A stretch of DNA of 64,000 nucleotides from Thermodesulfobacteriota bacterium (GTDB lineage: Bacteria > Desulfobacterota_D > UBA1144 > Nemesobacterales > CSP1-2): positions 33,736-97,735 of the forward strand of contig DATMAT010000037.1 in the NCBI GenBank assembly GCA_035559815.1, in the 5' to 3' direction. The notes under the pieces were generated by a model. It searched no databases, was not told where the DNA came from, and saw only the letters and a program-made list of their open reading frames with translations. Position numbers and translations under genes: made by a program. Shown one piece after another: positions 1-64,000 of the stretch. Position 1 is the first letter of the stretch; every line of letters starts with the position of its first letter.

Positions 1-668
1 AATCCGGCCTCGCTTGCGGGCGAGCCGGGCTCTACATATCCAATTACCGGAGGCTCTTCCAGATAAGCGGCAACGCCGATACCCAGCATGAAAATAATGG
101 GGAAGAATAAAAACGGTAGGGCAAAATTCATGAACGGGCCGGCAACCACTATGGCCAACCTTTTCAGTATAGACTGATTGGAGAAACCCCGGGGATACTC
201 CTTCTCGGAGTAAGCCTTTATCCCTTCCAAATCATCGGCTTTACAATTAACTGCCAACCTCTCGTCGTCCCTTTCAATGGTAAATACATATTCTCTCTCC
301 GGATTTTTCACTAAATTAAACTCAAGCTCCCTCCACCGGGAAAAAGTAGAAAGCGCTACCCCACCTATGCCGGTTATTTTATCCCCTGACTTAAATCCAG
401 CCTTCTCCGCCCTGGAGCCGGCTTCAACACGGTCTACAATGAAGTTTCCTTCCCCCCCTTCACCGTACATCTTCACGTACCCGCCTAGGGGAAGCATAGA
501 AACCAGATACTCCGTCTCTCCCCTCTTAAATCCAAAGAGCTTCTTGCCAAAACCCAGGGAAAACTTCTCCACTCTAACCCCGCATCGCTTGGCCACCAAG
601 AAATGGCCGAGTTCGTGTATAAAGACTAAAATTCCTATCACGAATAAAAACGCCAATAATACTGTCAT
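1..668 (-). CDS. rseP: RseP-type site-2 zinc metalloprotease (N-terminal part)
   Basis: Inner-membrane intramembrane protease (M50 family) that cleaves transmembrane substrates such as anti-sigma factors. The frame opens at an ATG at 668 and runs off the left edge, so 222 residues are visible of a family usually 350-450 long. The first membrane segment carries the zinc-binding motif HELGH (residues 18-22). Half a PDZ domain follows around residues 90-120 ([15 protein letters not shown]). The second conserved membrane motif GPFMNF lies near residue 180, and the start of another PDZ-like repeat ([10 protein letters not shown]) lies at the edge. It sits 122 bp downstream of dxr on the same strand, the usual dxr-rseP order, which supports the call. 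Confidence 0.95.
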
Positions 669-696
669 TCTTTTCTCCTATAGTTAGATATTATTT

Positions 697-718
697 AGCC
701 ACAGAGGACACGGAGCAA
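697..718. repeat. CACAGAGG-type dispersed repeat fragment
   Basis: The spacer between rseP and dxr holds GCCACAGAGGACACGGAG. This resembles a short CACAGAGG/CACGGAG motif that, from memory, is scattered between genes in many environmental bacterial genomes. Only one copy is seen here, so its repeat nature is inferred. Confidence 0.35.
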
Positions 719-790
719 AAAGAGCTATGTTTCGAAGAACTCTCTCTATATTTTCTCTCATTATTCTAAGCTCTTTCGATCAGTAGTTTA

Positions 791-1948
791 TTAATTAACC
801 CGATTTATTATCGATTGAGCGGTCTTTCTTGCCCACCCGTCGCTTTCCAGAATCTCCTCGACCGTCTCTCCCGGCAATTTTCTATGGCTTTCCATAGTCC
901 GCTTTACCACCTTAAGTATCTCCATAAATTTTAACCTGCCTCCGAGAAACGCTTCAACTGCAATTTCATTGGCAGCGCTCATTACCGCAGGCATGGTGCC
1001 GCCTTCCTCCGCCGCCCCATAGGCTAAACATAGGGCTTGAAACCGGTCGGGGCCAGCCTCTTCAAAGGTGAGTTCCCCAAAGTTTGGGCGAATTAACTGG
1101 TCCCCGCCTATAGGAACCCTTTCCGGATAGGACAAGGCATAGGCAATGGGAATTCTCATGTCCGGAAGGCTCATCTGCGCGATGATAGAGCCGTCGATAT
1201 ATTCCACCATGGAATGCACGATGCTCTGGGGATGAATCCATACCGACACCATGTCGGGCGGAATTCCGAATAGCCAACTGGCCTCGATAACCTCAAATCC
1301 CTTATTCATCAGTGTAGCCGAGTCTATGGTGATCTTCTTCCCCATCTTCCAGGTGGGATGGTTCAAAGCCAGCTCCGCAGTGATATCGTCCAGCTTCTCT
1401 TCCGGTGTTTTCAAGAACGGCCCGCCGGAGGCCGTCAAAATAAGCCTTCTCACGTATTCCTTTTTACTGCAATTAAGCGCCTGAAAAAGTGCGCTGTGCT
1501 CGCTATCGACAGGAAGTATCTTAATCCCCTGTTTTTCCGCCTCCCTCATCAAAATGCACCCGGCCATGACCAAGACTTCCTTGTTGGCAAGGGCGACGTT
1601 TTTACCGGACTTTATGGCAGACAGAGTCGGCATCAGACCGGATGCCCCGACCATTCCCGAAACCACCAATTCGGCTTGAGAAAGGGATGCCACGGTTTCT
1701 GCGCCATTCTGGCCCCAGAGGACCTCGGTAAACCCGGGCGGCAAATCCCGGGCCAGTTTAACCGCATCCTTCTCATCCATTACAGAGGCTACCTGTGGCT
1801 TGAATTTAAGGACCTGCTCCCTCAGGAGATTTAGATTCCTTCCGGCCAAAAGCCCGGCTACGCTAAATCGCTCCGGGAACCAGGATATGACCTCTAGGGT
1901 TTGACGCCCTATCGACCCGGTCGAGCCAAGTATGGATATACCTTTCAA
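791..1948 (-). CDS. dxr: 1-deoxy-D-xylulose 5-phosphate reductoisomerase
   Basis: NADPH-dependent enzyme converting DXP to MEP, the committed step of the non-mevalonate isoprenoid pathway, in the cytoplasm. At 385 residues it is of normal family length. The N-terminal Rossmann motif GSTGSIGRQTLEV is at residues 8-20. The metal/substrate region PVDSEHSALFQ, the flexible-loop region ASGGPF and the signature NHPTWKMGKKITIDSATLMNKG are all present. The start ATG overlaps the uppS stop by 4 bp (ATGA), so the two are probably translationally coupled. Both feed undecaprenyl phosphate synthesis. Confidence 0.97.
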   Translation of the reverse strand: MKGISILGSTGSIGRQTLEVISWFPERFSVAGLLAGRNLNLLREQVLKFKPQVASVMDEKDAVKLARDLPPGFTEVLWGQNGAETVASLSQAELVVSGMVGASGLMPTLSAIKSGKNVALANKEVLVMAGCILMREAEKQGIKILPVDSEHSALFQALNCSKKEYVRRLILTASGGPFLKTPEEKLDDITAELALNHPTWKMGKKITIDSATLMNKGFEVIEASWLFGIPPDMVSVWIHPQSIVHSMVEYIDGSIIAQMSLPDMRIPIAYALSYPERVPIGGDQLIRPNFGELTFEEAGPDRFQALCLAYGAAEEGGTMPAVMSAANEIAVEAFLGGRLKFMEILKVVKRTMESHRKLPGETVEEILESDGWARKTAQSIINRVN

Positions 1949-2694
1949 TTTACTTTCCTTCTCTTTATTTGGTCGCTGGTAAGCCCAAATCTCCTCTCCC
2001 GGTTCTGATAGTTTAAAATTGCCTTTACCAAGTGCCTTTTCCTAAAATTAGGCCATAGAGTCCTGGTGACGTAAATCTCGGTGTAGGCAAGCTGCCAGAG
2101 AAGGAAATTGGAAAGCCTCATCTCTCCACTAGTCCGGATGAGAAGGTCGGGCTCGGGGAGGTCGATTGTGTAAAGGAACTGAGAAAAACTCTCTTCATTC
2201 AGATTGGATAAAGGGATTCCGGAAAGCATTACCTTCTTGACCGCATCCACTATTTCCTCCCTACCCCCATAGCTCAGCGCCAGGGTAAGGGTCATTCCAC
2301 TACAGTTTTTAGTCTTTTCCATCGTATCGGTGAGCACCTGGTAGACATCCGGTGGAAGCTCCCATAGCCGGCCAATGGCGTTAAGCCTTATCTCTTTCTC
2401 GACCAGGGTGTCTCCTTCCTTGACCAGGTATTGTTTTAGAAGTTCCATTAGGGCATCGACTTCGTCCCTTGGTCTTCTCCAATTCTGTGCAGAAAAAGCG
2501 TAGAGCGTTACTGCTTTGATCCCCAATTCCCTGGCCGCCTTCACCACGGACTTGACCGATTTCATCCCCTCCCTATGGCCGCTTATTCTATCAAGCCCCT
2601 TCCTTCCCGCCCACCTTCCGTTTCCATCCATTATTATCACAACGTGTTTCGGAATGTTTTTCTTGTCTATAAGAGACTCTGTCTTCCCTTTCAT
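1945..2694 (-). CDS. uppS: Isoprenyl (undecaprenyl) diphosphate synthase
   Basis: Cis-prenyltransferase that elongates farnesyl diphosphate with isopentenyl diphosphate to make the C55 carrier lipid for peptidoglycan and O-antigen. At 249 residues it matches the family. The catalytic Asp is in MDGNGRWA (about residue 23). GHREGMKSV, LYAFSAQNWRRP and the C-terminal LIRTSGEMRLSNFLLWQ with YTEIY are all conserved. It is the first recognised gene of the uppS-dxr-rseP run; the cdsA gene that often sits between uppS and dxr is absent here. Confidence 0.97.
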   Translation of the reverse strand: MKGKTESLIDKKNIPKHVVIIMDGNGRWAGRKGLDRISGHREGMKSVKSVVKAARELGIKAVTLYAFSAQNWRRPRDEVDALMELLKQYLVKEGDTLVEKEIRLNAIGRLWELPPDVYQVLTDTMEKTKNCSGMTLTLALSYGGREEIVDAVKKVMLSGIPLSNLNEESFSQFLYTIDLPEPDLLIRTSGEMRLSNFLLWQLAYTEIYVTRTLWPNFRKRHLVKAILNYQNRERRFGLTSDQIKRRKVN

Positions 2695-2756
2695 GGATTA
2701 CGCCGGAATAAGACAACAAATATTATGATAAGTTCTTAAACCCACGACCGCTTCCA

Positions 2757-2996
2757 TTATCGCCGGCCAAACAAGCCGAGGATATTCGTCTTTGAAACAA
2801 ATGAAATAGGCACCACGACCAGAATCACGATAAGAACCATAGTCAGGATAACGATGAAGGTCAGAGCGTAAACAAAAATCAAAACGGGTAAAAGTAGAAT
2901 CCTAAAAAGAATAAAATGGCCGGAAATTTCAAGAGCTATCTCCTTGTAGCTACCTATAAATCTTTCAGCTATGCCCGCTATGGCTTTTCTCATCAT
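2757..2996 (-). CDS. Small two-helix membrane protein, unknown function
   Basis: A 79-residue product with a short basic N-terminal helix followed by two closely spaced hydrophobic stretches (about residues 27-43 and 46-64), ending in a basic GLFGRR tail. I recognise no family. The ATG at 2996 is preferred because an AGGGAAAGGGA purine tract lies just upstream. A longer frame from TTG at 3047 has no ribosome site. It lies 62 bp upstream of uppS on the same strand and may be cotranscribed with it. Coding status rests on the ribosome site and the clear membrane pattern. Confidence 0.55.
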   Translation of the reverse strand: MMRKAIAGIAERFIGSYKEIALEISGHFILFRILLLPVLIFVYALTFIVILTMVLIVILVVVPISFVSKTNILGLFGRR

Positions 2997-3178
2997 GAGT
3001 CCCTTTCCCTGGGCTAATAAACTAGCAGATTCCGAAATGGAGTTCAAGGAAAGAGATTATGTCGAGATCAATATCCGATATCGGCCCCTGCCCGCCTGTT
3101 TGACAACACTGTATGTAAGATTATATTATACTACTTTTACAAAAAGATTCATTTTAATCACCCTAAAGCGACAAATAG

Positions 3179-4015
3179 ATGTTCAAAAGAACAAACGATA
3201 TCGAAGTTCTTGAGGATACCGCCAGAAGAGTACGCATACACCTTTTAAAAGCGCTTCATAACGCCAAGTCCGGACACACCGGGGGGTCCCTTTCTTCGGT
3301 GGAGATTCTGGTGGCTTTATACTTCTCCGAGTTAAGACATGACCCGTCTAACCCTCGCTGGGAAGATAGAGACAGATTCGTGTTGTCCAAAGGCCACGGC
3401 GTCCCCGCTCTCTACTCCGTATTGGCCCATGCCGGTTATTTCCCTATCGACGAGCTTATGACCTTGAGAAAGCCGGAAAGCCGGCTGCAAGGACATCCGG
3501 AGTATAACCTGGACATCGGGATTGAGGCCACAACCGGCTCTCTAGGACACGGACTTTCTGCGGCAAATGGTATGGCTTTGGCAGCAAAGATTGACGGAAG
3601 GGACATTAGGGTATATGCACTCTTGAGCGACGGTGAGCTTCAAGAAGGAGCCACCTGGGAGGCAATCACCACTTCCGCATACAGAAAGTTGGATAATCTC
3701 TGTGCAATCGTCGACAGAAACAGGTTTCAGAACGACGGCGCTATGGCCGAGATCAAGGACATAGAGCCTGTACCGGACAAGTGGCGCGCTTTTGGCTGGC
3801 GGGTAGAGGTCTTGCCTGACGGACACGATTTCCCCAGCCTTCTTTCTGCCTTCAGGAAAGCAAGGCGAACCAAAGGAAAACCATTTGTCATCATAGCCAA
3901 TACCATAAAGGGCAAGGGTATATCCATATTCGAGAATCAGGGGAAGTACCACGGCGTTGCACCTACAGACGAAGAGCTTAAAATTGCACTGACCGAATTA
4001 GGGGGGGCGGCTTGA
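3179..4015 (+). CDS. Transketolase, N-terminal (TPP-binding) subunit
   Basis: First half of a split transketolase, a thiamine diphosphate enzyme moving two-carbon ketol units in the pentose phosphate pathway. It is 278 residues long, standard for the separate N-terminal subunit. KSGHTGGSLSSVEILVALYF, SKGHGVPALYSVLA and GSLGHGLSAANGMALAAK are family motifs. The diphosphate/Mg signature appears as SDGELQEGATWEA with IVDRNRFQNDG, the canonical first Gly of GDGE being Ser here. The C-terminal subunit gene begins one base after its stop. The start is the first in-frame ATG; its ribosome site is weak. Confidence 0.95.
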   Translation: MFKRTNDIEVLEDTARRVRIHLLKALHNAKSGHTGGSLSSVEILVALYFSELRHDPSNPRWEDRDRFVLSKGHGVPALYSVLAHAGYFPIDELMTLRKPESRLQGHPEYNLDIGIEATTGSLGHGLSAANGMALAAKIDGRDIRVYALLSDGELQEGATWEAITTSAYRKLDNLCAIVDRNRFQNDGAMAEIKDIEPVPDKWRAFGWRVEVLPDGHDFPSLLSAFRKARRTKGKPFVIIANTIKGKGISIFENQGKYHGVAPTDEELKIALTELGGAA

Positions 4016-4016
4016 T

Positions 4017-5021
4017 ATGAGCAGGTCCAAACTGAGCGACCTACTGGTCGAGGAAGTTACCGAGTACGAATACATAAGGGAAACCTACGGCAAAACGCTC
4101 GTAGAACTGGGTAGCATCTATCCGGAATTGGTGGTCCTGGATAGCGACCTAACCGTCTCCACCAAGACCAACTTATTCGGAAAAAAGTTCCCGGATAGGT
4201 TCTTCACCATGGGCGTCTCCGAGCAGGACATGATGGCCACGGCAGCCGGGTTTGCCCTATACGGCAAAATTCCTTTTGCCAGTACATTCGCAGTATTTGC
4301 CACCGGACGGGCCTGGGAGCACATAAGACAATCTATTGCCTTCCCCAACCTAAACGTAAAAATAGTGGCCACTCACGCCGGGGTCACCGTAGGTGAAGAC
4401 GGCGCAACCCATCAGGCGCTAGAAGACATAGCCCTTATGCGCGTCCTTCCCAACATGACGGTGATAGTTCCTGCGGACGCTGTGGAAACTGAGGCAGTAA
4501 TTAGGACAATAATAGACCGAAAAGGCCCGACGTACGTCCGCCTAGCCAGGGCCAAGTTCCCGACGATTTTCAAGAAATCTTACAAATTCGAGGTTGGGAA
4601 GGCTCCTATTCTCCGGGAGGGGAAGCACGTAGCCATTTTTGCCAGCGGTATCATGGTCAGCGAAGCCCTTAATGCGGCAAAGCTGCTTGAGAAAGAGGGC
4701 ATAGGAGCCTCCGTGGCCAACGTCTCTACCATAAAACCCATAGACGTTCAAACTATAGTCGAGCTAGCCAGGATGACCGGGGCGGTGGTTACGGCAGAAG
4801 ACCACAATGTGGTGGGGGGATTGGGGGGAGCGGTTTCAGAGGTGCTTTCGGAGGAGTGCCCGACTCCAATCAAACGGATCGGGATCAGAGATAGATACGG
4901 CACATCTGGTGATGGGCTTAAACTCCTTGAGTATTTCGGGCTTAAGGCCAAAAACATCGTTCAGGCTGTTTATGAGCTTCTAGAGTTCAATTCCAATAGT
5001 AAATCCGTGGGCCTTCTATAG
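4017..5021 (+). CDS. Transketolase, C-terminal (pyrimidine-binding) subunit
   Basis: Partner subunit of the preceding gene, 334 residues. It supplies the catalytic Glu that activates TPP (MGVSEQDMMATAAGFA) and the conserved THAGVTVGEDGATHQ loop. A C-terminal transketolase domain follows from about residue 195 (GKHVAIFASGIMVSEAL). The gene starts one base after the stop of the N-terminal subunit, so a coupled two-gene unit is clear. It resembles DXP synthase in its C-terminal half, but the split architecture and the THAGVTVGEDG loop favour transketolase. Confidence 0.95.
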   Translation: MSRSKLSDLLVEEVTEYEYIRETYGKTLVELGSIYPELVVLDSDLTVSTKTNLFGKKFPDRFFTMGVSEQDMMATAAGFALYGKIPFASTFAVFATGRAWEHIRQSIAFPNLNVKIVATHAGVTVGEDGATHQALEDIALMRVLPNMTVIVPADAVETEAVIRTIIDRKGPTYVRLARAKFPTIFKKSYKFEVGKAPILREGKHVAIFASGIMVSEALNAAKLLEKEGIGASVANVSTIKPIDVQTIVELARMTGAVVTAEDHNVVGGLGGAVSEVLSEECPTPIKRIGIRDRYGTSGDGLKLLEYFGLKAKNIVQAVYELLEFNSNSKSVGLL

Positions 5022-5118
5022 CCGGGATAGAATAGAACAGCACCCCATTTTAAACCCGTTGCGAAAAAAAACTAAATGTTTTATATGCTTATGTTAAAGC
5101 CAATTTGGGGAGGCTCGC

Positions 5119-6267
5119 ATGAAAAGATTTTATGTACCAATATTTTCTCTACTTTTGTTTGCATCCGGGGTGTCGGCATTAGCCGAAGAGGCCACTTACA
5201 AGGGCTTATCTGACTTCACCAGGGTACTGGACATAATCGAGAGAAACTATGTAGAAGAAGTCGACCCGGAGGAGCTCACTGTAGGAGCCATAGAAGGCAT
5301 GCTAAAGACGCTTGACCCCTACTCCGTTTACCTTACCCCGGAGCGTTACAACGAGATAGAAATTGGCACCTCCGGCGAATTCGGGGGAGTAGGAATGGAG
5401 GTGACCATCGAAAACGACGTACTTACAGTGATAACTCCGATAGAGGATACCCCGGCGGCAAAGGCCGGCATTAAGCCTAAGGACCAAATAATAGCGATCG
5501 ACGGAAAACCAACCAGGGGTATGGCAGTCCACGAGGCGGTGAAGATTCTTCGCGGTCCCAAGGGGAGTTCGGTTAAGATTACCGTACAAAGCGAGGGGAA
5601 AAGTAGTCCGAGGGATATAACATTGGTGAGAGAAATAATCAGGGTAGAAAGCGTCAAATCCAAGTTGCTGAATAACGGTATAGGGTACATAAGGCTTTCT
5701 CAATTCCAAGAGAAAACATCCCAAGAGCTTAGAAACTCTCTTACCCAATTGGAGTCACAGAACGGTGGACGCTTGAAGGGGGTGGTACTCGATTTGAGAA
5801 ACAATCCCGGCGGCTTGCTCACTCAGGCGGTAGAAGTGGTGGATGAATTTATTGACCAGGGTCTAATCGTCAGCGTCAAGGGGAGGGCCGAGACACAGTC
5901 CACAGATTATTACGCTACCAAAAAAGGCAAATTTCAAGACTATCCTCTGGTTGTGATAGTAAACAAAGGGAGCGCCAGCGCATCCGAGGTAGTCGCCGAG
6001 GCGCTTCAGGACAGCAAAAGGGCCTCTATCCTGGGCACAAAGACCTTTGGGAAAGGTTCTGTCCAAACCATAATCAGGCTTGACAATGGAGCCGGTCTTA
6101 AGCTTACCACCGCTAAATTCTACGCCCCGAGCGGCAGGTCCATAAATGAAGTGGGTGTAATACCGGATATAGTCGTGGAAAATACCGAGAGCAAGGACCT
6201 TCAACTGGAGAGGGCCTTAGAGCTTCTTGGAACTTCCAAGGCCGAAAACACCATCCCGAAAGGTTAG
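5119..6267 (+). CDS. S41-family C-terminal processing peptidase (CtpA-like)
   Basis: Exported serine protease with Ser/Lys dyad that trims C termini of periplasmic proteins. At 382 residues it has an N-terminal signal peptide (to about residue 22, cleavage after VSALA). A PDZ domain follows around residues 90-170 (GVGMEVTIEN, then DTPAAKAGIKPKDQI). The S41 core contains LDLRNNPGGLL, the nucleophile region NKGSASASEVVAEAL and the general-base Lys in TKTFGKGSVQT. A strong ribosome site (GGGGAGG) precedes the ATG. Together with the following YibQ-type gene it recalls the envC-ctpA-yibQ cell-wall block of other Gram-negatives, here without envC. Confidence 0.95.
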   Translation: MKRFYVPIFSLLLFASGVSALAEEATYKGLSDFTRVLDIIERNYVEEVDPEELTVGAIEGMLKTLDPYSVYLTPERYNEIEIGTSGEFGGVGMEVTIENDVLTVITPIEDTPAAKAGIKPKDQIIAIDGKPTRGMAVHEAVKILRGPKGSSVKITVQSEGKSSPRDITLVREIIRVESVKSKLLNNGIGYIRLSQFQEKTSQELRNSLTQLESQNGGRLKGVVLDLRNNPGGLLTQAVEVVDEFIDQGLIVSVKGRAETQSTDYYATKKGKFQDYPLVVIVNKGSASASEVVAEALQDSKRASILGTKTFGKGSVQTIIRLDNGAGLKLTTAKFYAPSGRSINEVGVIPDIVVENTESKDLQLERALELLGTSKAENTIPKG

Positions 6268-7579
6268 GAGAAGTACTCACTATTTGCGCAGAAAGCAAAG
6301 GGCTCACAGAAGAACGCGTATAAATAAGGGAAAATTTCGGAAGGCGAGAGCCGGTAGGGTCGTTACATTTACGCTCGGGTTTATCGCCTTTGTAGCCATA
6401 AGCCTATACAGTCTTTCCTACATAAAAAATCAGATTTCGGGGACAATAGAAGAGAAAAGGGCATCCTCGGGCTTAACCAAGACCATAGAAGACGTTGATG
6501 CCTACATTGCCGAGGCTCTATTCAACCTGGGGGTTTCTAAAAAAGATGTCAAGTTGAAAAGGTCTTCTTCCGGTAAGGCCGGCGGTAACTTCGCTGAAAT
6601 ATACATCGACATTCCTCAGGGAATCGGGGAAAAAATGGTGGTAGAAGCGCTCAGAAAACATCTATCGCGGCCTCATATTGAGCCCAGTTTCAAGAAGACT
6701 GGCAAGTCTCTCCTGGTAGCAGAGATAAAGATAGATGATATTCCAACACATAGAATCACGGCTGTATTTAAACAGCAACATCAGAAGAAAAGAGAAGTAA
6801 TAGCCGCTAAAGATAAAGAAGCTTCTTCTACTCCAAAGGAATTGGCCAAGATAGAGAAAGAAACACTTACCGTAAAGAAGCCCGAAGCACGAACATTCCA
6901 AGAAGAAAAACCGAAGGTGGTTATCATCGTTGACGACTTAGGATTGCACAAAGGGCCGATCGACAAGCTGGGCGAACTTAATGCACCCATCAGCTTCGCC
7001 ATTTTACCCGACCTACCTTATTCCAAATACGCTGCCCAGGTTGCCCATAGAAAGGGATGGGACGTTATTCTCCATCTTCCCATGGAGCCTAAGGAATCCT
7101 CCGGATATCTGGCCGCGGACGCCGGGGATGGGGCTCTCCTGGTGGGATTGCCAAAGAACGAGATTTTAACTAATCTAGAAAAAAATCTATCCTCCATTCC
7201 GTATATAAAGGGCGTGAATAACCACATGGGGTCTAAATTCACAGAAAACAGCGAACTCATGGAGCTGGTTCTGGAAAGCATAAAGAAGAAGGGACTATTC
7301 TTCATCGACAGCAGAACTTCTCCGCACACGACCGGTTTTGATATGGCTAGGAAAATGGGTATAAAAACCGCAAAGAGGGACCTCTTTCTCGACAACAGTG
7401 CTGGTAGCCAGAATTATATCAGGTCGCAAATAGAGAAGCTGGTAAACGTCTCCAAGGAGAAGGGTGTTGCTATTGGAATCTGCCACCCCTATCCTAATAC
7501 GATATCGGTGCTATCGGAAATGATCCCAGAGATAAGGAAAGAGGCGGACATAGTGCTGTCGTCGGCTGTGGTAAATTAG
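6227..7579 (+). CDS. Divergent polysaccharide deacetylase family protein (YibQ-like)
   Basis: Membrane-anchored NodB-fold protein of the divergent polysaccharide deacetylase family, thought to act on cell-wall glycans. Residues 1-40 are highly basic and are followed by one membrane anchor (about 44-62). The deacetylase-like domain spans about 225-445, with IIVDDLG, FAILPDLPYS, DVILHLPMEP, NNHMGSKFT, FFIDSRTSP and GICHPYP. The TTG at 6227 overlaps ctpA by 41 bp. An in-frame TTG at 6284 behind AGGAG (6266-6270) is an equally plausible start. Probably cotranscribed with ctpA. Confidence 0.88.
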   Translation: MELPRPKTPSRKVRRSTHYLRRKQRAHRRTRINKGKFRKARAGRVVTFTLGFIAFVAISLYSLSYIKNQISGTIEEKRASSGLTKTIEDVDAYIAEALFNLGVSKKDVKLKRSSSGKAGGNFAEIYIDIPQGIGEKMVVEALRKHLSRPHIEPSFKKTGKSLLVAEIKIDDIPTHRITAVFKQQHQKKREVIAAKDKEASSTPKELAKIEKETLTVKKPEARTFQEEKPKVVIIVDDLGLHKGPIDKLGELNAPISFAILPDLPYSKYAAQVAHRKGWDVILHLPMEPKESSGYLAADAGDGALLVGLPKNEILTNLEKNLSSIPYIKGVNNHMGSKFTENSELMELVLESIKKKGLFFIDSRTSPHTTGFDMARKMGIKTAKRDLFLDNSAGSQNYIRSQIEKLVNVSKEKGVAIGICHPYPNTISVLSEMIPEIRKEADIVLSSAVVN

Positions 7580-7722
7580 AGTGAAAGTAGAACTAACCGG
7601 CGCCGGCAAATCGCTAGGAGTGTTTAATTATAATTCGCGTGCTGGCCAAGCCGAACAGTGAGAGCAGTGTTGACGAGGTTAAATTAAATATGAAGTATTG
7701 AGACAGGCCAGGGAGGTTTATT

Positions 7723-7905
7723 ATGGGTCTAATCGATGACATAAGAAAAAAGAAGGACTCTTGGATGGTCAGGTTCGAGGAACACCGTCAGGATGAGGAG
7801 GATGAAGAGGAATCGGGGGATATAAGTGAAGAGAAAATGGAAGAGGAGATTATGAGGAATCGGGAGATGGTCGGGGTATTCCCCAGAAAGGAAATTCTTA
7901 AATGA
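7723..7905 (+). CDS. Small acidic hypothetical protein
   Basis: A 60-codon frame with a good ribosome site (GGGAGG seven bases before the ATG). The product is strongly charged: a basic first helix (DDIRKKKDSW), then an acidic Glu/Asp block (about residues 21-45), no Cys and no membrane segment. I do not recognise it. It precedes rpsU by 92 bp on the same strand. The ribosome site and the non-random composition argue for a real gene, but no homologue is known to me. Confidence 0.5.
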   Translation: MGLIDDIRKKKDSWMVRFEEHRQDEEDEEESGDISEEKMEEEIMRNREMVGVFPRKEILK

Positions 7906-7997
7906 TGAAAGCATATTAAGGAAGCTTCTACTTGACAACAGCACTTTAATATTTTAGGTTGTAAAATAAACTTTTACAGAGACCAGGAGGTATTTGT

Positions 7998-8189
7998 ATG
8001 CCGGGAATTGTGGTGGGAAATAACGAGAGCATCGACAGCGCGCTCAAGAGATTCAAAAAACAGGTAGAAAAGGGTGGAGTTCTATCTGAGGTAAGAAAAA
8101 GAGAATTTTACGAAAAACCCAGCGAAAGAAAGAAGAAAAGGCTTTTCGCCGCAAAAAAACGTTTTGTGAAGAGGGTGAGAAGAGACTGA
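7998..8189 (+). CDS. rpsU: 30S ribosomal protein S21
   Basis: Small basic ribosomal subunit protein, 63 residues, near the 16S 3' end region in the ribosome. The S21 pattern is plain: [18 protein letters not shown] near the start, then [14 protein letters not shown] and a lysine/arginine-rich tail. A strong AGGAGG site precedes the ATG. It is the first gene of the classical macromolecular synthesis operon with dnaG and rpoD. The 132-bp gap to dnaG contains a hairpin and T-run that could let S21 be made in excess over the two downstream products. Confidence 0.95.
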
Positions 8190-8220
8190 AGCAGGTGCTG
8201 TCTTAATTTCTTGACCGGAA

Positions 8221-8263
8221 GGGAGGCAACATTTTGAAGCCGTTTCTCCCAAAGATTTTTTTT
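8221..8263 (+). terminator. Candidate leaky terminator between rpsU and dnaG
   Basis: GGGAGGCAAC pairs imperfectly with GTTTCTCCC across a roughly 16-base loop, and a run of eight T follows five bases later (8256-8263). In E. coli an intrinsic terminator lies at the same place and reduces dnaG-rpoD readthrough relative to rpsU. The stem here is imperfect and the T-run is offset, so partial termination is an inference. Confidence 0.45.
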
Positions 8264-8321
8264 CTATCCTATTTTTCTTTAAAGCCGACTACAAGGTCTT
8301 TTATTAAATCAGTATTTTTGT

Positions 8322-10076
8322 ATGAAAAATTTGTCCTATGAGTCTGTTATTAAAGAGATAAAGAGAAGGGTGAGTATCGTTAGCCTGATAGAGGCTTATT
8401 TATCTCTTAAGAGGTCAGGGAAAAACTTTGTGGGAATCTGTCCGTTCCATGACGATAAAAATCCATCGCTCCACGTCAGCGAGGAAAAGGGCTTATTCCA
8501 TTGTTTTTCTTGTGGCGCGGGAGGAGACATCTTCGGGTTTATGATGCGGTACAACAATATTAGTTTTCCAGAAGCGATAGCCGAACTGGCCGAGCGCGCG
8601 GATGTCCCGTTGGAGAGACAGTACCGGTCGCCGGCACGAGAAAAATCCAGAGCCGACGCCTTATTCCGCATCAACAGCTTAATCTGCAAGTTTTATCACA
8701 AAGCCCTGCTGGAAAGCCAAGAGGGCAAAGAGGCTTTGAACTACTTATCTGCAAGAGGAATATCCCTGGAGACGGTGAAGGAATTCAATCTCGGATATGC
8801 CCCGAGCAGTTGGGATACCCTGACCAGAATATTGGCTGCAAAGAACATCCCGCTCAGTATGGCCGAGGAAATCGGCCTGGTTATCAAGAGACAAAACAAA
8901 GACGGCTGCTACGACCGGTTCAGGGGGAGAATAATTTTCCCGATAAAGGATGTAGACGGCAAAGTGGTCGGCTTTGGTGGAAGAACAGTCAGCGGGGAAG
9001 AGCCTAAATATATGAACTCTCCAGAGTCAGAAATCTATCATAAAAAAAGCATATTGTACGGACTCGACCGGTCTAGAGATTATATAAGAAGAGAAAAGCA
9101 TGCCGTCGTGGTAGAAGGCTACATGGATTTTCTCTCCCTTTTTCGTGCCGGGATAAGAAATGCTGTCGCCACATTGGGCACCTCTTTAACCCGAGAGCAT
9201 GCCATAATTCTCAGACGCTATACGGACAAGGTGATTGTTGTTTTTGACGGAGACGAGGCTGGCAAAAAAGCGGCACTCCGGGTACTCGACGTCTTTCTTC
9301 CCGAAGGCCTGAAGCCGCTCATGGTTATTTTGCCCGAAGGGCATGACCCGGCATCTTTCATTTTCGAGGGCCGTCAGGATGAGTTTCAAAAATTACTACA
9401 CAGCGCCGCACCTATACTGGATTTCATGATAGAGAGATATATGAGAAGTTTCGAGGAACAAAAAACAAGCAGGAGTGCGGCCGTTAAAGAGATAGCCGAT
9501 GTTCTTTCAAAGATGAAAGATACAATCGAGAGGAGTTATTATATAAAGAAGACCGGGGAAAGTTTTGGGGTAAGAGAAGATGAACTCTTATCCTTACTTA
9601 AATTCGGGGATAAGCTAGAAGGCAGGATTAACGCCAAAAAGCCCGTTAACAATGACCAAAGACTCGTCCTCAAAACACTTCTCAAATTTCCCAAGCTTGT
9701 TGATTACATCCGTGAGGATGACCTGATCGACATCTTTCCGGAGAATGAGATAAAAGCCGTTTTAGAGCATATTATCTTGAATGGTTTCGATGATCTATCA
9801 TCTCTCCTATTCAAATTCAACGACAGTTCCGTCCAGGAGGCCATATCCGAGGTTGTTTTTCTCTCGGACGACGTGCCGGATGAAGCTACCGCTTGGAAGT
9901 TACTGAAAGATTGTATTCGAAAATTAAAATTAAAAAGAGTAGAGGAGAATTTAAGGGTGGTGAGAATTAAGATTGACCGGGCGATAGCGGAGAAAAATAA
10001 CCTCCTGGAGGAAAAGCTAATCAAGGAATACCGGGACCTTATTCAGAAGGAGAAAAACATAAGAGGGAGAGATTGA
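8322..10076 (+). CDS. dnaG: DNA primase
   Basis: Synthesises RNA primers for replication at the fork with DnaB. Length 584 residues, normal. A CHC2 zinc finger lies at about residues 40-65 ([10 protein letters not shown] ... [13 protein letters not shown]). The primase core contains FNLGYAP, GRIIFPI and YMNSPES. The TOPRIM metal site is seen as [16 protein letters not shown] and [18 protein letters not shown] helical C-terminal DnaB-interaction region completes the protein. The TGA stop shares its A with the rpoD ATG (TGATG), typical of coupled translation. Confidence 0.97.
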
Positions 10077-11641
10077 TGAAAATCAAGAGAAAAAGCGATT
10101 ACCAAATGGAGAGCGAGGTAGAAGATAACCGGTCAGACCAGATCTTTACCGATTCCTTCGAGGATGGAGAAGCCGAAGATGATTTCTCGGAAGGAGCAAT
10201 TTATGAGGAAGATGTTTATGAACAAAACGACAAAGCGGAGGACACCCTGCCGGCCAACAGCGATTTTGCCTCGAACGGGCAGAGCCTCAGTGAATATGAT
10301 TTGATCAGGTCTTATCTACATGAAATAGCCGGGCACTCTCTCCTTACCAGGGAGGAAGAAATAGAAATAGCCAAGGAAATAGAGAGAGGAAAGAAAACTG
10401 TAGCTCGAGCCATACTCAGTTCCTCCTTGTTGCTCAGGGAAGTAATAAACCTTGGCGAGAAATTAAAAAAAGGGGCCTTGAGCGTAAGGGATATAACCAG
10501 TACCCTCGAAGATGAATCGGACGGCATGGGAGAGGAAGAAATACTCCTGGGAATAAAGCGATCCATACGTGAAATAAAAAAGCTCCATAAAGACAACAAA
10601 AGAGTGAGAAAAAACCTGGCTCAAACGCCCAAAAACCTCAGAAAACCTCTAAGACAGAGAATAAGAAAGAATAATGAAAAGATAATATCTTGCCTGGAGC
10701 AAATAAACCTGAGCAAAAATCAGATGGACAAAATTCTTTCCGTGGCCAGAAACTCCATAAAGTGCTCGGAAGAAGCACACCTAGATAATAGAGAAGCCAA
10801 AAGGCCGGTCAAAAGCACAACCAAAAAGAAATCCCGTAAAATCGCAGCTAAGAGTGGGGAAAGCATAATCAAACTCGGAAGAACCCTGGATAGAATCGAA
10901 CGTGGAGAAGAAAGTACCTACCGGGCAAGAAAGAGACTGATTGAATCCAACCTCCGGCTGGTCGTGAGCATAGCCAGAAGGTATATCAACCGGGGCCTCC
11001 CCTTCCTGGATTTGATTCAGGAGGGAAACATGGGGCTTATGCGCGCAGTGGACAAGTTCGAATACGACCGGGGATATAAATTCTCCACCTACGCTACCTG
11101 GTGGATAAGACAGGCCATAACTAGGTCCCTGGCCGACCAGTCCAGAATAATCAGAATTCCTGTCCACATGACCGAGACGATAAACAGGTTGATCAGAATA
11201 TCCCGACTTTTAGTGCAAGAGCTAGGGCGCGAGCCCTTCCCGGAAGAGATAGCAAAAAGGGTAGATATGCCCATCGACAAAGTTAGCCGGATTCTCCGGA
11301 TCGCCAAGGACCCCATATCGCTTGAAACCCCCATAGGGGATGAAGAAGACAGCAAGCTCATAGATTTTATCGAGGATATAAACACTACTTCGCCGCTTCA
11401 GGTCCTGGAGATGAAGGAGCTAAAACAGATTATCAGACAGGCTCTCTCTTCCGTACTCAACACCAGGGAGAAAAGCGTAGTCAAGCTTCGCTTCGGAATC
11501 GACGGCGAGAAAGAGCATACGCTCGAAGAGGTGGGCCAGGAGTTTCAGGTAACCAGGGAGAGGATTAGACAAATTGAAGTAAAGGCCATTAAAAAACTCA
11601 AGCGCGCTGGCCGAGGATATCCCATAAAGAGTTTTGTGTAG
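10076..11641 (+). CDS. rpoD: RNA polymerase primary sigma factor (sigma-70)
   Basis: Housekeeping sigma factor, 521 residues. An acidic, poorly conserved N-terminal tail stands in place of a clear region 1.1. Region 1.2 appears at about 75-105 ([17 protein letters not shown]). A basic non-conserved linker follows. Region 2 has [35 protein letters not shown] and [17 protein letters not shown]. Region 3 begins [14 protein letters not shown]. Region 4.2 is an HTH ([20 protein letters not shown]). The ATG at 10076 is chosen over the TTG one codon earlier because it gives a TGATG overlap with dnaG behind an AGAGGGAGA site. Confidence 0.97.
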
Positions 11642-11659
11642 ATAAGAACTTGAAGATTT

Positions 11660-12526
11660 CTAGAGCTTCTCTCTCTTCCTCAATTCTTCCGATTCCTCGA
11701 AATAAACTAGGGTGGAATCTATAGTCTTATGACGGAGCATCTGCTTAACCTCTGTAACCGCGGCTCCGCCTTCTATAGCTAGGAGCGCCGCCGTATGTCT
11801 CAAGCTGTATGGCGTTATTCCTTTCCTCTTTATCCCGGCCAGCTTGAGATGATGATTCACCCGTTCCCTGATCGCTCGCGTGGTTATCCTTCCACCTTTT
11901 GCCCGGTTTCCCACTCCCCAGAAGAGCGGTTCGTCTTCGCTAACTTTCCCCCTCGATTCAAGGTATTTCTCCAGCGCCTCCTGTGCCGGCGGGGTCAGAA
12001 TTACGTATTCATCCTTCTTATCCTTACTTTTACCCTGAACGAAGATAACCTGTTTTCCGCCCTTCACCTTTATATCAACCACATTTGCCCTTACGATTTC
12101 TATCTCACTCAAGCCGCACCGAACCATGAGGTTTATCATCGCCCAGTCCCTAAGCCCGACCGGTGATGATATATCAATCGCCGAAAGCAGGTTTTCCACC
12201 TCATCTTTTGTCAACGGCTCTCTCAGGTGTCTTTGAGGCCTACCGCTTCCTCTGATTCTCTTTGCCGGATTTTCGGTAACCAAGTCAATCGATATTAAAT
12301 AATCATAAAACCTTCTCACCGACGTAAGATATGTGGAAAGGGAAGTAGAGGAGAGGTTTTTTGAGACTAAATAATCCCTATAACGCTGAATATCATGCGA
12401 AGTAAGCCCTAGAGGACTATTGCCTCCGAGCCACTTGGCAAATTCACGGAGGGCCTTCAAATAAGTCTCCTTCGTGGTTTCTCTTCTATCAAGTGCCTGC
12501 ACAAAGCTATTTATAAGCTCTTCCAT
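11660..12526 (-). CDS. Tyrosine recombinase, XerC/XerD type
   Basis: Site-specific recombinase of 288 residues, probably resolving chromosome dimers at dif. The N-terminal SAM-like core-binding domain covers about 1-85. The catalytic domain has the first Arg in LMVRCGLSEIEI, the Lys in the beta-hairpin GKSKDKKDEY, the RHxxA box in YSLRHTAALLAIEGG, a second His in MLRHKTIDST and the nucleophile Tyr in LVYFEES. Convergent with rpoD across an 18-bp gap. No att repeats or cargo genes are seen, so a housekeeping role fits better than a mobile-element role. Confidence 0.9.
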   Translation of the reverse strand: MEELINSFVQALDRRETTKETYLKALREFAKWLGGNSPLGLTSHDIQRYRDYLVSKNLSSTSLSTYLTSVRRFYDYLISIDLVTENPAKRIRGSGRPQRHLREPLTKDEVENLLSAIDISSPVGLRDWAMINLMVRCGLSEIEIVRANVVDIKVKGGKQVIFVQGKSKDKKDEYVILTPPAQEALEKYLESRGKVSEDEPLFWGVGNRAKGGRITTRAIRERVNHHLKLAGIKRKGITPYSLRHTAALLAIEGGAAVTEVKQMLRHKTIDSTLVYFEESEELRKREKL

Positions 12527-12577
12527 GCAAGTACATTAAAGCATCATTAATTTCGGATTTCAACTGCCTTAATGACC

Positions 12578-12605
12578 TTGACATCTCCGTTTAATCGGTT
12601 ATCTT
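12578..12605 (+). promoter_or_regulatory. Sigma-70 promoter of the 5S rRNA gene
   Basis: TTGACA (12578-12583) and TATCTT (12600-12605) are separated by 16 bp. Transcription from it would begin within a few bases of the 5S 5' end at about 12614. The position and near-consensus -35 box make this the likely 5S promoter. Confidence 0.65.
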
Positions 12606-12613
12606 GTTTTTCC

Positions 12614-12737
12614 GAATCTGGGTGGCTTTGCTGAAGAGGAAACACCCGGTCCCATTCCGAACCCGGAAGTTAAGCTCTTCAAGGCCCATGATACTACTCC
12701 CGTACGGGGGTGGGAAAGTAGGTAGCTGCCCTGATTC
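12614..12737 (+). rRNA. rrf: 5S ribosomal RNA, solitary
   Basis: Structural RNA of the large ribosomal subunit. Conserved tracts GGAAACACCCGGTCCCATTC, CGAACCCGGAAGTTAAGC and GGGTGGGAAAGTAGGT are present. The termini pair as GAATCTGGG with CCCTGATTC (one T-T mismatch), which sets the ends to within a few bases. The terminal stem is followed by CATCTTTTTATTT, which can serve as terminator. No 16S or 23S gene is nearby: a recombinase gene lies upstream on the other strand and purN lies downstream. A near-consensus promoter directly upstream supports independent transcription. Confidence 0.95.
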
Positions 12738-12825
12738 ATCTTTTTATTTCTGGACATACCATACTTAACTATCCTTGCTTGCTATAAGATACCTCTCAGA
12801 TACTAAGCAATATCGGCTTTAGAAT

Positions 12826-12886
12826 CACAAATTCTAAATTGCAAATCTCAAACAGTATCCAATTTCTAAATACTAAATTGAAGATG
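12826..12886. repeat. AT-rich degenerate intergenic repeat (copy 1)
   Basis: The spacer between 5S and purN contains CACAAATTCTAAATTGCAAA followed by related CAATTTCTAAATACTAAATT. It is one of four similar low-complexity tracts in this window built from AAATTC/GAAATT/AAATCC words. The rest of the 287-bp spacer (12738-13024) shows no gene. Confidence 0.45.
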
Positions 12887-13024
12887 TTTTCTATCCGATA
12901 ATTGAAATTCGTCGGCCACTTTGCTATTTGGAGCTTGACCATTGATATTTGTTTATCTGTTGATAAATATCCATTATAATCTAAATACTGCTGTTATCCT
13001 ATTGTCCTCAGGAATTAAAATAAT

Positions 13025-13630
13025 ATGGATAAAAAAACTCGACTAGCCGTTTTCGTATCCGGGAGCGGAACAAACCTCCAGGCTATCATCGATGCCCGAA
13101 TCGAATCTATAGAAATTGCTGTAGTATTAAGCAATAACCCCGGCGCTTATGCCCTGGAGAGGGCAAAAAAACACAAGATCCCGACGGAAGTGGTGGATCA
13201 CAGACAATTTTCCTCTAGGGAAGAATTCGAGAAAGAACTCATTAAAAGGCTTGAGCCGTACAGGATAGACCTCGTTGCCTTAGCCGGTTTTATGAGGATA
13301 CTCTCTCCGCTTTTCGTAAGGGCTTACAAAAACAGAATAATGAACCTCCACCCGGCCCTATTGCCGTCATTTCCTGGCACTCGTGCAGCAAAGCAGGCAC
13401 TTGATTACGGGGTGAAATTCACCGGATGTACGGTGCATTTCGTGGATGAGGGGGTGGATACCGGTCCGATCATATTACAAGCGGTAGTTCCTATTCATGA
13501 TACAGACACGGAAGAAAGTCTTCTCGACAGAATACATCTAGAGGAACACCGGATATATCCCGAGGCAATAAGGCTTTTTGCCGAAGGCAAGTTAAGGGTC
13601 GAGGGAAGAAGGGTATTTATAAGAGATTAG
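13025..13630 (+). CDS. purN: Phosphoribosylglycinamide formyltransferase (GART)
   Basis: Transfers the formyl group of 10-formyl-THF to GAR in purine synthesis, in the cytoplasm. At 201 residues it is typical. The phosphate-binding loop VSGSGTNLQAII is at residues 11-22. The catalytic Asn/His are in MNLHPALLPSFPG, and the Asp is in VDEGVDTGPIILQ. It stands alone on the plus strand between the 5S gene and a DUF2007 gene, without purM beside it. Confidence 0.96.
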   Translation: MDKKTRLAVFVSGSGTNLQAIIDARIESIEIAVVLSNNPGAYALERAKKHKIPTEVVDHRQFSSREEFEKELIKRLEPYRIDLVALAGFMRILSPLFVRAYKNRIMNLHPALLPSFPGTRAAKQALDYGVKFTGCTVHFVDEGVDTGPIILQAVVPIHDTDTEESLLDRIHLEEHRIYPEAIRLFAEGKLRVEGRRVFIRD

Positions 13631-13754
13631 CTCCCGGCATCGTTTCTTCCATTCAAGATATGTGCATAGAATCTGGCCATGTGCCTCCTGTTTCCGGAAA
13701 AAAGATTGCCCATGGCAGTGGGATTACTTTTGAGCAGAAATTAAAAGACTCAAG

Positions 13755-13991
13755 ATGAACTTTCCAACAGAGAATAAAAGACTGTTTATCGAAGTTCGGA
13801 GGACTCAAGACCTAGCCATTGCCGGTCTAATTAAAGAAGTTTTAGAAGACAATGGAATAGTATGCTACCTCGAGAACTATTCCCTTGCCCGCATTTATCC
13901 TTCCCTAGTCTCTCCGATAAAAGTTATGGTTTATATCGAGGATGTGGAAAAAGCCAAGGAACTTCTGAGTCTATACTTCAGGGAAGACTAA
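13755..13991 (+). CDS. DUF2007-type putative signal-transducing protein
   Basis: A 78-residue protein of the DUF2007 type, small soluble ferredoxin-like-fold proteins of unknown function. The family pattern is visible: FIEVRRTQDLAIAGLIKEVL, then DNGIVCYLEN, and the closing VMVYIEDVEKAKELLSLYF. There is no signal peptide or membrane segment. It lies 124 bp after purN on the same strand and may be read independently. Confidence 0.75.
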   Translation: MNFPTENKRLFIEVRRTQDLAIAGLIKEVLEDNGIVCYLENYSLARIYPSLVSPIKVMVYIEDVEKAKELLSLYFRED

Positions 13992-14107
13992 TAAATTTGC
14001 TACACATAGAGTCAAACATACAAGTAGGAACACACTGCAGCATGCCCCCCTACTTAGAAAGATTTTATTAGCGGATTAGGGTTTTCCTGTTAAAACGGAT
14101 AGGAAGG

Positions 14108-15127
14108 TTAGAGTTCCCTTCCTACTGCTTTAGCCACCGGCTTAGCCTTTTCCATGAGATCGGCAAACTTAGAAGGCTTGAGTGACTGTCCGCCGTCGCT
14201 TACGGCAATTTCCGGCTTATAATGAACTTCTATTATTAGACCATCTGCCCCGGCCGCAATGGCCGCAAGGGACATAGGAGTGACATACTGCCAATATCCC
14301 GTGCCGTGGCTGGGGTCAGCTACGATGGGAAGATGGGTCTTCTCCTTGAGCACCGGGACGGCATTCAGGTCAAATGTGTTCCTGGTTGCGGTTTCAAAGG
14401 TTCTAATTCCCCTCTCGCATAAAACAACGTTGTGGTTGCCCTCCGAAAGAATATATTCAGCCGCCATGAGGAACTCATTTATGGTCGTGGACATGCCCCT
14501 CTTAAGAAGTACAGGCTTATTGCATCGCCCCACCCGCCTCAAGAGGGCGTAGTTTTGGGCATTACGGGCACCGATTTGAAGCATGTCCGAGTATTCCGCT
14601 ACCAGCTCCAAATCCTCGGTATCCAGAATCTCCGTCACTATAGGTAGTTGGGTCACCTGTCTGGCCTTGGCTAAAAGCTTTAATCCATCTTCACCAAGCC
14701 CCTGGAAGGTATAGGGAGAAGTTCTAGGTTTATAAGCTCCCCCTCTTAAAATGTCTGCTCCGGCCTTCTTTACCGCAACGGCGGTCTCGATAATCTGGCC
14801 TTCGTCTTCCACAGAGCAAGGCCCGGCTATAATAGCTATCTTATTACTCCCTATCTCTACATTCCCGACCTTTACCACCGTGTTTTGCGGTTTAAACTCA
14901 CGGCTTGCCAGTTTATAAGGCTGTAAAATCGGGACAACCTTTTCCACCCCCTCCAGTATGCTGATTGATTCAAGATGATGCGGTTTTCCCCGCTCGTCCC
15001 CCACCACCCCTATCACCGTTCTCAGGACACCTTGAATGATATGGGGTTTATATCCAAAATCCTTTATGGTGGACAGCACCTTGTCAATTTGCTCCTGGCT
15101 TGCATCACTCTTCATCACTACAATCAT
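14108..15127 (-). CDS. aroF: 3-deoxy-7-phosphoheptulonate (DAHP) synthase
   Basis: First enzyme of the shikimate pathway, condensing PEP and erythrose 4-phosphate. Length 339. An N-terminal ferredoxin-like regulatory domain (residues 1-70) precedes the TIM barrel, the architecture of the type I-beta, Thermotoga-like subgroup. Barrel motifs are [60 protein letters not shown] and VADPSHGTG. The metal ligands Cys, His and Glu are retained. aroB lies 1.8 kb further along on the same strand. Confidence 0.93.
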
Positions 15128-15307
15128 TGTTGTTATCCCTCGTCGATTATAGCTTTAGCGTTTGTCGGGCAAAGGTGGATAATACATAGAAGCCGTTTTA
15201 TTGTCAACTGGGATAAGCCGGCTGGTCCGGGCGATTCAGGCGTTTGAGTATTTGAGACGATAGATGTATATTTATTAATAATTTCATAAAGTAAGAAGGA
15301 GGAGAAA

Positions 15308-15838
15308 ATGAGGAGAATAGGCTTATTTGTTATTATATTTACGATAGTTATCTCTTTTTCCTCGCTGAGATCGGCCTTTGGGCAAACAACCGGTGAAACA
15401 GAGCCTTCTCAGGGAACCGAGATCCCTCAATCGGCGCCTAATTACCCGATAATCGACAACGCAGGCATAGTTTATCCTCGGGAAGACCTAGACCCCTTTG
15501 GATATTCTACCCTGGGCGGGACCTCCGGCTTAGGAAACAGGGAAGACACCAGTACGCTCGGTACGGATACAAAACGAAAAAGCAACATTGAAGTTAATAA
15601 ACCTAGGGAACGAAAGAGCCTAGAAGAAGAGACAGGTGCAACTGAGGAACAAACGGAAACAGGTTTTACCGAATCCGAGACCGCGTCTGAGCTACAATCA
15701 ATTGGTTACACCTCACCGGCTAGAAAAGGCGGCCTCTACACCTGGAAAGACGAGAACGGAGTCGTACACGTGACCAATGATTTAGGGTCAGTCCCGCTCA
15801 AGTATCAGGACCAAGTAATAAAAGAATCGCAAGACTAA
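15308..15838 (+). CDS. Exported DUF4124-domain protein
   Basis: A 176-residue periplasmic protein with a signal peptide (residues 1-25, cleaved near SAFG|Q), a low-complexity Thr/Glu/Ser-rich middle (about 85-135) and a C-terminal DUF4124-like motif (KGGLYTWKDENGVVHVTNDL, about 137-156). The domain is common in short envelope proteins of unknown role. The AAGGAGGAG site directly before the ATG is strong. No operon partner is evident. Confidence 0.75.
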   Translation: MRRIGLFVIIFTIVISFSSLRSAFGQTTGETEPSQGTEIPQSAPNYPIIDNAGIVYPREDLDPFGYSTLGGTSGLGNREDTSTLGTDTKRKSNIEVNKPRERKSLEEETGATEEQTETGFTESETASELQSIGYTSPARKGGLYTWKDENGVVHVTNDLGSVPLKYQDQVIKESQD

Positions 15839-15900
15839 CGGACTGACTCTGTACGACTACCCTAGTATAAACAGATTCTGAGGGCATTATATTTAGTCGT

Positions 15901-16173
15901 CTATTCCTCCTTTTTAGTATTCTTAAGCCTCTTTATTCTTTCTTCCAGATTGTCCAATCTATTGGTCATCTTTTTCATCTGTTCTTCGATAGTGTTAAGA
16001 GAATCATTCAAAGCATCGGTTTTCTTGAGAAGGAGGTACCCTATTACCAATAACGGAATCATTATGAAAATAAAGTGAAACCAGTATCCGGCTCCGTGGG
16101 TCCCACCTGCACATCCATTAAGAAGAATCAACCCATTAGCCAGTAATAGAGATACTAACACGGAGAGCCTCAT
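15901..16173 (-). CDS. Small lipoprotein with coiled coil
   Basis: A 90-residue protein with a lipoprotein signal (lipobox LNGC, Cys21), a hydrophobic stretch at about 31-48 (HFIFIMIPLLVIGYLLL), and a charged C-terminal helix with heptad pattern (about 55-88). A strong AGAGGAGGTAA ribosome site overlaps the end of trmB, whose stop lies 6 bp upstream, so the two are likely coupled. No family is recognised. Confidence 0.65.
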   Translation of the reverse strand: MRLSVLVSLLLANGLILLNGCAGGTHGAGYWFHFIFIMIPLLVIGYLLLKKTDALNDSLNTIEEQMKKMTNRLDNLEERIKRLKNTKKEE

Positions 16174-16179
16174 CTTTTC

Positions 16180-16812
16180 TTACCTCCTCTGAAGGTTTTT
16201 CCCAATTTTCATAAACCTCAAATAGTAGATCTCTCTGCCTTCTGCTTTGAATTCAATCTCGTACTTGGTCATCGGCCGATTGGGCATCGCGCTCCGATAC
16301 CCCGGTAGGGGAAATTCATTCCTGAACAACTTCGTTTTCTCGAAGGTTTCTATGATATGAGAAATGTATTCCTGATGGTCGCTGGCTATTTCAACCAGTG
16401 CCTCGTTCTTCAATACCCTTGATAAGACTTCTAAAAAACCGGGATTTATAATCCGGTGCTTTTTATGCCGGTCCTTTGGCCATGGGTCGGGGAAATTTAT
16501 GTATACCGTGCTGAATGCAAGCGGAGTAAATATTTCCTCTAAAGCTATTTTTGCATCCATGAGCAAAAGTTTCACATTCTGTAGATTCTCTCTCTCCGCT
16601 CTTTTCGCCGCTTTTATAAGCCTCTTTCTTTTTATTTCTATTCCTATGAAATTCCAGTCTTCTTTTCTCCGGGCCATCTCCGTTATAAAACCTCCATCCC
16701 CAAAGCCGACCTCCAAGGCTAGTTCTTTTGGAGAACCAAAAACCTCGGATAAATCAAGGGGGAGATAATATTCTGTCACATCCAGGATGGGTGACGAAGT
16801 ATGCATAGCCAT
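16180..16812 (-). CDS. trmB: tRNA (guanine-N7-)-methyltransferase
   Basis: SAM-dependent enzyme making m7G46 in tRNA. At 210 residues it is of normal size. The SAM-binding motif LEVGFGDGGFI (about 34-44), the acidic motif FIGIEIKRKRLIKA and the TrmB signature YINFPDPWPKDRHKKHRIINP are clear. The C-terminal MTKYEIEFKAEG is also typical. It is followed by the small lipoprotein gene in the same transcript direction. Confidence 0.95.
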   Translation of the reverse strand: MAMHTSSPILDVTEYYLPLDLSEVFGSPKELALEVGFGDGGFITEMARRKEDWNFIGIEIKRKRLIKAAKRAERENLQNVKLLLMDAKIALEEIFTPLAFSTVYINFPDPWPKDRHKKHRIINPGFLEVLSRVLKNEALVEIASDHQEYISHIIETFEKTKLFRNEFPLPGYRSAMPNRPMTKYEIEFKAEGREIYYLRFMKIGKNLQRR

Positions 16813-16902
16813 TAGGTTCTCGATTTATACTAAAGCTACAAACGCTGGCTATATTTTGACTATTGATTGAGCTCAAAATCGTATAGGACTTAACTGATTT
16901 AT

Positions 16903-18006
16903 TCAGGATGGCGAAAGGATGCTCGATATTAATCCCTCTTCTACCTTTATCCCATAGCTACCATCTACTGCTGCCATCTCACCCAATTTGCCGGGAAGAA
17001 CCATCTCTATTTTGCCTCCTCTAGCCTTCTTATCCAGTTTCATCCTATCTATAATTAGGTTGATATCCAATGAATCAGGAATCTCCGTAGGCAGGCCCAC
17101 CCTTGCTAGCAAAAGAGACAGCCTGTCGAGCTCATTTCTTCTCCATAACCCCATCTCCATGGCTATCTTCCCCTCGGCTACCATGCCCATCGATATGGCC
17201 TTGCCGTGAGAAATTGTGTAATTAGACAGGTTTTCAATGGCATGTCCAATTGTATGCCCAAAATTTAGAATTTTTCTCAGGTTCGATTCCCTCTCGTCAA
17301 GCTCCACGATCTCGCCTTTTATTTGGCAGCCTCTTTTTATAATGTGGATAAGGACTTCGGTATCAAAAGAGAACACACCCTCGATACTATCCTCGAGGAA
17401 TTCAAAGAGTTTTACATCCCTGATCACACCGTATTTTATCGTCTCCGCCAGCCCCTCTCTTAGCTCCGTTTCCGGTAGCGTTCTTAGAGTTCGGATATCT
17501 ATATAAACTCGGAATGGCTGGTGAAAAGCACCGACCAGGTTTTTTCCAAAACTAGTATCAACACCAGTCTTGCCGCCGACAGAGCTGTCAACACAGGCAA
17601 CCAGGGTGGTCGGGGCTTGAATATATGGAATTCCCCGGTTGTAAGTGGCTGCGACAAAACCGGCTACATCCCCTACCACTCCCCCGCCGAGCGCGATTAT
17701 CGCCGAATCTCGGCCCATCTTTAGCTTTAGCATCCCGTCTTCGAGCGTAGCCTTAGTCTCTCTGTTTTTGTGTTCTTCGCCCGTCGGGAATGGAATGAGG
17801 TGGGTAACTAGTTCGGCGCGTCTAAACTGTTTCAGCAGTTCCTCTCCGTACAGAGAGGCAACCCGCGAGTCAGTTATAATGGCGTAGGAGTGAGCCAGCT
17901 CTTCCATCTTCAGGTCTGATGGAATTTGTCCCAGTATCCCTTCACCAATTATTATCTCATAGGACTTGTCTTCGACCTTTTTCAGGTTCACTTTTACTTT
18001 TTCCAT
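16903..18006 (-). CDS. aroB: 3-dehydroquinate synthase
   Basis: NAD- and Zn-dependent second enzyme of the shikimate pathway, 367 residues. The NAD site ALGGGVVGDVAGFVAATY, the substrate loop PTTLVACVDSSVGGKTGVD, KNLVGAFHQP and zinc-binding NFGHTIGHAIE are present. It shares the pathway with the DAHP synthase at 14.1-15.1 kb on the same strand, though trmB and the small lipoprotein lie between them. The start ATG is the first in a clean frame. Confidence 0.96.
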   Translation of the reverse strand: MEKVKVNLKKVEDKSYEIIIGEGILGQIPSDLKMEELAHSYAIITDSRVASLYGEELLKQFRRAELVTHLIPFPTGEEHKNRETKATLEDGMLKLKMGRDSAIIALGGGVVGDVAGFVAATYNRGIPYIQAPTTLVACVDSSVGGKTGVDTSFGKNLVGAFHQPFRVYIDIRTLRTLPETELREGLAETIKYGVIRDVKLFEFLEDSIEGVFSFDTEVLIHIIKRGCQIKGEIVELDERESNLRKILNFGHTIGHAIENLSNYTISHGKAISMGMVAEGKIAMEMGLWRRNELDRLSLLLARVGLPTEIPDSLDINLIIDRMKLDKKARGGKIEMVLPGKLGEMAAVDGSYGIKVEEGLISSILSPS

Positions 18007-18148
18007 CTTTTTAATACTGCCCTTGGAAACTATTTACCTATGGGCAAGCCAGGGTTTTGAATATCTTGCATCCCAGGGAAAATGAGAAAAGCAAAAATCA
18101 TTTTTAAAACCCCTTCCTGCTCTCCGTGGCCAGAGGCCGGCTAAATTC

Positions 18149-18670
18149 TCATATCGGAAATTCGAGCAAAGACCACACCGGATAAGGTTTTAATTTATTC
18201 CTTCCTTTAAGCTCGGTAAGCTCCACCAGAAACAAATAACCAACTATTTCTCCGCCCATCTTTCTCACCAGGTTTCCCACTGCGGCTGCGGTACCGCCGG
18301 TCGCCAGCAGGTCATCAACCAAAACCACTTTGCTCCCACCGGAAATAGCGTCCCGGTGAACTTCGAGCACGTCTTTTCCGTATTCCAAATCATACGAAAC
18401 GTTTATTGTTTCATATGGTAGTTTCCCCAGTTTCCTTACAATTACAAGGCCTGTACCCAGTTTGTACGATAGTGCCGAAGCGAATATAAAGCCCCTGGCC
18501 TCGACACCTACCAGATACTCCGCTCCGCTTGCCGCTATAATTTCAGCCATCTTATCTATGGCCCGCCGAAACGCTTTCGGGTCTTGAAGAAGGGGGGTTA
18601 TGTCATGAAATATTATCCCTTCCTTTGGGAAATCTGGTATGTCCCGGATATACTGCTTAAGCTCCTTCAT
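18149..18670 (-). CDS. apt: Adenine phosphoribosyltransferase
   Basis: Purine salvage enzyme converting adenine and PRPP to AMP, cytoplasmic, 173 residues. Typical motifs: RDIPDFPKEGIIFHDITPLL, VGVEARGFIFASALSYK and the PRPP loop VVLVDDLLATGGTAAA. It follows the LysM/M23 gene by 12 bp, suggesting cotranscription with the cell-wall gene upstream. Confidence 0.95.
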   Translation of the reverse strand: MKELKQYIRDIPDFPKEGIIFHDITPLLQDPKAFRRAIDKMAEIIAASGAEYLVGVEARGFIFASALSYKLGTGLVIVRKLGKLPYETINVSYDLEYGKDVLEVHRDAISGGSKVVLVDDLLATGGTAAAVGNLVRKMGGEIVGYLFLVELTELKGRNKLKPYPVWSLLEFPI

Positions 18671-18682
18671 GCTGTATTCTCC

Positions 18683-19411
18683 TCATGGTAAATACTTTAG
18701 TGGATTTACCGGTCTTCCTTCCTTTCTTATCTCGAAATGCACATGCGGTCCGCTGGCGTTTCCGCTCGAACCCACCTCTGCAATTACGTCCCCCGCCTTC
18801 ACGCAATGTCCTGCTTTCACGTGATTTTTCTGGTTATGGGCATAAACGGTCCTGACCCCGTCCCCATGCTCGACGATTACAATTTTCCCGTACCTCGAGT
18901 ATCCGTCAAGGCTTTTACCGCTCAAGACAACCAACCCATCTGCCACCGCTCTGATCGGAGTGCCGGTGGGGGCAGGAATATCTATTCCGGAGTGAAAGCG
19001 ACTGAACCCCCTTCTTCCGAACCCGGAAGAAACCTTCCCATAGACTGGCCAGGTTATCGAACCGGAAGCTTTTTGGCCGGGAATAATTATCATTTGTCCG
19101 ACAGAGATTTGGGTAATATCGTTGATGCTGTTTACCTTGGCTATTTCTTCCAGGCTAACACCATAGTTCTTGGATAGACGATAAAGCGTCTCACCACTCC
19201 GCACAACATGATATTTCTCTTTTAATACAAAAGAACGGTTATTTCTAATACAGTTTTCTAGGCCCTTGGGAGCCGCTGATTTAGGAACAGTCGCCGGACG
19301 CCTGGCACAAGCATGACTAAATGCGAGAACGAGCAAGAGCAAAGGCCATATCCACAGCTTCCTTGGGAGTTGTGACTTTTTTGATTTCAGGCGACACCTC
19401 CCATGTGTCAA
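18683..19411 (-). CDS. LysM and M23-peptidase lipoprotein (NlpD-like)
   Basis: Envelope lipoprotein of about 240 residues. Lipobox AFSHAC, a LysM peptidoglycan-binding domain (YHVVRSGETLYRLSKNYGVS ... GQMIIIPG), and a C-terminal LytM/M23 domain with HSGIDIPAPTGTPIRA and HVHFEIR. The zinc-ligand pattern HxxxD ... HxH looks intact, so it may be an active endopeptidase or an amidase activator. The listed start is TTG 19411, which overlaps the upstream gene by 95 bp. A CTG at 19390, behind GGGAGG at 6-bp spacing, would give a neater signal peptide. Confidence 0.85.
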   Translation of the reverse strand: MTHGRCRLKSKKSQLPRKLWIWPLLLLVLAFSHACARRPATVPKSAAPKGLENCIRNNRSFVLKEKYHVVRSGETLYRLSKNYGVSLEEIAKVNSINDITQISVGQMIIIPGQKASGSITWPVYGKVSSGFGRRGFSRFHSGIDIPAPTGTPIRAVADGLVVLSGKSLDGYSRYGKIVIVEHGDGVRTVYAHNQKNHVKAGHCVKAGDVIAEVGSSGNASGPHVHFEIRKEGRPVNPLKYLP

Positions 19412-19778
19412 TTCCGATAATTGGAATCTCTAACTTCAAGGCAAAGGCAATTTCAGACAGGGTTCCATAGCTTCCGCCTATTGCAATTATAGCATCACTG
19501 GAGCGGACTACTATGATGTTTCGTGCATGACTCATTCCAGTAACCACGGGTATATCGACATAAGGATTTGCCTCGGATTTACTAAAACCGGGAATGATTC
19601 CTATAGTCAGCCCTCCCTCAGATTTAGCCCCATGGCAAACGGCTTCCATTATCCCCCCGAGTCCTCCGCATATAACCACACCCTTTCTTTTTGCAACCTC
19701 CCTGCCCACCTCTTCCGCCGTTTTATAATCCTTATCAGAAGCCTGATTTGCCCCTATAACACCGATTATAGTGTACAT
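19317..19778 (-). CDS. LOG-like / TIGR00725-type Rossmann protein
   Basis: A 153-residue single-domain nucleotide-binding protein of the LOG/DprA-like superfamily. Motifs: an N-terminal IIGVIGANQAS strand-loop, VVICGGLGGIMEAVCHGAK and IIAIGGSYGTLSEIAFALK. The classical LOG motif PGGxGTxxE is replaced by IGGSYGTLSE, as in the TIGR00725 group, so cytokinin-type phosphoribohydrolase activity should not be assumed. Its 3' end overlaps the start region of the LysM/M23 gene. Confidence 0.78.
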   Translation of the reverse strand: MYTIIGVIGANQASDKDYKTAEEVGREVAKRKGVVICGGLGGIMEAVCHGAKSEGGLTIGIIPGFSKSEANPYVDIPVVTGMSHARNIIVVRSSDAIIAIGGSYGTLSEIAFALKLEIPIIGIDTWEVSPEIKKVTTPKEAVDMAFALARSRI

Positions 19779-19818
19779 TTGGGATTCAATTCGATGACTG
19801 ACCGATCGGGTGTTGATT

Positions 19819-19845
19819 ACAAGGGTCTAGTTTACCCTTGTTTTT
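19819..19845 (+). terminator. Intrinsic terminator-like hairpin, orphan
   Basis: ACAAGGGT (19819-19826) pairs perfectly with ACCCTTGT (19834-19841) over a 7-base loop and runs into TTTTT. The T-run is on the plus strand, yet no plus-strand gene ends nearby; the nearest is 4 kb upstream. On the minus strand it would be a 5' leader hairpin of the LOG-like gene without a U-tract. Confidence 0.55.
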
Positions 19846-19961
19846 CAATTCACAAAAGTGGCAAATAGTCCCAGTGTAGGAAGAATAGATTCAACTTTCT
19901 TCTGGGAAATCTGGAATTGCTTTAGATTTCTAAGGGGCAAAGCTTATAGCTAAGATAAAGG

Positions 19962-19976
19962 CCGGATAAAATCCGG
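19962..19976 (-). terminator. Weak hairpin downstream of the 22-codon frame
   Basis: CCGGAT and ATCCGG flank a 3-base loop. On the minus strand they are followed by CCTTTATCTT. It lies 69 bp after the stop of the 20045-20113 frame. The stem is short, so termination is uncertain. Confidence 0.3.
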
Positions 19977-20044
19977 TAAAAGTGGAGCTTGATGCGGCTG
20001 CGCGTCAGAAGCCTCCCTAGGGGAAGAAAGTCTACGCCCTGGTC

Positions 20045-20113
20045 TCAGCCCGGGAAAATAAGAGCAGAGGTTAGTACAAGAACAACGGCTATAGTTTTAA
20101 ATAATTTCTTCAT
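20045..20113 (-). other. 22-codon signal-peptide-like frame, possible gene remnant
   Basis: ATG at 20113 opens a frame beginning MKKLFKTIAVVLVLTSALIF, a textbook Sec signal, then stops (TGA) two residues later. A shift to another frame stays open for about 30 further codons, so this may be the head of a small exported protein broken by a frameshift. There is no strong ribosome site. Confidence 0.3.
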
Positions 20114-20333
20114 TTGTTTTTCTTCACATTCTTTCAACTTGAAAAAGTATGGATTCTGGCACTCCCATATTACCTTATGTCCCATCCAGAACATAAATCT
20201 TTGTATCAGGTTTAATAATTAGAAATCAATCAGAGGATCATGGTATTTTGCCTGCAGCAAATAAGTACCAGTATGACTTATAGGACTTATCGAAACTCGG
20301 CTGGCCGGGTGACCATCCATTCAGAATAACCTA

Positions 20334-20846
20334 TCATTTTATGATAGCGTACACCAGCTCGTCGATGGTTTGGCCTACCTTGGTAACTGATTTTCTGAGG
20401 CAGCCCTCGAATTTAAAACCGGCCTTCTCCAGTACCCTTGCCGAGGCTTGATTCCATTCAAACACCTTAGCATAGATTCTCACCACATTGAAGTGATCAA
20501 AAGTGTATTCGGTCATTGCTTTAACTGCCATCGTCGCTATTCCCTTCCCCCAGAAAGGTTCTCCCAGCCAATAACCAATCTCGGCAGACCTACTGTAGAC
20601 ATCGGTCTGAGGGGCAATACCTATGCCTCCGATAGCTTCATCTATGGATGCTATAGCAAACCGTGTTTCCGGTTTCTGATCCTTGGCATTAAAAACCCAT
20701 TCTAGGGCGTTAGTTATGGTGTAAGGATGCGGGAATGAATCTCGAAGATTGACCCAGACGTTTCGATTATTTGCATATTTAACTATAGCCTCTACGTCAC
20801 CAACATCCCAACTTCTTATGCGCCATTGGCCTATACTAATTACCAT
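20334..20846 (-). CDS. GNAT acetyltransferase, RimJ/RimL type
   Basis: Acetyl-CoA-dependent N-acetyltransferase, 170 residues. The fold is visible from RIRSWDVGDVEAIVKYANN through EIGYWLGEPFWGKGIATMAV, which carries the acetyl-CoA loop Q/GxGxA as WGKGIA, to NQASARVLEKAGFKFEGCLR. This is the subgroup that acetylates ribosomal proteins, antibiotics or small amines; the substrate cannot be told from sequence. No neighbouring gene suggests a role. Confidence 0.88.
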   Translation of the reverse strand: MVISIGQWRIRSWDVGDVEAIVKYANNRNVWVNLRDSFPHPYTITNALEWVFNAKDQKPETRFAIASIDEAIGGIGIAPQTDVYSRSAEIGYWLGEPFWGKGIATMAVKAMTEYTFDHFNVVRIYAKVFEWNQASARVLEKAGFKFEGCLRKSVTKVGQTIDELVYAIIK

Positions 20847-20977
20847 TATGGCATTCCTTTCCAGCTCGCCTCAGGACAAAAACCTTGTCTGGTCATTTAT
20901 AGACATTAGAAACATATTTTATGTTATGCCGATGCGACTCAAAACCAAAAATCTTACCAATCTTATGCAAGAAGTGC

Positions 20978-21562
20978 TCACTTCATCCAGTACTTTACCA
21001 CCAAAAAGCCAAGCACAAGAAGGATAAAAAATAGGGTAACAAGTATGTTGAAATATTTATCTATGAAGGTTTTTATGCCGGCGCCGAAGAAATAGATAAG
21101 ACCTCCCTCGATAAAAAACCGGGCTGACCGGCCGATGGCTGAGGCCAGTATGAATACAAAAATATCTATTTTAAAAACTCCGGCCGCAACCGTGAATACC
21201 TTATAGGGAATAGGCGTAAAAGCCGCCCCGAGTATGGCCAGAAATGCGTTCTGTTCGTACTTCCGGCTAACATAAAGAAAAGCATCGGAACTGAATACGT
21301 AAGTGAGAAAAAAATCATCTACTATTTCCCAGATCCCCCAACCGATATAATACCCAAATAGCCCTCCCACCACCGAAGCCATCGAACATACCGCAGCGTA
21401 CATCAAAGATCGTCTTGGAATTCCCAAGCAAAGCGCCATAAGAAGCGGGTCCGGAGGAATCGGAAAGAAGGAGGACTCCGCAAATGCAACCAGGATTAGT
21501 GCCGGGATAGCGTATCTGGTTTCAGCCCAGTGTAGAACCCAATTGTATAATTTTCTGAGCAT
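20978..21562 (-). CDS. YqaA/DedA-family membrane protein
   Basis: A 194-residue inner-membrane protein of the VTT (SNARE-associated) superfamily, YqaA-like branch. Features: the early motif FAESSFFPIPPDPLLMAL, the glycine-rich VVGGLFGYYIGWGIWE, and the re-entrant-loop motif AAFTPIPYKVFTVAAGVF. About five hydrophobic segments, with a C-terminal membrane anchor. The family is linked to lipid scrambling and envelope integrity. It is 10 bp downstream of surE and likely cotranscribed. Confidence 0.85.
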   Translation of the reverse strand: MLRKLYNWVLHWAETRYAIPALILVAFAESSFFPIPPDPLLMALCLGIPRRSLMYAAVCSMASVVGGLFGYYIGWGIWEIVDDFFLTYVFSSDAFLYVSRKYEQNAFLAILGAAFTPIPYKVFTVAAGVFKIDIFVFILASAIGRSARFFIEGGLIYFFGAGIKTFIDKYFNILVTLFFILLVLGFLVVKYWMK

Positions 21563-21572
21563 GCCGAGTATG

Positions 21573-22316
21573 TTAATCCAGCTTTAGTTTCTCGAGGAAG
21601 TCGTAGTCCGTAAGGTCAAGTTTTATCGGTGTTACAGATACATATCCCTGCCTAACCGCTACTATATCAGAGTTTTCAATCTCTAAAGACCCGAGCTCGT
21701 TCCCGCCAATCCAGTAGTATTTTCTCCCCCTTGGGTCTATATTCTCCACTATAGGCTCTCCATAAACTCGTTTACCCTGCCTGGTTACTTTAACCCCCCT
21801 AACCCGGTCCTGGGGAAGATTAGGAATGTTCACGTTAAGCAGTGTACCTTCCGGGAGTCCCCTTCTTAGGACGTATTTCGAAATCATTAGAGCATAATGG
21901 GAGGCAGTTTCGAAGTGAAAGTCATTTTTGGTGGCTAAAGAAATCGCCACTGAGGGTATCCCCAGCAACGTTCCTTCCATTGCTGCGCTCACCGTCCCTG
22001 AGTAGGTAATATCGTCCCCCAAATTTTCCCCTTTATTTATTCCAGATACCATTAAGTCTGGCCTTCTATTCTTCAAAAGTCCGTTTATAGCCAGATTTAC
22101 ACAGTCGGTGGGAGTGCCATCGACGCTATAAACGCTATCCGCAATCTCCTCTATTCTCAAAGGACGATAAAGGCTCAAGGAATGACTTACCGCACTCTGG
22201 TCTCGATCCGGAGCAACTACAATAATTTCCCCTATAATTCTCAGGGCTTCACAAAGCGCGTTAAGCCCAGCAGAGTTTATTCCGTCATCGTTCGATATAA
22301 GAATTCTAATCGGCAT
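21573..22316 (-). CDS. surE: 5'/3'-nucleotidase SurE
   Basis: Metal-dependent nucleoside monophosphatase and exopolyphosphatase involved in stationary-phase survival. ISNDDGINSAGLNAL gives the acidic metal site at the N terminus. APDRDQSAVSHSLSLYRPLR, DGTPTDCVNLAI, SGINKGENLGDDITYSGTV and AAMEGTLLGIPSVA are conserved. The ATG at 22316 is preferred over a TTG at 22334 because SurE proteins start right before the first beta strand. The order merR - tRNA-Pro - surE on one strand recurs in delta-type proteobacteria. Confidence 0.95.
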   Translation of the reverse strand: MPIRILISNDDGINSAGLNALCEALRIIGEIIVVAPDRDQSAVSHSLSLYRPLRIEEIADSVYSVDGTPTDCVNLAINGLLKNRRPDLMVSGINKGENLGDDITYSGTVSAAMEGTLLGIPSVAISLATKNDFHFETASHYALMISKYVLRRGLPEGTLLNVNIPNLPQDRVRGVKVTRQGKRVYGEPIVENIDPRGRKYYWIGGNELGSLEIENSDIVAVRQGYVSVTPIKLDLTDYDFLEKLKLD

Positions 22317-22387
22317 ATTATTGTTCAGCCACAAATAGGCAAATTACAACGACTCAAACCCAAATCACAAAGAAGCCCGCTTGTTGA

Positions 22388-22450
22388 AATACCGGATTTC
22401 TGAAATTGGATATCTTGAATCGGGAATTTGTTTAATATGTCTGGCCTGAA
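22388..22450. repeat. AT-rich degenerate intergenic repeat (copy 2)
   Basis: Tract containing CGGATTTCTGAAATTGGATA, ATCGGGAATTTG and TTTTGAATTTG between surE and tRNA-Pro. It is related in word content to the tracts near 12.8, 25.5 and 59.9 kb. Confidence 0.4.
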
Positions 22451-22521
22451 GTTTTGAATTTGTTTTTGACCTATGCTCATTAATATAAACTTATTGGTAA
22501 CACGATATGCTGAACCATAAA

Positions 22522-22597
22522 TGGTCGGGGTGACCGGACTTGAACCGGTGACCCCCGGCCCCCCATGCCGGTGCGCTACCAACTGCGCCACACCCCG
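22522..22597 (-). tRNA. tRNA-Pro (anticodon GGG)
   Basis: The cloverleaf is complete on the minus strand. The acceptor stem CGGGGTG pairs with CACCCCG, the D arm contains GCGCAGTTGGTAGCGC, and the anticodon stem CCGGC/GCCGG encloses the loop ATGGGGG. The T arm is CCGGTTCAAGTCCGG. The 3' ACCA end is encoded in the genome (22522-22525). Confidence 0.97.
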
Positions 22598-22640
22598 TTT
22601 TATCAATGGTATTTAGGGGGAGAAGGAAAATATCAGTTTG

Positions 22641-22988
22641 TTATTTGATATTAACACTGATAGATTTTAACTCATCCAAGATTTCATGCAATAATTCATT
22701 CACTTTCGTGCTCACACGCTTCTTGTTCATCTCTTCTCTGAGTTTTTTCTTGGCCCCGGATATGGTAAAGTTCTGCTCATAAAGCATGTGTTTTATCTTC
22801 ATGATGGTATGGATTGTTTCCCGGTCATATAACCTCTGGGATTTTCTTCTTATGGGAGCAATTTCTTGAAATTCACTTTCCCAGTATCTTAAGACGTAAG
22901 GCTTTACGCCCGTAAAATCGCTTACTTCACCAATTCTGAAGTATATTTTGTCGGGAAGCTTAAGTTCTTCTGCTCTTTCGTCGAGCAT
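22641..22988 (-). CDS. MerR-family transcriptional regulator
   Basis: A 115-residue regulator with an N-terminal winged-helix MerR domain (YFRIGEVSDFTGVKPYVLRY, then SQRLYDRETIHTIMKIKHML) and a short coiled-coil dimerisation helix. No effector domain or metal-binding Cys pair is present. This type is commonly found next to tRNA-Pro and, in other genomes, behind ihfA. The ATG at 22988 is preferred over GTG 22997 because AGGGTG lies 6 bp upstream. Confidence 0.88.
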   Translation of the reverse strand: MLDERAEELKLPDKIYFRIGEVSDFTGVKPYVLRYWESEFQEIAPIRRKSQRLYDRETIHTIMKIKHMLYEQNFTISGAKKKLREEMNKKRVSTKVNELLHEILDELKSISVNIK

Positions 22989-23175
22989 GCGATACACCCT
23001 AGAATAAATCTTTTAAAAAGTCAAGCACGGACAACTAAAATCTTCTCGACCTCAAAACAAGGAATGCTACTCGATGTGAGATTTAGAGTTACCTGTTGCA
23101 ATATTCATTGTAAGTATAACGGTGTAATTTTTAAAGGCAAAATGGCTTTATCCCTTTCTACGGTTATATGGATAT

Positions 23176-23784
23176 CTAATCAGATTGGACGACCAGGAGC
23201 ACGGTGTTGGTGTTATTCTCTTTGCGATGGACTCTCCGCGCTTCCATGCGCATTAATTTATGCCCGCCTTCCGGAAACTCCTTTTTGACCTGGATCGGTC
23301 GTGATTCGGCTCCTCCTTCAAGCACCTCGTCTAAAAATTCTCGTAAACCTGCAATATTCCAATAGCCATAATTCAAATCAAAAAATAGTTGGTTTTCCAC
23401 TTCCTCCTTAGAAAGATGAAAAGCCTGACAGAAATGGGTATTAGCAGTCACCACTCTCATATCCGAGTCGAGCACAACCAGAGGGTCCCTCATCATATCA
23501 GCTAAGATATCTGCATATGCTCTCGCCTCGAGCATCAACTGTTCGTCCCACTTGTGCTCGCTGATCTCATGCTTAAGAAACTCTCTACACAATGCCAGCT
23601 CTTTGGATAGCTCCTCAACTTTATTCTCTAGTTCACGGTAAGCTCTTCGAAGCCTGCTCTGGGCCCGGCTGCTCTCTTCTACAAGCCTTTCCAGTTCTTT
23701 ATTTCTTAGCTCGGTCTCTTCTGCAGCGCTGATAAAGTTAGGTATGTCGTCAGGATTTAGTAGTTTCTTCACAAAATCCAGCAT
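23176..23784 (-). CDS. Orphan PAS-domain protein with coiled coil
   Basis: A 202-residue soluble protein. Residues 15-75 form a charged coiled coil; residues about 95-200 form a PAS domain (DPLVVLDSDMRVVTANTHF, then YGYWNIAGLREFLDEVL). There is no kinase, cyclase or DNA-binding output. The PAS domain closely resembles the C-terminal PAS of the CheB-CheR fusion protein at 54.3-57.4 kb, including the motifs DxDxRVVxAN and WxIxxLRxxLxxV. It may act as a sensory adaptor. A perfect GGAGGA site precedes the ATG. Confidence 0.82.
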   Translation of the reverse strand: MLDFVKKLLNPDDIPNFISAAEETELRNKELERLVEESSRAQSRLRRAYRELENKVEELSKELALCREFLKHEISEHKWDEQLMLEARAYADILADMMRDPLVVLDSDMRVVTANTHFCQAFHLSKEEVENQLFFDLNYGYWNIAGLREFLDEVLEGGAESRPIQVKKEFPEGGHKLMRMEARRVHRKENNTNTVLLVVQSD

Positions 23785-24114
23785 CGGAGTCCTCCATAAT
23801 GCACTTTTATTATTGAATAATTTGCAAATTTAATGCCGCTAATTTTTTATAAGTGTTTACTAGGAGTTACGAAGCATGGTTTTGTTCGTATTGGCTAAAT
23901 TTGTCGCTATCCGACAATATTTGTCGACGATGACAGTTTGGGCCGTTATCTATTAGCTTTTAGATATATCAAAAATGAACAGACCTGGCTACAAAGCCTA
24001 AACTTGAAAAAATTATAAACTAATCAGGTATCCTTGACGGTAATCAAGCTTGAAGAAATAACTACTGGTCCCCTTCGGGAATAGATATAACAAAAATAAA
24101 GCGGGTTGGTTTCC
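23785..24114. other. Spacer of 330 bp with TTGTCG half-sites
   Basis: No coding frame fits. The notable content is a cluster of TTGTCG half-sites at 23901-23928, upstream of the PAS gene on the minus strand. Nothing else is recognised. Confidence 0.4.
23901..23928. promoter_or_regulatory. Candidate operator: TTGTCG inverted repeat plus third half-site
   Basis: TTGTCG (23901-23906) and CGACAA (23912-23917) form a perfect inverted repeat with a 5-bp spacer, and a third TTGTCGAC follows at 23921-23928. It lies about 120 bp upstream of the PAS gene start. The binding protein is unknown. Confidence 0.35.
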
Positions 24115-24891
24115 TCAATACACCTCCGGCTTTCTGTCATCAAAGCACCTCATGGTTTGTCTAACGCTTTTCACCCGGTCTAGATTAATCTCGGCGATTA
24201 TGAATCCCTCTTCCTCCCCTCCCTCGGCAAGCACCTCTCCCCAAGGGTCAATTATCAGAGAATGTCCCGGATACTCCTCTTTCTTATCCCATCCGGTTCG
24301 GTTACAGGCAACTACGAAGAACTGGTTTTCGATAGCTCTGGCTATTGCCAGGGTTCGCCAGTGCTTTACCCTTGCTTTAGGCCACTGGGCAGGAACTAGA
24401 AGAATTTCCGCGCCGTTTAGAGCCACTGACCTGGTCAGTTCCGGAAATCTCAAATCATAGCAGATTATTATTCCTAAGTTGCCTAATCCGGTGTTGACAA
24501 CGATCTGTTCCTGCCCACAGTTGAAATAATTATTCTCTCCAGCCATCGAGAAGAGATGAACCTTCCTATACTTACCTATCTCTTTCCCCGAAACATCAGA
24601 GATATAAGCAGTGTTAAAGTAATCGCTCCCATCTTTTTCGATAAGCGAACCGGCAATTATCATTTCGTATTTTTTGGAAAGAGAGGAGATTTTTCTGAGC
24701 ACCTCCTGTGAAAAAAGCCAAAGCTCGTTAGCTTTTTCCTTATCAAACTTGGCCGCCCAGAGCTCGGGCAGGACAACGAGCTTTACATTCTCCTGATGAA
24801 GATGCTCCAGTGCAGAAATTACGAAATCCACATTTCCCCTTACCTCATCGTTCCTAACATCAAATTGAACACAAGCCGCTTTGAATTTCAT
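24115..24891 (-). CDS. Carbon-nitrogen hydrolase (nitrilase superfamily amidase)
   Basis: Cytoplasmic thiol amidohydrolase, 258 residues. The catalytic triad is intact: Glu in VVLPELW, Lys in KYRKVHLF and Cys in IICYDLRFPEL. The size and the motif YDLRFPELTR resemble the omega-amidase/YafV and Nit branch, which hydrolyse alpha-keto acid amides or deaminated glutathione. The exact substrate is not decided by sequence. It lies 31 bp from rnhB on the same strand. Confidence 0.88.
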   Translation of the reverse strand: MKFKAACVQFDVRNDEVRGNVDFVISALEHLHQENVKLVVLPELWAAKFDKEKANELWLFSQEVLRKISSLSKKYEMIIAGSLIEKDGSDYFNTAYISDVSGKEIGKYRKVHLFSMAGENNYFNCGQEQIVVNTGLGNLGIIICYDLRFPELTRSVALNGAEILLVPAQWPKARVKHWRTLAIARAIENQFFVVACNRTGWDKKEEYPGHSLIIDPWGEVLAEGGEEEGFIIAEINLDRVKSVRQTMRCFDDRKPEVY

Positions 24892-24922
24892 GACCTACAG
24901 TCTTATCATGCTGTCGCTCTGT

Positions 24923-25519
24923 CTAAATAACGCCCCTGAACGTTCTCCTGTGTATGGGACAGGGGCCAAATTTTTTGATGGCCTCGATGTGCTCTTTCGT
25001 TGGATAACCCTTGTGCTTATCGAAATTGTACTGCGGGTAGACACGGTGATAATCATCCATTATCGAATCCCTGGTAACTTTGGCTATAATTGACGCCGCT
25101 GCAATCGAGCAGCAGGTGGAATCGCCGGCTATCACGGTCTGCTGGGGGATTAACAAGGATATCCTGGTGTTCCCATCTATGAGAAGCGAGTCGGGCCTAA
25201 CACTCAAGTTTTTTACTGCTATTTCCATGGCCAGAAGCGCAGCCCTGAGTATATTTATCCGGTCAATCTCCTCCGGCTCAACCACGCCTATACCAAACGA
25301 TACCGCAGATCGTTTTATCAGGTCAAAGAGCACATTCCTTTTTTCCGGGGATAATTTCTTTGAATCGTTCAAACCATGAATCTCATACTCTTCAGGCAGT
25401 ATAACCGCCGCAGCCACAACCGGTCCGGCAAGGGGTCCCCTCCCCGCTTCATCAATGCCTGCGGGTACCTTGCCGATCTCCCAAATTTTTCTCTCAAAAG
25501 AATAATCAGGCGGACTCAA
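24923..25519 (-). CDS. rnhB: Ribonuclease HII
   Basis: Degrades the RNA strand of RNA-DNA hybrids and removes misincorporated ribonucleotides. At 198 residues it is normal. The first catalytic block GIDEAGRGPLAGPVVAAAV, the Asp in SLLIDGN and KVTRDSIMDDYHRVYPQY near the end are characteristic. The frame opens with TTG 25519; no strong ribosome site is seen, so the start could be a few codons downstream. Confidence 0.95.
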   Translation of the reverse strand: MSPPDYSFERKIWEIGKVPAGIDEAGRGPLAGPVVAAAVILPEEYEIHGLNDSKKLSPEKRNVLFDLIKRSAVSFGIGVVEPEEIDRINILRAALLAMEIAVKNLSVRPDSLLIDGNTRISLLIPQQTVIAGDSTCCSIAAASIIAKVTRDSIMDDYHRVYPQYNFDKHKGYPTKEHIEAIKKFGPCPIHRRTFRGVI

Positions 25520-25600
25520 TTTTCACATTTTGAATTTCGGAATGCGCATTTTGCATTTAAATTCTTTAAATTCCGCAGTCCGAAATCATAAATCCAAAAT
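25520..25600. repeat. AT-rich degenerate intergenic repeat (copy 3)
   Basis: The whole 81-bp gap between dapA and rnhB is made of words such as TTTTGAATTTCGGAATGCG, TTTAAATTCCGCAGTCCG and AAATCATAAATCC. It is the clearest copy of the window's AAATCCGAAATTC-like family. Confidence 0.5.
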
Positions 25601-26476
25601 TTATATAAGCCCGTAATCCCTCAAGGCGGTCTTAAGTTTCTCCAGATTTCCCAGCGACATTGGACAGAGAGGGAGCCTAAATTCACCTTTGATCTTGCCC
25701 ATAACACTCAAGGCCTCCTTTACCGGAATGGGATTCGTCTCGATGAACATGGCTTCGTTCAAGGGTAAGAGTTTATAATGTAATTCCCTGGCTTGATTAA
25801 ATTCCCCTCTTGCATACGCGTTATAAAGCTCGGCAACGTCTTTAGGAGCGACGTTTGCCGTGACCGTAATAAATCCCTTGCCGCCTATGGCCAGAATCGG
25901 AAAGTTTATGGCATCCTCTCCAGAAAGAAGAACAAAGTCCATTCCGCATATATAGAGAATCTTACTGGCCTGTTGAAGAGAGCCCGTGGCTTCTTTTACC
26001 CCGATTATATTCTTACAATCCTTTGCCAGCCTAGCTATCGTTTCTGGGGTCATATTGACCCCGGACCTTCCGGGAATGTTGTAGAGAATGACCGGTATTC
26101 TTGCTTGAGATGCTATCTCTTTGAAGTGGAGATAAAGCCCCTCTTGAGTGGGTTTATTATAGTATGGAACGACTGAAAGCACCGCATCAGCCCCTACTTT
26201 TTCCGCAAACTTGGTTAGCCTGATCGCTTCTTCCGTGCTGTTGGAGCCGGTACCAGCTATAACCGGTATTCTTTTTTTAACTGTTTTCACCGTCACCTCG
26301 ATTACGTATTCATGCTCCTCATGCGACAGTGTAGGCGACTCACCGGTAGTGCCACACGGGACTATTCCGTGCGTGCCATTATCTATCTGAAATTCTATGA
26401 GGTTCCTTAGAGCATTTTCGTCCACACTTCCGCCCTTGAATGGGGTGACTATAGCTACGATTGAACCATGTATCAT
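25601..26476 (-). CDS. dapA: 4-hydroxy-tetrahydrodipicolinate synthase
   Basis: Condenses pyruvate and aspartate semialdehyde in the lysine/diaminopimelate pathway. Length 291. VAIVTPFK, the GIVPCGTTGESPTLS pyruvate pocket, the tyrosine region SVVPYYNKPTQEGLY, NIPGRSGVNM and the Schiff-base Lys in IIGVKEATGS are all present. The ATG at 26476 is chosen because GGAGG lies 7 bp upstream; a TTG two codons earlier is less likely. asd, the preceding step of the same pathway, lies just upstream on the strand, separated by a PH-domain gene. Confidence 0.95.
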   Translation of the reverse strand: MIHGSIVAIVTPFKGGSVDENALRNLIEFQIDNGTHGIVPCGTTGESPTLSHEEHEYVIEVTVKTVKKRIPVIAGTGSNSTEEAIRLTKFAEKVGADAVLSVVPYYNKPTQEGLYLHFKEIASQARIPVILYNIPGRSGVNMTPETIARLAKDCKNIIGVKEATGSLQQASKILYICGMDFVLLSGEDAINFPILAIGGKGFITVTANVAPKDVAELYNAYARGEFNQARELHYKLLPLNEAMFIETNPIPVKEALSVMGKIKGEFRLPLCPMSLGNLEKLKTALRDYGLI

Positions 26477-26547
26477 GAACAAACCTCCTTACCAGCCGCC
26501 TGGCTTCATTATATTTAAGCTATGGTTGAAATCAAGACAAGGTTAGG

Positions 26548-27084
26548 CTAAGTCTGGAGATTCGTGCCACACTCGGAACAGAATTTACTCTCTTTGGGAA
26601 CTTTGCTGCCGCAGGAGAAACAATATATTGAAGCAAATACTCTTCGTCCGCTCTCAAGCGCCATGTTTATTCTTAGGTCCAAACCTTCGCAATGCTCCCT
26701 TACCTCTCTCAAAAACTCAATTATATCCACCGTACCTGGTGAATGGATGGTTAATTTGTAATCGAGGACTCCGGGTTCATAGTCAATCTGATTAATCATG
26801 TTGTACGGGATATCCCTGAACTTCTTGAATGAAGACGAATTTCTGGCGATGATTATCCTATGATTTGTAAGTATGAACCAGGAATTAAAATAGGTGTTGC
26901 TATCCAACCATCTTGGCGCTTTATAAATTGCCCGGAAATCCCGAAGTGTGAATAATATCTCTTCACCGGAGGTTAAATAACTGGCTAAACCTGTACGGAT
27001 ACCCGAAGGTAGGTCGGTAAGGTTTTGCTTTTTATCTCGCTTGATCCTATCTAAGAGTTGGGCGATAAAAGGAATCCTAAACAT
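26548..27084 (-). CDS. PH-like domain protein with C-terminal zinc ribbon
   Basis: A 178-residue cytoplasmic protein. Residues about 30-130 form a bacterial PH-like domain (FTLRDFRAIYKAPRW, FILTNHRIIIARN, YNMINQIDYEPG). The C terminus is a zinc ribbon (CFSCGSKVPKESKFCSECG). Function unknown; such fusions often sense or scaffold. It overlaps the asd stop by 8 bp, so it is translated with asd. Confidence 0.72.
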   Translation of the reverse strand: MFRIPFIAQLLDRIKRDKKQNLTDLPSGIRTGLASYLTSGEEILFTLRDFRAIYKAPRWLDSNTYFNSWFILTNHRIIIARNSSSFKKFRDIPYNMINQIDYEPGVLDYKLTIHSPGTVDIIEFLREVREHCEGLDLRINMALESGRRVFASIYCFSCGSKVPKESKFCSECGTNLQT

Positions 27085-28099
27085 ATTCTCTTATCAAGAC
27101 CTCGGCTATTTGAATCGCGTTAAGCGCTGCACCTTTTCTCAACTGGTCTCCGGATACCCAGAAACTAAGGCCAGCCGGAACCGTATAGTCCTCCCTGATT
27201 CTTCCTACCAGGCAATCGTCTTTTCCGGCTGCATCTAGTGGCATGGGATATTTCGAATTTTGGGGTTCATCTACCACCTTAACTCCGGGAAAATTACTCA
27301 AGGCTTTTCGCGCTTCCTGAGGAGAGATTTTTCTCTCCGTTTCGATAGTTACAGCCACAGAATGGGCTCGAAATACAGGGACCCTTACCGTCGTAGCAGT
27401 CACCTGAATTGAATCGTCTTCCAGGATCTTTCTGGTTTCGTTGTGAAGCTTCATCTCCTCTTTTGTGTAACCGTTTTCGAGAAAAGTATCTATATGCGGC
27501 AGGAGGTTGAACGCTATTTGGTGAGGAAAAACTCCGCTCTTCATTGGCTCGCCCTTAGCCCAGGCCAGGGTTTGCAGTCGAAGTTCCTCTATAGCCTGAG
27601 CACCTGCTCCGGAGACAGCCTGATAGCTGGCCGCAACCACCCTTTTTATCCTGGCTAGGTCATGGATAGGTTTGAGGGCCATGACGGTCACGGCAGTGGT
27701 GCAGTTTGGATTGGCGATTATGCCTCTTAATTGGTAATCCGCTACTCGATGGGCATTTATTTCCGGAATAACAAGCGGGACGTCGGGCTCCATGCGGAAG
27801 GCTGAGCTATTGTCAACCACAACCGCTCCCGAATCAACCGCGACGGGGGCGAATTCTCTACTTCTCGATGCCCCTGCCGAAAAAAGAGCAATGTCGATGT
27901 TTTTGAAGGAGGTATGGCCGAGTTTATGAACCTTTATCGCGTTGCCCTTGAATTGAAACTCCATTCCCTGGGATTTTTCAGACGCCATTAGTCTTAATTC
28001 ATCTACCGGGAAATTTCTCTCCTGGAGTATTTGAATCATCTCCTGCCCAACGGCGCCGGTCGCCCCTACTATGGCGACCTTATAGCTTTCCTTTTTCAT
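27077..28099 (-). CDS. asd: Aspartate-semialdehyde dehydrogenase
   Basis: NADP-dependent enzyme making aspartate semialdehyde for lysine, threonine and methionine. Length 340. GATGAVGQEMIQIL nucleotide site, FSAGASRSREFAPVAVDSGA, the nucleophile Cys in IANPNCTTAVTVMAL and the substrate loop AYQAVSG-type region (ASYQAVSGAGAQA) are seen. The catalytic His lies in VFRAHSVAV. A strong GGAGG site precedes the ATG. asd, the PH-domain gene and dapA run in one direction. Confidence 0.95.
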   Translation of the reverse strand: MKKESYKVAIVGATGAVGQEMIQILQERNFPVDELRLMASEKSQGMEFQFKGNAIKVHKLGHTSFKNIDIALFSAGASRSREFAPVAVDSGAVVVDNSSAFRMEPDVPLVIPEINAHRVADYQLRGIIANPNCTTAVTVMALKPIHDLARIKRVVAASYQAVSGAGAQAIEELRLQTLAWAKGEPMKSGVFPHQIAFNLLPHIDTFLENGYTKEEMKLHNETRKILEDDSIQVTATTVRVPVFRAHSVAVTIETERKISPQEARKALSNFPGVKVVDEPQNSKYPMPLDAAGKDDCLVGRIREDYTVPAGLSFWVSGDQLRKGAALNAIQIAEVLIREYV

Positions 28100-28141
28100 A
28101 CACTACCTCCAAACGATTATCAGAAACAGTCCGTGTATTAG

Positions 28142-28585
28142 CTAGCGACTATACTTCTTTTCGATTAATTTCACCCTATCTATGTTTGGGATTTCCTCTT
28201 TTTCCACACTTGAATTGAACCAAGCCTCGAGAATTTCTTTAGCCACGACCGGTGAAGTTAGCCTCAAACTCATCGCCAGCACGTTTGCATCGTTCCACTT
28301 CCTGGCGCCGCTAGCAGTTTGTGCATCCACACATAAAGCGGCCCTTATTCCCGGAACCTTATTCGCCGCCATGCTGACCCCGGTTCCGGTCCAGCAAAAG
28401 AGTATTCCTTGGTCGCAAACTCCATCGGCAACCCTTTCCGCCACTTTTTCGGCTACCTCCGCCCACTGCATTGATTCCCCGGCTAGCGGTCCATAAAGCT
28501 CCAGCTCGACACCTTTTTTCTCTAGCTCGTTGATAACGAAGTCAGTAAGGGGCGTGCGCTCGTCGCTCCCAACAGCTATTTTCAT
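28142..28585 (-). CDS. rpiB: Ribose 5-phosphate isomerase B / LacA-LacB family
   Basis: Aldose-ketose isomerase interconverting ribose 5-phosphate and ribulose 5-phosphate, 147 residues. Start ATG 28585 is preferred over an upstream in-frame ATG at 28645, because GAGG stands 8 bp upstream and MKIAVGSDE is the usual family start. The signature GILFCWTGTGVSMAANKVPGIRAA (seen in parts CWTGTGVSMAANK) contains the catalytic Cys region, and the family motif SARKHND appears as ASGARKWND. RpiB assignment fits the split transketolase pathway in this window; closely related isomerases cannot be excluded. Confidence 0.85.
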   Translation of the reverse strand: MKIAVGSDERTPLTDFVINELEKKGVELELYGPLAGESMQWAEVAEKVAERVADGVCDQGILFCWTGTGVSMAANKVPGIRAALCVDAQTASGARKWNDANVLAMSLRLTSPVVAKEILEAWFNSSVEKEEIPNIDRVKLIEKKYSR

Positions 28586-28698
28586 GGCAAACACCTCTTT
28601 CTCTTTTGTGTTTAGTAGTTTAAATCGATTGTATGAAAGGTTCAAGAAAGAGCCTGGTGCGACCTGGGCAGTATATTTATCGTGCTGGCAGGAATGGT

Positions 28699-29043
28699 TT
28701 ACACACCCCTGTCGGCATGTCTATATTTAATAATCTTTACCTTTTCCATCGTAACCAACCCTTCCCTCACCGTTTCGTTAAGAAAAGGTAAAATCCTATT
28801 CAAATTCTCCTCAGTATCCACTAGCTCTATGACAATCGGTAAGTCCTCGGATAGCCGAAGTAGTTTAGCGGTGTGTATGCGACTATTAGCGCCAAACCCC
28901 ATTATACCGCGAATAACCGTGGCCCCGGCCAGGTTTAACTCCCTTGCTTTAAGCACAATCTCTTCATAAAGAGCCCTCCCTTTATGGCTATCCGTCTCAC
29001 CAATAAATATCCTCAGTAGCAACCCCTCTTCGGGCAAGTTCAT
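28699..29043 (-). CDS. DUF190 (PII-like) protein paired with fluoride exporter
   Basis: A 114-residue soluble protein of the DUF190 family, whose known structure is PII-like. Motifs: LLRIFIGETDSHKGRALYEE, GATVIRGIMGFGANSRIH and DLPIVIELVDTEENLNRILP. It starts 12 bp after crcB behind AGGAGG, so the two are one operon under the fluoride riboswitch. DUF190 genes are frequent crcB neighbours; the biochemical role is not established, but control of the exporter is a reasonable inference. Confidence 0.85.
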   Translation of the reverse strand: MNLPEEGLLLRIFIGETDSHKGRALYEEIVLKARELNLAGATVIRGIMGFGANSRIHTAKLLRLSEDLPIVIELVDTEENLNRILPFLNETVREGLVTMEKVKIIKYRHADRGV

Positions 29044-29055
29044 TTTTCTGCCCTC

Positions 29056-29442
29056 CTATTTAAAAAGACCGATTAAATATCTGGAGATAACAAAGCCACA
29101 AAAAACCAGTACTAATCCCAATATATTACTCGCTAACATATTAAATATAGCAAATTTAATTTCACCCTCCCGAAGAAGGTTAAAGCTCTCCAGGCCATAA
29201 GTAGAAAAAGTGGTGAAAGCACCCAGAGTACCTATGAAAATAAATGCTCTGGTGCTGGGTGAAATAACCATTATTTCGAACAATTGCCAGAGAAACCCGA
29301 TCAAGAAACAGCCAGCCAGGTTAACGATTAATGTCCCCCAGGGAAGTACTCCGTCCAAATATTTGTAGGTAAGGCCCGAAATAGCATATCGAAGCAAAGC
29401 CCCGGAGGCTCCGCCAATTGCGATAAGTAGTAGCTTTAACAT
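29056..29442 (-). CDS. crcB: Fluoride ion exporter CrcB/Fluc
   Basis: Dual-topology fluoride channel of the inner membrane, 128 residues with four membrane helices. Conserved motifs: GGASGALLRYAISG, the pore region WGTLIVNLAGCFLIGFL with the essential Asn, and the sodium-site/TTFST motif GTLGAFTTFSTYGLES. A crcB-type riboswitch is found about 110 bp upstream, which makes the assignment very firm. Confidence 0.95.
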   Translation of the reverse strand: MLKLLLIAIGGASGALLRYAISGLTYKYLDGVLPWGTLIVNLAGCFLIGFLWQLFEIMVISPSTRAFIFIGTLGAFTTFSTYGLESFNLLREGEIKFAIFNMLASNILGLVLVFCGFVISRYLIGLFK

Positions 29443-29550
29443 TCTTTTTCTCCCGGATACATAGCAATGTGAGTATTCAAGGTCATATTTTGCTATCTTT
29501 GGTCGATCCGATTAAGGCTTACAGCCCTTATTTTAAGGATTAGATTTTTA

Positions 29551-29609
29551 CGAGGAGTCATCAACTATCCAGGCAAGGATAGTGGTTGGAGGTGAACCCC
29601 ATCACCTAT
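29551..29609 (-). promoter_or_regulatory. Fluoride riboswitch (crcB motif)
   Basis: On the minus strand the aptamer reads AGGTGATGGGGTTCACCTCC, then AACCAC, a hairpin TATCC-TTGCCT-GGATA, and GTTGATGACTCCT. These match the conserved GGxGATGGxxTTC..CC, AACC and TGATGACxCCT elements of the crcB motif. It is followed by a possible expression platform at 29514-29529 (AAGGGCT/AGCCTT hairpin). It should turn on crcB and the DUF190 gene when fluoride binds. Confidence 0.9.
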
Positions 29610-29729
29610 TTCATTTAATCATATACGTAAATTCCTATCAGTCAATGCTATACCCTTTTCATGATATTACCGAGAGCACCACAATTCGGAGAGAAATATG
29701 TTATGTATTTTACGAGTTAATCAAAAAGG

Positions 29730-29756
29730 TTGACCTTCTATACTTTTTTCTATAAT
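29730..29756 (+). promoter_or_regulatory. Sigma-70 promoter inside the annotated 5' end of the GAF gene
   Basis: TTGACC (29730-29735) with TATAAT (29751-29756) at 15-bp spacing, or TAATAT at 17 bp. It overlaps the first codons of the longest GAF reading frame, which suggests the true start is further downstream. Confidence 0.45.
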
Positions 29757-30233
29757 ATATGCTGCACAGGGAGGAGCAAGAAGATAGATTACAAGGAGTT
29801 GGATAGACGAATCTCAGAAGTATTTGGTTTAGGCCAAAATTGTGTCTTTACACTCACCCTTGACAAACATGGGACCCTTTTGGAATTTGCCTACCCCCCC
29901 AAGCTGATAAAAAACAAGGTACCTGTAGATAATAAAACCGTGGTGGGGCGTGCTGTCATAGCTAAACGTCCTTACATCTCAAACAATATACAAAAGGAAA
30001 GCAGCTCGGTCATACTTAATTGCCTCATGGCAATGGGGACCACCCCGGTTCAAAAATCGATCACCTACCCAATAGTAATGGGCGAGCGGGTAATCGCGGT
30101 TATCCAGGTGGTAAGAAAGGGGGAAAATATTTCGGATGTCGCTGATTTTCAGAAGGAGGACCTGGAGAAAATCAAATCAGTCCTCGATGACCTGTTTACC
30201 CTTCATGTCGTGAAGCCGGCGGCAGGTGAGTAG
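29730..30233 (+). CDS. GAF-domain protein
   Basis: Up to 167 residues. A single GAF-like domain spans about 40-155 (VPVDNKTVVGRAVIAKRPYI, then SITYPIVMGERVIAVIQVVRK and a final helix EDLEKIKSVLDDLF). No output domain is attached. The 5' end is uncertain: the TTG at 29730 coincides with a promoter-like -35 box and the first 15 residues look non-coding; a TTG at 29799 is an alternative. suhB follows after 2 bp, so the two are cotranscribed. Confidence 0.7.
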   Translation: MTFYTFFYNICCTGRSKKIDYKELDRRISEVFGLGQNCVFTLTLDKHGTLLEFAYPPKLIKNKVPVDNKTVVGRAVIAKRPYISNNIQKESSSVILNCLMAMGTTPVQKSITYPIVMGERVIAVIQVVRKGENISDVADFQKEDLEKIKSVLDDLFTLHVVKPAAGE

Positions 30234-30235
30234 GT

Positions 30236-31021
30236 TTGTGCTATCTGGAAGTTGCCGATAGGGCCGCCCGGGAAGCGGGCAAGATCCTTAGAGACCACCT
30301 TGGAAAAGTAAACGAGGTCGAGTATAAAGCTAAAAACAGCCTGGTCACCGAAGTAGACAGCCTCGCAGAAGAACTCATAATCAAAATCATAAATTCGAAT
30401 TTCCCCTCACATGATATTTTTGCAGAAGAGTCGGGCAGGAATAAAAAGACTTCAAACTACTTGTGGATAATCGACCCTTTGGACGGCACTACCAACTATG
30501 CCCACACCTATCCGGTTTTCTCCGTATCAATAGCGCTTGAAGTAGATGACATCATCAGAATGGGATTAGTTTATGACCCGATGAGGGATGAGCTCTTTAG
30601 CGCCGAACTGGGCAAAGGTGCATATATAAACGGCAATATTATAAGAGTGTCAAAGACAAAAACCGTGGAAGAAAGTCTATTATGTACAGGGTTCACCCAT
30701 GAGAATGAGTGGATGGTAGAGGAGAACTTGAGGCACTTCCAGAATTTTATAAGAAAGGCCCAGGCGGTAAGACGGGATGGCTCCGCCGCCCTTGACCTAT
30801 GCTACGTTGCCTGCCGGAGGTATGACGGCTTCTGGGAATTAGGGCTTCATCCTTGGGATACAGCGGCAGGTTACCTAATCTTGAAAGAAGCTGGAGGACG
30901 TGTAACTGATTTCTCTGGCAATGAATTCAAAATCCACTTTGAAGAAATACTGGCCTCTAACGGAATCATTCATCAGGAAATGATGCAGGTACTCCTGTCC
31001 GGGAGAGAAATCCATGATTGA
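30236..31021 (+). CDS. suhB: Inositol-1-monophosphatase family phosphatase
   Basis: Mg-dependent phosphatase of the IMPase/SuhB family, 261 residues. Metal-binding motifs are intact: FAEESG, WIIDPLDGTTNYAHTYPVFS and the C-terminal LGLHPWDTAAGYLILKEAGG; GSAALDLCYVACRRYDGFWE is also typical. The TTG start lies 6 bp after AGGTGA and 2 bp after the GAF gene stop. It may act on inositol phosphate or, as in E. coli SuhB, also associate with rRNA transcription complexes. Confidence 0.9.
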   Translation: MCYLEVADRAAREAGKILRDHLGKVNEVEYKAKNSLVTEVDSLAEELIIKIINSNFPSHDIFAEESGRNKKTSNYLWIIDPLDGTTNYAHTYPVFSVSIALEVDDIIRMGLVYDPMRDELFSAELGKGAYINGNIIRVSKTKTVEESLLCTGFTHENEWMVEENLRHFQNFIRKAQAVRRDGSAALDLCYVACRRYDGFWELGLHPWDTAAGYLILKEAGGRVTDFSGNEFKIHFEEILASNGIIHQEMMQVLLSGREIHD

Positions 31022-31043
31022 ATAGGTTATCTCCAGACGAGGG

Positions 31044-31531
31044 ATGATAGATATAAAGTTAAGGACGGGCCGGGTTGAGAATGCCGAAGCTATGACCATA
31101 ATTCTCAGAGAGATTGGATGGTCTCAAAAAAGAAATGTACTACCGCTTGAGGAAGTATCGAACCCTATTGCCGAATTAACGCCGCACTGCCTAAAGACAG
31201 CAAAGGGCATACACTGCTCCTGGCGATGGATGAGAATGACCAGGTTATTAGGTTCATAAATGTTCACTGGGTCCCTTTTATAATGCTCGGCAGTTGGGAA
31301 GGTTACGTATCAGACGTTTTTGTAAGCCCCAAGGCAAGCGGCAAAGGCGTAGGGCGTTTACTGGTCGGAGCAGTAATGGAAGAAGGCAGAAAGCGTGGAT
31401 GCACGAGACTTATGCTTACAAATGGAAGGGATAGACAGTCATACAAATAGGGGTTCTATTCAAAACTCGGCTGGACGGAGAGGCCGCTGGTAGCTAATTT
31501 CGTTTATGACTATAGAGAACCCTGGTCATGA
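31044..31531 (+). pseudogene. GNAT acetyltransferase gene broken by frameshift and stop
   Basis: Two overlapping frames together make one GNAT protein. The first (from ATG 31044) carries the N-terminal strand-helix (TGRVENAEAMTIILREIGW) and leaves the family pattern near 31175-31190. The next frame resumes it (GHTLLLAMDENDQVIRFINV), and goes on to the acetyl-CoA loop SPKASGKGVGRLLVGAVMEE. That frame then meets TAG at 31448-31450, after which GFYSKLGWTERPLVANFVYD, the usual GNAT ending, continues in frame to TGA at 31529. A one-base loss plus one point mutation (sense codon to TAG) would explain it. Sequencing error at both sites is the alternative. Confidence 0.82.
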
Positions 31532-31583
31532 CCTTCCATCCAGCAGGATTAAACAAGCCGTTCGAACCCTAGGAAAAGCTTAC

Positions 31584-31859
31584 TTAATCGCTCTTTATGC
31601 TAATCCTATTTGCAAAAAGAAAAGAAAGGGTACTGCCCAGAAACGGTTGGTCTTTATCCCATGAATAGTAGAGCGGATATGCCGGTTTTTGTGTCGGGGT
31701 CGTTATTTCAAAATGCCAAAAAGTGTGAGGTGTGTTATAACCATTGTGGTCACGCACAAATTGATAATAGTCCTCATCTAATGCCAGCCCGCTAGACGGC
31801 CCATGAGAAGCTATAAGCAGAACAATTACAATAGTAAAGACTGATTTTCTCAACTTCAT
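31584..31859 (-). CDS. Small exported protein, unknown function
   Basis: A 91-residue frame with a clear Sec signal (residues 1-26, cleavage near GLALD). The mature part is rich in aromatic residues (YYQFVRDHNGYNTPHTFWHF), has no Cys and no known domain. There is no strong ribosome site. It may be the remnant of a longer protein, since the region also contains the broken GNAT gene. Confidence 0.5.
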   Translation of the reverse strand: MKLRKSVFTIVIVLLIASHGPSSGLALDEDYYQFVRDHNGYNTPHTFWHFEITTPTQKPAYPLYYSWDKDQPFLGSTLSFLFANRISIKSD

Positions 31860-32002
31860 TATTTTACCGTTCTTTTCGCCTGGTTCAAATTAATCCATTT
31901 ATGAATAAGCCAAATCTCACCACAGGCAGCCCATGATACGGGAGATACATTCTTATCCCAGAGTGTCCTGGGAACATTATTCCAAATTCCACGAACGTCA
32001 TG

Positions 32003-32025
32003 GTGTTAATTAACACATAATGTGT
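32003..32025. promoter_or_regulatory. Two overlapping perfect palindromes upstream of comM
   Basis: GTGTTAATTAACAC (32003-32016) is a perfect 14-bp palindrome. ACACATAATGTGT (32013-32025) is a perfect palindrome around a central A and shares 4 bp with it. The pair lies about 110 bp upstream of comM and may be a regulator site. Confidence 0.35.
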
Positions 32026-32133
32026 CCAAGTATGGCCGATTGTTTTCCTAAGTCTTGTTTTCACCCCAAAATTTTCGATATAATAGGCAACAATCGGGGT
32101 TATAATTTAGCAATACAATCCGAATTTTCAGCC

Positions 32134-33663
32134 ATGATTTCCAAGGTTTTAAGCAGCTCAGTCTTCGGGATCGACGCTTATCTGGTAGAAGTAGAGGTAG
32201 ATATTGCTTTTGGATTTCCGCAATTCTCCACGGTTGGACTTCCGGAAGGAGCAGTAAAAGAAAGCAAAGAAAGAGTGAAAGCGGCTATAAAAAACTGTGG
32301 CTACGACTTTCCTCAAAGAAGAATCACGGTCAACCTTGCCCCTGCAGACATAAGAAAGGAGGGCTCCGCATTCGACTTACCTATCGCCATAGGCATACTT
32401 TCGGCAACCGGGACTCTCAATCACGACAAGCTCTCCGATTATGTGATAATTGGAGAACTTTCTCTGGACGGAAGGATAAAGGCGGTGAGGGGAGCGCTGC
32501 CCACTGCTATTCGAGTAAGAGACTCCCGGCTCAAGGGAATAATACTCCCTAGGGAAAACGCTGAGGAGGCAGCGGTCGTTCATGGTATAGAGGTCATAGC
32601 CGTCGAATATCTGCCGGAAATCGTAGAGTTTTTGTTAGGACTCAAGTACATCAACCCAACCACTATCGACCTAAATCAATTATTTAATCAGAGCCGCGAG
32701 TATCAAGTCGATTTTCAGGAGGTGAAAGGGCAGGAGCACGTAAAAAGAGCGTTGGAAGTGGCAGCGGCGGGCGCTCATAACGTCCTCATGATCGGCTCTC
32801 CCGGAACGGGAAAGACTATGCTCGCTAGGCGCCTCCCGACAATACTTCCCGATATGAGCTTCGAAGAAGCGCTGGAAACGACGAAGATATATTCCGTCTC
32901 CGGTTTGCTATCCAATAATTCTGCATTAATTGCCACCAGGCCTTTCCGCTCTCCTCATCACACCATAAGCGATGCTGGTCTTATCGGGGGCGGAGCCATA
33001 CCTAAACCCGGAGAGGTAAGTCTGGCACACAACGGCGTTTTGTTTCTGGACGAACTGCCGGAGTTTAGAAAAAATGTGCTCGAAGTGATGAGACAACCTC
33101 TCGAAGATGGAAACGTGACGATATCAAGGGCAGTCACCTCGATAACCTATCCGGCCAGATTCATGCTGATAGCGGCTATGAATCCTTGCCCTTGCGGGTA
33201 CACTGGGGATCCACACAAAGAATGTACGTGCTCTCCAATCCAGGTCCACAAATATAGAGCGAAGGTATCAGGACCACTCCTGGATAGAATAGACATTCAT
33301 ATAGAAGTACCAACTGTTCGCTACAAAGAGCTAGCTAGCGAAACGGGAGGAGAATGCTCTTCCGATATTAGAAAACGGGTAAATCGAGCCCGAGAGATTC
33401 AGAGAAAAAGATTCGAGAGGATCGGTATCCACTCCAACGCTCAAATGTCTCCAAGACACATAAGAAAATTTTCAAGACCGGATGAGGCAGGGCTCAAGCT
33501 TTTAGAGATGGCCATAGACAGGCTGGGCCTTAGTGCTAGAGCCTACGATAGAATCCTTAAAGTCGCACGCACCATTGCCGACCTGGACGAATGCGAAACT
33601 ATTCTTTCTAACCATATCTCAGAAGCCATTCAGTACAGAACGCTCGATAGAAATTTAATCTAG
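32134..33663 (+). CDS. comM: YifB/ComM-type Mg-chelatase-like AAA+ ATPase
   Basis: AAA+ helicase-like protein related to ComM, which promotes branch migration during natural transformation and recombination. About 509 residues from ATG 32134; an upstream frame from 32020 adds 38 residues with no family resemblance. The N-terminal Lon-like domain begins [17 protein letters not shown]. The ChlI core has Walker [17 protein letters not shown], Walker [10 protein letters not shown] and the Cys-rich [12 protein letters not shown]. The C-terminal domain includes [20 protein letters not shown]. Presence of ComM does not by itself show competence. Confidence 0.92.
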
Positions 33664-33779
33664 AGATTTGAAGAATCAGAAAGTTGCGGGATTACTACCA
33701 GTAGTAAGGCGATAAACCTATCGTCGGCACAGCAGTGGCATTTCTTGTCACAAAAATTTCATCAACTAAACAAGTAACA

Positions 33780-34055
33780 CTATCCTTCCTGGGTTCCCTG
33801 TTTTAAATCTGAAACTGAGTAAACCTTTCCACAATTTAAACAGGTTACTTTTTCTAGGGATTTTGCATCCACGAACTCGGCATTAAGCTTCTCGGCAAAC
33901 CTTTTTGATTCTTCAAATTTTTCAGCCCTGACCTTCTCCGAGTATTCTATCTGCCAGCCCGATACTTCAATCTCCTCTCTAAAAAATTTTTCCTTTGGGA
34001 TATATATGTGAATGCTCTTTCCGCATTCGCAGGGCATAAAAATAAAAGGGGACAT
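33780..34055 (-). CDS. Small Cys-motif protein, unknown function
   Basis: A 91-residue cytoplasmic protein with CEC near the N terminus (residues 9-11) and a CxxC pair (TCLNCGK) near residue 72-75, which could bind one zinc. The middle is a charged helix. The AAAGGAGGTCAAA site before the ATG is strong. I do not recognise the family and no partner gene is evident. Confidence 0.6.
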   Translation of the reverse strand: MSPFIFMPCECGKSIHIYIPKEKFFREEIEVSGWQIEYSEKVRAEKFEESKRFAEKLNAEFVDAKSLEKVTCLNCGKVYSVSDLKQGTQEG

Positions 34056-34186
34056 TTTGACCTCCTTTATTTCTCATCCGGAAATATCATATTTGGAATC
34101 AGTATAACACAGCAGTACTAAGCTGATTAAGTAAATGGGGATCATGCACTAAAAAGTAGGTTCATTATTCACTCCCGTCCCCTAAT

Positions 34187-34396
34187 TTACTTCCTACCGT
34201 TATTTCTTTTATGCGGCATCTGCCACTTCTCGTTATCCTCTCCGATTTTTTTGAGGTCAATAGGTGAACCGCCAGAAAATAGAGCCTTTTTAATCGAAGG
34301 AAATATATAGAAGTGCAGCAGAATACAAATCGAAGCAGTGAAAACGATTAAATAAATTATAGCTTGCTTAACCTGTTCGATTACATACTGATCCAT
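34187..34396 (-). CDS. Small single-pass membrane protein, unknown function
   Basis: A 69-residue frame with one hydrophobic helix (about residues 13-33, IIYLIVFTASICILLHFYIF) followed by a basic soluble tail ending in KRNNGRK. No family recognised. No strong ribosome site. Located between the Cys-motif gene and the HTTM gene on the same strand. Confidence 0.45.
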   Translation of the reverse strand: MDQYVIEQVKQAIIYLIVFTASICILLHFYIFPSIKKALFSGGSPIDLKKIGEDNEKWQMPHKRNNGRK

Positions 34397-34600
34397 TACC
34401 GGAAATAATTTCTCTTGAACTTATAAAGGTCAATCAGGCTTTGGTGAGTTTTTTATCTCGAAAGCTGCGATCTTTTTGTGAAGGTATATTACTTTCGTAT
34501 TAATATGTACTTCGTCTATGATGACCAGAAGGTATCAACAAAAAATAAGAATAAAACTATGGGTTTCTACGAACCAAAACTGGTCCATTCAATTCCCAAC

Positions 34601-36091
34601 CTAAAAGCAGTGATGATTCCATAGATGAATTTTTTCTATATCTTTGGTCTTATAATTAGGAAGGGTTTCCTCTTTTAGATAATATATATCAAAGGTTATC
34701 AATTGTTCCTGTCCCTGATGTTCCCTATTCCACTTTCGGCATAGGTACTTGCCATAATAAAGTCGATCTTTACTGTTAACTATCAACCATAAGTTCCACA
34801 TATACTTGTGCCACCGGTAGGTTTTATAGTCCGCGTGCTGATCGCCGGGCTTTTCCCAACTGATTTTTGCACCGTCCCGAAAGACATCGACGATGTTTCC
34901 ATTCCTCAGAGTTCCCGGGATAACGTACCAACCGTCATCGGTAAAAGGCCTCGGAGCGAACATATCCCACTTTTGATCGAGTCTTAAGAAGTGTCCGATC
35001 CATAGTAAATTCCTATTTATCGAGACAGGAGGATGTTGTATGGTGCTCAAATTCCAGAAAAAAACATAGACTAATAGGGGAATAACAACTGCCGCTTGTG
35101 CGAAAGAGCGGCTTCCTAATAAATAATCTTGTCTTCCGACGAAGAGAACAGCAAGGGGAAGATTTGTTCTTATAAAGTGCGCCAATTTCTCGGCGCATCT
35201 CCCTAGAGTTGAGGATAAGATAGGGAAAATCTCCCAAAACTTACTCGGTAAAAAGATGAGGAGAGCCGCCATAGAAACCCAGGGAAAAAGACCCAACCTC
35301 ATCGTTAAAAACAGGCCGAATTGAAACGAGCCGAAGGCTAATATGCCTAAAACCCGAAAAAGGCCATTTTTAAATGGAATAAAAAACAAAATAGAACCCA
35401 ACGTCTCCAGCCAATAAACAGTGAATGTCATGGCCTTCATCAGATTGGGAAATTCATATAGAAGCGCACCAAGCCAGTGCCGATATTGTTCAGAACTCAA
35501 CGCATAGTAAATAGCCGTAAAATCCCTACGCCATTCAAAACCGGTCTTTAGCAGGGCGGAAAATACATACATCATGACTATTTGAGCCATGAATGCTAGG
35601 GCCCCTGGAGAAAATAGCCTATCCGGATATTTTTTCTCTCCCGGCTTTAAATAAGCATCAACGGAAAATCTGGCCCCCCAGGGCATAAAAATTCCCCAGA
35701 ATAAAAGACATCGGAATATAAAATCTTCTCCCTGTAGCACTAACGGGTTCCGGTTGTGGAGAGAAACGAGAAGGAGCCAGCTGACGATGGTAGACATTGT
35801 GGTTTGATAACCTACGAGAAGTAGAAAGGCGAAGGAAGCCGCAAGCGTGAAGAAGAACTGGACCGCGAATAAGCCACTTATCATGTGCAATGAAACATGC
35901 CACTGGTTCCAATGCAAATCCAAGAGGGCATTACGGGGCATAAGCCCGAAATCGGTATAATGAGCCTCAAGGGCTAGTGCTCGAATAAAAAGATCGACCA
36001 AAATAAGAAGTGAAAAAGCAATACGAGTTAGGGCAAGAGACCGCAGGTCAACATAGAAAGCTCTTTGAAATCGACCCAAAAACTTGTTCAT
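34601..36091 (-). CDS. HTTM-domain integral membrane protein
   Basis: A 496-residue polytopic protein with an N-terminal HTTM (horizontally transferred transmembrane) domain, distantly related to vitamin K-dependent gamma-carboxylase. Features: SLALTRIAFSLLILVDLFIR, HYTDFGLMPR, SLHNRNPLVLQGEDFIFR and LFWGIFMPWGARFSVDAYL. About eight to ten membrane spans occupy residues 15-350; the last 130 residues are soluble and aromatic-rich (QKWDMFAPRPFTDDGWYVIP). Carboxylase activity is not shown for bacterial members and should not be assumed. Confidence 0.85.
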   Translation of the reverse strand: MNKFLGRFQRAFYVDLRSLALTRIAFSLLILVDLFIRALALEAHYTDFGLMPRNALLDLHWNQWHVSLHMISGLFAVQFFFTLAASFAFLLLVGYQTTMSTIVSWLLLVSLHNRNPLVLQGEDFIFRCLLFWGIFMPWGARFSVDAYLKPGEKKYPDRLFSPGALAFMAQIVMMYVFSALLKTGFEWRRDFTAIYYALSSEQYRHWLGALLYEFPNLMKAMTFTVYWLETLGSILFFIPFKNGLFRVLGILAFGSFQFGLFLTMRLGLFPWVSMAALLIFLPSKFWEIFPILSSTLGRCAEKLAHFIRTNLPLAVLFVGRQDYLLGSRSFAQAAVVIPLLVYVFFWNLSTIQHPPVSINRNLLWIGHFLRLDQKWDMFAPRPFTDDGWYVIPGTLRNGNIVDVFRDGAKISWEKPGDQHADYKTYRWHKYMWNLWLIVNSKDRLYYGKYLCRKWNREHQGQEQLITFDIYYLKEETLPNYKTKDIEKIHLWNHHCF

Positions 36092-36293
36092 ATTTTCATT
36101 TTTGGATTTAAAAAGTTATGTCTAGTTTAATCTATAACGCCTCGCCATAAACACAAAGAGTATATGACCAGAGTTATAGATAATTCCCTAATCTTGTCCT
36201 CCAGCCTTGCCTATTCAACTATACTATGAAGAGGACAAAGTGTAAGTTCATCAGCAACTTTGGAGATAGTTAAGCCGAAAATTTTAAAAGCAA

Positions 36294-36315
36294 GGGGAGA
36301 GAAGCATCTCTCCCC
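36294..36315 (-). terminator. Intrinsic terminator of the Gly-rich lipoprotein gene
   Basis: GGGGAGAG (36294-36301) and CTCTCCCC (36308-36315) form a perfect 8-bp stem with a 6-base loop, 13 bp past the stop of the minus-strand gene. The minus-strand continuation is TTGCTTTTAAAATTTT. Confidence 0.75.
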
Positions 36316-36328
36316 TATATTTAAGTAA

Positions 36329-37405
36329 CTAACAAACAAGGGCAATAAGCTGTTCAAGTAGCGGAATAACCGTACCTATAACAAAGTTGAGTAACTGCTG
36401 GATAACGCTGACAACAGTTGCCAGCAGAGGATTCTGCAGTAGAGGATCGAGAGCAGAAGGAAGTCCTTCAAGAAGAGTAAGGAGTTGATTCGAAACCGTA
36501 CATATTTGTGGCAGTAGAGCACACTGCTGGTCCGGAGGAAGAGTTAGAAATTGCTGCAAAAGAGCCAGAAGATTTTGAGCTACTCCTATAATTTCGTTCA
36601 GTAGATCAATCACCAGATTAAGTCCCGGAACAAGGAGCAAAAACGGAGTTAACACCGCTATGAGCGTTGCTAACAATCCCAGCATCGTTTGAAGAACCGG
36701 GATCAAGGATGAAACAATTTGAGTTACCTCTCCTAAATCCACAGCGCATAAAGACCCTCCGGTACCACCGGTTCCCCCAGTTCCACCGGTGCCGCCAGTA
36801 CCACCCGTCCCCCCAGTACCGCCAGTACCACCTGTTCCCCCGGTGCCACCGGTACCACCAGTTCCTCCGGTGCCGCCTCCACCCAATACGCAGCTAGAAT
36901 CTGCCAGCACCAGTATCGTATTTACCTCGCCATTTACCGAGGCATCTATATCAATATCCTGTCCATCCACAGCCGTGATAAAAAAGTCGTTCTGGTCTCT
37001 TGAAACTATCTCAAGGTCTGTTATATCCACGCAGGCCAAAGGAAAGCATGCCAAGAGTCTAGCATCTAGAGGTATATCCGGCGGGGAAAAAATGCTTAGG
37101 GCAGCATCAGAGTCATTCGTCGATTCTCCCGGTGAAGATGTGCCAATCCGAAAATCAAATGCCTCATCCAACAGTGCCGGACAACTCATCGGGAGAGGTA
37201 GAGTTGATGAATCCGTAGATTCCGCCCTCAAAAGGCAACCGCCATTTAACTGTATACCAAAAATGCCTGCCAGAGTCTCAATCTCGGCAACAGTTAGACA
37301 CCCATTTCCACCCCCTCCTGTACCATTACCTCCCCCTCCGCCGCCACCACCTCCGCTACATGCCGTCACGCATAATAGAATTAAAATTAGCAGGATTTTC
37401 CTCAT
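36329..37405 (-). CDS. Gly-rich lipoprotein with (Gly-Thr-Gly)13 repeat
   Basis: A 358-residue envelope lipoprotein. Lipobox VTAC (Cys16) is followed at once by a run of nine Gly and a second Gly-rich stretch. Residues about 35-170 form an uncharacterised domain with several Cys. Thirteen GTG tripeptides (9-bp units) link it to a very hydrophobic, Leu-rich C-terminal region (about 215-358: VIDLLNEIIGVAQNLLALL and similar) with paired Cys. The C-terminal part looks amphipathic or membrane-associated. Function unknown. An intrinsic terminator follows directly. Confidence 0.72.
   Translation of the reverse strand: MRKILLILILLCVTACSGGGGGGGGGNGTGGGGNGCLTVAEIETLAGIFGIQLNGGCLLRAESTDSSTLPLPMSCPALLDEAFDFRIGTSSPGESTNDSDAALSIFSPPDIPLDARLLACFPLACVDITDLEIVSRDQNDFFITAVDGQDIDIDASVNGEVNTILVLADSSCVLGGGGTGGTGGTGGTGGTGGTGGTGGTGGTGGTGGTGGTGGTGGSLCAVDLGEVTQIVSSLIPVLQTMLGLLATLIAVLTPFLLLVPGLNLVIDLLNEIIGVAQNLLALLQQFLTLPPDQQCALLPQICTVSNQLLTLLEGLPSALDPLLQNPLLATVVSVIQQLLNFVIGTVIPLLEQLIALVC
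36758..36887. repeat. 9-bp coding minisatellite (13 units, Gly-Thr-Gly)
   Basis: Tandem 9-mers of the type CCACCGGTT / CCGCCAGTA, each with variation at third codon positions only, encode GTG tripeptides in the minus-strand lipoprotein gene. Synonymous divergence between units shows the array is old and protein-selected, but unit-number change by slippage remains possible. Confidence 0.9.
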
Positions 37406-37803
37406 CCTTAACTTCCCTCCTTTTGAGATTAATTATCTTTCCCTTTTCTCCTAGTTTTTCCGTCCCTCTATTCACCGTTCATCGCAAGAAAATATGTAGT
37501 CCTATGAAACAATCACCCTTTTAGATGATATTCGTGCTAGTACTTTTTGGGGGGTTCTAAGAACTATTAGGAAAAATAATCCGAAAAAAACTTGAAGAGT
37601 AGAGTGAAAGCTACCGATGATTAATATTGAGTTTGTCAAATAAAAATATTCTTTAGACAAAGTCAAGGAAACAGCTAAGAACGTATTTAGATCTTAACTA
37701 GGCAAAATCTTCTCAATTCGTTTACCACTATTGCCCAATACGGCCGCTAATTTCGAGAAAACGTATATAGGCTGCCCTGAAATATCCACAACAGACGGAG
37801 GAA
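37406..37803. other. Spacer of 398 bp
   Basis: Between the Gly-rich lipoprotein start and the stop of the response regulator, both on the minus strand. No coding frame is credible. A sequence resembling the GTACTA motif of the peptide cluster occurs on the minus strand near 37527-37546 (AAAAAGTACTAGCACGAA), upstream of the lipoprotein gene. Otherwise nothing is recognised. Confidence 0.4.
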
Positions 37804-39213
37804 TCAGCGCCGGGAGCTTAGGCGAAGAACTAGCTCGAATCTATTACCCACTTGGAGTTTAGAGAATATTTTAGCCAGATGGTTCTTCACTGTATTTTCA
37901 CTCATAAACAACTTATCAGAAATTTGCCTATTGCTTAGACCTTCTAAGACAAGCTGCACTATCTCCTTTTCTTTCTTGGTAAGTTTATCATTCAATGACC
38001 GCTTGAATTTTCCCAAGGGCACAAGACTATTCAATATTTTAGTCATGACATTTGCATCCATCCAGAGTTCGTCTCTACTTAAGGCCTTAGCCGCCTTAGG
38101 AAGGAGCTCTATACTAGACTCATATGCCATATACCCTCGAACCCCTAAATGTAGCCCATTCAGGACTAATTCTTCATCTAAATTATGAAAAAAAAGGAGT
38201 ATCTTTGTCTGAGGACGTTTTTCTCTGATTAATTCGAGCATCTCCATAATGTTCAAGTTGGCTATGTCTGTGTCTAGGAACAAAACGTCGGGTTTCTTTC
38301 GGCCCAAAATTGGGACGACATCAGAATGGTTTAAAGCATGAGCTACCATCTCGACGTCCGTTTGATTCTCGATTATTCCCTCTATTACATCTTTAATCAA
38401 AGCATAGGGACTGGCCACCATCAACTTGATGCTTTTCACCCCCGTCTTATCAACAGTGACCATTTTATGCGGTTTATCCACACCTGGCTCGAAGCTAAAA
38501 ACTTCACGTAAAACTAAGACAGTACCCAAGCTGTTGCCATCTTCATCACGGACTAGAGAGGACCTCAAGCCGATAAGGCTTTCTCTTCCGCCTTTAGTTA
38601 CCACCGAGGTATGTTTTGCCTCATCCTCTCCGGTTACTTCTAAACTCGTTTTAAAAAATTCACCTAAATGTTTACCGAAAGCTTCTTCCGCCGTACAGCC
38701 CGTGAGAACCTCAGCCGAAGGATTCATGAAAGTTACAAGGCTATTGTCATTAGTAATGATTACTCCGTCGCTCATGTTCTTAAGCATGGAAAAAAGCAGC
38801 CTACACTCCTGCCATAACTTCTTTTCCTTCTCATGTTTAGAAAGTGCTATCTCAATCGAGAAACGCAAATCTTTATGTTGAAAAGGTTTAATTATATAGC
38901 CGACTGGCTCGGTCATCTTTGCCCGTTCCAGTCTACTCAGGTCCGCATATGCAGTGAGATATATTATTGGTATGTTGAATCGTTCGCGGATCTTTTTTGC
39001 GGCCTCTATACCGTCCATATTACCCTTTAAAACAATATCCATCAGTACTAAATCTGGTTTTACCTCCGAAGCTTTTTGGATAGCATCTTTTCCAGAAGAA
39101 ACTGTAGTAACTACGGAATAGCCCAACTGTTCCAACCTGTTCTTTATATCCCTGGCTACAAGTTGTTCGTCTTCTACTATCATTATTCTTCTTTTTCTCA
39201 TCGCCATGCCCAT
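37804..39213 (-). CDS. Response regulator: REC-PAS-REC-LuxR HTH
   Basis: A 469-residue transcription factor with unusual order. A first receiver (residues 1-125) carries the phospho-acceptor Asp in DLVLMDIVL and the Lys in IIKPFQ. A PAS domain follows (about 140-250, [16 protein letters not shown]). A second, NarL-like receiver (about 262-385) has Asp in DVLFLDTDI. The C-terminal LuxR HTH (about 400-465) has [20 protein letters not shown] and [18 protein letters not shown]. It lies 207 bp downstream of the large histidine kinase on the same strand, its likely partner. Targets are unknown. Confidence 0.88.
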
Positions 39214-39420
39214 ACCCGTCTAAATTACCCTCCTTTTGCCTACCAAACTCAATAACACTTTTGTAGGATTTTAGGACTAGTATAGATAAGCTTTAAGATT
39301 TCGTTTAAAAATATCAGAAGGACTAGCGGAGATGAACAACAGTATCTTTGGGTTGATTAAATCTGTTCATTCAAGCCGATTTATTATTGGGTTAGTATGC
39401 CCACGTTCCATTATCTTCAA

Positions 39421-42400
39421 TTACAGCTCCTCAAATTTAATTTTGAATGAAGTTCCGGCATCTCTATCAACTTCGATAATACCCCCTAGTTGCTCCACCA
39501 GATCCAGCACCAATTGCAACCCCAGTGAGTTTGTATTTCGCAAATCTAAATCTTTTGGCAAACTACATCCATTGTCGCTGATAATCAGGGTAAAACAGGG
39601 ATGTGCTGATTTCCCTTCCACACCGTTACCGGCAAGCATTTCCACACGAATTTCACCCTTCCTTCCCCTAGGAAAAGCGTGCTTCATCGAATTCGAGACT
39701 AGCTCATTGATTATCAAACCACAAGGAATTGCCGTATCTATATTCAGGAAAATATTATTTACATTAACTTTTAATTTAATAGCATCCGGGTTTATATCAT
39801 AAGAGTAGAATAAGTTAGTCAGCAGATTTTGGACGTATTCCGAGAAGCTGATCATGGCCATATTATTAGATTGGTACAATTGTTCGTGAATCAGTGCCAT
39901 TGACCGGATGCGGTTTTGAGTTTCATTGAACATTTCAATAGCCTTTCTGCTCTTTGTATATTGAGATTGAATATTAATCAAACTGGAGATAACCTGCAGG
40001 TTATTTTTTACTCGATGGTGAATCTCTTTTAGGAGCACTTCTTTCTCCCTGAGAGACTCCTTGATCTGTTCATCCACTCGTTTACGCTCGGTTATGTCCC
40101 TAGAAGCGATAACCCCTCTAATTTCCCCTTTTTCTGTCCGATATGGCTTGCCGGTACTTTCAAGCCAAAGCCAATTTCCATCTTTATGCTTGAACCGGAA
40201 AACCGCACTTCCCGATGATATAGTTTCCATTGCATTGGCAAATTCCCCCATGACAGCGGGAAGGTCGTCCGGGTGTATATATTCAAAAACCTTTGTGCCA
40301 ATTAGTTCATTACTCTCATACCCTAAAGCATCTTTATGTTTGGGACTAACATATAAAAACCTACCATCAATACTAGTTTCCACTATAAGGTCGTAAGTAT
40401 GCTCCACCAGGGTGCGGTATTTTTCTTCGCTAACCCGTAAAGCTTTCTCTGCCTGAACCCGCCAGAGGATTTCCTTTCTAAGCTCCTCGTTTTTCCGGGA
40501 TAGTTCCAAGGTACGTTCCCGAACGCGCTTTTCTAGTTCCTCTTTTGACTCTTGAAGCGACTCTGCTTGTCTAGCGTTGTTTATTGCGGCTATTATCTGC
40601 TGAGCTACTATTTCCAGCAATCTCAATTCCTCCTCATCAAATGCGTTTTTTTCGAAAGAGGTTAGAATTAAGGCCCCTGTCGTCTGTCCTTGAAAACTGA
40701 TCGGCATGCTCAAGTAGCTTTTTATACCTAGTTCTCTTCCGGCTTGGCCAAGGATAGTATCTTTATCTACATCACTAACATACCTAGGCTTACCTTCCAT
40801 TATAGTCTTCCAAGTAATACCTTTTGGATAGGCAATTCTTCCAGCGCGCTTAATATAGCGGTCGTCGAATCCCCTATAGGCCTTCAAAACCGCTTCTTGT
40901 CCCTCGACTAGGTAGATTGCAACATTATCAAGCCGGTCTATCTTACCACTCATCACCTCAACCGCGTTCTCCAGAACCTCCTGAAGGTTAATCGACTGGT
41001 GAACGCTACGAGTCACCGTACTGATAATAGCCTCGTAACGGTTCTTCTTCGATAATTGGGCAAGACTTTCTCTGAGTGCATATTCAGCCGCCCTGCGATC
41101 GACGATTTCCGCCTGAAGCGCTTTGTTGGTCGTAGCCAGCTGAGCAGTACGCTCTTGAACGCGAATCTCCAACTCGTCCCGGGCCTTACGTAGTGCCTCC
41201 TCCGATCGGCGTAGCAACTCCACCCGTTTGGCATTATTTATTGCCACCTCTATTTGCCTCACTACAATCTCAAGGAGATTCAATTCCTCATCGTTGAAGG
41301 CGTTTTTCTCGAACGAATTTATACCCATAGTTCCGACTGTCTTGCCCTCAAAATTAATAGGCATAGATAAGTAGCTCTTTATTCCTAGCTCCCTCCCGGC
41401 GGGGCCAAGAAAATTATCATTTTCCACATCGGCACAATAAATCGGCTTACCTCCTATAATGGTTTTCCAGGTAAGCCCCTTTGGAAATTGTATTATTCCG
41501 GCCCGGCTAATGTAACTATCGGTTAGGCCTTTATGCACTCTAAGAACTGCTTTATCACCCTCTACCAGGTAAATTCCAACAATGTCCGCTTTATCAATAT
41601 TTTTGCTCATGGCCTCAACAGCATTCTCCAGGACTTCTTCTAGGTTAATCGACTTATGAACACTTTGAGCAACAGAACTAATAATAGTTTCATATCGATT
41701 CTTCTTGGACAACTGGTTAAGACTTTCACGAAGTGCCTTCTCCACCCGCATGCGATCGGTGATATCTAGAATTAACGCATAGAACCCCTTCACCTGCCCA
41801 TTATCATCAAAATGAGGTACATAAGAAACATTCACGTACCTTGCCTCAACATCATTGCAGGGTATGACGCTGTCAAAGTTTATTGCCCGACCCGATAATG
41901 CAGTTTCAACCTTGTCCTTAAGTTTAGCGTATACATCCTCTCCTAAAATTTCTTTCATATGCTTTCCGGTTATTTCTTCTTGCGGGTATCCGAACCATTT
42001 TTCATATGCTTTGTTGTTGAAAAGATAACGTTCCTGTGCGTCAATATAGGAAATACAAACCGGAAGAGCATCGGTCAGAAGACGCAACTGCTCTTCTCTT
42101 TCTCGCAATTTATCCTCCGCCTTTTTACGCTCGGTTATGTTCTCCACAGTTCCCTCGTAGTACAAGACCATCCCGTCTTCTCCCCGAACCGCTCTTGTGC
42201 TCTCAAGGACATAAACAAGAGAGCCATCCTGCTTTACCCAAGCCGATTCCAACCCACTTATTTCGCTTTTCTGCTCCATTAACTCCTTAAACTTACTCCG
42301 TGGGTAATTAACGTCGAATCCTTCCTCCTCTAAATTACGTGAGACCAACTCTTCAAAAGAAGTATATCCCAGCATTTGAACTAAAGCGGGGTTTGCCATC

Positions 42401-43530
42401 AGAATCCTTCCTTCGGGCGTGGTGCGGTAAATTCCTGAAGGGACATTCTCGAACAAATCTTTGTAACGTTCTTCACTTTGTCTGAGTGCCTCTCTTCGCC
42501 TTTTCATCTCCTCGATTATCTTTGCCTTCGCTATCGCCGTTGCTATTTGATTACCGAGAGATAGGAGAAAATCCAACTCCTGACGATTAAAAGAGTTCTT
42601 CTCATATCGTGAAAAATCAACTGTCCCTATACTATCACCGTCCAATTTAATCGGTATGGATAGTAACGCACGAGCCCCCAGAGCTTTATCCTCTGGGCCT
42701 GTGGGAGCCAATGAAGCTGAGGCATCTTCATAAAAATGCGGCTCACCTTTACTAATCACTTCCCAGGTGATTCCTGTTCCGCAGGGGATTCTGGAAGCTC
42801 TTTCTAAATACTCCGCGGGATATCCCAGATGAATTTGTAATACGGCCTCCTTTTTGTCCCCATACTCTTCAACCAAATATATTGATAAAAGGTCTATGAA
42901 CTTCAAATCTCGGATGATTTCCAATACAGTCTGGAACACCTGGTTCAAATCAACGGATTTATGGAGTTGCTGGGATATCTCGCTCAATATCGATAGATAT
43001 TTCTTTCTCTCCATAAACTCTTCAGTTTGTTTTGCCTTGGCTATGGCTGTAGCCAGCAGGTCCCCAACCATAGAGAGCACTTTTATCTCATCTTCATCAA
43101 ATTTACGTTCTGTATAACTGATGAACCATATTAGACCAATGGTCTTTTGCTCGATGCGGACAGGGATTCCCAGAAGATTGCGGCTTCCCATACCTTTAAA
43201 CGCATCCGCAGCATCGGGCTCCTCCAGAATATCTTCGATATACATAACCTTTCCTGCTCGGATCGCCTTCCAGGTTAAACCTTCAGCAAAAGGAATTCTG
43301 CTCGCTTGTCTGACGTAGTCTCGTGGAACATTTTTATGGGCTTCGAGCACGGCTTGTCTTTTTTCTTCGTTAACCAAGTAGATCATGACCATTTGTACAC
43401 TATTTAGTTGAGTAGCCAATCCCAAAGCAATTGAGTAGATCTCCTCAAGTTTACTTGCTTGATTAAGCGCCCTAATAACCTCGGCTAATATATCTAAGTC
43501 CTGGTTATAGCCCTCTTTTAATCTCAACAC
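39421..43530 (-). CDS. Multi-GAF/PAS sensor histidine kinase (HisKA_2 type)
   Basis: A 1369-residue soluble sensor without clear membrane helices. Order: GAF (about 10-165), GAF (185-345), PAS (350-475), PAS (480-600), GAF (607-780), GAF (828-1005), PAS (1040-1155), then HisKA_2 with phospho-acceptor motif LKEIHHRVKNNLQV (His at about 1171-1172) and a HATPase domain (N box NELVSNSMKHAF). The two later GAF units with their coiled-coil lead-ins are a 221-residue internal duplication. The ATP-lid Gly motif reads DNGCSLP where DNGxGLP is usual. The response regulator follows downstream; the peptide cluster is divergent upstream. Confidence 0.9.
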   Translation of the reverse strand: MLRLKEGYNQDLDILAEVIRALNQASKLEEIYSIALGLATQLNSVQMVMIYLVNEEKRQAVLEAHKNVPRDYVRQASRIPFAEGLTWKAIRAGKVMYIEDILEEPDAADAFKGMGSRNLLGIPVRIEQKTIGLIWFISYTERKFDEDEIKVLSMVGDLLATAIAKAKQTEEFMERKKYLSILSEISQQLHKSVDLNQVFQTVLEIIRDLKFIDLLSIYLVEEYGDKKEAVLQIHLGYPAEYLERASRIPCGTGITWEVISKGEPHFYEDASASLAPTGPEDKALGARALLSIPIKLDGDSIGTVDFSRYEKNSFNRQELDFLLSLGNQIATAIAKAKIIEEMKRRREALRQSEERYKDLFENVPSGIYRTTPEGRILMANPALVQMLGYTSFEELVSRNLEEEGFDVNYPRSKFKELMEQKSEISGLESAWVKQDGSLVYVLESTRAVRGEDGMVLYYEGTVENITERKKAEDKLREREEQLRLLTDALPVCISYIDAQERYLFNNKAYEKWFGYPQEEITGKHMKEILGEDVYAKLKDKVETALSGRAINFDSVIPCNDVEARYVNVSYVPHFDDNGQVKGFYALILDITDRMRVEKALRESLNQLSKKNRYETIISSVAQSVHKSINLEEVLENAVEAMSKNIDKADIVGIYLVEGDKAVLRVHKGLTDSYISRAGIIQFPKGLTWKTIIGGKPIYCADVENDNFLGPAGRELGIKSYLSMPINFEGKTVGTMGINSFEKNAFNDEELNLLEIVVRQIEVAINNAKRVELLRRSEEALRKARDELEIRVQERTAQLATTNKALQAEIVDRRAAEYALRESLAQLSKKNRYEAIISTVTRSVHQSINLQEVLENAVEVMSGKIDRLDNVAIYLVEGQEAVLKAYRGFDDRYIKRAGRIAYPKGITWKTIMEGKPRYVSDVDKDTILGQAGRELGIKSYLSMPISFQGQTTGALILTSFEKNAFDEEELRLLEIVAQQIIAAINNARQAESLQESKEELEKRVRERTLELSRKNEELRKEILWRVQAEKALRVSEEKYRTLVEHTYDLIVETSIDGRFLYVSPKHKDALGYESNELIGTKVFEYIHPDDLPAVMGEFANAMETISSGSAVFRFKHKDGNWLWLESTGKPYRTEKGEIRGVIASRDITERKRVDEQIKESLREKEVLLKEIHHRVKNNLQVISSLINIQSQYTKSRKAIEMFNETQNRIRSMALIHEQLYQSNNMAMISFSEYVQNLLTNLFYSYDINPDAIKLKVNVNNIFLNIDTAIPCGLIINELVSNSMKHAFPRGRKGEIRVEMLAGNGVEGKSAHPCFTLIISDNGCSLPKDLDLRNTNSLGLQLVLDLVEQLGGIIEVDRDAGTSFKIKFEEL

Positions 43531-43680
43531 TTCACCCCTATTCTTTGAGTAAAAGTGAATTATATACTTTTTGGTCCGGAGAATTCAAGGACGCTGGTAA
43601 CTATCTGCAAAAACACAAAAATATAATAGCTTGGGCCACCGATAGGTCCACATGCTCAGATTATCTCAGATAAAGCTATA

Positions 43681-43703
43681 ACTTTTGTACTATGCCAAAA
43701 ATG
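43681..43703 (+). promoter_or_regulatory. Shared 22-bp motif, copy 1 (upstream of pqqD-like gene)
   Basis: ACTTTTGTACTATGCCAAAA lies 76 bp before the PqqD-like start, in the region shared with the divergent kinase gene. It matches copies at 44142 and 49536. A candidate -10 (TATACA) lies about 20 bp downstream, so an activator site is possible. Confidence 0.4.
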
Positions 43704-43778
43704 AACCGAAGTCCGATTGATTTTATACAATGAAAGGGTTTTTATTTAGTCGAATTTAGAAAATGCAGTAGCGAGACG

Positions 43779-44063
43779 ATGGATAATCTTAAAACCTACC
43801 AGAAAAACCCATCTGTAGTATGTACCGAGCTGGACGATGGCGCAATTCTTTTGAACCTAGATACTAAATATTATTACAACTTGAATGAAACTGGGCTAAG
43901 GATTTGGCAGATCCTGGATGAAGTAGGAACCCCACTGCAGATTGCAAAAAAGCTGGCTTCCGAATATGAAATAGATTACGAAGTGGTAAGAACAAGTGTT
44001 GTCAGGCTGATAAGTCAATTAGAATCAGAAGGATTGGTTATAGAGAAGTATTGTGTTGATTAG
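43779..44063 (+). CDS. PqqD-like RiPP recognition element protein (lasso B1-like)
   Basis: A 94-residue winged-helix PqqD-family protein, the fold that binds leader peptides of ribosomal peptides (RRE). The pattern is complete: CTELDDGAILLNLDTKYYYN, LNETGLRIWQILDEVGTP, and ASEYEIDYEVVRTSVVRLIS with a final helix. As a stand-alone protein next to a B2-type peptidase and HPr-kinase-like gene it corresponds to the B1 component of lasso clusters or the PqqD member of HPr-kinase-related systems. Expected role: binds the leader of the 44272-44391 peptide and delivers it to the processing enzymes. Confidence 0.88.
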   Translation: MDNLKTYQKNPSVVCTELDDGAILLNLDTKYYYNLNETGLRIWQILDEVGTPLQIAKKLASEYEIDYEVVRTSVVRLISQLESEGLVIEKYCVD

Positions 44064-44141
44064 AGTGAGGAATAACTTTATCCTTTCCCACCGTCCCCAA
44101 ATGCACCAGCACATAGTCTTAGTATGTTAGATAATATTAAG

Positions 44142-44164
44142 ACTTTTGTGCTAGTCTAAAATAA
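44142..44164 (+). promoter_or_regulatory. Shared 22-bp motif, copy 2 (upstream of precursor gene)
   Basis: ACTTTTGTGCTAGTCTAAAA lies 108 bp before the peptide start and 29 bp before the small upstream frame. It shares the ACTT..GT.CTA..C.AAAA pattern with the copies at 43681 and 49536. Confidence 0.4.
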
Positions 44165-44192
44165 TCTTTTTTCATAAGGGGAAACAATACCA

Positions 44193-44285
44193 ATGTCTAC
44201 TTGTTCTTCAATCTCCACTAGTATTAAGCTTAATATTAGCAAAATTATTTCCAGGAAAGGAGGTGATATCAATGAACCGCGATGA
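44193..44285 (+). other. 30-codon upstream frame overlapping the precursor start
   Basis: ATG 44193 follows AAGGGG at 11-bp spacing. The frame (MSTCSSISTSIKLNISKIIS and onward) ends at TGA 44283-44285, 11 bp past the peptide ATG, so its translation would run through the peptide ribosome site. It could be a translational coupling leader or chance; it has no recognisable homologue. Confidence 0.3.
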
Positions 44286-44391
44286 AAAGAAAAGGGTATT
44301 TGTAGAGCCGGAGTTGCTAAAATGCGCTGACTCATTAGATGTCCTTACGATAGGTGGTTATCACGGTAGCAGATATAAATCGCCATATTAA
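44272..44391 (+). CDS. Putative RiPP precursor peptide, lasso-like leader
   Basis: A 39-residue peptide behind AAAGGAGGTGAT (44256-44267), a near-perfect complement of the 16S 3' end, 8 bp from the ATG; this suggests high expression. The leader holds F10-x-x-P13-x-L15 followed by A19 and T26, close to the lasso leader rule YxxPxLxxxGx5T, the region B1/RRE proteins bind. Thr26 would be the conserved -2 Thr, placing cleavage after Ile27. The predicted core, Gly28 to Tyr39 (GGYHGSRYKSPY), starts with Gly but has Arg, Tyr and Lys at positions 7-9, so no Asp/Glu is available for a lasso ring. Ser33 and Ser37 are candidate kinase targets. Confidence 0.75.
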   Translation: MNRDEKKRVFVEPELLKCADSLDVLTIGGYHGSRYKSPY

Positions 44392-44714
44392 GGATAAGTA
44401 TAAAAAATGTTTCAAATATGGGGTCGGGTTTATTGTATAGGTGGTTCTTAATTTTATGACGGTTATGAGCAATTTAATAATATTAAGAAGGGTAATATAT
44501 TTGATTTCTTTTCCTTAATATTCGATTTATATATCATAAGTTAGATAAATATTTGATTCGATGTTTTGCACTTTAATTTTTTTTTGAAACAGCCTGATCC
44601 GAGTTTAGCAGTGAGCAAGAACTTAATCGCTAAAGTTTATACATTTAAATCTTTAAAAGCAGTAATAAACTTAAATTAACTTGATTTAATACTGCTTTAA
44701 GGAGCGGAGAATAA
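44392..44714. other. AT-rich spacer of 323 bp between precursor and kinase genes
   Basis: Strikingly AT-rich. It contains a 14-codon frame (44407-44451) of doubtful significance, an inverted repeat TTTAGC/GCTAAA near 44613-44637, and a strong long hairpin at 44656-44698 just before the kinase ribosome site. No clear intrinsic terminator with a GC stem is seen after the precursor. Confidence 0.5.
44656..44698 (+). promoter_or_regulatory. Hairpin upstream of the HPr-kinase-like gene
   Basis: AAAGCAGTA (44656-44664) pairs perfectly with TACTGCTTT (44690-44698), with further A-T pairs inside the 25-base loop. It ends 2 bp before the ribosome site of the kinase gene. It might act as an mRNA processing or stability element separating the abundant precursor message from the enzymes. 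Confidence 0.4.
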
Positions 44715-45692
44715 TTGGCCTATTTGACGAAGGGCTCTTACCTCGTACAGGGCATAAACATACATATTCTTTGTCAATCTAACCTGCAATCTTTGCTATT
44801 CAACTATTTTAATTCGCTTTATAGAGGAAAAAAACGCTTGGATATAAAGCCGCTGGAATTTGAACTTGATATAGTGGATGAACCCCCTTCTCTCCCTACT
44901 GAGTCCACTCCGGTGATAAAGTTACCCTCTATCACATCCTATAGAAACGGGGAGAAGATATATTTCCGCTCAAAAGATGGCTCCATGATTTCGTTAGACC
45001 CCGCTACAAGAAATGTAAGAGGATTTCTGAAGGCGGAAGCTTTAAAAGACTCTATGGAGTTGTTCTCGTTGGTATGTGCACCTTTTGTAGAAACCCTTAA
45101 ATATCATGGACTTTATTCTCTTCACTCCGCCGCCTTATATGGTGATGGAAGGGGATATTTGATTTCTGGAAACAGCGGATGCGGAAAAACCACCATTGCT
45201 CTGAGCTTGGTCTCCCAGGGTTTCAAATACGTTTCTGACGATTTCCTCATTCTCGAAGAGCTAAATGGGGAAATAATTGTCAATTCATTATTTAGAAGCT
45301 TTAATCTAGATCAAAAGGTAGCCGAACGACTTCCAGAGGTGGCATTGAGAGAAACCTTTGAATTTTCCGATGGGTTCAAGGTTTCGGTGGATATATCTCA
45401 AATTTTTTTAGGTTCATTTATTCCCTGTGCCAGACCGGACGTGATAATTTTTCCTCGCATCACACCAAACAGAAAAAGTCAGATTTATCCACTTAATAAA
45501 AAAGATGTATATGCCCGATTGCTCAAGCAGATTATATTAGCCATCGATAACGAAGTGTCTAAAAAACAGCTAGGCACACTTGAAAAACTGGTCAAGCAAA
45601 CGATCGGGTTCGAGCTTTTAAGCGGCAGGGATATATATGAAGAGCCTAGAAAACTCGTTGATCTTCTCAAGCATATAAATCTTCAAAATTGA
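44715..45692 (+). CDS. HPr-kinase-like protein (HprK-related, RiPP-associated)
   Basis: A 325-residue protein whose C-terminal half is an HprK-type P-loop kinase domain: LHSAALYGDGRGYLISGNSG, Walker A GNSGCGKTT (152-160) and the acidic SDD (174-176) after KYV. The N-terminal 110 residues are specific to this branch. In paeninodin-type lasso clusters such kinases phosphorylate a Ser of the precursor; related kinases are also grouped as HPr-rel systems with PqqD proteins and nucleotidyltransferases (recalled, not checked). No HPr protein gene is nearby, so the peptide at 44272 is the likely substrate. TTG start behind GGAGCGGAG. Confidence 0.85.
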   Translation: MAYLTKGSYLVQGINIHILCQSNLQSLLFNYFNSLYRGKKRLDIKPLEFELDIVDEPPSLPTESTPVIKLPSITSYRNGEKIYFRSKDGSMISLDPATRNVRGFLKAEALKDSMELFSLVCAPFVETLKYHGLYSLHSAALYGDGRGYLISGNSGCGKTTIALSLVSQGFKYVSDDFLILEELNGEIIVNSLFRSFNLDQKVAERLPEVALRETFEFSDGFKVSVDISQIFLGSFIPCARPDVIIFPRITPNRKSQIYPLNKKDVYARLLKQIILAIDNEVSKKQLGTLEKLVKQTIGFELLSGRDIYEEPRKLVDLLKHINLQN

Positions 45693-45718
45693 GACCGTGA
45701 TTTCTCCCAATAAGGCTT

Positions 45719-46246
45719 ATGATATCTATCACAAATAGCGATTTCGAGAAGATGAGGAAATCGATGAGTGGCAAGCAAAGCTCATTGGACAAAATGAGGA
45801 AAAGTTTCAAATCATTCGAAGATGTTACATTATTTGTTCAAATCTTTCTATTGATATCGATTCTACCTCTCCTGATAAAGTTCCTGTCTATTCAAAAACT
45901 TCTCAAGTTACTCACACCAAAAGAGGTAAAATCTTATCAAAATCAAGAGAGAGCCAAGGAAATGGTGGTGAAGTATACGGATTACATACTTGGTCGTAAC
46001 TACTGGATGTACAAAAAGATTTGTCTCAAAAGATCTTTGATTCTCTATCACTTCTTGAAGAAATTAGGAATGAACGTCAGAATATGCTTCGGTGTAAAAT
46101 TACCAGACGGGAAGATAAAAAGTAAACTAGAAGGACATGCTTGGCTCGTATATCAAGGCGATATCTTTCTGGAGAGGGATGTAGAAATGACTAAATCATA
46201 CAAGATAACCTACTGCTTCCCGGAAATGAGTGAACAAATTGCTTAG
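45719..46246 (+). CDS. Lasso-type B2 leader peptidase (transglutaminase-like)
   Basis: A 175-residue protein of the lasso biosynthesis B2 family (transglutaminase core 3). The N terminus has a hydrophobic helix (about 38-58) and a typical KLLTPKE stretch. The catalytic Cys is in KKICLKRSLILYHFLKKLG (Cys102), followed by NVRICFGVKLPDGK, the His in LEGHAWLVYQGD (His140) and an acidic residue close behind (Asp148). In lasso systems B2 cuts the leader after binding through B1. Its triad looks intact, so leader removal here is likely. Confidence 0.88.
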   Translation: MISITNSDFEKMRKSMSGKQSSLDKMRKSFKSFEDVTLFVQIFLLISILPLLIKFLSIQKLLKLLTPKEVKSYQNQERAKEMVVKYTDYILGRNYWMYKKICLKRSLILYHFLKKLGMNVRICFGVKLPDGKIKSKLEGHAWLVYQGDIFLERDVEMTKSYKITYCFPEMSEQIA

Positions 46247-46267
46247 CCTAACTCTGGAGAGAGGTTT

Positions 46268-47557
46268 TTGGAAACTTATATGAACCTATCAAATGAAGAC
46301 AGGATGTTGCTCTATTGCGGCCAGACGGAGATTTCCGAAACTACGAGGAGTCGAATTAAAGCGCTCGTTAGCTCGCCACTGAACTGGGATAATCTCCTAG
46401 ACTCCGCCTATTGGCATGGGGTTGCTCCCCTTCTTTACCATAATATTAAGCAAATGGGAGAGGGTAACTATATACCTCCAGATTTGTTGAATAAACTCAA
46501 GAACACATATTATGAAAATTTGGCCAAGAATATGTACTTATATTCTGAATTGGGGAAAATTCTGGAGGCGTTCAACCAGAATGGAATAAAAGTCATCGTA
46601 CTAAAGGGTGCGGCTTTGGCCGAGGCTGTTTATGGAGACATCGCTCTAAGACCTATGAACGATATCGACCTTATGGTCAAGAAAGAGGACCTCCCTACCG
46701 CAGAGAAGATAATGTCAGATTTAGGTTATACCTTCGCTGGAAAAGAACTCCCTGAATGGTACAGAGAAAACCATTTTCATGTTGGATACCTAAGTCCAGA
46801 TAAGTCTATACTGGTCGAACTCCATTGGCATATTGCCAGAAAATCTCATCCCTCTAGAATCGCCATCATCGACTCCGGCCTCATCGAAGGGTTCTGGGAA
46901 AGGGCGAAAACATCAGAGATTGCCGGGACTAAGGCATTAGTACTTTGCCCCGAGGATCTGCTTCTTCATCTTTCACTCCACTTTCTCAAGCATCGTTTCA
47001 TGAGCAATAGTTTCAGGGGTACTTTTACGAATAGAAACGCGCTAATACAGCTATGCGACATCAGTCAAATCCTCAAGCATTATGGTAATGAAATCAACTG
47101 GACCAGGCTTGAGCAAGAAGCGGATAAGCACGGGATTAAGAACCTAGTCTTTTCCATTATCCATATTGCAGAAGAACTGGGGAGCGGTGAATCAGTCTGT
47201 CATGAAAATTCGAATGGCCCGAACCCGGAAAATCTTGATTGTGAACTACTCGAGCTAATACATAAAAAAATACTGGCCAAGGAAGAGCGCATACCGGCTG
47301 TTTTTTTCCAGTCTCTGGCCGCAGATAGTTATAAATTGAAAGTACGCATCCTCCTCGATAGCTTATTCCCCCAGCCGAGTGTCCTAGCAAGGAAATATTC
47401 CCTGGATCCGCACTCGCTCAAGTTCTACCTATACTATCTCTTCAGACCTCTCGGCGTATTAATAAAGCATGCTAGGCTAATCAGGAAATTCTGGGGGGCT
47501 AATAAAGAAATCAGGGAGGAAGTTATTCTCAGCAAGTGGATAAATTCGAGAAATTAA
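46268..47557 (+). CDS. Nucleotidyltransferase-family protein of the peptide cluster
   Basis: A 429-residue protein of the nucleotidyltransferase family seen in lasso and HPr-kinase-related clusters. The active-site pattern is IKVIVLKGAALAEAVYGD followed by LRPMNDIDLMV, with the DxD metal ligands at Asp132 and Asp134. A long helical C-terminal part follows (CPEDLLLHLSLHFLKHRF). The family's reaction in these clusters is not established; nucleotidylation of the peptide or of the kinase product is inference. TTG start behind GGAGAGAGG, 21 bp after the B2 stop. Confidence 0.82.
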   Translation: METYMNLSNEDRMLLYCGQTEISETTRSRIKALVSSPLNWDNLLDSAYWHGVAPLLYHNIKQMGEGNYIPPDLLNKLKNTYYENLAKNMYLYSELGKILEAFNQNGIKVIVLKGAALAEAVYGDIALRPMNDIDLMVKKEDLPTAEKIMSDLGYTFAGKELPEWYRENHFHVGYLSPDKSILVELHWHIARKSHPSRIAIIDSGLIEGFWERAKTSEIAGTKALVLCPEDLLLHLSLHFLKHRFMSNSFRGTFTNRNALIQLCDISQILKHYGNEINWTRLEQEADKHGIKNLVFSIIHIAEELGSGESVCHENSNGPNPENLDCELLELIHKKILAKEERIPAVFFQSLAADSYKLKVRILLDSLFPQPSVLARKYSLDPHSLKFYLYYLFRPLGVLIKHARLIRKFWGANKEIREEVILSKWINSRN

Positions 47558-47608
47558 AGTGTTAATCGGGAATCGAGTCTTATTCAACATGGGAAATACA
47601 TAACATCG

Positions 47609-48655
47609 GTGAGACCTCCTTTGTCCTATGCAATCGAAACACACGATCTAACAAAAAACTTTCCGGTAATAAAAAGATACCGTGAAATGATCGTGCATCC
47701 TTTCCGGAGAAAAGAAATTACCGCTCTCCAAGAAGTGAACATTCAAGTAAGAAAAGGTGAGTTGTTCGGTTTATTAGGACCGAATGGCGCCGGTAAGACT
47801 ACACTCATAAAGATCCTTTGTACCCTGGTTCTGCCCACCTCCGGAAAAGCATTCGTAGGAGGTTTAGATGTCACAAAGGAGGGAAGAAGCATAAGAAGAA
47901 TCATCGGATATGTCATAAGCGACGAGAGGAGTTTTTATTGGCGTCTTACCGGGAGGCAAAATCTGAAATTCTTCGCCAAGCTTAACAATATACCCAATAG
48001 TGAGGCGGACACTAGAATAGACAGAGTGCTCGAGTTTCTGGAGCTTGCTGACAATGCCGAAAGGATGTTCAAGGACTATTCCACCGGGATGAGGCAAAAA
48101 TTAGCCATTGCTAGAGGGCTTCTAACAAACCCGGAGATTATTTTCATGGATGAGCCAACTAGAAGCCTGGACCCGATCACCGTACAGAATTTAAGAACCC
48201 TAGTGAAGGATAAAATAGTCGGAGAAGAAAAAAAGACTGTGGTTTTTGCCACCCATAACTTACAGGAAGCTCAGGACATTTGCGACCGGGTGGGAATAAT
48301 TCATAAGGGGCAATTGAAAGCGGTCGGCTCTGTGGAAGAGATAAGGAGAAAACTGGGCACAGATAAAAAGTATGTGATGAAACTGAAGGCACTGGAATAT
48401 GAATCGCTCAAAAAGATTATTAGCGTATCCTCGGTCAGAAAGATCAGGTTCATGGAAAATGGCTCTCATCCCGACTACATTCAAATTGAGGTTGAAACTG
48501 CAGACGGAGATGGAAGCATACCCAGTTTAATTAAACAAATTGTCGACGCCGGCGCTAAGGTCTATTCCCTTCATGAGGAAGAAACCTCCCTGGAAGAGCT
48601 TTTCTCAAGGGTTATAGACAGAGGCGACCGAATAAGTGGAGAATCAATATCATGA
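47609..48655 (+). CDS. ABC transporter ATP-binding protein
   Basis: A 348-residue ABC-2-type exporter ATPase. Walker A GLLGPNGAGKTTLIKIL (about 54-70), signature YSTGMRQKLAIARGLL, Walker B IIFMDEPTRSLDP and the H-loop VVFATHNLQEAQ are intact. It has a C-terminal extension of about 95 residues, as in NatA/CcmA-like members. GTG start 52 bp after the nucleotidyltransferase; its stop overlaps the permease ATG (ATGA). Placed with the peptide genes, it probably powers export of the mature peptide and immunity. Confidence 0.9.
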   Translation: MRPPLSYAIETHDLTKNFPVIKRYREMIVHPFRRKEITALQEVNIQVRKGELFGLLGPNGAGKTTLIKILCTLVLPTSGKAFVGGLDVTKEGRSIRRIIGYVISDERSFYWRLTGRQNLKFFAKLNNIPNSEADTRIDRVLEFLELADNAERMFKDYSTGMRQKLAIARGLLTNPEIIFMDEPTRSLDPITVQNLRTLVKDKIVGEEKKTVVFATHNLQEAQDICDRVGIIHKGQLKAVGSVEEIRRKLGTDKKYVMKLKALEYESLKKIISVSSVRKIRFMENGSHPDYIQIEVETADGDGSIPSLIKQIVDAGAKVYSLHEEETSLEELFSRVIDRGDRISGESIS

Positions 48656-49464
48656 CTTTCCTTGAAAAGCCACTGGCCTTTCTCTGGAGAGATTTGCTAG
48701 AGGAATCGAGCTACAAGTTTGCATTTGTAATGCAGCTTTTTGGGATATTTACCTCCACCTTGGGGCTTTATTTCCTTTCAAAGCTTCTCGGCGACGCTGG
48801 GGTATCATATCTTGAGCCTTATGGCGGCGACTATTTCTCATTCGTACTCATAGGAATTGCTTTTTACAGCTATCTGGCGGTGTCCATGCAGAGCCTTTCC
48901 GGCAGCATTAGAGAAGGACAGGTGCTCGGGACACTGGAAGCCCTCCTGATAACTCAGACGGAGATACCGACGATTATCCTTTCTTCATCCCTATACAGCT
49001 TCGTATGGGCATCACTTAGGGTCTTGGCGTACTTATTATTGGGAGTCTTCGCTTTTGGGCTTAATATCGATGGAGCAAACATACCCGGGGCTTTACTGAT
49101 TCTGGCTCTGACTATCGTTTCTTTCAGCAGTCTTGGAATCATTTCGGCAAGTTTTATCATGGTACTAAAAAGAGGAGACCCGGTTAGTAGAATATTTACG
49201 GGCCTTTCTAGCTTGTTTGGAGGGCTTTATTTTCCTATCTCCGTCCTCCCCGACTGGTTACAGACAATTTCTTACCTCCTGCCCGTAACCTATGCTCTTG
49301 AGGCGATGAGATTATCCTTGCTTAAGGGATATGCCCTGAGCGAGCTAATGCCTAATATCTTAGTATTGTCTATTTTTGCCGTTACTACCCTACCCCTTAG
49401 TATAGCCATCTTTGCATATGCCATAAAAAGAGCGAAGAGAGATGGAACCCTCACTCAGTACTAA
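48652..49464 (+). CDS. ABC-2 type transporter permease
   Basis: A 270-residue inner-membrane protein with six hydrophobic segments in the ABC-2 pattern. The conserved FTGLSSLFGGLYFPISVLPD element precedes LLPVTYALEAMRLSLLKG. The first four bases overlap the ATPase gene, so the pair forms one exporter. It is the last gene of the peptide cluster; a copy of the shared motif and the beta-helix gene follow. Confidence 0.88.
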   Translation: MTFLEKPLAFLWRDLLEESSYKFAFVMQLFGIFTSTLGLYFLSKLLGDAGVSYLEPYGGDYFSFVLIGIAFYSYLAVSMQSLSGSIREGQVLGTLEALLITQTEIPTIILSSSLYSFVWASLRVLAYLLLGVFAFGLNIDGANIPGALLILALTIVSFSSLGIISASFIMVLKRGDPVSRIFTGLSSLFGGLYFPISVLPDWLQTISYLLPVTYALEAMRLSLLKGYALSELMPNILVLSIFAVTTLPLSIAIFAYAIKRAKRDGTLTQY

Positions 49465-49775
49465 GCTTCATTCAAGCTAAACCATTACAAATCAAGCTCG
49501 CCTGATAATAGTTTTAATCTACATTATCATATATAACTTAAGTACTAAGCCAAAATCAACCTTTCGTTATTAGAGAAATCTAACTAAAGTCCCGTTGAAC
49601 TCATAACTCACCTAGAGTTAGCATATGAACATACTTTATTCGCCATTCGTCGAGAGCTATCTCTATATCTGTCTTTTAAAAAGTACTTGACTCGAAGAAC
49701 ACATATTGCCGCTGCCCCACGATAGGCTCTATTTGATAAGTACTGAGTGTAGAGAAATTAGGAGGATGGAAAACA
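49465..49775. other. Spacer of 311 bp with copy 3 of the shared motif
   Basis: Between the permease and the beta-helix gene. No gene is seen. It contains the 22-bp motif at 49536-49558 and a TTGACT box at 49686-49691 that could serve a promoter for the beta-helix gene. Confidence 0.4.
49536..49558 (+). promoter_or_regulatory. Shared 22-bp motif, copy 3 (upstream of beta-helix gene)
   Basis: ACTTAAGTACTAAGCCAAAA lies 72 bp after the permease stop and about 220 bp before the beta-helix start. It is closest to copy 1 at 43681, sharing also the flanking TATA before and AACC after. Confidence 0.4.
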
Positions 49776-51626
49776 TTGGCCCGGTCCGAGGGGAAAACTA
49801 ATTGTAGAATAAAAAAAACTTTTTTTTATCACTGCATAAAAGTTTTTATTTATACTCTTTATGTCCTGTTTATACCTAAAGCAGTCTATGCCGCCGTTTT
49901 TAATGTTCCCTCCGGAAACGTACCTGCCCTGGTCGAGTCAATCAAGGTAGCTAACACCACTGCCGAAGATGACACCATTTTTCTAGAGGCTGGAACCTAC
50001 ACCCTGACAGGAGTAGACAACACAACCGACGGCGCTAACGGATTACCCTCCATAATCAGCAACATAGAAATCATCGGAGACGGACCCGGCGTAACCATTA
50101 TTGAGCGCGATTCAACCGCTGAACCTTTTCGTATCTTTCATATCGCCGATACCGGCACCCTGATTTTAGAAGGCTTAGCTATTACCGGTGGTCTCGTAGA
50201 ATGCTGTGATATCGGTGGAGGTATCTTTAACGACGGATCCTTAGTCGTAACGAACAGCGTAATCTCCGGCAATTCTGCCGAGTTCGAAGGAGGTGGACTA
50301 GCCGGCAATGGAACAGCAACAATAATCAACAGCACCGTTTCCAATAACTCCGCACAGGATGGAGGCGGGATCTTTGGCAGCTCCGTGGATATTACGAGCA
50401 GTATTATTTCAGATAACTTTGCCCAAGGTTTTGGCGGCGGTATAGACGGAACGGTGAATATCAAGGACAGCCAGATATTGAATAACCAAGCCGGTTTCTT
50501 GGGCGGAGGGATATTCGGTACTGTAACTATGAAAGACAGTCTGGTCGCCGGTAATAGTTCGGATTTTAGGGGTGGCGGCATTGCTAATATCGGGACATCC
50601 AACATCACGAATACCACTATATCCGGTAACGGTGCAGAGTTTTCGGGTGGGGCGATATCGAACTCCGACTCGTTGACTCTGACTAATAGCTCCATCTACG
50701 ACAACTCCTCCGGCTTTGGTGCTGTCGTAGATAACACCGAGAGTCTTTTGGTCGTGTTGAATAGCACTATTGCCGACAATAACGGCGGTGGAATTGAAAA
50801 CGTAGACGCTATCACCACTATAATCAACAGCACTATATTCAATAACGAATTCGGGGTCGATAACTTTAACGGCTCTGAGTTTTTTGGTGTCGTGGAGATA
50901 CAAAACACCATCATTGCCCTTAATAATTTAGGTGATTGCTTTGGCCCTATCACCTCGCTTGGGAATAATCTCATCGGTGACAGCTCCGGTTGTGACCTTA
51001 GCACCGGCCCGGATGACCGGTTTGGAGACCCGGGCCTCGGAGATTTCACCGATGACGGTACTCCCGGCAATGGGCATTACCCCCTTCTTGCCGACAGTCA
51101 GGCAATCAACGCCGGTAACCATGATGTTTGCTCAGATATACCGATACTGGCTGCTGACCAGATTGGGCAGAAAAGGGTAGGAGTTTGCGACATTGGGGCA
51201 ATTGAATCCATAATCAACATTACTGATATAAACGGGATTGTTAAATTCGAATCCTTGCCAAAGACAATCCAACAGATAAAAAAGAAAAAAGCATGTCCGG
51301 GCACTTATCCTTGGAGATTCAGGTTCCGGGCTAAGCTCACAAACATCAGCGATAATATGCTCTCTGATATAGTGGTTAGGCTCAAGGAAAACTCGCCGAA
51401 GGATGCCAAAATAACGATCACGGTCCTGAATAAGGCAGGGTATAAAGATGCTTTACTCGAGCCAGGAGAAAGTGCACAGGTCAGGTTTGAATTATGTTTC
51501 AAGCAGAAGTTTAACAGCATTGGCCTCGACTTATTCAAGGCGGCGCTTGGCTTATCTCACCTGGCTGATTTGGTAGATGTGAAGGGGTCGGTGACAGAGC
51601 CTAATGAAGATGAAAATACTCTCTAA
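49776..51626 (+). CDS. Secreted right-handed beta-helix (polymorphic outer-membrane-like) protein
   Basis: A 616-residue exported protein. A basic N terminus and long hydrophobic signal (to about residue 39, KAVYA|AVFN) precede a CSLREA-like start (VESIKVANTTAEDDTIFLEA). About twelve parallel beta-helix rungs follow with GGG-I-x-N and N-S-x-I-S-x-N patterns (about 110-390). The section ending DQIGQKRVGVCDIGAIE is the usual end of choice-of-anchor Q proteins. The last 120 residues form an Ig/DUF11-like domain. TTG start behind GGAGG at 10-bp spacing. Probably a surface or adhesion protein. Confidence 0.82.
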   Translation: MARSEGKTNCRIKKTFFYHCIKVFIYTLYVLFIPKAVYAAVFNVPSGNVPALVESIKVANTTAEDDTIFLEAGTYTLTGVDNTTDGANGLPSIISNIEIIGDGPGVTIIERDSTAEPFRIFHIADTGTLILEGLAITGGLVECCDIGGGIFNDGSLVVTNSVISGNSAEFEGGGLAGNGTATIINSTVSNNSAQDGGGIFGSSVDITSSIISDNFAQGFGGGIDGTVNIKDSQILNNQAGFLGGGIFGTVTMKDSLVAGNSSDFRGGGIANIGTSNITNTTISGNGAEFSGGAISNSDSLTLTNSSIYDNSSGFGAVVDNTESLLVVLNSTIADNNGGGIENVDAITTIINSTIFNNEFGVDNFNGSEFFGVVEIQNTIIALNNLGDCFGPITSLGNNLIGDSSGCDLSTGPDDRFGDPGLGDFTDDGTPGNGHYPLLADSQAINAGNHDVCSDIPILAADQIGQKRVGVCDIGAIESIINITDINGIVKFESLPKTIQQIKKKKACPGTYPWRFRFRAKLTNISDNMLSDIVVRLKENSPKDAKITITVLNKAGYKDALLEPGESAQVRFELCFKQKFNSIGLDLFKAALGLSHLADLVDVKGSVTEPNEDENTL

Positions 51627-51757
51627 CTCATCAAGCAAATAGGACCCTACCTAGAATAAAAACTACTTGACTCCATATTATTAAACATACAGAAGTTCTA
51701 ATACCATATTCCCCGGATTTATTTTAAAATTTACCGTAAGTCCTCCAAGAGGCATGT

Positions 51758-52126
51758 ATGAAAGCGATCAGAGACGCGGCGAGGGTTGCAATAATAGACT
51801 GCATGGCAATCAAGCCTGGAGAAAAGGTCCTAGTCATAACCGATGGCCTGCTTAGAAAAATCGGCTATGTCTTATGGGAATCGGCAAAAGAGATTGGAGC
51901 CGAGGCCCTGATTGTAGAAATTATCCCGAGGGGATCACACGGAGAAGAACCGCTCAAACCCTTGGCTGAATTCATGAAACAAGTAGATGTTATAATCGCC
52001 CCTACCTCAAAATCACTAAGCCACGCTGACTCTAGGCGAGAGGCTAGTAAGAATGGGGTAAGGACTGCCACCATCTATGTAGATGACGCACTAATAATGG
52101 GAAGGGGGAAATTCCTCATTTTTTAA
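51758..52126 (+). pseudogene. Truncated M29-type aminopeptidase fragment
   Basis: A 122-codon frame whose first 105 residues match the N-terminal domain of M29-like aminopeptidases (CMAIKPGEKVLVITDGLLRK, VDVIIAPTSKSLSHADSRRE, ASKNGVRTATI). Where the family continues with a PGIT-type motif and a 200-residue metal-binding domain, this frame ends with an unrelated short tail. All metal ligands would be missing, so it is probably a gene remnant; a regulatory stand-alone domain is less likely. Confidence 0.65.
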
Positions 52127-52257
52127 TCCGGTCTAGCAGTATGCGGAAAGACGAATCTGGGCGTCACTACACATAGGTAGTTTTCAAAAAGCTTAAGGTT
52201 GCCTTTTGAATTGTTCCTAAATTTATAGCATTAAATAAGAAAAAGTAATTCTTTGCC

Positions 52258-53991
52258 CTAACCTATCACCAGTTCATACAATACCCGACCCAGTTCCTCT
52301 ATTTTGTACGGTTTTGCTATTACTCCCTTAAATCCGTATCTTTTGAACTCGGCCATGACCGGGTCATTAGAATAGCCGCTCGAGACAATGGCTCTAATTT
52401 GCGGGTGTAAGCGGAGTAGCTTCTTCATCGCCTCCTTACCACTCTTCCCTCCGGGTATGGTCAAATCCAGTATGACTGCGTCGAATGGTTCACCTGATTT
52501 TAAGGCTCTCTGGTATAGCTCTATCGCCTCTTGGCCATCTACGGCAAACTCAAACTCATAACCAAGGTGAAATAGCATATTTCTAAGAACCCTTCTAACT
52601 TCTTCCTCGTCGTCCATGACCAAAATCTTGCCGCGTCCCGTGAGCAATTGTTCCTTCTCCACACCGTTTTTTGTCGAGGGTTCTTTCTCCGATGCCGGAA
52701 TATATATGGTGAACGTTGTTCCTACACCGAGTTCGGACTCCACCCTAATCTCTCCCTCGTGGTTCTTGATAATAGAATACGCAGTCGCAAGCCCTAGCCC
52801 GCTGCCCTTTTGTTTAGTCGTGAAGTACGGCTCGAATATCCTTTGAAGATTTTCCTTCGGTATGCCGATTCCTCGGTCTTTCATCGTTATCCTTATGAAT
52901 TTACCATGCTCCGCCGGAAAACCCTCGGAAGAGCTAGTCGACGGCTTGAACCCCGCAACATTCTCAGCCCTTACTTTTATAATCCCGCCGTCAGGCATGG
53001 CCTGGCAAGCGTTTATAGCTAAGTTACTGAACACATGGCTGATTTGGCCCTCGTCCACTTCCACCGGCCAGAGATCATGAGGGATTATAAACTTGCACTT
53101 GACGTTGGACCCGGTAAGGGCAAATTCCACCGCGTCCTTCAACACTTCGGCGATAGAGGTGGTTTTTTTGATCGGTACTCCCCCGCTCGCAAATGTCAGG
53201 AGCTTATCAGTCAGCACTTTTGCCCGCAGTGCCGCCCTTTCCACCTCCTCAAGCCTCTTGAACAAACTAACCTCCGGGTCTGTAACCATCCTGGCCAGGG
53301 AGACGTTACCCAATATGACCGTCAATATATTGTTAAAATCGTGCGCTATTCCGCCGGCAAGAACACCCAGGGACTCTAGCTTTTGAGTTCTATTCAATTT
53401 CTCCTCTAGTAGTTTCCTTTCCGTAATATCCAGTAGTGCAATTCTAAAATGACGAAAATTACCTTGACTGTCAAACACGGCCACCCCCTTCAGTTGGGCA
53501 TGAAACGTCGCTCCATCCCTTCTCAACATCCTCACTTCAGCGGTCTGTTTGGCGGCAGATTCAATAAGATTTTTGCGAATAGAATAGAACCGGTCGTGGC
53601 TGTCGGCCAGCACGTATTGGGAGAATCTTTTGTTAATTAAATTTCCCTTCTCTACTCCCAATAAGGCAGCGCCGGTAAGGTTTACATCCTGGATAATCCC
53701 TTTTTCGCTTATGGTAAAATACCCCACCGGGGCGAAGTCATACAAGTCGGCGTATTTATTACGGGACTCTTCTAGCTCCGATTGCGCCCGACGAAGCTCT
53801 TCGTTCTGTATTTCGAGTTCAATTTGATGCACATGAAGTTCATGTATCAGTTTCTCGATATCGGCCGTGGAAAGCCGATCTAAACGCGGATAGAACCAGG
53901 GATCCAGATTCTCCGATTTCCCTTTCAACAGTTCTTCAGCTCGTCTGCGCAGGCTACTCTCCTCTTCCTTTGGTCGATTCTTTTTTTTCAT
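52258..53991 (-). CDS. Hybrid PAS histidine kinase with C-terminal receiver
   Basis: A 577-residue cytoplasmic hybrid kinase. Order: charged helix (1-85, with HELHVHQIELEIQNEELRRA), PAS (about 85-195), HisKA with phospho-acceptor His in GGIAHDFNNILTVI, HATPase (N box FSNLAINACQAM, G boxes DRGIGIP and KGSGLGLATA), and receiver with Asp in AVILDLTIPGG (about 455-575). Signal likely passes to a separate Hpt or regulator not present here. No membrane segment. Its neighbour on the same strand is the CheB-CheR-PAS gene. Confidence 0.92.
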   Translation of the reverse strand: MKKKNRPKEEESSLRRRAEELLKGKSENLDPWFYPRLDRLSTADIEKLIHELHVHQIELEIQNEELRRAQSELEESRNKYADLYDFAPVGYFTISEKGIIQDVNLTGAALLGVEKGNLINKRFSQYVLADSHDRFYSIRKNLIESAAKQTAEVRMLRRDGATFHAQLKGVAVFDSQGNFRHFRIALLDITERKLLEEKLNRTQKLESLGVLAGGIAHDFNNILTVILGNVSLARMVTDPEVSLFKRLEEVERAALRAKVLTDKLLTFASGGVPIKKTTSIAEVLKDAVEFALTGSNVKCKFIIPHDLWPVEVDEGQISHVFSNLAINACQAMPDGGIIKVRAENVAGFKPSTSSSEGFPAEHGKFIRITMKDRGIGIPKENLQRIFEPYFTTKQKGSGLGLATAYSIIKNHEGEIRVESELGVGTTFTIYIPASEKEPSTKNGVEKEQLLTGRGKILVMDDEEEVRRVLRNMLFHLGYEFEFAVDGQEAIELYQRALKSGEPFDAVILDLTIPGGKSGKEAMKKLLRLHPQIRAIVSSGYSNDPVMAEFKRYGFKGVIAKPYKIEELGRVLYELVIG

Positions 53992-54327
53992 GGGCTAACC
54001 TATGCAATGTAAAATATAAAGCCCCTAAAAATAAATGGCTATAGCATCCGAAAGACTGTCGCCCCGAATACCATGACTCGGTCAGTAACCCCGTTCCTCC
54101 TTAGCCCGGTCTGCACGAGTTACGCCGAAGCCTATCCCGAGCATTATAGACGGAGTAGGATAATGAAGACTTCAAGAAATCCATGCTTCGACAAGCTGTA
54201 TGAGCGAGTACTTATCCGCTAGAATGACTGATGAAACGAACCTCCCGAAGTTTATCCCAATAACTTTTATGGAGTCAACCGAAATACGACCCAGATTTAA
54301 GTAACTAGAGATATCCCCTCCTGATTA
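53992..54327. other. Spacer of 336 bp with REP-like fragments
   Basis: No gene. It contains CTTCGACAAGCTGTATGAGCG (54186-54206, see parts CTTCGACAAGCT and TGAGCG), which resembles the CTTCGACAAGCTC..ATGAGCGG repeat common in environmental genomes, and CCTATCCCGAGC paired with GAGTAGGATA (54131-54162), another decayed palindrome of the same style. Confidence 0.4.
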
Positions 54328-57300
54328 TTAAACCGGATTTCGACCGGTGATGTCTTCTATAGCCAGCAAAATCAGATTCTCCTGCGGGCTGGAAAGGTTG
54401 ATTAATCGGGCATTGAGAAGCATGGTCTTACGTCCGATTTTCTCGAATTCAGACTCAACCTTAAAGTCGTTAAAGTAGGCTTTGTTTGGAATAACGTCGT
54501 GGAGTAATTGCCTCAAGGCCGGGATGTCCCATTGGCCATTACCTAGTTCATAAATAAGCTTTCTTTCCGTCTCCTCTTTAATGACCCGAAAGGTGCGATA
54601 GAAAGATTCGTTTGCATACACTACGCGGAGGTCCTCGTCCAGAATTATCAGGGGTTCACGCACCGTGTTCACGATACCCTGGACAAAGTCGAAGGACCTC
54701 TCTACCGTCAGAAGGAACTTCTTCTGGTCGTCGATGTCAACGAAGGTTAAGACGACGCCATCAATTACGTTATCGCTTGTTCGATAGGGCATAATTTTCA
54801 TCCTGTACCAATGCCCATCCTTTGTCTGTACCTCCTTTTGCACAAAAACGAGAGACCTAAGCACGCCTTCGACATCCTCGATCAGATTTTCATAGAGTAA
54901 ATTTGATGCGATATGGGCGATCGGGCGACCGACATCCGAGGCAATCAGGTTTATTATTTTATTTGCTTCAGGAGTAAACCTTTTTATTTTTAGGTTGTTA
55001 CTCAGAAAAATCGTCGCTATTTGAGTGCTATCGAGCAGGTTTTTCATATCATTATTAATCTCGGTCAATTCATCTATCTTGCCCTGGAGCTCGGAATTAA
55101 CGGTCACCAGCTCTTCATTCAAGGATTGAGTTTCCTCTTTTGCCGTCTCCAGCTCTTCGTTTGTGCTCTGTAATTCTTCGTTTGATGATTGGAGCTCCTC
55201 GTTTGTAGACTTCAACTCCTCGTTAGCCGTCTCCAGTTCTTCGATCGTAGTTTGGAGGCTTTCCTTTGTATACTTTAGCTCTTGCTCCAGTTCTAGTATG
55301 CGTTTTCTGGAATCCCTATCCCCGGTAATTTTGCCTTTACTTATCTCGCTGTCTTCGACGCGTTTTACGTCCTCAAATATAACCATGATCAAACCATCGT
55401 TTTGAGCGAAAACGGGAACTGGCTTAATGGATAGGTTGATTAACTGGTAGCCGCCGTTGGTATGGACTCTCACATTCTTGCTTACTACCCCACTTTTCTG
55501 GGACAGGTACTTATGTATGGCACGCTCAAGGGGAGTTTTCAGCCCCTCTCTAGCCATGGATATTATATTCATCTTGGCTATCCCGGAGGAGGGTTCAAGA
55601 TATTTTCCAGTGCGGCCGTGAATATAAATGATGTCGCATTTCTGGTCTACTATCACACAAGGCGGTGCGTATTTATCCAGCAGCATTTTCTCTATATAAT
55701 CAGAAAGCCCGACGGTCTTATCTCTCTTTTTCACCTCACCGGCGGTGACCTCTGGAGCATTGTAGGAAACCGGCAGGGTTGGGAACTCCACTGCTGAATG
55801 ACTAGAGGCCAACATATCTTTACGCTTGAAGAATTTCCATTTCTTATCGAACGTATCAAAGAGGTCGGTAAAACCCCCAATTGTTTCGGAGGACCCCAGG
55901 AAAAGGATGCCCTCGGGCTTAAGAACATAGTGAAAAAGCGGTAACACCTTCTTTTGTAGTTCGGCATCAAAATAAATCAGCAGGTTACGGCAGCTTATCA
56001 TATCCAGCTTTGAAAACGGGGGGTCTTTTATGACATCTTGAGTAGCAAAGACCAACATCTCTCGAATCTCTTTGTTAATATGATAGGTGTTACCTCTCTT
56101 GGTAAAAAACCGCTTCAAGCGCTCCACAGAAACATCCACAGCGATGCTGTCTGGGTAAATACCCTGCCGGGCCGTTTCTATGGCATCTTCATCGATGTCC
56201 GTGGCAAAAATTTGGACTTTGACGTCGAAACCTTCTTTCACAATATACTCCCTGAGTGTTATAGCGATTGAATAAGCCTCTTCTCCAGTAGAGCATCCAA
56301 CCACCCAGATGCGAATATTATCATCAGGAGATCTCCCTTTAAGTAGATGCGGATATACCTTTGTCTTTAGCACATCAAAAGCGTCCTTGTCTCTAAAAAA
56401 GTTGGTAACGCCGATTATTATCTCTTTAAAAAGCAGGTTAATTTCATGGGGATGTTCCTGCATGTAGCGCACATAGTCCGATAATTTATCTACCTGATGA
56501 ACACCCATACGGCGCTCTATCCTTCTCAGAATGGTGTTCTTCTTATAAAGGGAGAAGTCGTGCCCGGTCTGGCTGCGAAGCAAAATCAATATCTTTTGCA
56601 ACGAGTCCGGCATCTTGGCGGCAGTCTCGGAATCTTTCTTGACGGCCCGAACCTTTGAATAACTCACATATTTAATTAACGCCTCAGGCATTTTTTCGGG
56701 GGGTAATACATAATCTACGAGCCCCGTATCAATAGCGCTTCTGGGCATACCGTCGTATTTCGCGGTTAGTGGGTCTTGAACCATCACCATGCCACCGCTT
56801 CCTTTAATCGCCTTCAAGCCAACCGTACCGTCAGTACCGGTTCCAGATAGAATTATGCAGATAGCCCTTTCACCTTGATCATCCGCTAAACTCCTCAAGA
56901 AATAATCGATCGGGTGTCTTTGACCTCGGGGCGCTAAAGGCTCCATCAAATGTAGCCTTTCCTGCATTACGCTCAGGTCATTATTCGGCGGGATCACGTA
57001 GATAGTATTCGGGCGTATCCTCACGCCGTCCTTGGCTTCTATAACCTCCATCCGGGTGCACCTTTTTATCAGGTCGACCATGATGCTTTTATGGGTGGGG
57101 TCTAAATGAGGAACCAATATGAATGCCATACCGCTATCCGGGGGCATATTCCTGAAAAACTGCTCAAATGCCTCTAGTCCCCCGGCAGAAGCACTCATGC
57201 CTACCACATGGAAGGAATTTGCCCGCTTCTTGGCTCCGGGACTTAAGACCGGCTTCTTCTTGTTCACAGTTTCTTTTGTTTTTATCTTTTTGATATTAGA

Positions 57301-57351
57301 GTCCTTATTCCTCCTCCCTTTTGGATCTTCTTTTTTTCTCCTTTCTCTCAT
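54328..57351 (-). CDS. CheB-CheR fusion with coiled coil and PAS domains
   Basis: A 1007-residue protein. CheB-type methylesterase domain (about 45-230) has Ser in VGMSASAGGLEAF, His in LVPHLDPTHKS and Asp in SGTGTDGTVGLKAI, but no receiver. CheR methyltransferase domain (about 250-510) has LYKKNTILRRIERRMG, TNFFRD and the SAM motif VVGCSTGEEAYSIA. PAS-like (about 570-660), a long heptad coiled coil of TNEELQS repeats (about 675-770), and two PAS domains follow. No kinase is attached. No chemoreceptor gene is in the window, so it probably serves a non-flagellar signalling role. ATG 57351 has GAGG 8 bp upstream. Confidence 0.92.
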   Translation of the reverse strand: MRERRKKEDPKGRRNKDSNIKKIKTKETVNKKKPVLSPGAKKRANSFHVVGMSASAGGLEAFEQFFRNMPPDSGMAFILVPHLDPTHKSIMVDLIKRCTRMEVIEAKDGVRIRPNTIYVIPPNNDLSVMQERLHLMEPLAPRGQRHPIDYFLRSLADDQGERAICIILSGTGTDGTVGLKAIKGSGGMVMVQDPLTAKYDGMPRSAIDTGLVDYVLPPEKMPEALIKYVSYSKVRAVKKDSETAAKMPDSLQKILILLRSQTGHDFSLYKKNTILRRIERRMGVHQVDKLSDYVRYMQEHPHEINLLFKEIIIGVTNFFRDKDAFDVLKTKVYPHLLKGRSPDDNIRIWVVGCSTGEEAYSIAITLREYIVKEGFDVKVQIFATDIDEDAIETARQGIYPDSIAVDVSVERLKRFFTKRGNTYHINKEIREMLVFATQDVIKDPPFSKLDMISCRNLLIYFDAELQKKVLPLFHYVLKPEGILFLGSSETIGGFTDLFDTFDKKWKFFKRKDMLASSHSAVEFPTLPVSYNAPEVTAGEVKKRDKTVGLSDYIEKMLLDKYAPPCVIVDQKCDIIYIHGRTGKYLEPSSGIAKMNIISMAREGLKTPLERAIHKYLSQKSGVVSKNVRVHTNGGYQLINLSIKPVPVFAQNDGLIMVIFEDVKRVEDSEISKGKITGDRDSRKRILELEQELKYTKESLQTTIEELETANEELKSTNEELQSSNEELQSTNEELETAKEETQSLNEELVTVNSELQGKIDELTEINNDMKNLLDSTQIATIFLSNNLKIKRFTPEANKIINLIASDVGRPIAHIASNLLYENLIEDVEGVLRSLVFVQKEVQTKDGHWYRMKIMPYRTSDNVIDGVVLTFVDIDDQKKFLLTVERSFDFVQGIVNTVREPLIILDEDLRVVYANESFYRTFRVIKEETERKLIYELGNGQWDIPALRQLLHDVIPNKAYFNDFKVESEFEKIGRKTMLLNARLINLSSPQENLILLAIEDITGRNPV

Positions 57352-57663
57352 ATCCGGCACCTCGTACTACACTATAATTACACTCTACTACATTTTGATT
57401 AAGAAATCACGATTAATATGGATAGTAGGAAACAGGAAGGGGAATTCTATTCAGGATTCGTAAGGAATGTATATATGCGCCCCCTAGGCTGTTTGTAAGG
57501 CAGGTTACCTCTGGAAATACATAAGACAAAAAACACGAGCCTTTCCACCCATGTTTTGCTCAATCCCTTGAAACCAGCATTGTCCTCCCAAGGTTATCAA
57601 GCACGGTCATTGAATAGCAGGCCCTCGGAGAAAACTATAATTTTCTGTGGTAAATTATGATTG
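57352..57663. other. Divergent promoter region of 312 bp
   Basis: Between the divergently read CheB-CheR-PAS and VWA genes. No coding frame and no clear palindrome or riboswitch is seen. Confidence 0.35.
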
Positions 57664-59916
57664 ATGTTTTCAGAGGTAAAAAGATTTGTTTTTCTCAACC
57701 CTCCAGGATTGTTGGAAGGCATATTAATCTCTCTTTTAATCATCATAGTCCTATACAGTTCGATAAAGAGCACAAGGCTACTGAGCTCGCCTAAAAAAAG
57801 AATCATTCTTATTTCCCTCCACTTAATTTCTTTTATTATGCTCTTTTTTATACTGTTAAATCCGGCTCTAAGGACCGAGAATTATGAGGAAGAAAAACCA
57901 AAACTGGCTATCCTGGTCGATAACTCCTGGAGCATGAACCTCCCGGCAGAAGAAGAAGGAAACTCAAGAATCAATGCGGTAAGGGATTTTTTCAACCAGC
58001 ATGAACATTTTTTCTCCGAGGTCGAGGAGAATTTTTTGGTAAGCCATTATGTATTTGATCAATCGCTAAAACCGGTCTCATCCGATTACATAAAGACGTA
58101 CGAGCCGAACGGGGCAAGCACCGATATAGCTAACTTAGTCGCTGAGCTAAAAGATAAGCATGAATCGGGCGAACTCGACTCGGTAATCCTGTTCTCCGAC
58201 GGCGCCGATACGAGAAATAAAGCGGGGGACGCGGTTGAACTTTCAAAAAACTTGGGTTTCCATATATACACCGTTTCTTCTTCTTTAGATGATACGACCG
58301 GTGATGTATGGATTGATAGGGTTAAAGTTAGCCCGGTAGCATTCGTAAGATATCCGGTTTCGGTTGAAATCGTGGTCAAATCCAAAGGGCTTGATAATGA
58401 GAACATCCCCATCACCCTTAAAGAGGGGGATAAGCTTGTCTCCATACGGGAAGTGTTCTTAGACCCGGCCTCGGCGGAAGGAAATATAAGCTTTGTGATT
58501 CAGCCTACTAACGTCGGGAGAAAAATTTATACGGTTTCTATCCCGGTTATCTCCGGGGACTCTATAAAAGAAAATAATCAGAAGTCCTTCGTGGTAGACG
58601 TCATCGTTAACAAGATTAGAGTCCTACATATAGCCGGTAGTCCTTCCTGGGATGTAAAATTCCTGAGACGGGTGCTCGAAAGAAATCCCAATATTGACTT
58701 GGTCTCTTTTTTCATCCTGAGAGAGGCAACCGATTTGGTATTCGCCTCTCAGAACGAACTAAGCCTCATTCCTTTCCCCGTAGACGAGATATTCGGGGAA
58801 GAGCTTGGGACTTTTGACGTGGTGATATTCCATAATTTTGACTTTCGTCCCTATGGCATCTATGGCTACCATCTGGACCGACTTAAAAATTATGTAACCG
58901 AAGAAGGCGGAGCTTTCCTGATGATAGGAGGGGATAGGAGTTTCAACAGCGGGGGCTACGGAATAACACCCCTGTCCGATGTACTTCCGGTCGAGCTTGA
59001 CTATGTCCCGGCAAGCATTGAGGACCCCCTCAGTGAAAAGGAGTTTTATACCACGCTCACCTCGGTCGGAGCAAAACATCCCATTACCAACCTCATCCCT
59101 GACCAAAAGGAAAATCTAGATAACTGGAAGGAAATGCCCGCACTTGACGGGATAAACCGGGTCCAAAGACTGAAGCCCAGTGCCTTGCCTATACTATCTA
59201 CACTGGAAGGAGACCCCATCTTAGTCATAAGTAAAGCCGAATCCGGAAAAGTGGCCTCATTCCTCTCAGATTCCTCTTGGAAATGGGCTTTCGTTCGCGG
59301 GGGAGAGGGAGAAATCGCTCCCTATTATGAGAAATTCTGGAACCGACTCCTTCTTTGGCTGATTAATGACCCGGAACTTAAGGAGGTAAGAATAAAGACG
59401 GATAAGCCTTCTTATAACCTTGGGGAAAATCCGAGAGTAGATATTCAGGTTTTTAACCGTGAAGTCGATGAACAAAAAATGAAATCCGTAGCCACTTTTC
59501 CAAATTTAAATCAAGTCGAACTAAAAGTTGAAAAGAAATCCCTTGATCGGTTCAGCTCTGAAATCCAGCCGGAAGAATACGGGATTTATAGAGTAGACGT
59601 GAATTATGCTGAGGAAACCGGCGTAAAATCAGACAGCAATCAGGATGAGACCCTGTTTTTAGTCGAACCTCCAGAAAATGAAGTTAGGGGACCTACCGCT
59701 GATGTAAACTTACTCAAGAGAATAGCAGAAAATACCGGTGGACGTTTTATCACTGTTAGAGACAGTCCTCAACAGCTTCAAATCGATTTTTCCCCAAAAA
59801 AATCCATAACCGGCTATAAAACGGTTCGGATATGGGATAACCCTTGTTTCTTTGCCTTGCTTGTTGCCATTTTTTCTTCAGAGTGGATACTTCGAAGAAG
59901 GTGGGGACTTAGATAA
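57664..59916 (+). CDS. Membrane protein with VWA and GATase1-like domains
   Basis: A 750-residue protein related to the BatA/YegN-like VWA membrane proteins. Two N-terminal membrane helices (about 16-34, 45-65) are followed by a VWA domain with the metal-site motif LVDNSWSMN (DxSxS-like) and ILFSDGADTR (about 80-220). A glutamine-amidotransferase-like domain follows (about 330-520, IAGSPSWDVKFLRRVL and GGAFLMIGGDRSFNSGGY), then a beta-rich region and a C-terminal helix. Such proteins are periplasm-facing; function unknown. ATG 57664 is used; a TTG one codon earlier is equal. Confidence 0.82.
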   Translation: MFSEVKRFVFLNPPGLLEGILISLLIIIVLYSSIKSTRLLSSPKKRIILISLHLISFIMLFFILLNPALRTENYEEEKPKLAILVDNSWSMNLPAEEEGNSRINAVRDFFNQHEHFFSEVEENFLVSHYVFDQSLKPVSSDYIKTYEPNGASTDIANLVAELKDKHESGELDSVILFSDGADTRNKAGDAVELSKNLGFHIYTVSSSLDDTTGDVWIDRVKVSPVAFVRYPVSVEIVVKSKGLDNENIPITLKEGDKLVSIREVFLDPASAEGNISFVIQPTNVGRKIYTVSIPVISGDSIKENNQKSFVVDVIVNKIRVLHIAGSPSWDVKFLRRVLERNPNIDLVSFFILREATDLVFASQNELSLIPFPVDEIFGEELGTFDVVIFHNFDFRPYGIYGYHLDRLKNYVTEEGGAFLMIGGDRSFNSGGYGITPLSDVLPVELDYVPASIEDPLSEKEFYTTLTSVGAKHPITNLIPDQKENLDNWKEMPALDGINRVQRLKPSALPILSTLEGDPILVISKAESGKVASFLSDSSWKWAFVRGGEGEIAPYYEKFWNRLLLWLINDPELKEVRIKTDKPSYNLGENPRVDIQVFNREVDEQKMKSVATFPNLNQVELKVEKKSLDRFSSEIQPEEYGIYRVDVNYAEETGVKSDSNQDETLFLVEPPENEVRGPTADVNLLKRIAENTGGRFITVRDSPQQLQIDFSPKKSITGYKTVRIWDNPCFFALLVAIFSSEWILRRRWGLR

Positions 59917-59950
59917 TTTCGGATTGTAGATTTTGGAATAATAATATAGA
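59917..59950. repeat. AT-rich degenerate intergenic repeat (copy 4, short)
   Basis: ATTTCGGATTGTAGATTTTGG directly after the VWA gene (in parts ATTTCGGATT, TAGATTTTGG) matches the word set of the longer copies near 12.8, 22.4 and 25.5 kb. Confidence 0.35.
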
Positions 59951-59999
59951 AACAATTGGTTAGGTCATCTCTACAATTAAATAATACGGGGGAAGAAAA

Positions 60000-60767
60000 T
60001 TGCTTCTGGCAGTGGACATTGGGAACACCAACATTGCATTCGGCATATTCAAGCGAAAGGAAATTATAAGCCACTGGAGGATAGGAACCGATAAGACCAA
60101 AACTGCGGACGAATACGGGGTTCTTTTCAGAAACCTGATTGAGATAAGGGGGATCAGCCTGAAATCGATCAAAGGTGCGGCGATATGCTGTGTGGTGCCT
60201 CCTCTTCTTGAAGTTATCATCTCCACACTAAAATCCTATTTCGACGCCAACCCGGTCGTGGTAGAGCCTGGGATAAAAACGGGTATGCCCATACTCTATC
60301 ATAATCCGAAAGAGGTAGGGGCGGATAGAATCGTAAACGGAGTCGCTGCTTACGACCAGTACAAAAAGAGCGTGATAATCGTGGACTTCGGTACGGCGAC
60401 CACCTTTGATTGCATATCCGAAAGAGGCGAGTACCTGGGAGGCGCGATAGCGCCGGGGCTGATTATCTCGGCAGAGGCCCTTTTCGGAGCGGCATCGAAG
60501 CTCCCAAAAGTAGAAATCATGATACCCAAAACGGTCATAGGAAAAACTACCGTGCACAGCATACAGTCTGGACTTGCTTTCGGCTACGCCGGTCTAGTCG
60601 ACGGGATTGTGGAAAGGATTAAAAAAGAGATGGGCACTCATTCTAGGGTCGTGGCCACCGGTGGGCTGGCTAGCCTTATCGCCCCGGAAAGCAGGACCAT
60701 TGAAGAGGTAGATGAGTTTCTCACCTTAAAAGGGCTCAGGTTGATTTATGAGTGGAATGCAGCTTAG
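60000..60767 (+). CDS. coaX: Type III pantothenate kinase
   Basis: First step of coenzyme A synthesis; the CoaX type is not inhibited by CoA. Length 255. N-terminal phosphate motif AVDIGNTNIAFGIF, the pantothenate region NPKEVGADRIVNGVAAYD, the second phosphate motif VDFGTATTFDCI and GGAIAPGL are all present; ATGGLA near the C terminus completes the ASKHA fold. TTG start behind GGGGAAG. Its last 20 bp overlap the next gene. Confidence 0.95.
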   Translation: MLLAVDIGNTNIAFGIFKRKEIISHWRIGTDKTKTADEYGVLFRNLIEIRGISLKSIKGAAICCVVPPLLEVIISTLKSYFDANPVVVEPGIKTGMPILYHNPKEVGADRIVNGVAAYDQYKKSVIIVDFGTATTFDCISERGEYLGGAIAPGLIISAEALFGAASKLPKVEIMIPKTVIGKTTVHSIQSGLAFGYAGLVDGIVERIKKEMGTHSRVVATGGLASLIAPESRTIEEVDEFLTLKGLRLIYEWNAA

Positions 60768-61131
60768 GTTTATCATTCAAAACCATAAGACAAATCATCC
60801 ACACTTTGACCTCAGTCTGGAAATAGATGGAGCCCGGATGACCTGGATTCTTCCCAAGAGAGTTCCGATTAAAGGCCGCGAGATAAGATTAGCCATAAAA
60901 GATAAGGCAGAAAGGCCGAGCTCTTTTGATTATAATACGGTTGTGGATGACGGATACGGAATGGGGGAGGCGGAGGTATGGGATACCGGAACTTATGAGA
61001 TAACCAGTAAGAATAAATCAAAGATAGAATTCGAGGCAAAAGGCGAAAAATTTGCCGGAAAGTTTATTCTTCTGCTACCGAGCTGGGGGAGATGGTATAA
61101 GAAGAGATTGTGGACTTTGATCAAAATATAG
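60748..61131 (+). CDS. Orphan LigD-type 3'-phosphoesterase domain protein
   Basis: A 127-residue protein matching the N-terminal phosphoesterase domain of bacterial ligase D: RFIIQNHKTNHPHFDLSLEI carries the conserved His-x-Asp metal residues, and GEAEVWDTGTYEI and GKFILLLPS follow the family path. There is no ligase or polymerase domain and no Ku gene nearby. It could trim 3' ends during repair alone. The ATG lies inside the end of coaX in another frame, so the pair is translationally coupled. Confidence 0.78.
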   Translation: MSGMQLRFIIQNHKTNHPHFDLSLEIDGARMTWILPKRVPIKGREIRLAIKDKAERPSSFDYNTVVDDGYGMGEAEVWDTGTYEITSKNKSKIEFEAKGEKFAGKFILLLPSWGRWYKKRLWTLIKI

Positions 61132-61235
61132 TAGTCCCTTGATGATTGAGCACATGGTTTTCTTAGAATCAAATTAAAATCCACTTTGACATACCAGGAT
61201 TCGATAGCTAATCTTAAAAGGTTTAAAATATTAGC

Positions 61236-62933
61236 ATGCGTGTCAGCATATTATTGGCTTTTTTCTTAATCCTACATCTTTTACTTCCCTCGCTGGCTAA
61301 ACCCGAAGAACTGAGAAGCGACCTCACAGTTATGGAGGCGATGCAGGAGGAGCTAAACCGCTCCTGGACCAAGCTCCGGCTCGACGGCTACGAATCACCT
61401 TATTTCATTAGCTACCAGATTAAAGACAACGCCTACTACAGCATAGAGGGAAAATACGGTGCAATCGTATCGTCCGAGCAAAATCGAACCAGGCGTCTCT
61501 TCGTGGATGTACGAGTGGGGAGTTATCAATTCGATAACTCTATACAGGGACAATCCGGAGGGAAGGTGCCTTTCTACAACGCTTCTTATATTCCCATCGA
61601 TAACGATGCCGACGCGATAAGAACGGTCCTTTGGCAGGTGACGGATTATACCTACAAAGAGGCGCTTACCCAGTACTTTAACAAGAAAGCAAACCATGTG
61701 CAGAAAGTAGAAGAGGAAGACCTGCCCAGTTTTTCCCGCGAGGAAAGCAATACTTACTACGGTCCCGAAATCGACCTGGTGTTTGACCCAGTAAAGTGGG
61801 AGCATAGGATAAGGGAAATCTCCGAAATATATAAAAACTATATGGACCTGATCGATGCAGATGTAAGCATTACCGCCCAAAAAGAGACGACCTATTTTAT
61901 CAACACCGAAGGAACCAAGTACATAAGAGATGAAATACTCTATTCCATCGATGCTGAGGTGATGACCAGGGGAGAAGATGGAAAAGTCATCAGAAATTAT
62001 CGGAATCTTTACTACGTGCTTCCTGGAGACATCCCTAACATAGAGAAAATAAAATCTATGCTAAAAGAAATGGTCGAAGAAACCCTAGAGGTGAGGAGGG
62101 CTGAAGTCCTTCAACCCATTACCGTCCCCGCCATACTCGAACCGGAGGCGGCCGGGGTAGTATTCCATGAGGCAGTGGGACACCGGCTCGAAGGGGAAAG
62201 GCAAATCGATGACCGGGAAGGACAAACATTCAAAGAAAGAATCGGACAGAAAATAATTCCTAATTTTCTATCTATAATTGACGACCCAACCCAAAAGAGT
62301 TTTAACGGGGTTCACCTCATTGGATACTACCCGTTTGACGACCAGGGAATTCCGGGGCAGAGGGTTCTTTTAGTAGAGTACGGTATTTTGAAGAATTTTC
62401 TCCTTTCCCGGACCCCTATCAACGGTTTTTACAAATCAAACGGCCATGGTAGGGCCTCTTACGGAAGGGCGCCGATGGCTAGAATGAGCAACCTTATAAT
62501 AAAATCCAGCAAGGAATATCCGAGGGAGAAGCTCAAAGAGCTTCTCATAGAAGAAATTAAACTACAGAAGAAGCCCTTTGGACTGATAATAAAAAGAATG
62601 CAGGGAGGCGAGACAAACACCTCTTCCTACGATTTCCAGGCATTCAAGGCCACGCCGTTGGTAATTTACAAGATTGATCCCTTAACCAAGAAGGAAACCC
62701 TGGTCCGAGGGGTAGAGATAGTGGGAACGCCCCTAGTATCCATTAACAAGATTATTGCTACAGGGAATGATTATGCAGTATTCAACGGCTTTTGCGGTGC
62801 TGAATCAGGATACGTTCCGGTCTCTACAATTGCACCTAGCGTACTAATTTCGGAAATCGAGCTTCAAAGAGTATCGGAGAAGAAGGAAAAATTGCCCCTT
62901 CTCCCGCCGCCTTTCTTGGACGGCAGTAAATAG
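61236..62933 (+). CDS. Exported TldD/PmbA-family metalloprotease
   Basis: A 565-residue TldD-like protein with a signal peptide (residues 1-21, cleavage near LAKPEE), unlike cytoplasmic TldD. The metal site is intact: AGVVFHEAVGHRLEGERQ (HExxxH). EYGILKNFLLSRTP, NGHGRASYGRAPMARMSNL and GLIIKRMQGGETNTSSYDFQ are typical of the family, and NGFCGAESGYVPVS near the end. TldD normally needs a TldE partner; none is adjacent. Targets in the periplasm are unknown. Confidence 0.88.
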   Translation: MRVSILLAFFLILHLLLPSLAKPEELRSDLTVMEAMQEELNRSWTKLRLDGYESPYFISYQIKDNAYYSIEGKYGAIVSSEQNRTRRLFVDVRVGSYQFDNSIQGQSGGKVPFYNASYIPIDNDADAIRTVLWQVTDYTYKEALTQYFNKKANHVQKVEEEDLPSFSREESNTYYGPEIDLVFDPVKWEHRIREISEIYKNYMDLIDADVSITAQKETTYFINTEGTKYIRDEILYSIDAEVMTRGEDGKVIRNYRNLYYVLPGDIPNIEKIKSMLKEMVEETLEVRRAEVLQPITVPAILEPEAAGVVFHEAVGHRLEGERQIDDREGQTFKERIGQKIIPNFLSIIDDPTQKSFNGVHLIGYYPFDDQGIPGQRVLLVEYGILKNFLLSRTPINGFYKSNGHGRASYGRAPMARMSNLIIKSSKEYPREKLKELLIEEIKLQKKPFGLIIKRMQGGETNTSSYDFQAFKATPLVIYKIDPLTKKETLVRGVEIVGTPLVSINKIIATGNDYAVFNGFCGAESGYVPVSTIAPSVLISEIELQRVSEKKEKLPLLPPPFLDGSK

Positions 62934-62996
62934 CGTTGTTCGCTCAAAACTACTTATTCCTCTTTTCGGAAATCGAGCATGGGGAAAAAGAAATAG

Positions 62997-63536
62997 ATGC
63001 CCAAACTATTACAAATTGCACAGTTAGGCCATCAAATTCTGAGAAAGAAAGCTGACCCGGTTAAAAATGTTAAAGATATTTATATCCAAAATTTGATTGA
63101 CGATTTAATAGCGACGGTTGTAGAGGTAAACGGCGTGGGGATTGCCGCTCCCCAGGTTTATGAACCATACCAAATCTTCGTCATTGCATCCCATCCAAAC
63201 CTGCGTTATCCCGACGCTCCCAAGATGGAACCTATCGCCATAATAAACCCGAAGATTAATTCTCATTCCGAAGATTTGGTCAAAGATTGGGAAGGTTGTT
63301 TGAGCATTCCCGGGATCAGGGGTCTCGTCCCTCGTTATAAATCCATCTCGGTGGAGTACACAACTAGAAACGGGGAGAGAAAAGAAAGGGAACTTACGGA
63401 CTTTATCGCCAGGATTTTTCAGCATGAATACGACCACCTTAACGGAACCGTATTCCTGGACCGCCTGGAAAGCAACAAAGACATCATAACAGAAAAGGAA
63501 TATCAGAAGTTGATTTTTAGAGGTCAAAGAGACTGA
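62997..63536 (+). CDS. def: Peptide deformylase
   Basis: Removes the formyl group from nascent N-terminal methionine, metal-dependent. At 179 residues it is normal. The three motifs are seen: GVGIAAPQV (motif I), EGCLSIPGIRG (motif II with the Cys ligand) and QHEYDHLNG (motif III, HExDH). EGCLS followed by IPG rather than the commonest VP places it with type 2-like or organism-specific variants. No fmt gene is adjacent; it lies 63 bp after the TldD-like gene. Confidence 0.95.
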   Translation: MPKLLQIAQLGHQILRKKADPVKNVKDIYIQNLIDDLIATVVEVNGVGIAAPQVYEPYQIFVIASHPNLRYPDAPKMEPIAIINPKINSHSEDLVKDWEGCLSIPGIRGLVPRYKSISVEYTTRNGERKERELTDFIARIFQHEYDHLNGTVFLDRLESNKDIITEKEYQKLIFRGQRD

Positions 63537-63637
63537 GTCAGGTTGAACAAGAAGCAAACTGGTTCTCATATCTAACCTCCATTTCTAAGTCCCTTAATCT
63601 CGTGCCTAAATAGTGGCGAGAAACAAAAGGAGTAAAA

Positions 63638-63676
63638 ATGGACAGTTTTACCATTAATCACCAATCTCAAGCATGA
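63638..63676 (+). other. 12-codon leader frame upstream of acsA
   Basis: ATG 63638 follows a strong AAAGGAG site at 6-bp spacing and ends at TGA 63674-63676 (MDSFTINHQSQA). It stands 81 bp before the acetyl-CoA synthetase start. It may be a leader peptide or the trace of an older start. Confidence 0.3.
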
Positions 63677-63757
63677 ATCCTCACACTTCCAAATCCAGTT
63701 GTTATTTGTTACTATTGAGAATATTTTTTGTACAAATCCTTCGAAAGGAGTAACCCA

Positions 63758-64000
63758 ATGGCAGAAGAGGCTAAAACCATTTTAGACCTTCTTAAAGAAA
63801 AAAGAGCATTTTCTCCCCGAAAAGACTTCGTTGAAAAGGCCTATATAAAAAGTGACTCAGTTTATAAAAAAGCGGAGCGTAACCGGGAGGCATTCTGGGA
63901 GGGTTTTGCAAAGGAGCTTCACTGGTATAAGAAGTGGAAAAAGGTGCTCGATTGGAAAGCGCCATACTCCAAGTGGTTTGTTGGAGGGAAAATAAACGTC
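63758..64000 (+). CDS. acsA: Acetyl-CoA synthetase (N-terminal part)
   Basis: AMP-forming acetate-CoA ligase, cut by the right edge after 81 residues of about 650. The visible part matches the family's N-terminal domain: REAFWEGFAKELHWYKKWKK followed by VLDWKAPYSKWFVGGKINV, the lead-in to the conserved N-x-x-x-N-C-l-D motif. A good AAAGGAG site lies 7 bp before the ATG. It would assimilate acetate into central metabolism. Confidence 0.88.
   Translation, partial: MAEEAKTILDLLKEKRAFSPRKDFVEKAYIKSDSVYKKAERNREAFWEGFAKELHWYKKWKKVLDWKAPYSKWFVGGKINV

Follow-up and report, generated by a model that had tools for sequence, protein, structure and literature searches.

Between positions 43779 and 49464 of the window (the whole 64,000-nucleotide stretch of DNA analysed), seven genes on the + strand follow one another in a single order: a PqqD/RRE protein, a precursor peptide, an HprK-like kinase, a B2 leader peptidase, an NTP_transf_5 protein, an ABC ATPase and an ABC-2 permease. 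For all seven genes, place, strand and order agreed with the initial annotation when checked against the sequence. Since recognition and trimming genes of the lasso type are here combined with kinase, nucleotidyltransferase and transporter genes, and with no ring-closing enzyme, the product is likely to be a straight, phosphorylated, secreted peptide. Judging from the sequence, this is probably a RiPP-type cluster without a cyclase, in which a linear peptide would be trimmed by B2, modified by the kinase and exported without ever being cyclised.

The same six-gene set, in identical order, with a precursor and without a cyclase, was found in five further genomes, four of which belong to another phylum, the Nitrospirota. 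We refer to six-gene loci like that of the window as type 1; their kinases fall into one clade of 32 rows with a support of 100/100, in a tree that took in 28 of 76 database homologues. At all six type-1 loci, these six genes keep the same order on a single strand, and a precursor, but no cyclase, accompanies them. The precursor gene is located between the PqqD and kinase genes in five of them and upstream of PqqD in L088. A profile search of genome contigs yielded at least three loci, of which only L041 is included in these counts. L134, which had been labelled type 1 by its permease, was rejected, as its kinase lies outside the clade and neither PqqD nor B2 is present within 5 kb. More distant clusters with kinases of the same family (type 2) are common in Nitrospirota, and 24 of 43 type-2 kinases have an MsbA-like transporter within 5 kb. 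In plasmids, the window and type-2 kinases as queries each gave 4 records, all of them weak and distant relatives, and the B2 query gave none.

Gene identities were assigned from Pfam and NCBIfam profile scores and the cut-offs of the models; all coordinates are on the + strand. The first gene (43779..44063) encodes a stand-alone, B1-like RiPP recognition element of the PqqD family (94 aa; PF05402, 61.9 bits), whose best solved relatives are TbiB1 (E = 2.6e-9) and TfuB1. No other PqqD match in the genome stands alone; the only further one is contained within an 842-aa radical-SAM/methyltransferase. The HprK-like peptide kinase (44715..45692; 325 aa, TTG start) has H137, GxGKT at 155-159 and D175-D176. 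Its score against Hpr_kinase_C (PF07475), 32.2 bits, is slightly below the cut-off of 33.3, and its AlphaFold2 model (pLDDT 91.2) matched PEPCK and HprK/P in the PDB. The lasso-type B2 leader peptidase (45719..46246; 175 aa), with C102, H140 and E152, scored 40.6 bits against Transglut_core3 and 51.3 bits against lasso_biosyn_B2 (NF033537; cut-off 33); its AlphaFold2 model was poor (pLDDT 64) and too weak for use. Alignments bore out the earlier claim that the catalytic motifs of these two enzymes are intact: the kinase His, P-loop and Asp-Asp are invariant in 61 sequences, and the B2 Cys, His and third conserved residue, Glu, in 27. The NTP_transf_5 nucleotidyltransferase-like protein (46268..47557; 429 aa; PF14907, 221.8 bits) carries a KGAAL...DID motif that is present in 6/6 type-1 loci. 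The DrrA-like ABC transporter ATPase (47609..48655; 348 aa; ABC_tran, 105.2 bits) and the DrrB-like ABC-2 permease (48652..49464; 270 aa; ABC2_membrane PF01061, 62.9 bits) are 57-66% and 70-72% identical, respectively, to their counterparts in L041 and L048.

The precursor, encoded by an ORF that runs through 44391 between the PqqD and kinase genes, is 39 aa long and most likely starts at the ATG at 44272, after AAGGAGGTG, rather than at the GTG at 44263. It consists of a 27-aa leader (44272..44352, +) with the pattern F-V-E-P-E-L ... L-D-x-x-T-I, a predicted B2 cut after T(-2)I(-1), and a predicted 12-aa core, GGYHGSRYKSPY, followed by the stop codon (44353..44391, +). The gene looks real, because it is the best-scoring of the 1864 ORFs in the window (stop-to-stop, at least 20 codons) against a leader HMM trained on six type-1 precursors that come from five genomes other than the window's (14.8 bits, E = 0.002). 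The runner-up scored 6.6 bits, and the top score over 20 base-shuffled windows was 10.2 bits. In seven type-1 precursors from six genomes, K7, F10, E12-P13, L15, K17, L22-D23 and T26 of the leader are invariant, and the leader motif is common to 23 distinct type-1 precursors, while the core varies. The aromatic residue of the type-1 leader is Phe, one residue further from the Thr than in type 2. In the wider kinase family, leader HMMs gave 86 matches among 13,080 small ORFs of 64 kinase loci, 80 of them within 4 kb of a kinase and all 80 on the kinase strand; the profiles had themselves been seeded from precursors placed in this way. The window core has Tyr at position 3 and Ser at position 6 (Thr+7). 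Of the other 22 type-1 precursors, 12 also have Ser at Thr+7, and in 20/23 overall a Ser lies 5-8 residues past the conserved Thr; in type 2, 36 of 61 parsed precursors have Ser at Thr+4 (core position 3 by the lasso cutting rule) and 25 do not. Three of the 23 type-1 cores (L048, L088 and P0095) have no Ser, and those of L088 and P0095 also lack Thr. Such cores weigh against a plain Ser-kinase explanation: Tyr or another group may be modified, another precursor may exist, or the kinase may have a different role.

The closest known kind of cluster is that of the linear polyphosphorylated peptides (LPP; lpp of Paenibacillus alginolyticus), a cyclase-less RRE/HprK/NTP-transferase RiPP family published in May 2026 (PMC13381572). 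As described in the available text of that report, LPP clusters share with the window a stand-alone RRE, an HprK-like kinase, an NTP transferase, an exporter, a conserved leader with a variable core, and the lack of a macrolactam cyclase. The LPP peptidase, however, is a SipW-like signal-peptidase enzyme rather than B2, and the exporter is MsbA-like rather than an ABC-2 pair. The residue phosphorylated in LPP is core Ser3; the window core has Tyr at that position and Ser at 6. The leaders also differ: YxxPxVLxHQxIxFETxxS, cut after the Thr, in LPP, and FxEPxLxK...LDxxTx in the window type. The window leader, FVEPELLKCADSLDVLTIGG, has only the aromatic-xxP core, one leucine and the Thr in common with the LPP motif. 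A search with TIGR02228 (SpI/SipW-like) gave no match at 1e-3 in G000, G001, G425 and G439, and the matches in G060 and G393 are on contigs other than that of the type-1 cluster. Because the LPP family has been published, the earlier suggestion that the gene set was undescribed does not stand for cyclase-less RRE/HprK/NTP-transferase RiPPs; it can hold only, at most, for the B2-bearing, cyclase-free form and its phyla, for which we found no earlier description in the literature searched.

In the proposed pathway, the PqqD protein would bind the leader at F-x-E-P-x-L (positions -18 to -13) and bring the precursor to the kinase and B2. A core hydroxyl, most probably that of Ser6, would be the target of the kinase, and the NTP_transf_5 protein may add a nucleotide or sugar-type group onto the phosphate. 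B2 would cut off the leader after T(-2)-I(-1), and the ABC ATPase/permease pair would export the linear product. In characterized systems, BsfK phosphorylates core Ser3 with the help of B1, while leader removal is carried out by BsfB2 (PMC10368454); the target of LppK is S3 in a linear peptide (PMC13381572); and PsmN puts a hexose on phospho-Ser (PMC9266682). The Tyr at core position 3 of the window peptide counts against this pathway, since S3Y variants were modified by neither BsfK nor LppK in the available parts of the respective reports (PMC10368454, PMC13381572). So does the Glu as third conserved residue of B2, together with the poor B2 model. The NTP-transferase step is the weakest, because deletion of LppN changed nothing in the LPP study, according to the accessible text (PMC13381572).

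Directly downstream (49776..51626, +) is a gene for a secreted-looking beta-helix protein, whose membership in the cluster is uncertain. Its C-terminal domain is otherwise found in the genome only in two proteins beside a second precursor/kinase/radical-SAM locus, and it occurs on the contig of the FFGxF radical-SAM branch in 7/7 genomes with that branch that were searched. The presence of this domain next to both kinase/precursor loci, together with the three Ser-less type-1 cores, would fit a scheme in which the substrate of the kinase and transferase is a protein or surface polymer, and the small peptide has a regulatory or carrier role instead of being the main product. We consider this unlikely, as no beta-helix-type protein was found at the other five type-1 loci in the locus DNA examined, the type-1 genomes G001, G060 and G393 lack the domain at 1e-5, and a leader and core accompanied by B2 are the layout of a processed peptide. 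The never-cyclised peptide product can also be put into a wider frame, which is plausible and which we hold tentatively. The clusters would then form a superfamily of B2-trimmed, never-cyclised, phosphorylated RiPPs across Nitrospirota, the phylum of the window and other groups, with the leader peptidase as an exchangeable module (B2 or signal-peptidase-like, even as a fusion with the nucleotidyltransferase). In the genome of the window, one RRE/B2 pair would serve two precursor families: that of the window, and an FFGGF peptide encoded on another contig, which would be modified by a radical SAM enzyme and linked to secreted beta-helix proteins with a dedicated C-terminal domain.

The L088 and P0095 cores, lacking both Ser and Thr, might also suggest that the peptide is trimmed and exported while the kinase is only a binding partner that no longer phosphorylates, leaving NTP_transf_5 to add the sole modification. 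This is improbable, considering that the His, P-loop Lys and Asp-Asp are retained in all 61 aligned kinases, and that exchange of those residues impaired BsfK (PMC10368454).

Phosphorylated lasso peptides include those of bsf of Bradymonas (PMC10368454), paeninodin and pseudomycoidin (PMC9266682). As far as the available parts of these sources describe them, their clusters resemble that of the window in having a precursor, B1, B2 and an HprK-like kinase that acts on the precursor (predicted for the window), and bsf additionally in its nucleotidyltransferase, ABC transporter and YxxPxL leader (PMC10368454). What sets them apart from the window cluster is the presence of a ring acceptor and of a cyclase C resembling Asn synthetase. 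The window has the discrete B1 and B2, the YxxPxL-type leader (with Phe as the aromatic residue) and Thr(-2) at the predicted cut, but no cyclase with the cluster and no Asp/Glu at core 7-9. A lasso peptide closed in trans by a cyclase encoded elsewhere would agree with the lasso-like PqqD, B2 and leader, with the three full-length Asn_synthase proteins in the genome, and with the Asp/Glu at core positions 7-9 in 5/23 type-1 and 29/61 parsed type-2 precursors. However, we rejected it as very improbable on profile scores, gene context and relatives. Searching the genome with PF00733 gave no match on the window's contig; matches were on C33, C12 and C51, plus a weak 24-bit match on C3. The three full-length proteins, all on other contigs, all exceed the AsnB cut-off, and scored 255, 260 and 66 bits against the lasso cyclase model NF033535, for which the cut-off is 525. 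For two of them, the best model is EPS amidotransferase (under its cut-off), and they lie among glycosyltransferase-like genes in polysaccharide-type loci, as judged from ORF sequences; for the third, it is AsnB. Moreover, the window core, 12 residues long, offers no Asp/Glu with which to close a lasso ring, and the G001 core is only 8 residues long. The type-1 clusters of the five other genomes contain no cyclase, and of 67 kinases only one is less than 5 kb from an Asn_synthase, an AsnB/EPS-like protein at 4.4 kb. Type-1 genome G393 gave no PF00733 match at 1e-20 (its assembly completeness is not stated), and G001 gave one protein only, matched in two pieces. 'Asn' matches of about 476-507 aa beside type-2 loci were discarded, that at L100 being PurF-like by Pfam and the rest having the same length and N-terminus. 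Our home-made Asn HMM had no lasso positive control (none was so named among 60 of 465 records listed in the plasmid Asn_synthase search), and the absence of a cyclase rests on the curated PF00733 in 17 whole genomes. With neither a co-conserved cyclase elsewhere nor a cyclase shared by the related clusters, the initial annotation is partly supported: its core reading, a separate, leader-cleaved, modified and exported linear RiPP, survives.

Membership in the HPr-rel-A system (PqqD, HprK-related kinase A and nucleotidyltransferase), previously proposed as a near relative, is hardly credible despite the three shared protein types and a locus so annotated in Sphingomonas, since the window PqqD scored 18.6 bits against a cut-off of 35 (TIGR04353) and the kinase 39.4 against 200 (TIGR04352), and the Sphingomonas locus has no annotated B2 (one locus, in incomplete PLSDB gene tables). 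SynChlorMet was similarly ruled out on scores, the likeness being weak (30.9 bits vs 100 for ScmD, TIGR04248; 18.6 vs 125 for the HprK-like ScmC, TIGR04249), and a Pfam scan found no radical SAM gene among the genes of the window cluster.

RRE-Finder treats lasso-model RREs without a peptidase and cyclase as possible false positives, and the RiPP identifier list in the available part of PMC12710340 includes PF00733 and neither B2 nor these kinases; from these we infer that genome mining that requires an Asn_synthase gene would miss such clusters. The 80 candidate precursors located next to kinases, together with metagenomic ones, offer natural precursor-kinase pairs for study, and those in Nitrospirota allow testing of the purpose of the phosphopeptide and of the NTP_transf_5 addition. 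In this cluster the lasso leader peptidase is uncoupled from the formation of a lasso ring, and the cluster carries cyclase-free kinase RiPPs past the Bacillota, to which the LPP authors stated that LPP is restricted (PMC13381572, available text).

All seven genes that the initial annotation had assigned to this cluster are present on the + strand, in the order from PqqD to ABC-2 permease: PqqD, a RiPP recognition element (RRE; 43779–44063), a small ORF encoding the precursor (44272–44391), an HprK-like kinase with a TTG start (44715–45692), the lasso-type leader peptidase B2 (45719–46246), NTP_transf_5 (46268–47557), an ABC ATPase (47609–48655) and the ABC-2 permease (48652–49464). The motifs described there as intact in the kinase and B2 indeed look so: His137, GxGKT and Asp175-Asp176 of the kinase are invariant in an alignment of 61 sequences, and Cys102, His140 and Glu152 of B2 in one of 27. 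The KGAAL...DID motif of NTP_transf_5 is kept in all six type-1 loci (those with the six-gene order of the window and a precursor, but no cyclase). The PDB matches of a predicted kinase model (pLDDT 91.2) were phosphoenolpyruvate carboxykinases and HprK/P; by sequence, the kinase profile matched only four HprK entries. Among solved structures, the PqqD protein comes closest to TbiB1 and TfuB1, two lasso RREs, and no solved relative of B2 was found by sequence. Divergently upstream of the cluster (37804–43530, - strand) lie a LuxR-type response regulator with a PAS domain and a 1369-residue multi-GAF/PAS histidine kinase, possibly regulators.

The precursor most likely starts at the ATG at 44272, behind AAGGAGGTG, and reads, leader to core, MNRDEKKRVFVEPELLKCADSLDVLTI-GGYHGSRYKSPY. 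A leader profile built from six precursors of five other type-1 genomes, the window's own excluded, ranked it first among 1864 window ORFs, with 14.8 bits versus 6.6 for the runner-up and a top score of 10.2 in 20 base-shuffled windows. A search with an alignment of seven peptides at E-values up to 10 returned 20 database peptides, including the window's own, every one at 1.2e-6 or below. After removal of four duplicates, the type-1 set comprised 23 distinct precursors, whose leaders conserve F/Y-x-E-P-x-L-x-K-...-L-D-x-x-T. Seventeen have long cores of 24–32 residues, of which 15 show [FY]N-x-x-G-S close to the beginning of the core and 14 show CPLG[FY] toward its end; the other six, including the window's, have short cores of 8–12 residues.

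The full type-1 order with a precursor and no cyclase occurs in five further genomes: G001, from the same family as the window's genome (locus L048), G060, Nitrospiraceae SURF_66 (L041), and three others from the phylum of G060 (L086, L087 and L088). In five of the six loci the precursor gene separates PqqD from the kinase, and in L088 it is upstream of PqqD; L086 has a second precursor gene upstream, and L087 an additional kinase-like ORF of 75 residues. The six kinases form a single clade of 32 rows with 26 database sequences (support 100/100), and the named close relatives of the window kinase come from Deltaproteobacteria/Thermodesulfobacteriota MAGs. Kinase matches of type-1 strength (E < 1e-100) were rare: within the window's phylum, 2 of the 57 genomes had one, and within the phylum of G060, 4 of 395. 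Upstream of the G001 cluster, a protein that joins PqqD to PGA_cap (a CapA-like domain of the MslH epimerase family) is followed by Gluconate_2-dh3 and a GMC oxidoreductase (L048 184–1773, 1845–2471 and 2475–4157), which could be extra tailoring enzymes. Genome G005 has PqqD and B2 alone (L049 8446–9157), between an Iso_dh gene and a lactate/malate dehydrogenase gene; this B2 is 49% identical to that of the window, and no precursor was found there by motif.

No Asn_synthase-like cyclase is present in the window cluster, as the initial annotation had claimed, or in the other five type-1 clusters. Among 67 annotated kinases, 50 of them with complete flanks, Asn_synthase occurred within 5 kb of just one, as an AsnB/EPS-amidotransferase-like protein 4.4 kb away (L094, genome G264). 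G264 was also the only one of 17 whole genomes searched with PF00733 (threshold 1e-20 for 15 of them) in which a match fell less than 10 kb from one of these kinases. Of the Asn_synthase matches in the window's genome, three are full-length proteins and one is weak and partial. The full-length proteins score above the AsnB cut-off (TIGR01536) and far under that for lasso cyclases, and two have glycosyltransferase-like and other polysaccharide-type neighbors, identified from ORF sequences only. G060 has one full-length and three weak matches, G001 a single protein matched in two pieces at 1e-20, and the whole genome of G393 no PF00733 match at 1e-20.

The kinase belongs to a wider family: its profile hits 68 of the 395 Nitrospirota-group genomes (E up to 1e-15) and, in a broad sample, 16 of 386 (E 1e-25), these 16 including the window's genome and G001. 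The 67 annotated kinase genes on 64 loci are a selection of the best and many lesser matches, typed by neighbors within 5 kb, with complete flanks for 50. Seven are type 1 by an ABC-2 permease neighbor; one of these loci, L134, was removed, as its kinase falls outside the type-1 clade and has no PqqD or B2 within 5 kb. Type 2 comprises 43 kinases (neighbors PqqD 37, NTP 39, B2 35, MsbA-like 24) and type 3, with radical SAM, 17 (B2 11, PqqD 7, NTP 5). Leader profiles, seeded from precursors at these same loci, matched 86 of 13,080 small ORFs, 80 of them within 4 kb of a kinase and all 80 on its strand, the other six at 5.3–8.1 kb; a precursor adjoins 7/7 type-1, 38/43 type-2 and 8/17 type-3 kinases. 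Some type-2 loci (L101, L142 and L145) have two kinase genes and several tandem precursor genes with differing cores.

In type-2 leaders, the residues Y(-17), P(-14), L(-12) and T(-2) are spaced as in lasso leaders. At Thr+4, which the lasso cutting rule makes core position 3, the 61 parsed type-2 precursors (one more match was unparsable) have Ser in 36, Leu in 13, Tyr in 10, and Ile and Gly in one each. Core Ser3 is reported to be phosphorylated by BsfK, the kinase of a phosphorylated lasso peptide cluster (PMC10368454), and by LppK of the linear polyphosphorylated peptides (LPP), which are cut after Thr, hence Ser at Thr+3 (PMC13381572). By analogy, the type-2 Ser would correspond to this residue.

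LPP is the nearest known system: as described in the paper, its gene set comprises RRE, kinase, NTP transferase, MsbA-like exporter and the signal-peptidase-like LppS, without a cyclase, its product is linear and multiply phosphorylated, at S3, and it is stated to be restricted to Bacillota (PMC13381572); "Nitrospir" is absent from the main text (PMC13381572). Phosphorylated lasso peptide clusters have RRE, B2 and kinase in common with the window, whereas the cyclase is theirs alone (PMC10368454, PMC9266682). The RRE-Finder study gives almost 8,000 proteins matching the discrete lasso RRE model, only about 4,000 co-occurring with peptidase and cyclase; contexts of this kind were thus visible already, though handled as possible false positives. 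Among the matches listed, in mostly non-subscription literature, no report of B2-bearing, cyclase-free kinase clusters was found by title or abstract opening.

We consider it fairly probable that the product is a linear, trimmed, kinase-modified and exported peptide. The cluster's anatomy, its motifs, the conserved leader, the co-occurrence of the genes and the lack of a cyclase are observed, and the steps of the mechanism are inferred from them. PqqD would capture the leader, the kinase would phosphorylate the core, likely at Ser6 in the window peptide, NTP_transf_5 would act on the phosphate, B2 would cut after T-I, and the peptide would be exported. A Ser lies 5–8 residues past the leader Thr in 20 of the 23 type-1 precursors, and Asp/Glu at core positions 7–9 in five, the window's having none. 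Against this mechanism stand the three Ser-less cores (L048, L088 and the database precursor P0095) and the Tyr at core position 3 of the window peptide.

B2 and a signal-peptidase-like enzyme look interchangeable in a small sample of loci, since neither profile matches in loci bearing the other: the B2 profile had no match in L204–L207, loci found through the signal peptidase search, and the signal-peptidase-like profile none in ORFs of the 64 kinase loci, L049 or L051. Free S24/S26-like proteins lie beside kinase-like and PqqD genes, with radical SAM in L204 (9416–10024) and without it in L206 (3850–4416). In L205 (6549–8219; PqqD, radical SAM, ABC/permease pair and a weak kinase match) and L207 (1492–3174; radical SAM and ABC/permease pair, the contig beginning inside PqqD), the domain is N-terminal on NTP_transf_5, with borderline Pfam scores of 23.1 and 24.4 versus 23.3. 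TIGR02228, the archaeal-type signal peptidase, had no match at 1e-3 in G000, G001, G425 and G439; in G060 and G393 the matches fall outside the type-1 cluster, in L204–L207.

At a second locus in the window's genome, on contig C52, a related kinase and a radical SAM gene accompany a precursor (L044 8696–8917) whose core centers on FFGGF. Large secreted-looking beta-helix/repeat proteins sharing a C-terminal domain of ~110 residues adjoin both kinase/precursor loci (window 49776–51626; L044 704–3988 and 6510–8630), and the domain was found nowhere else in this genome. In 17 chosen genomes we found 19 copies in 7, exactly those in which a kinase of the FFGxF radical-SAM branch was seen (six at annotated loci, the seventh at L064 in G382; cores include FFGAF in L090 and FFGGF in L089), and no match at 1e-5 in the other 10. 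Fifteen copies lie within about 10 kb of such a kinase, and another shares its contig at a distance of 25 kb; of the rest, one is in the window and two are on other contigs. Because the domain model was built from such loci, this link is an association rather than an independent test. The C52 locus has no PqqD or B2 within 5 kb. Elsewhere, the genome has a PqqD-like stretch in an 842-residue radical-SAM/methyltransferase and one partial transglutaminase-like match; its sole stand-alone PqqD and sole B2 are those in the window. If B2 trims the FFGGF peptide of C52, the window's PqqD/B2 pair would have to serve.
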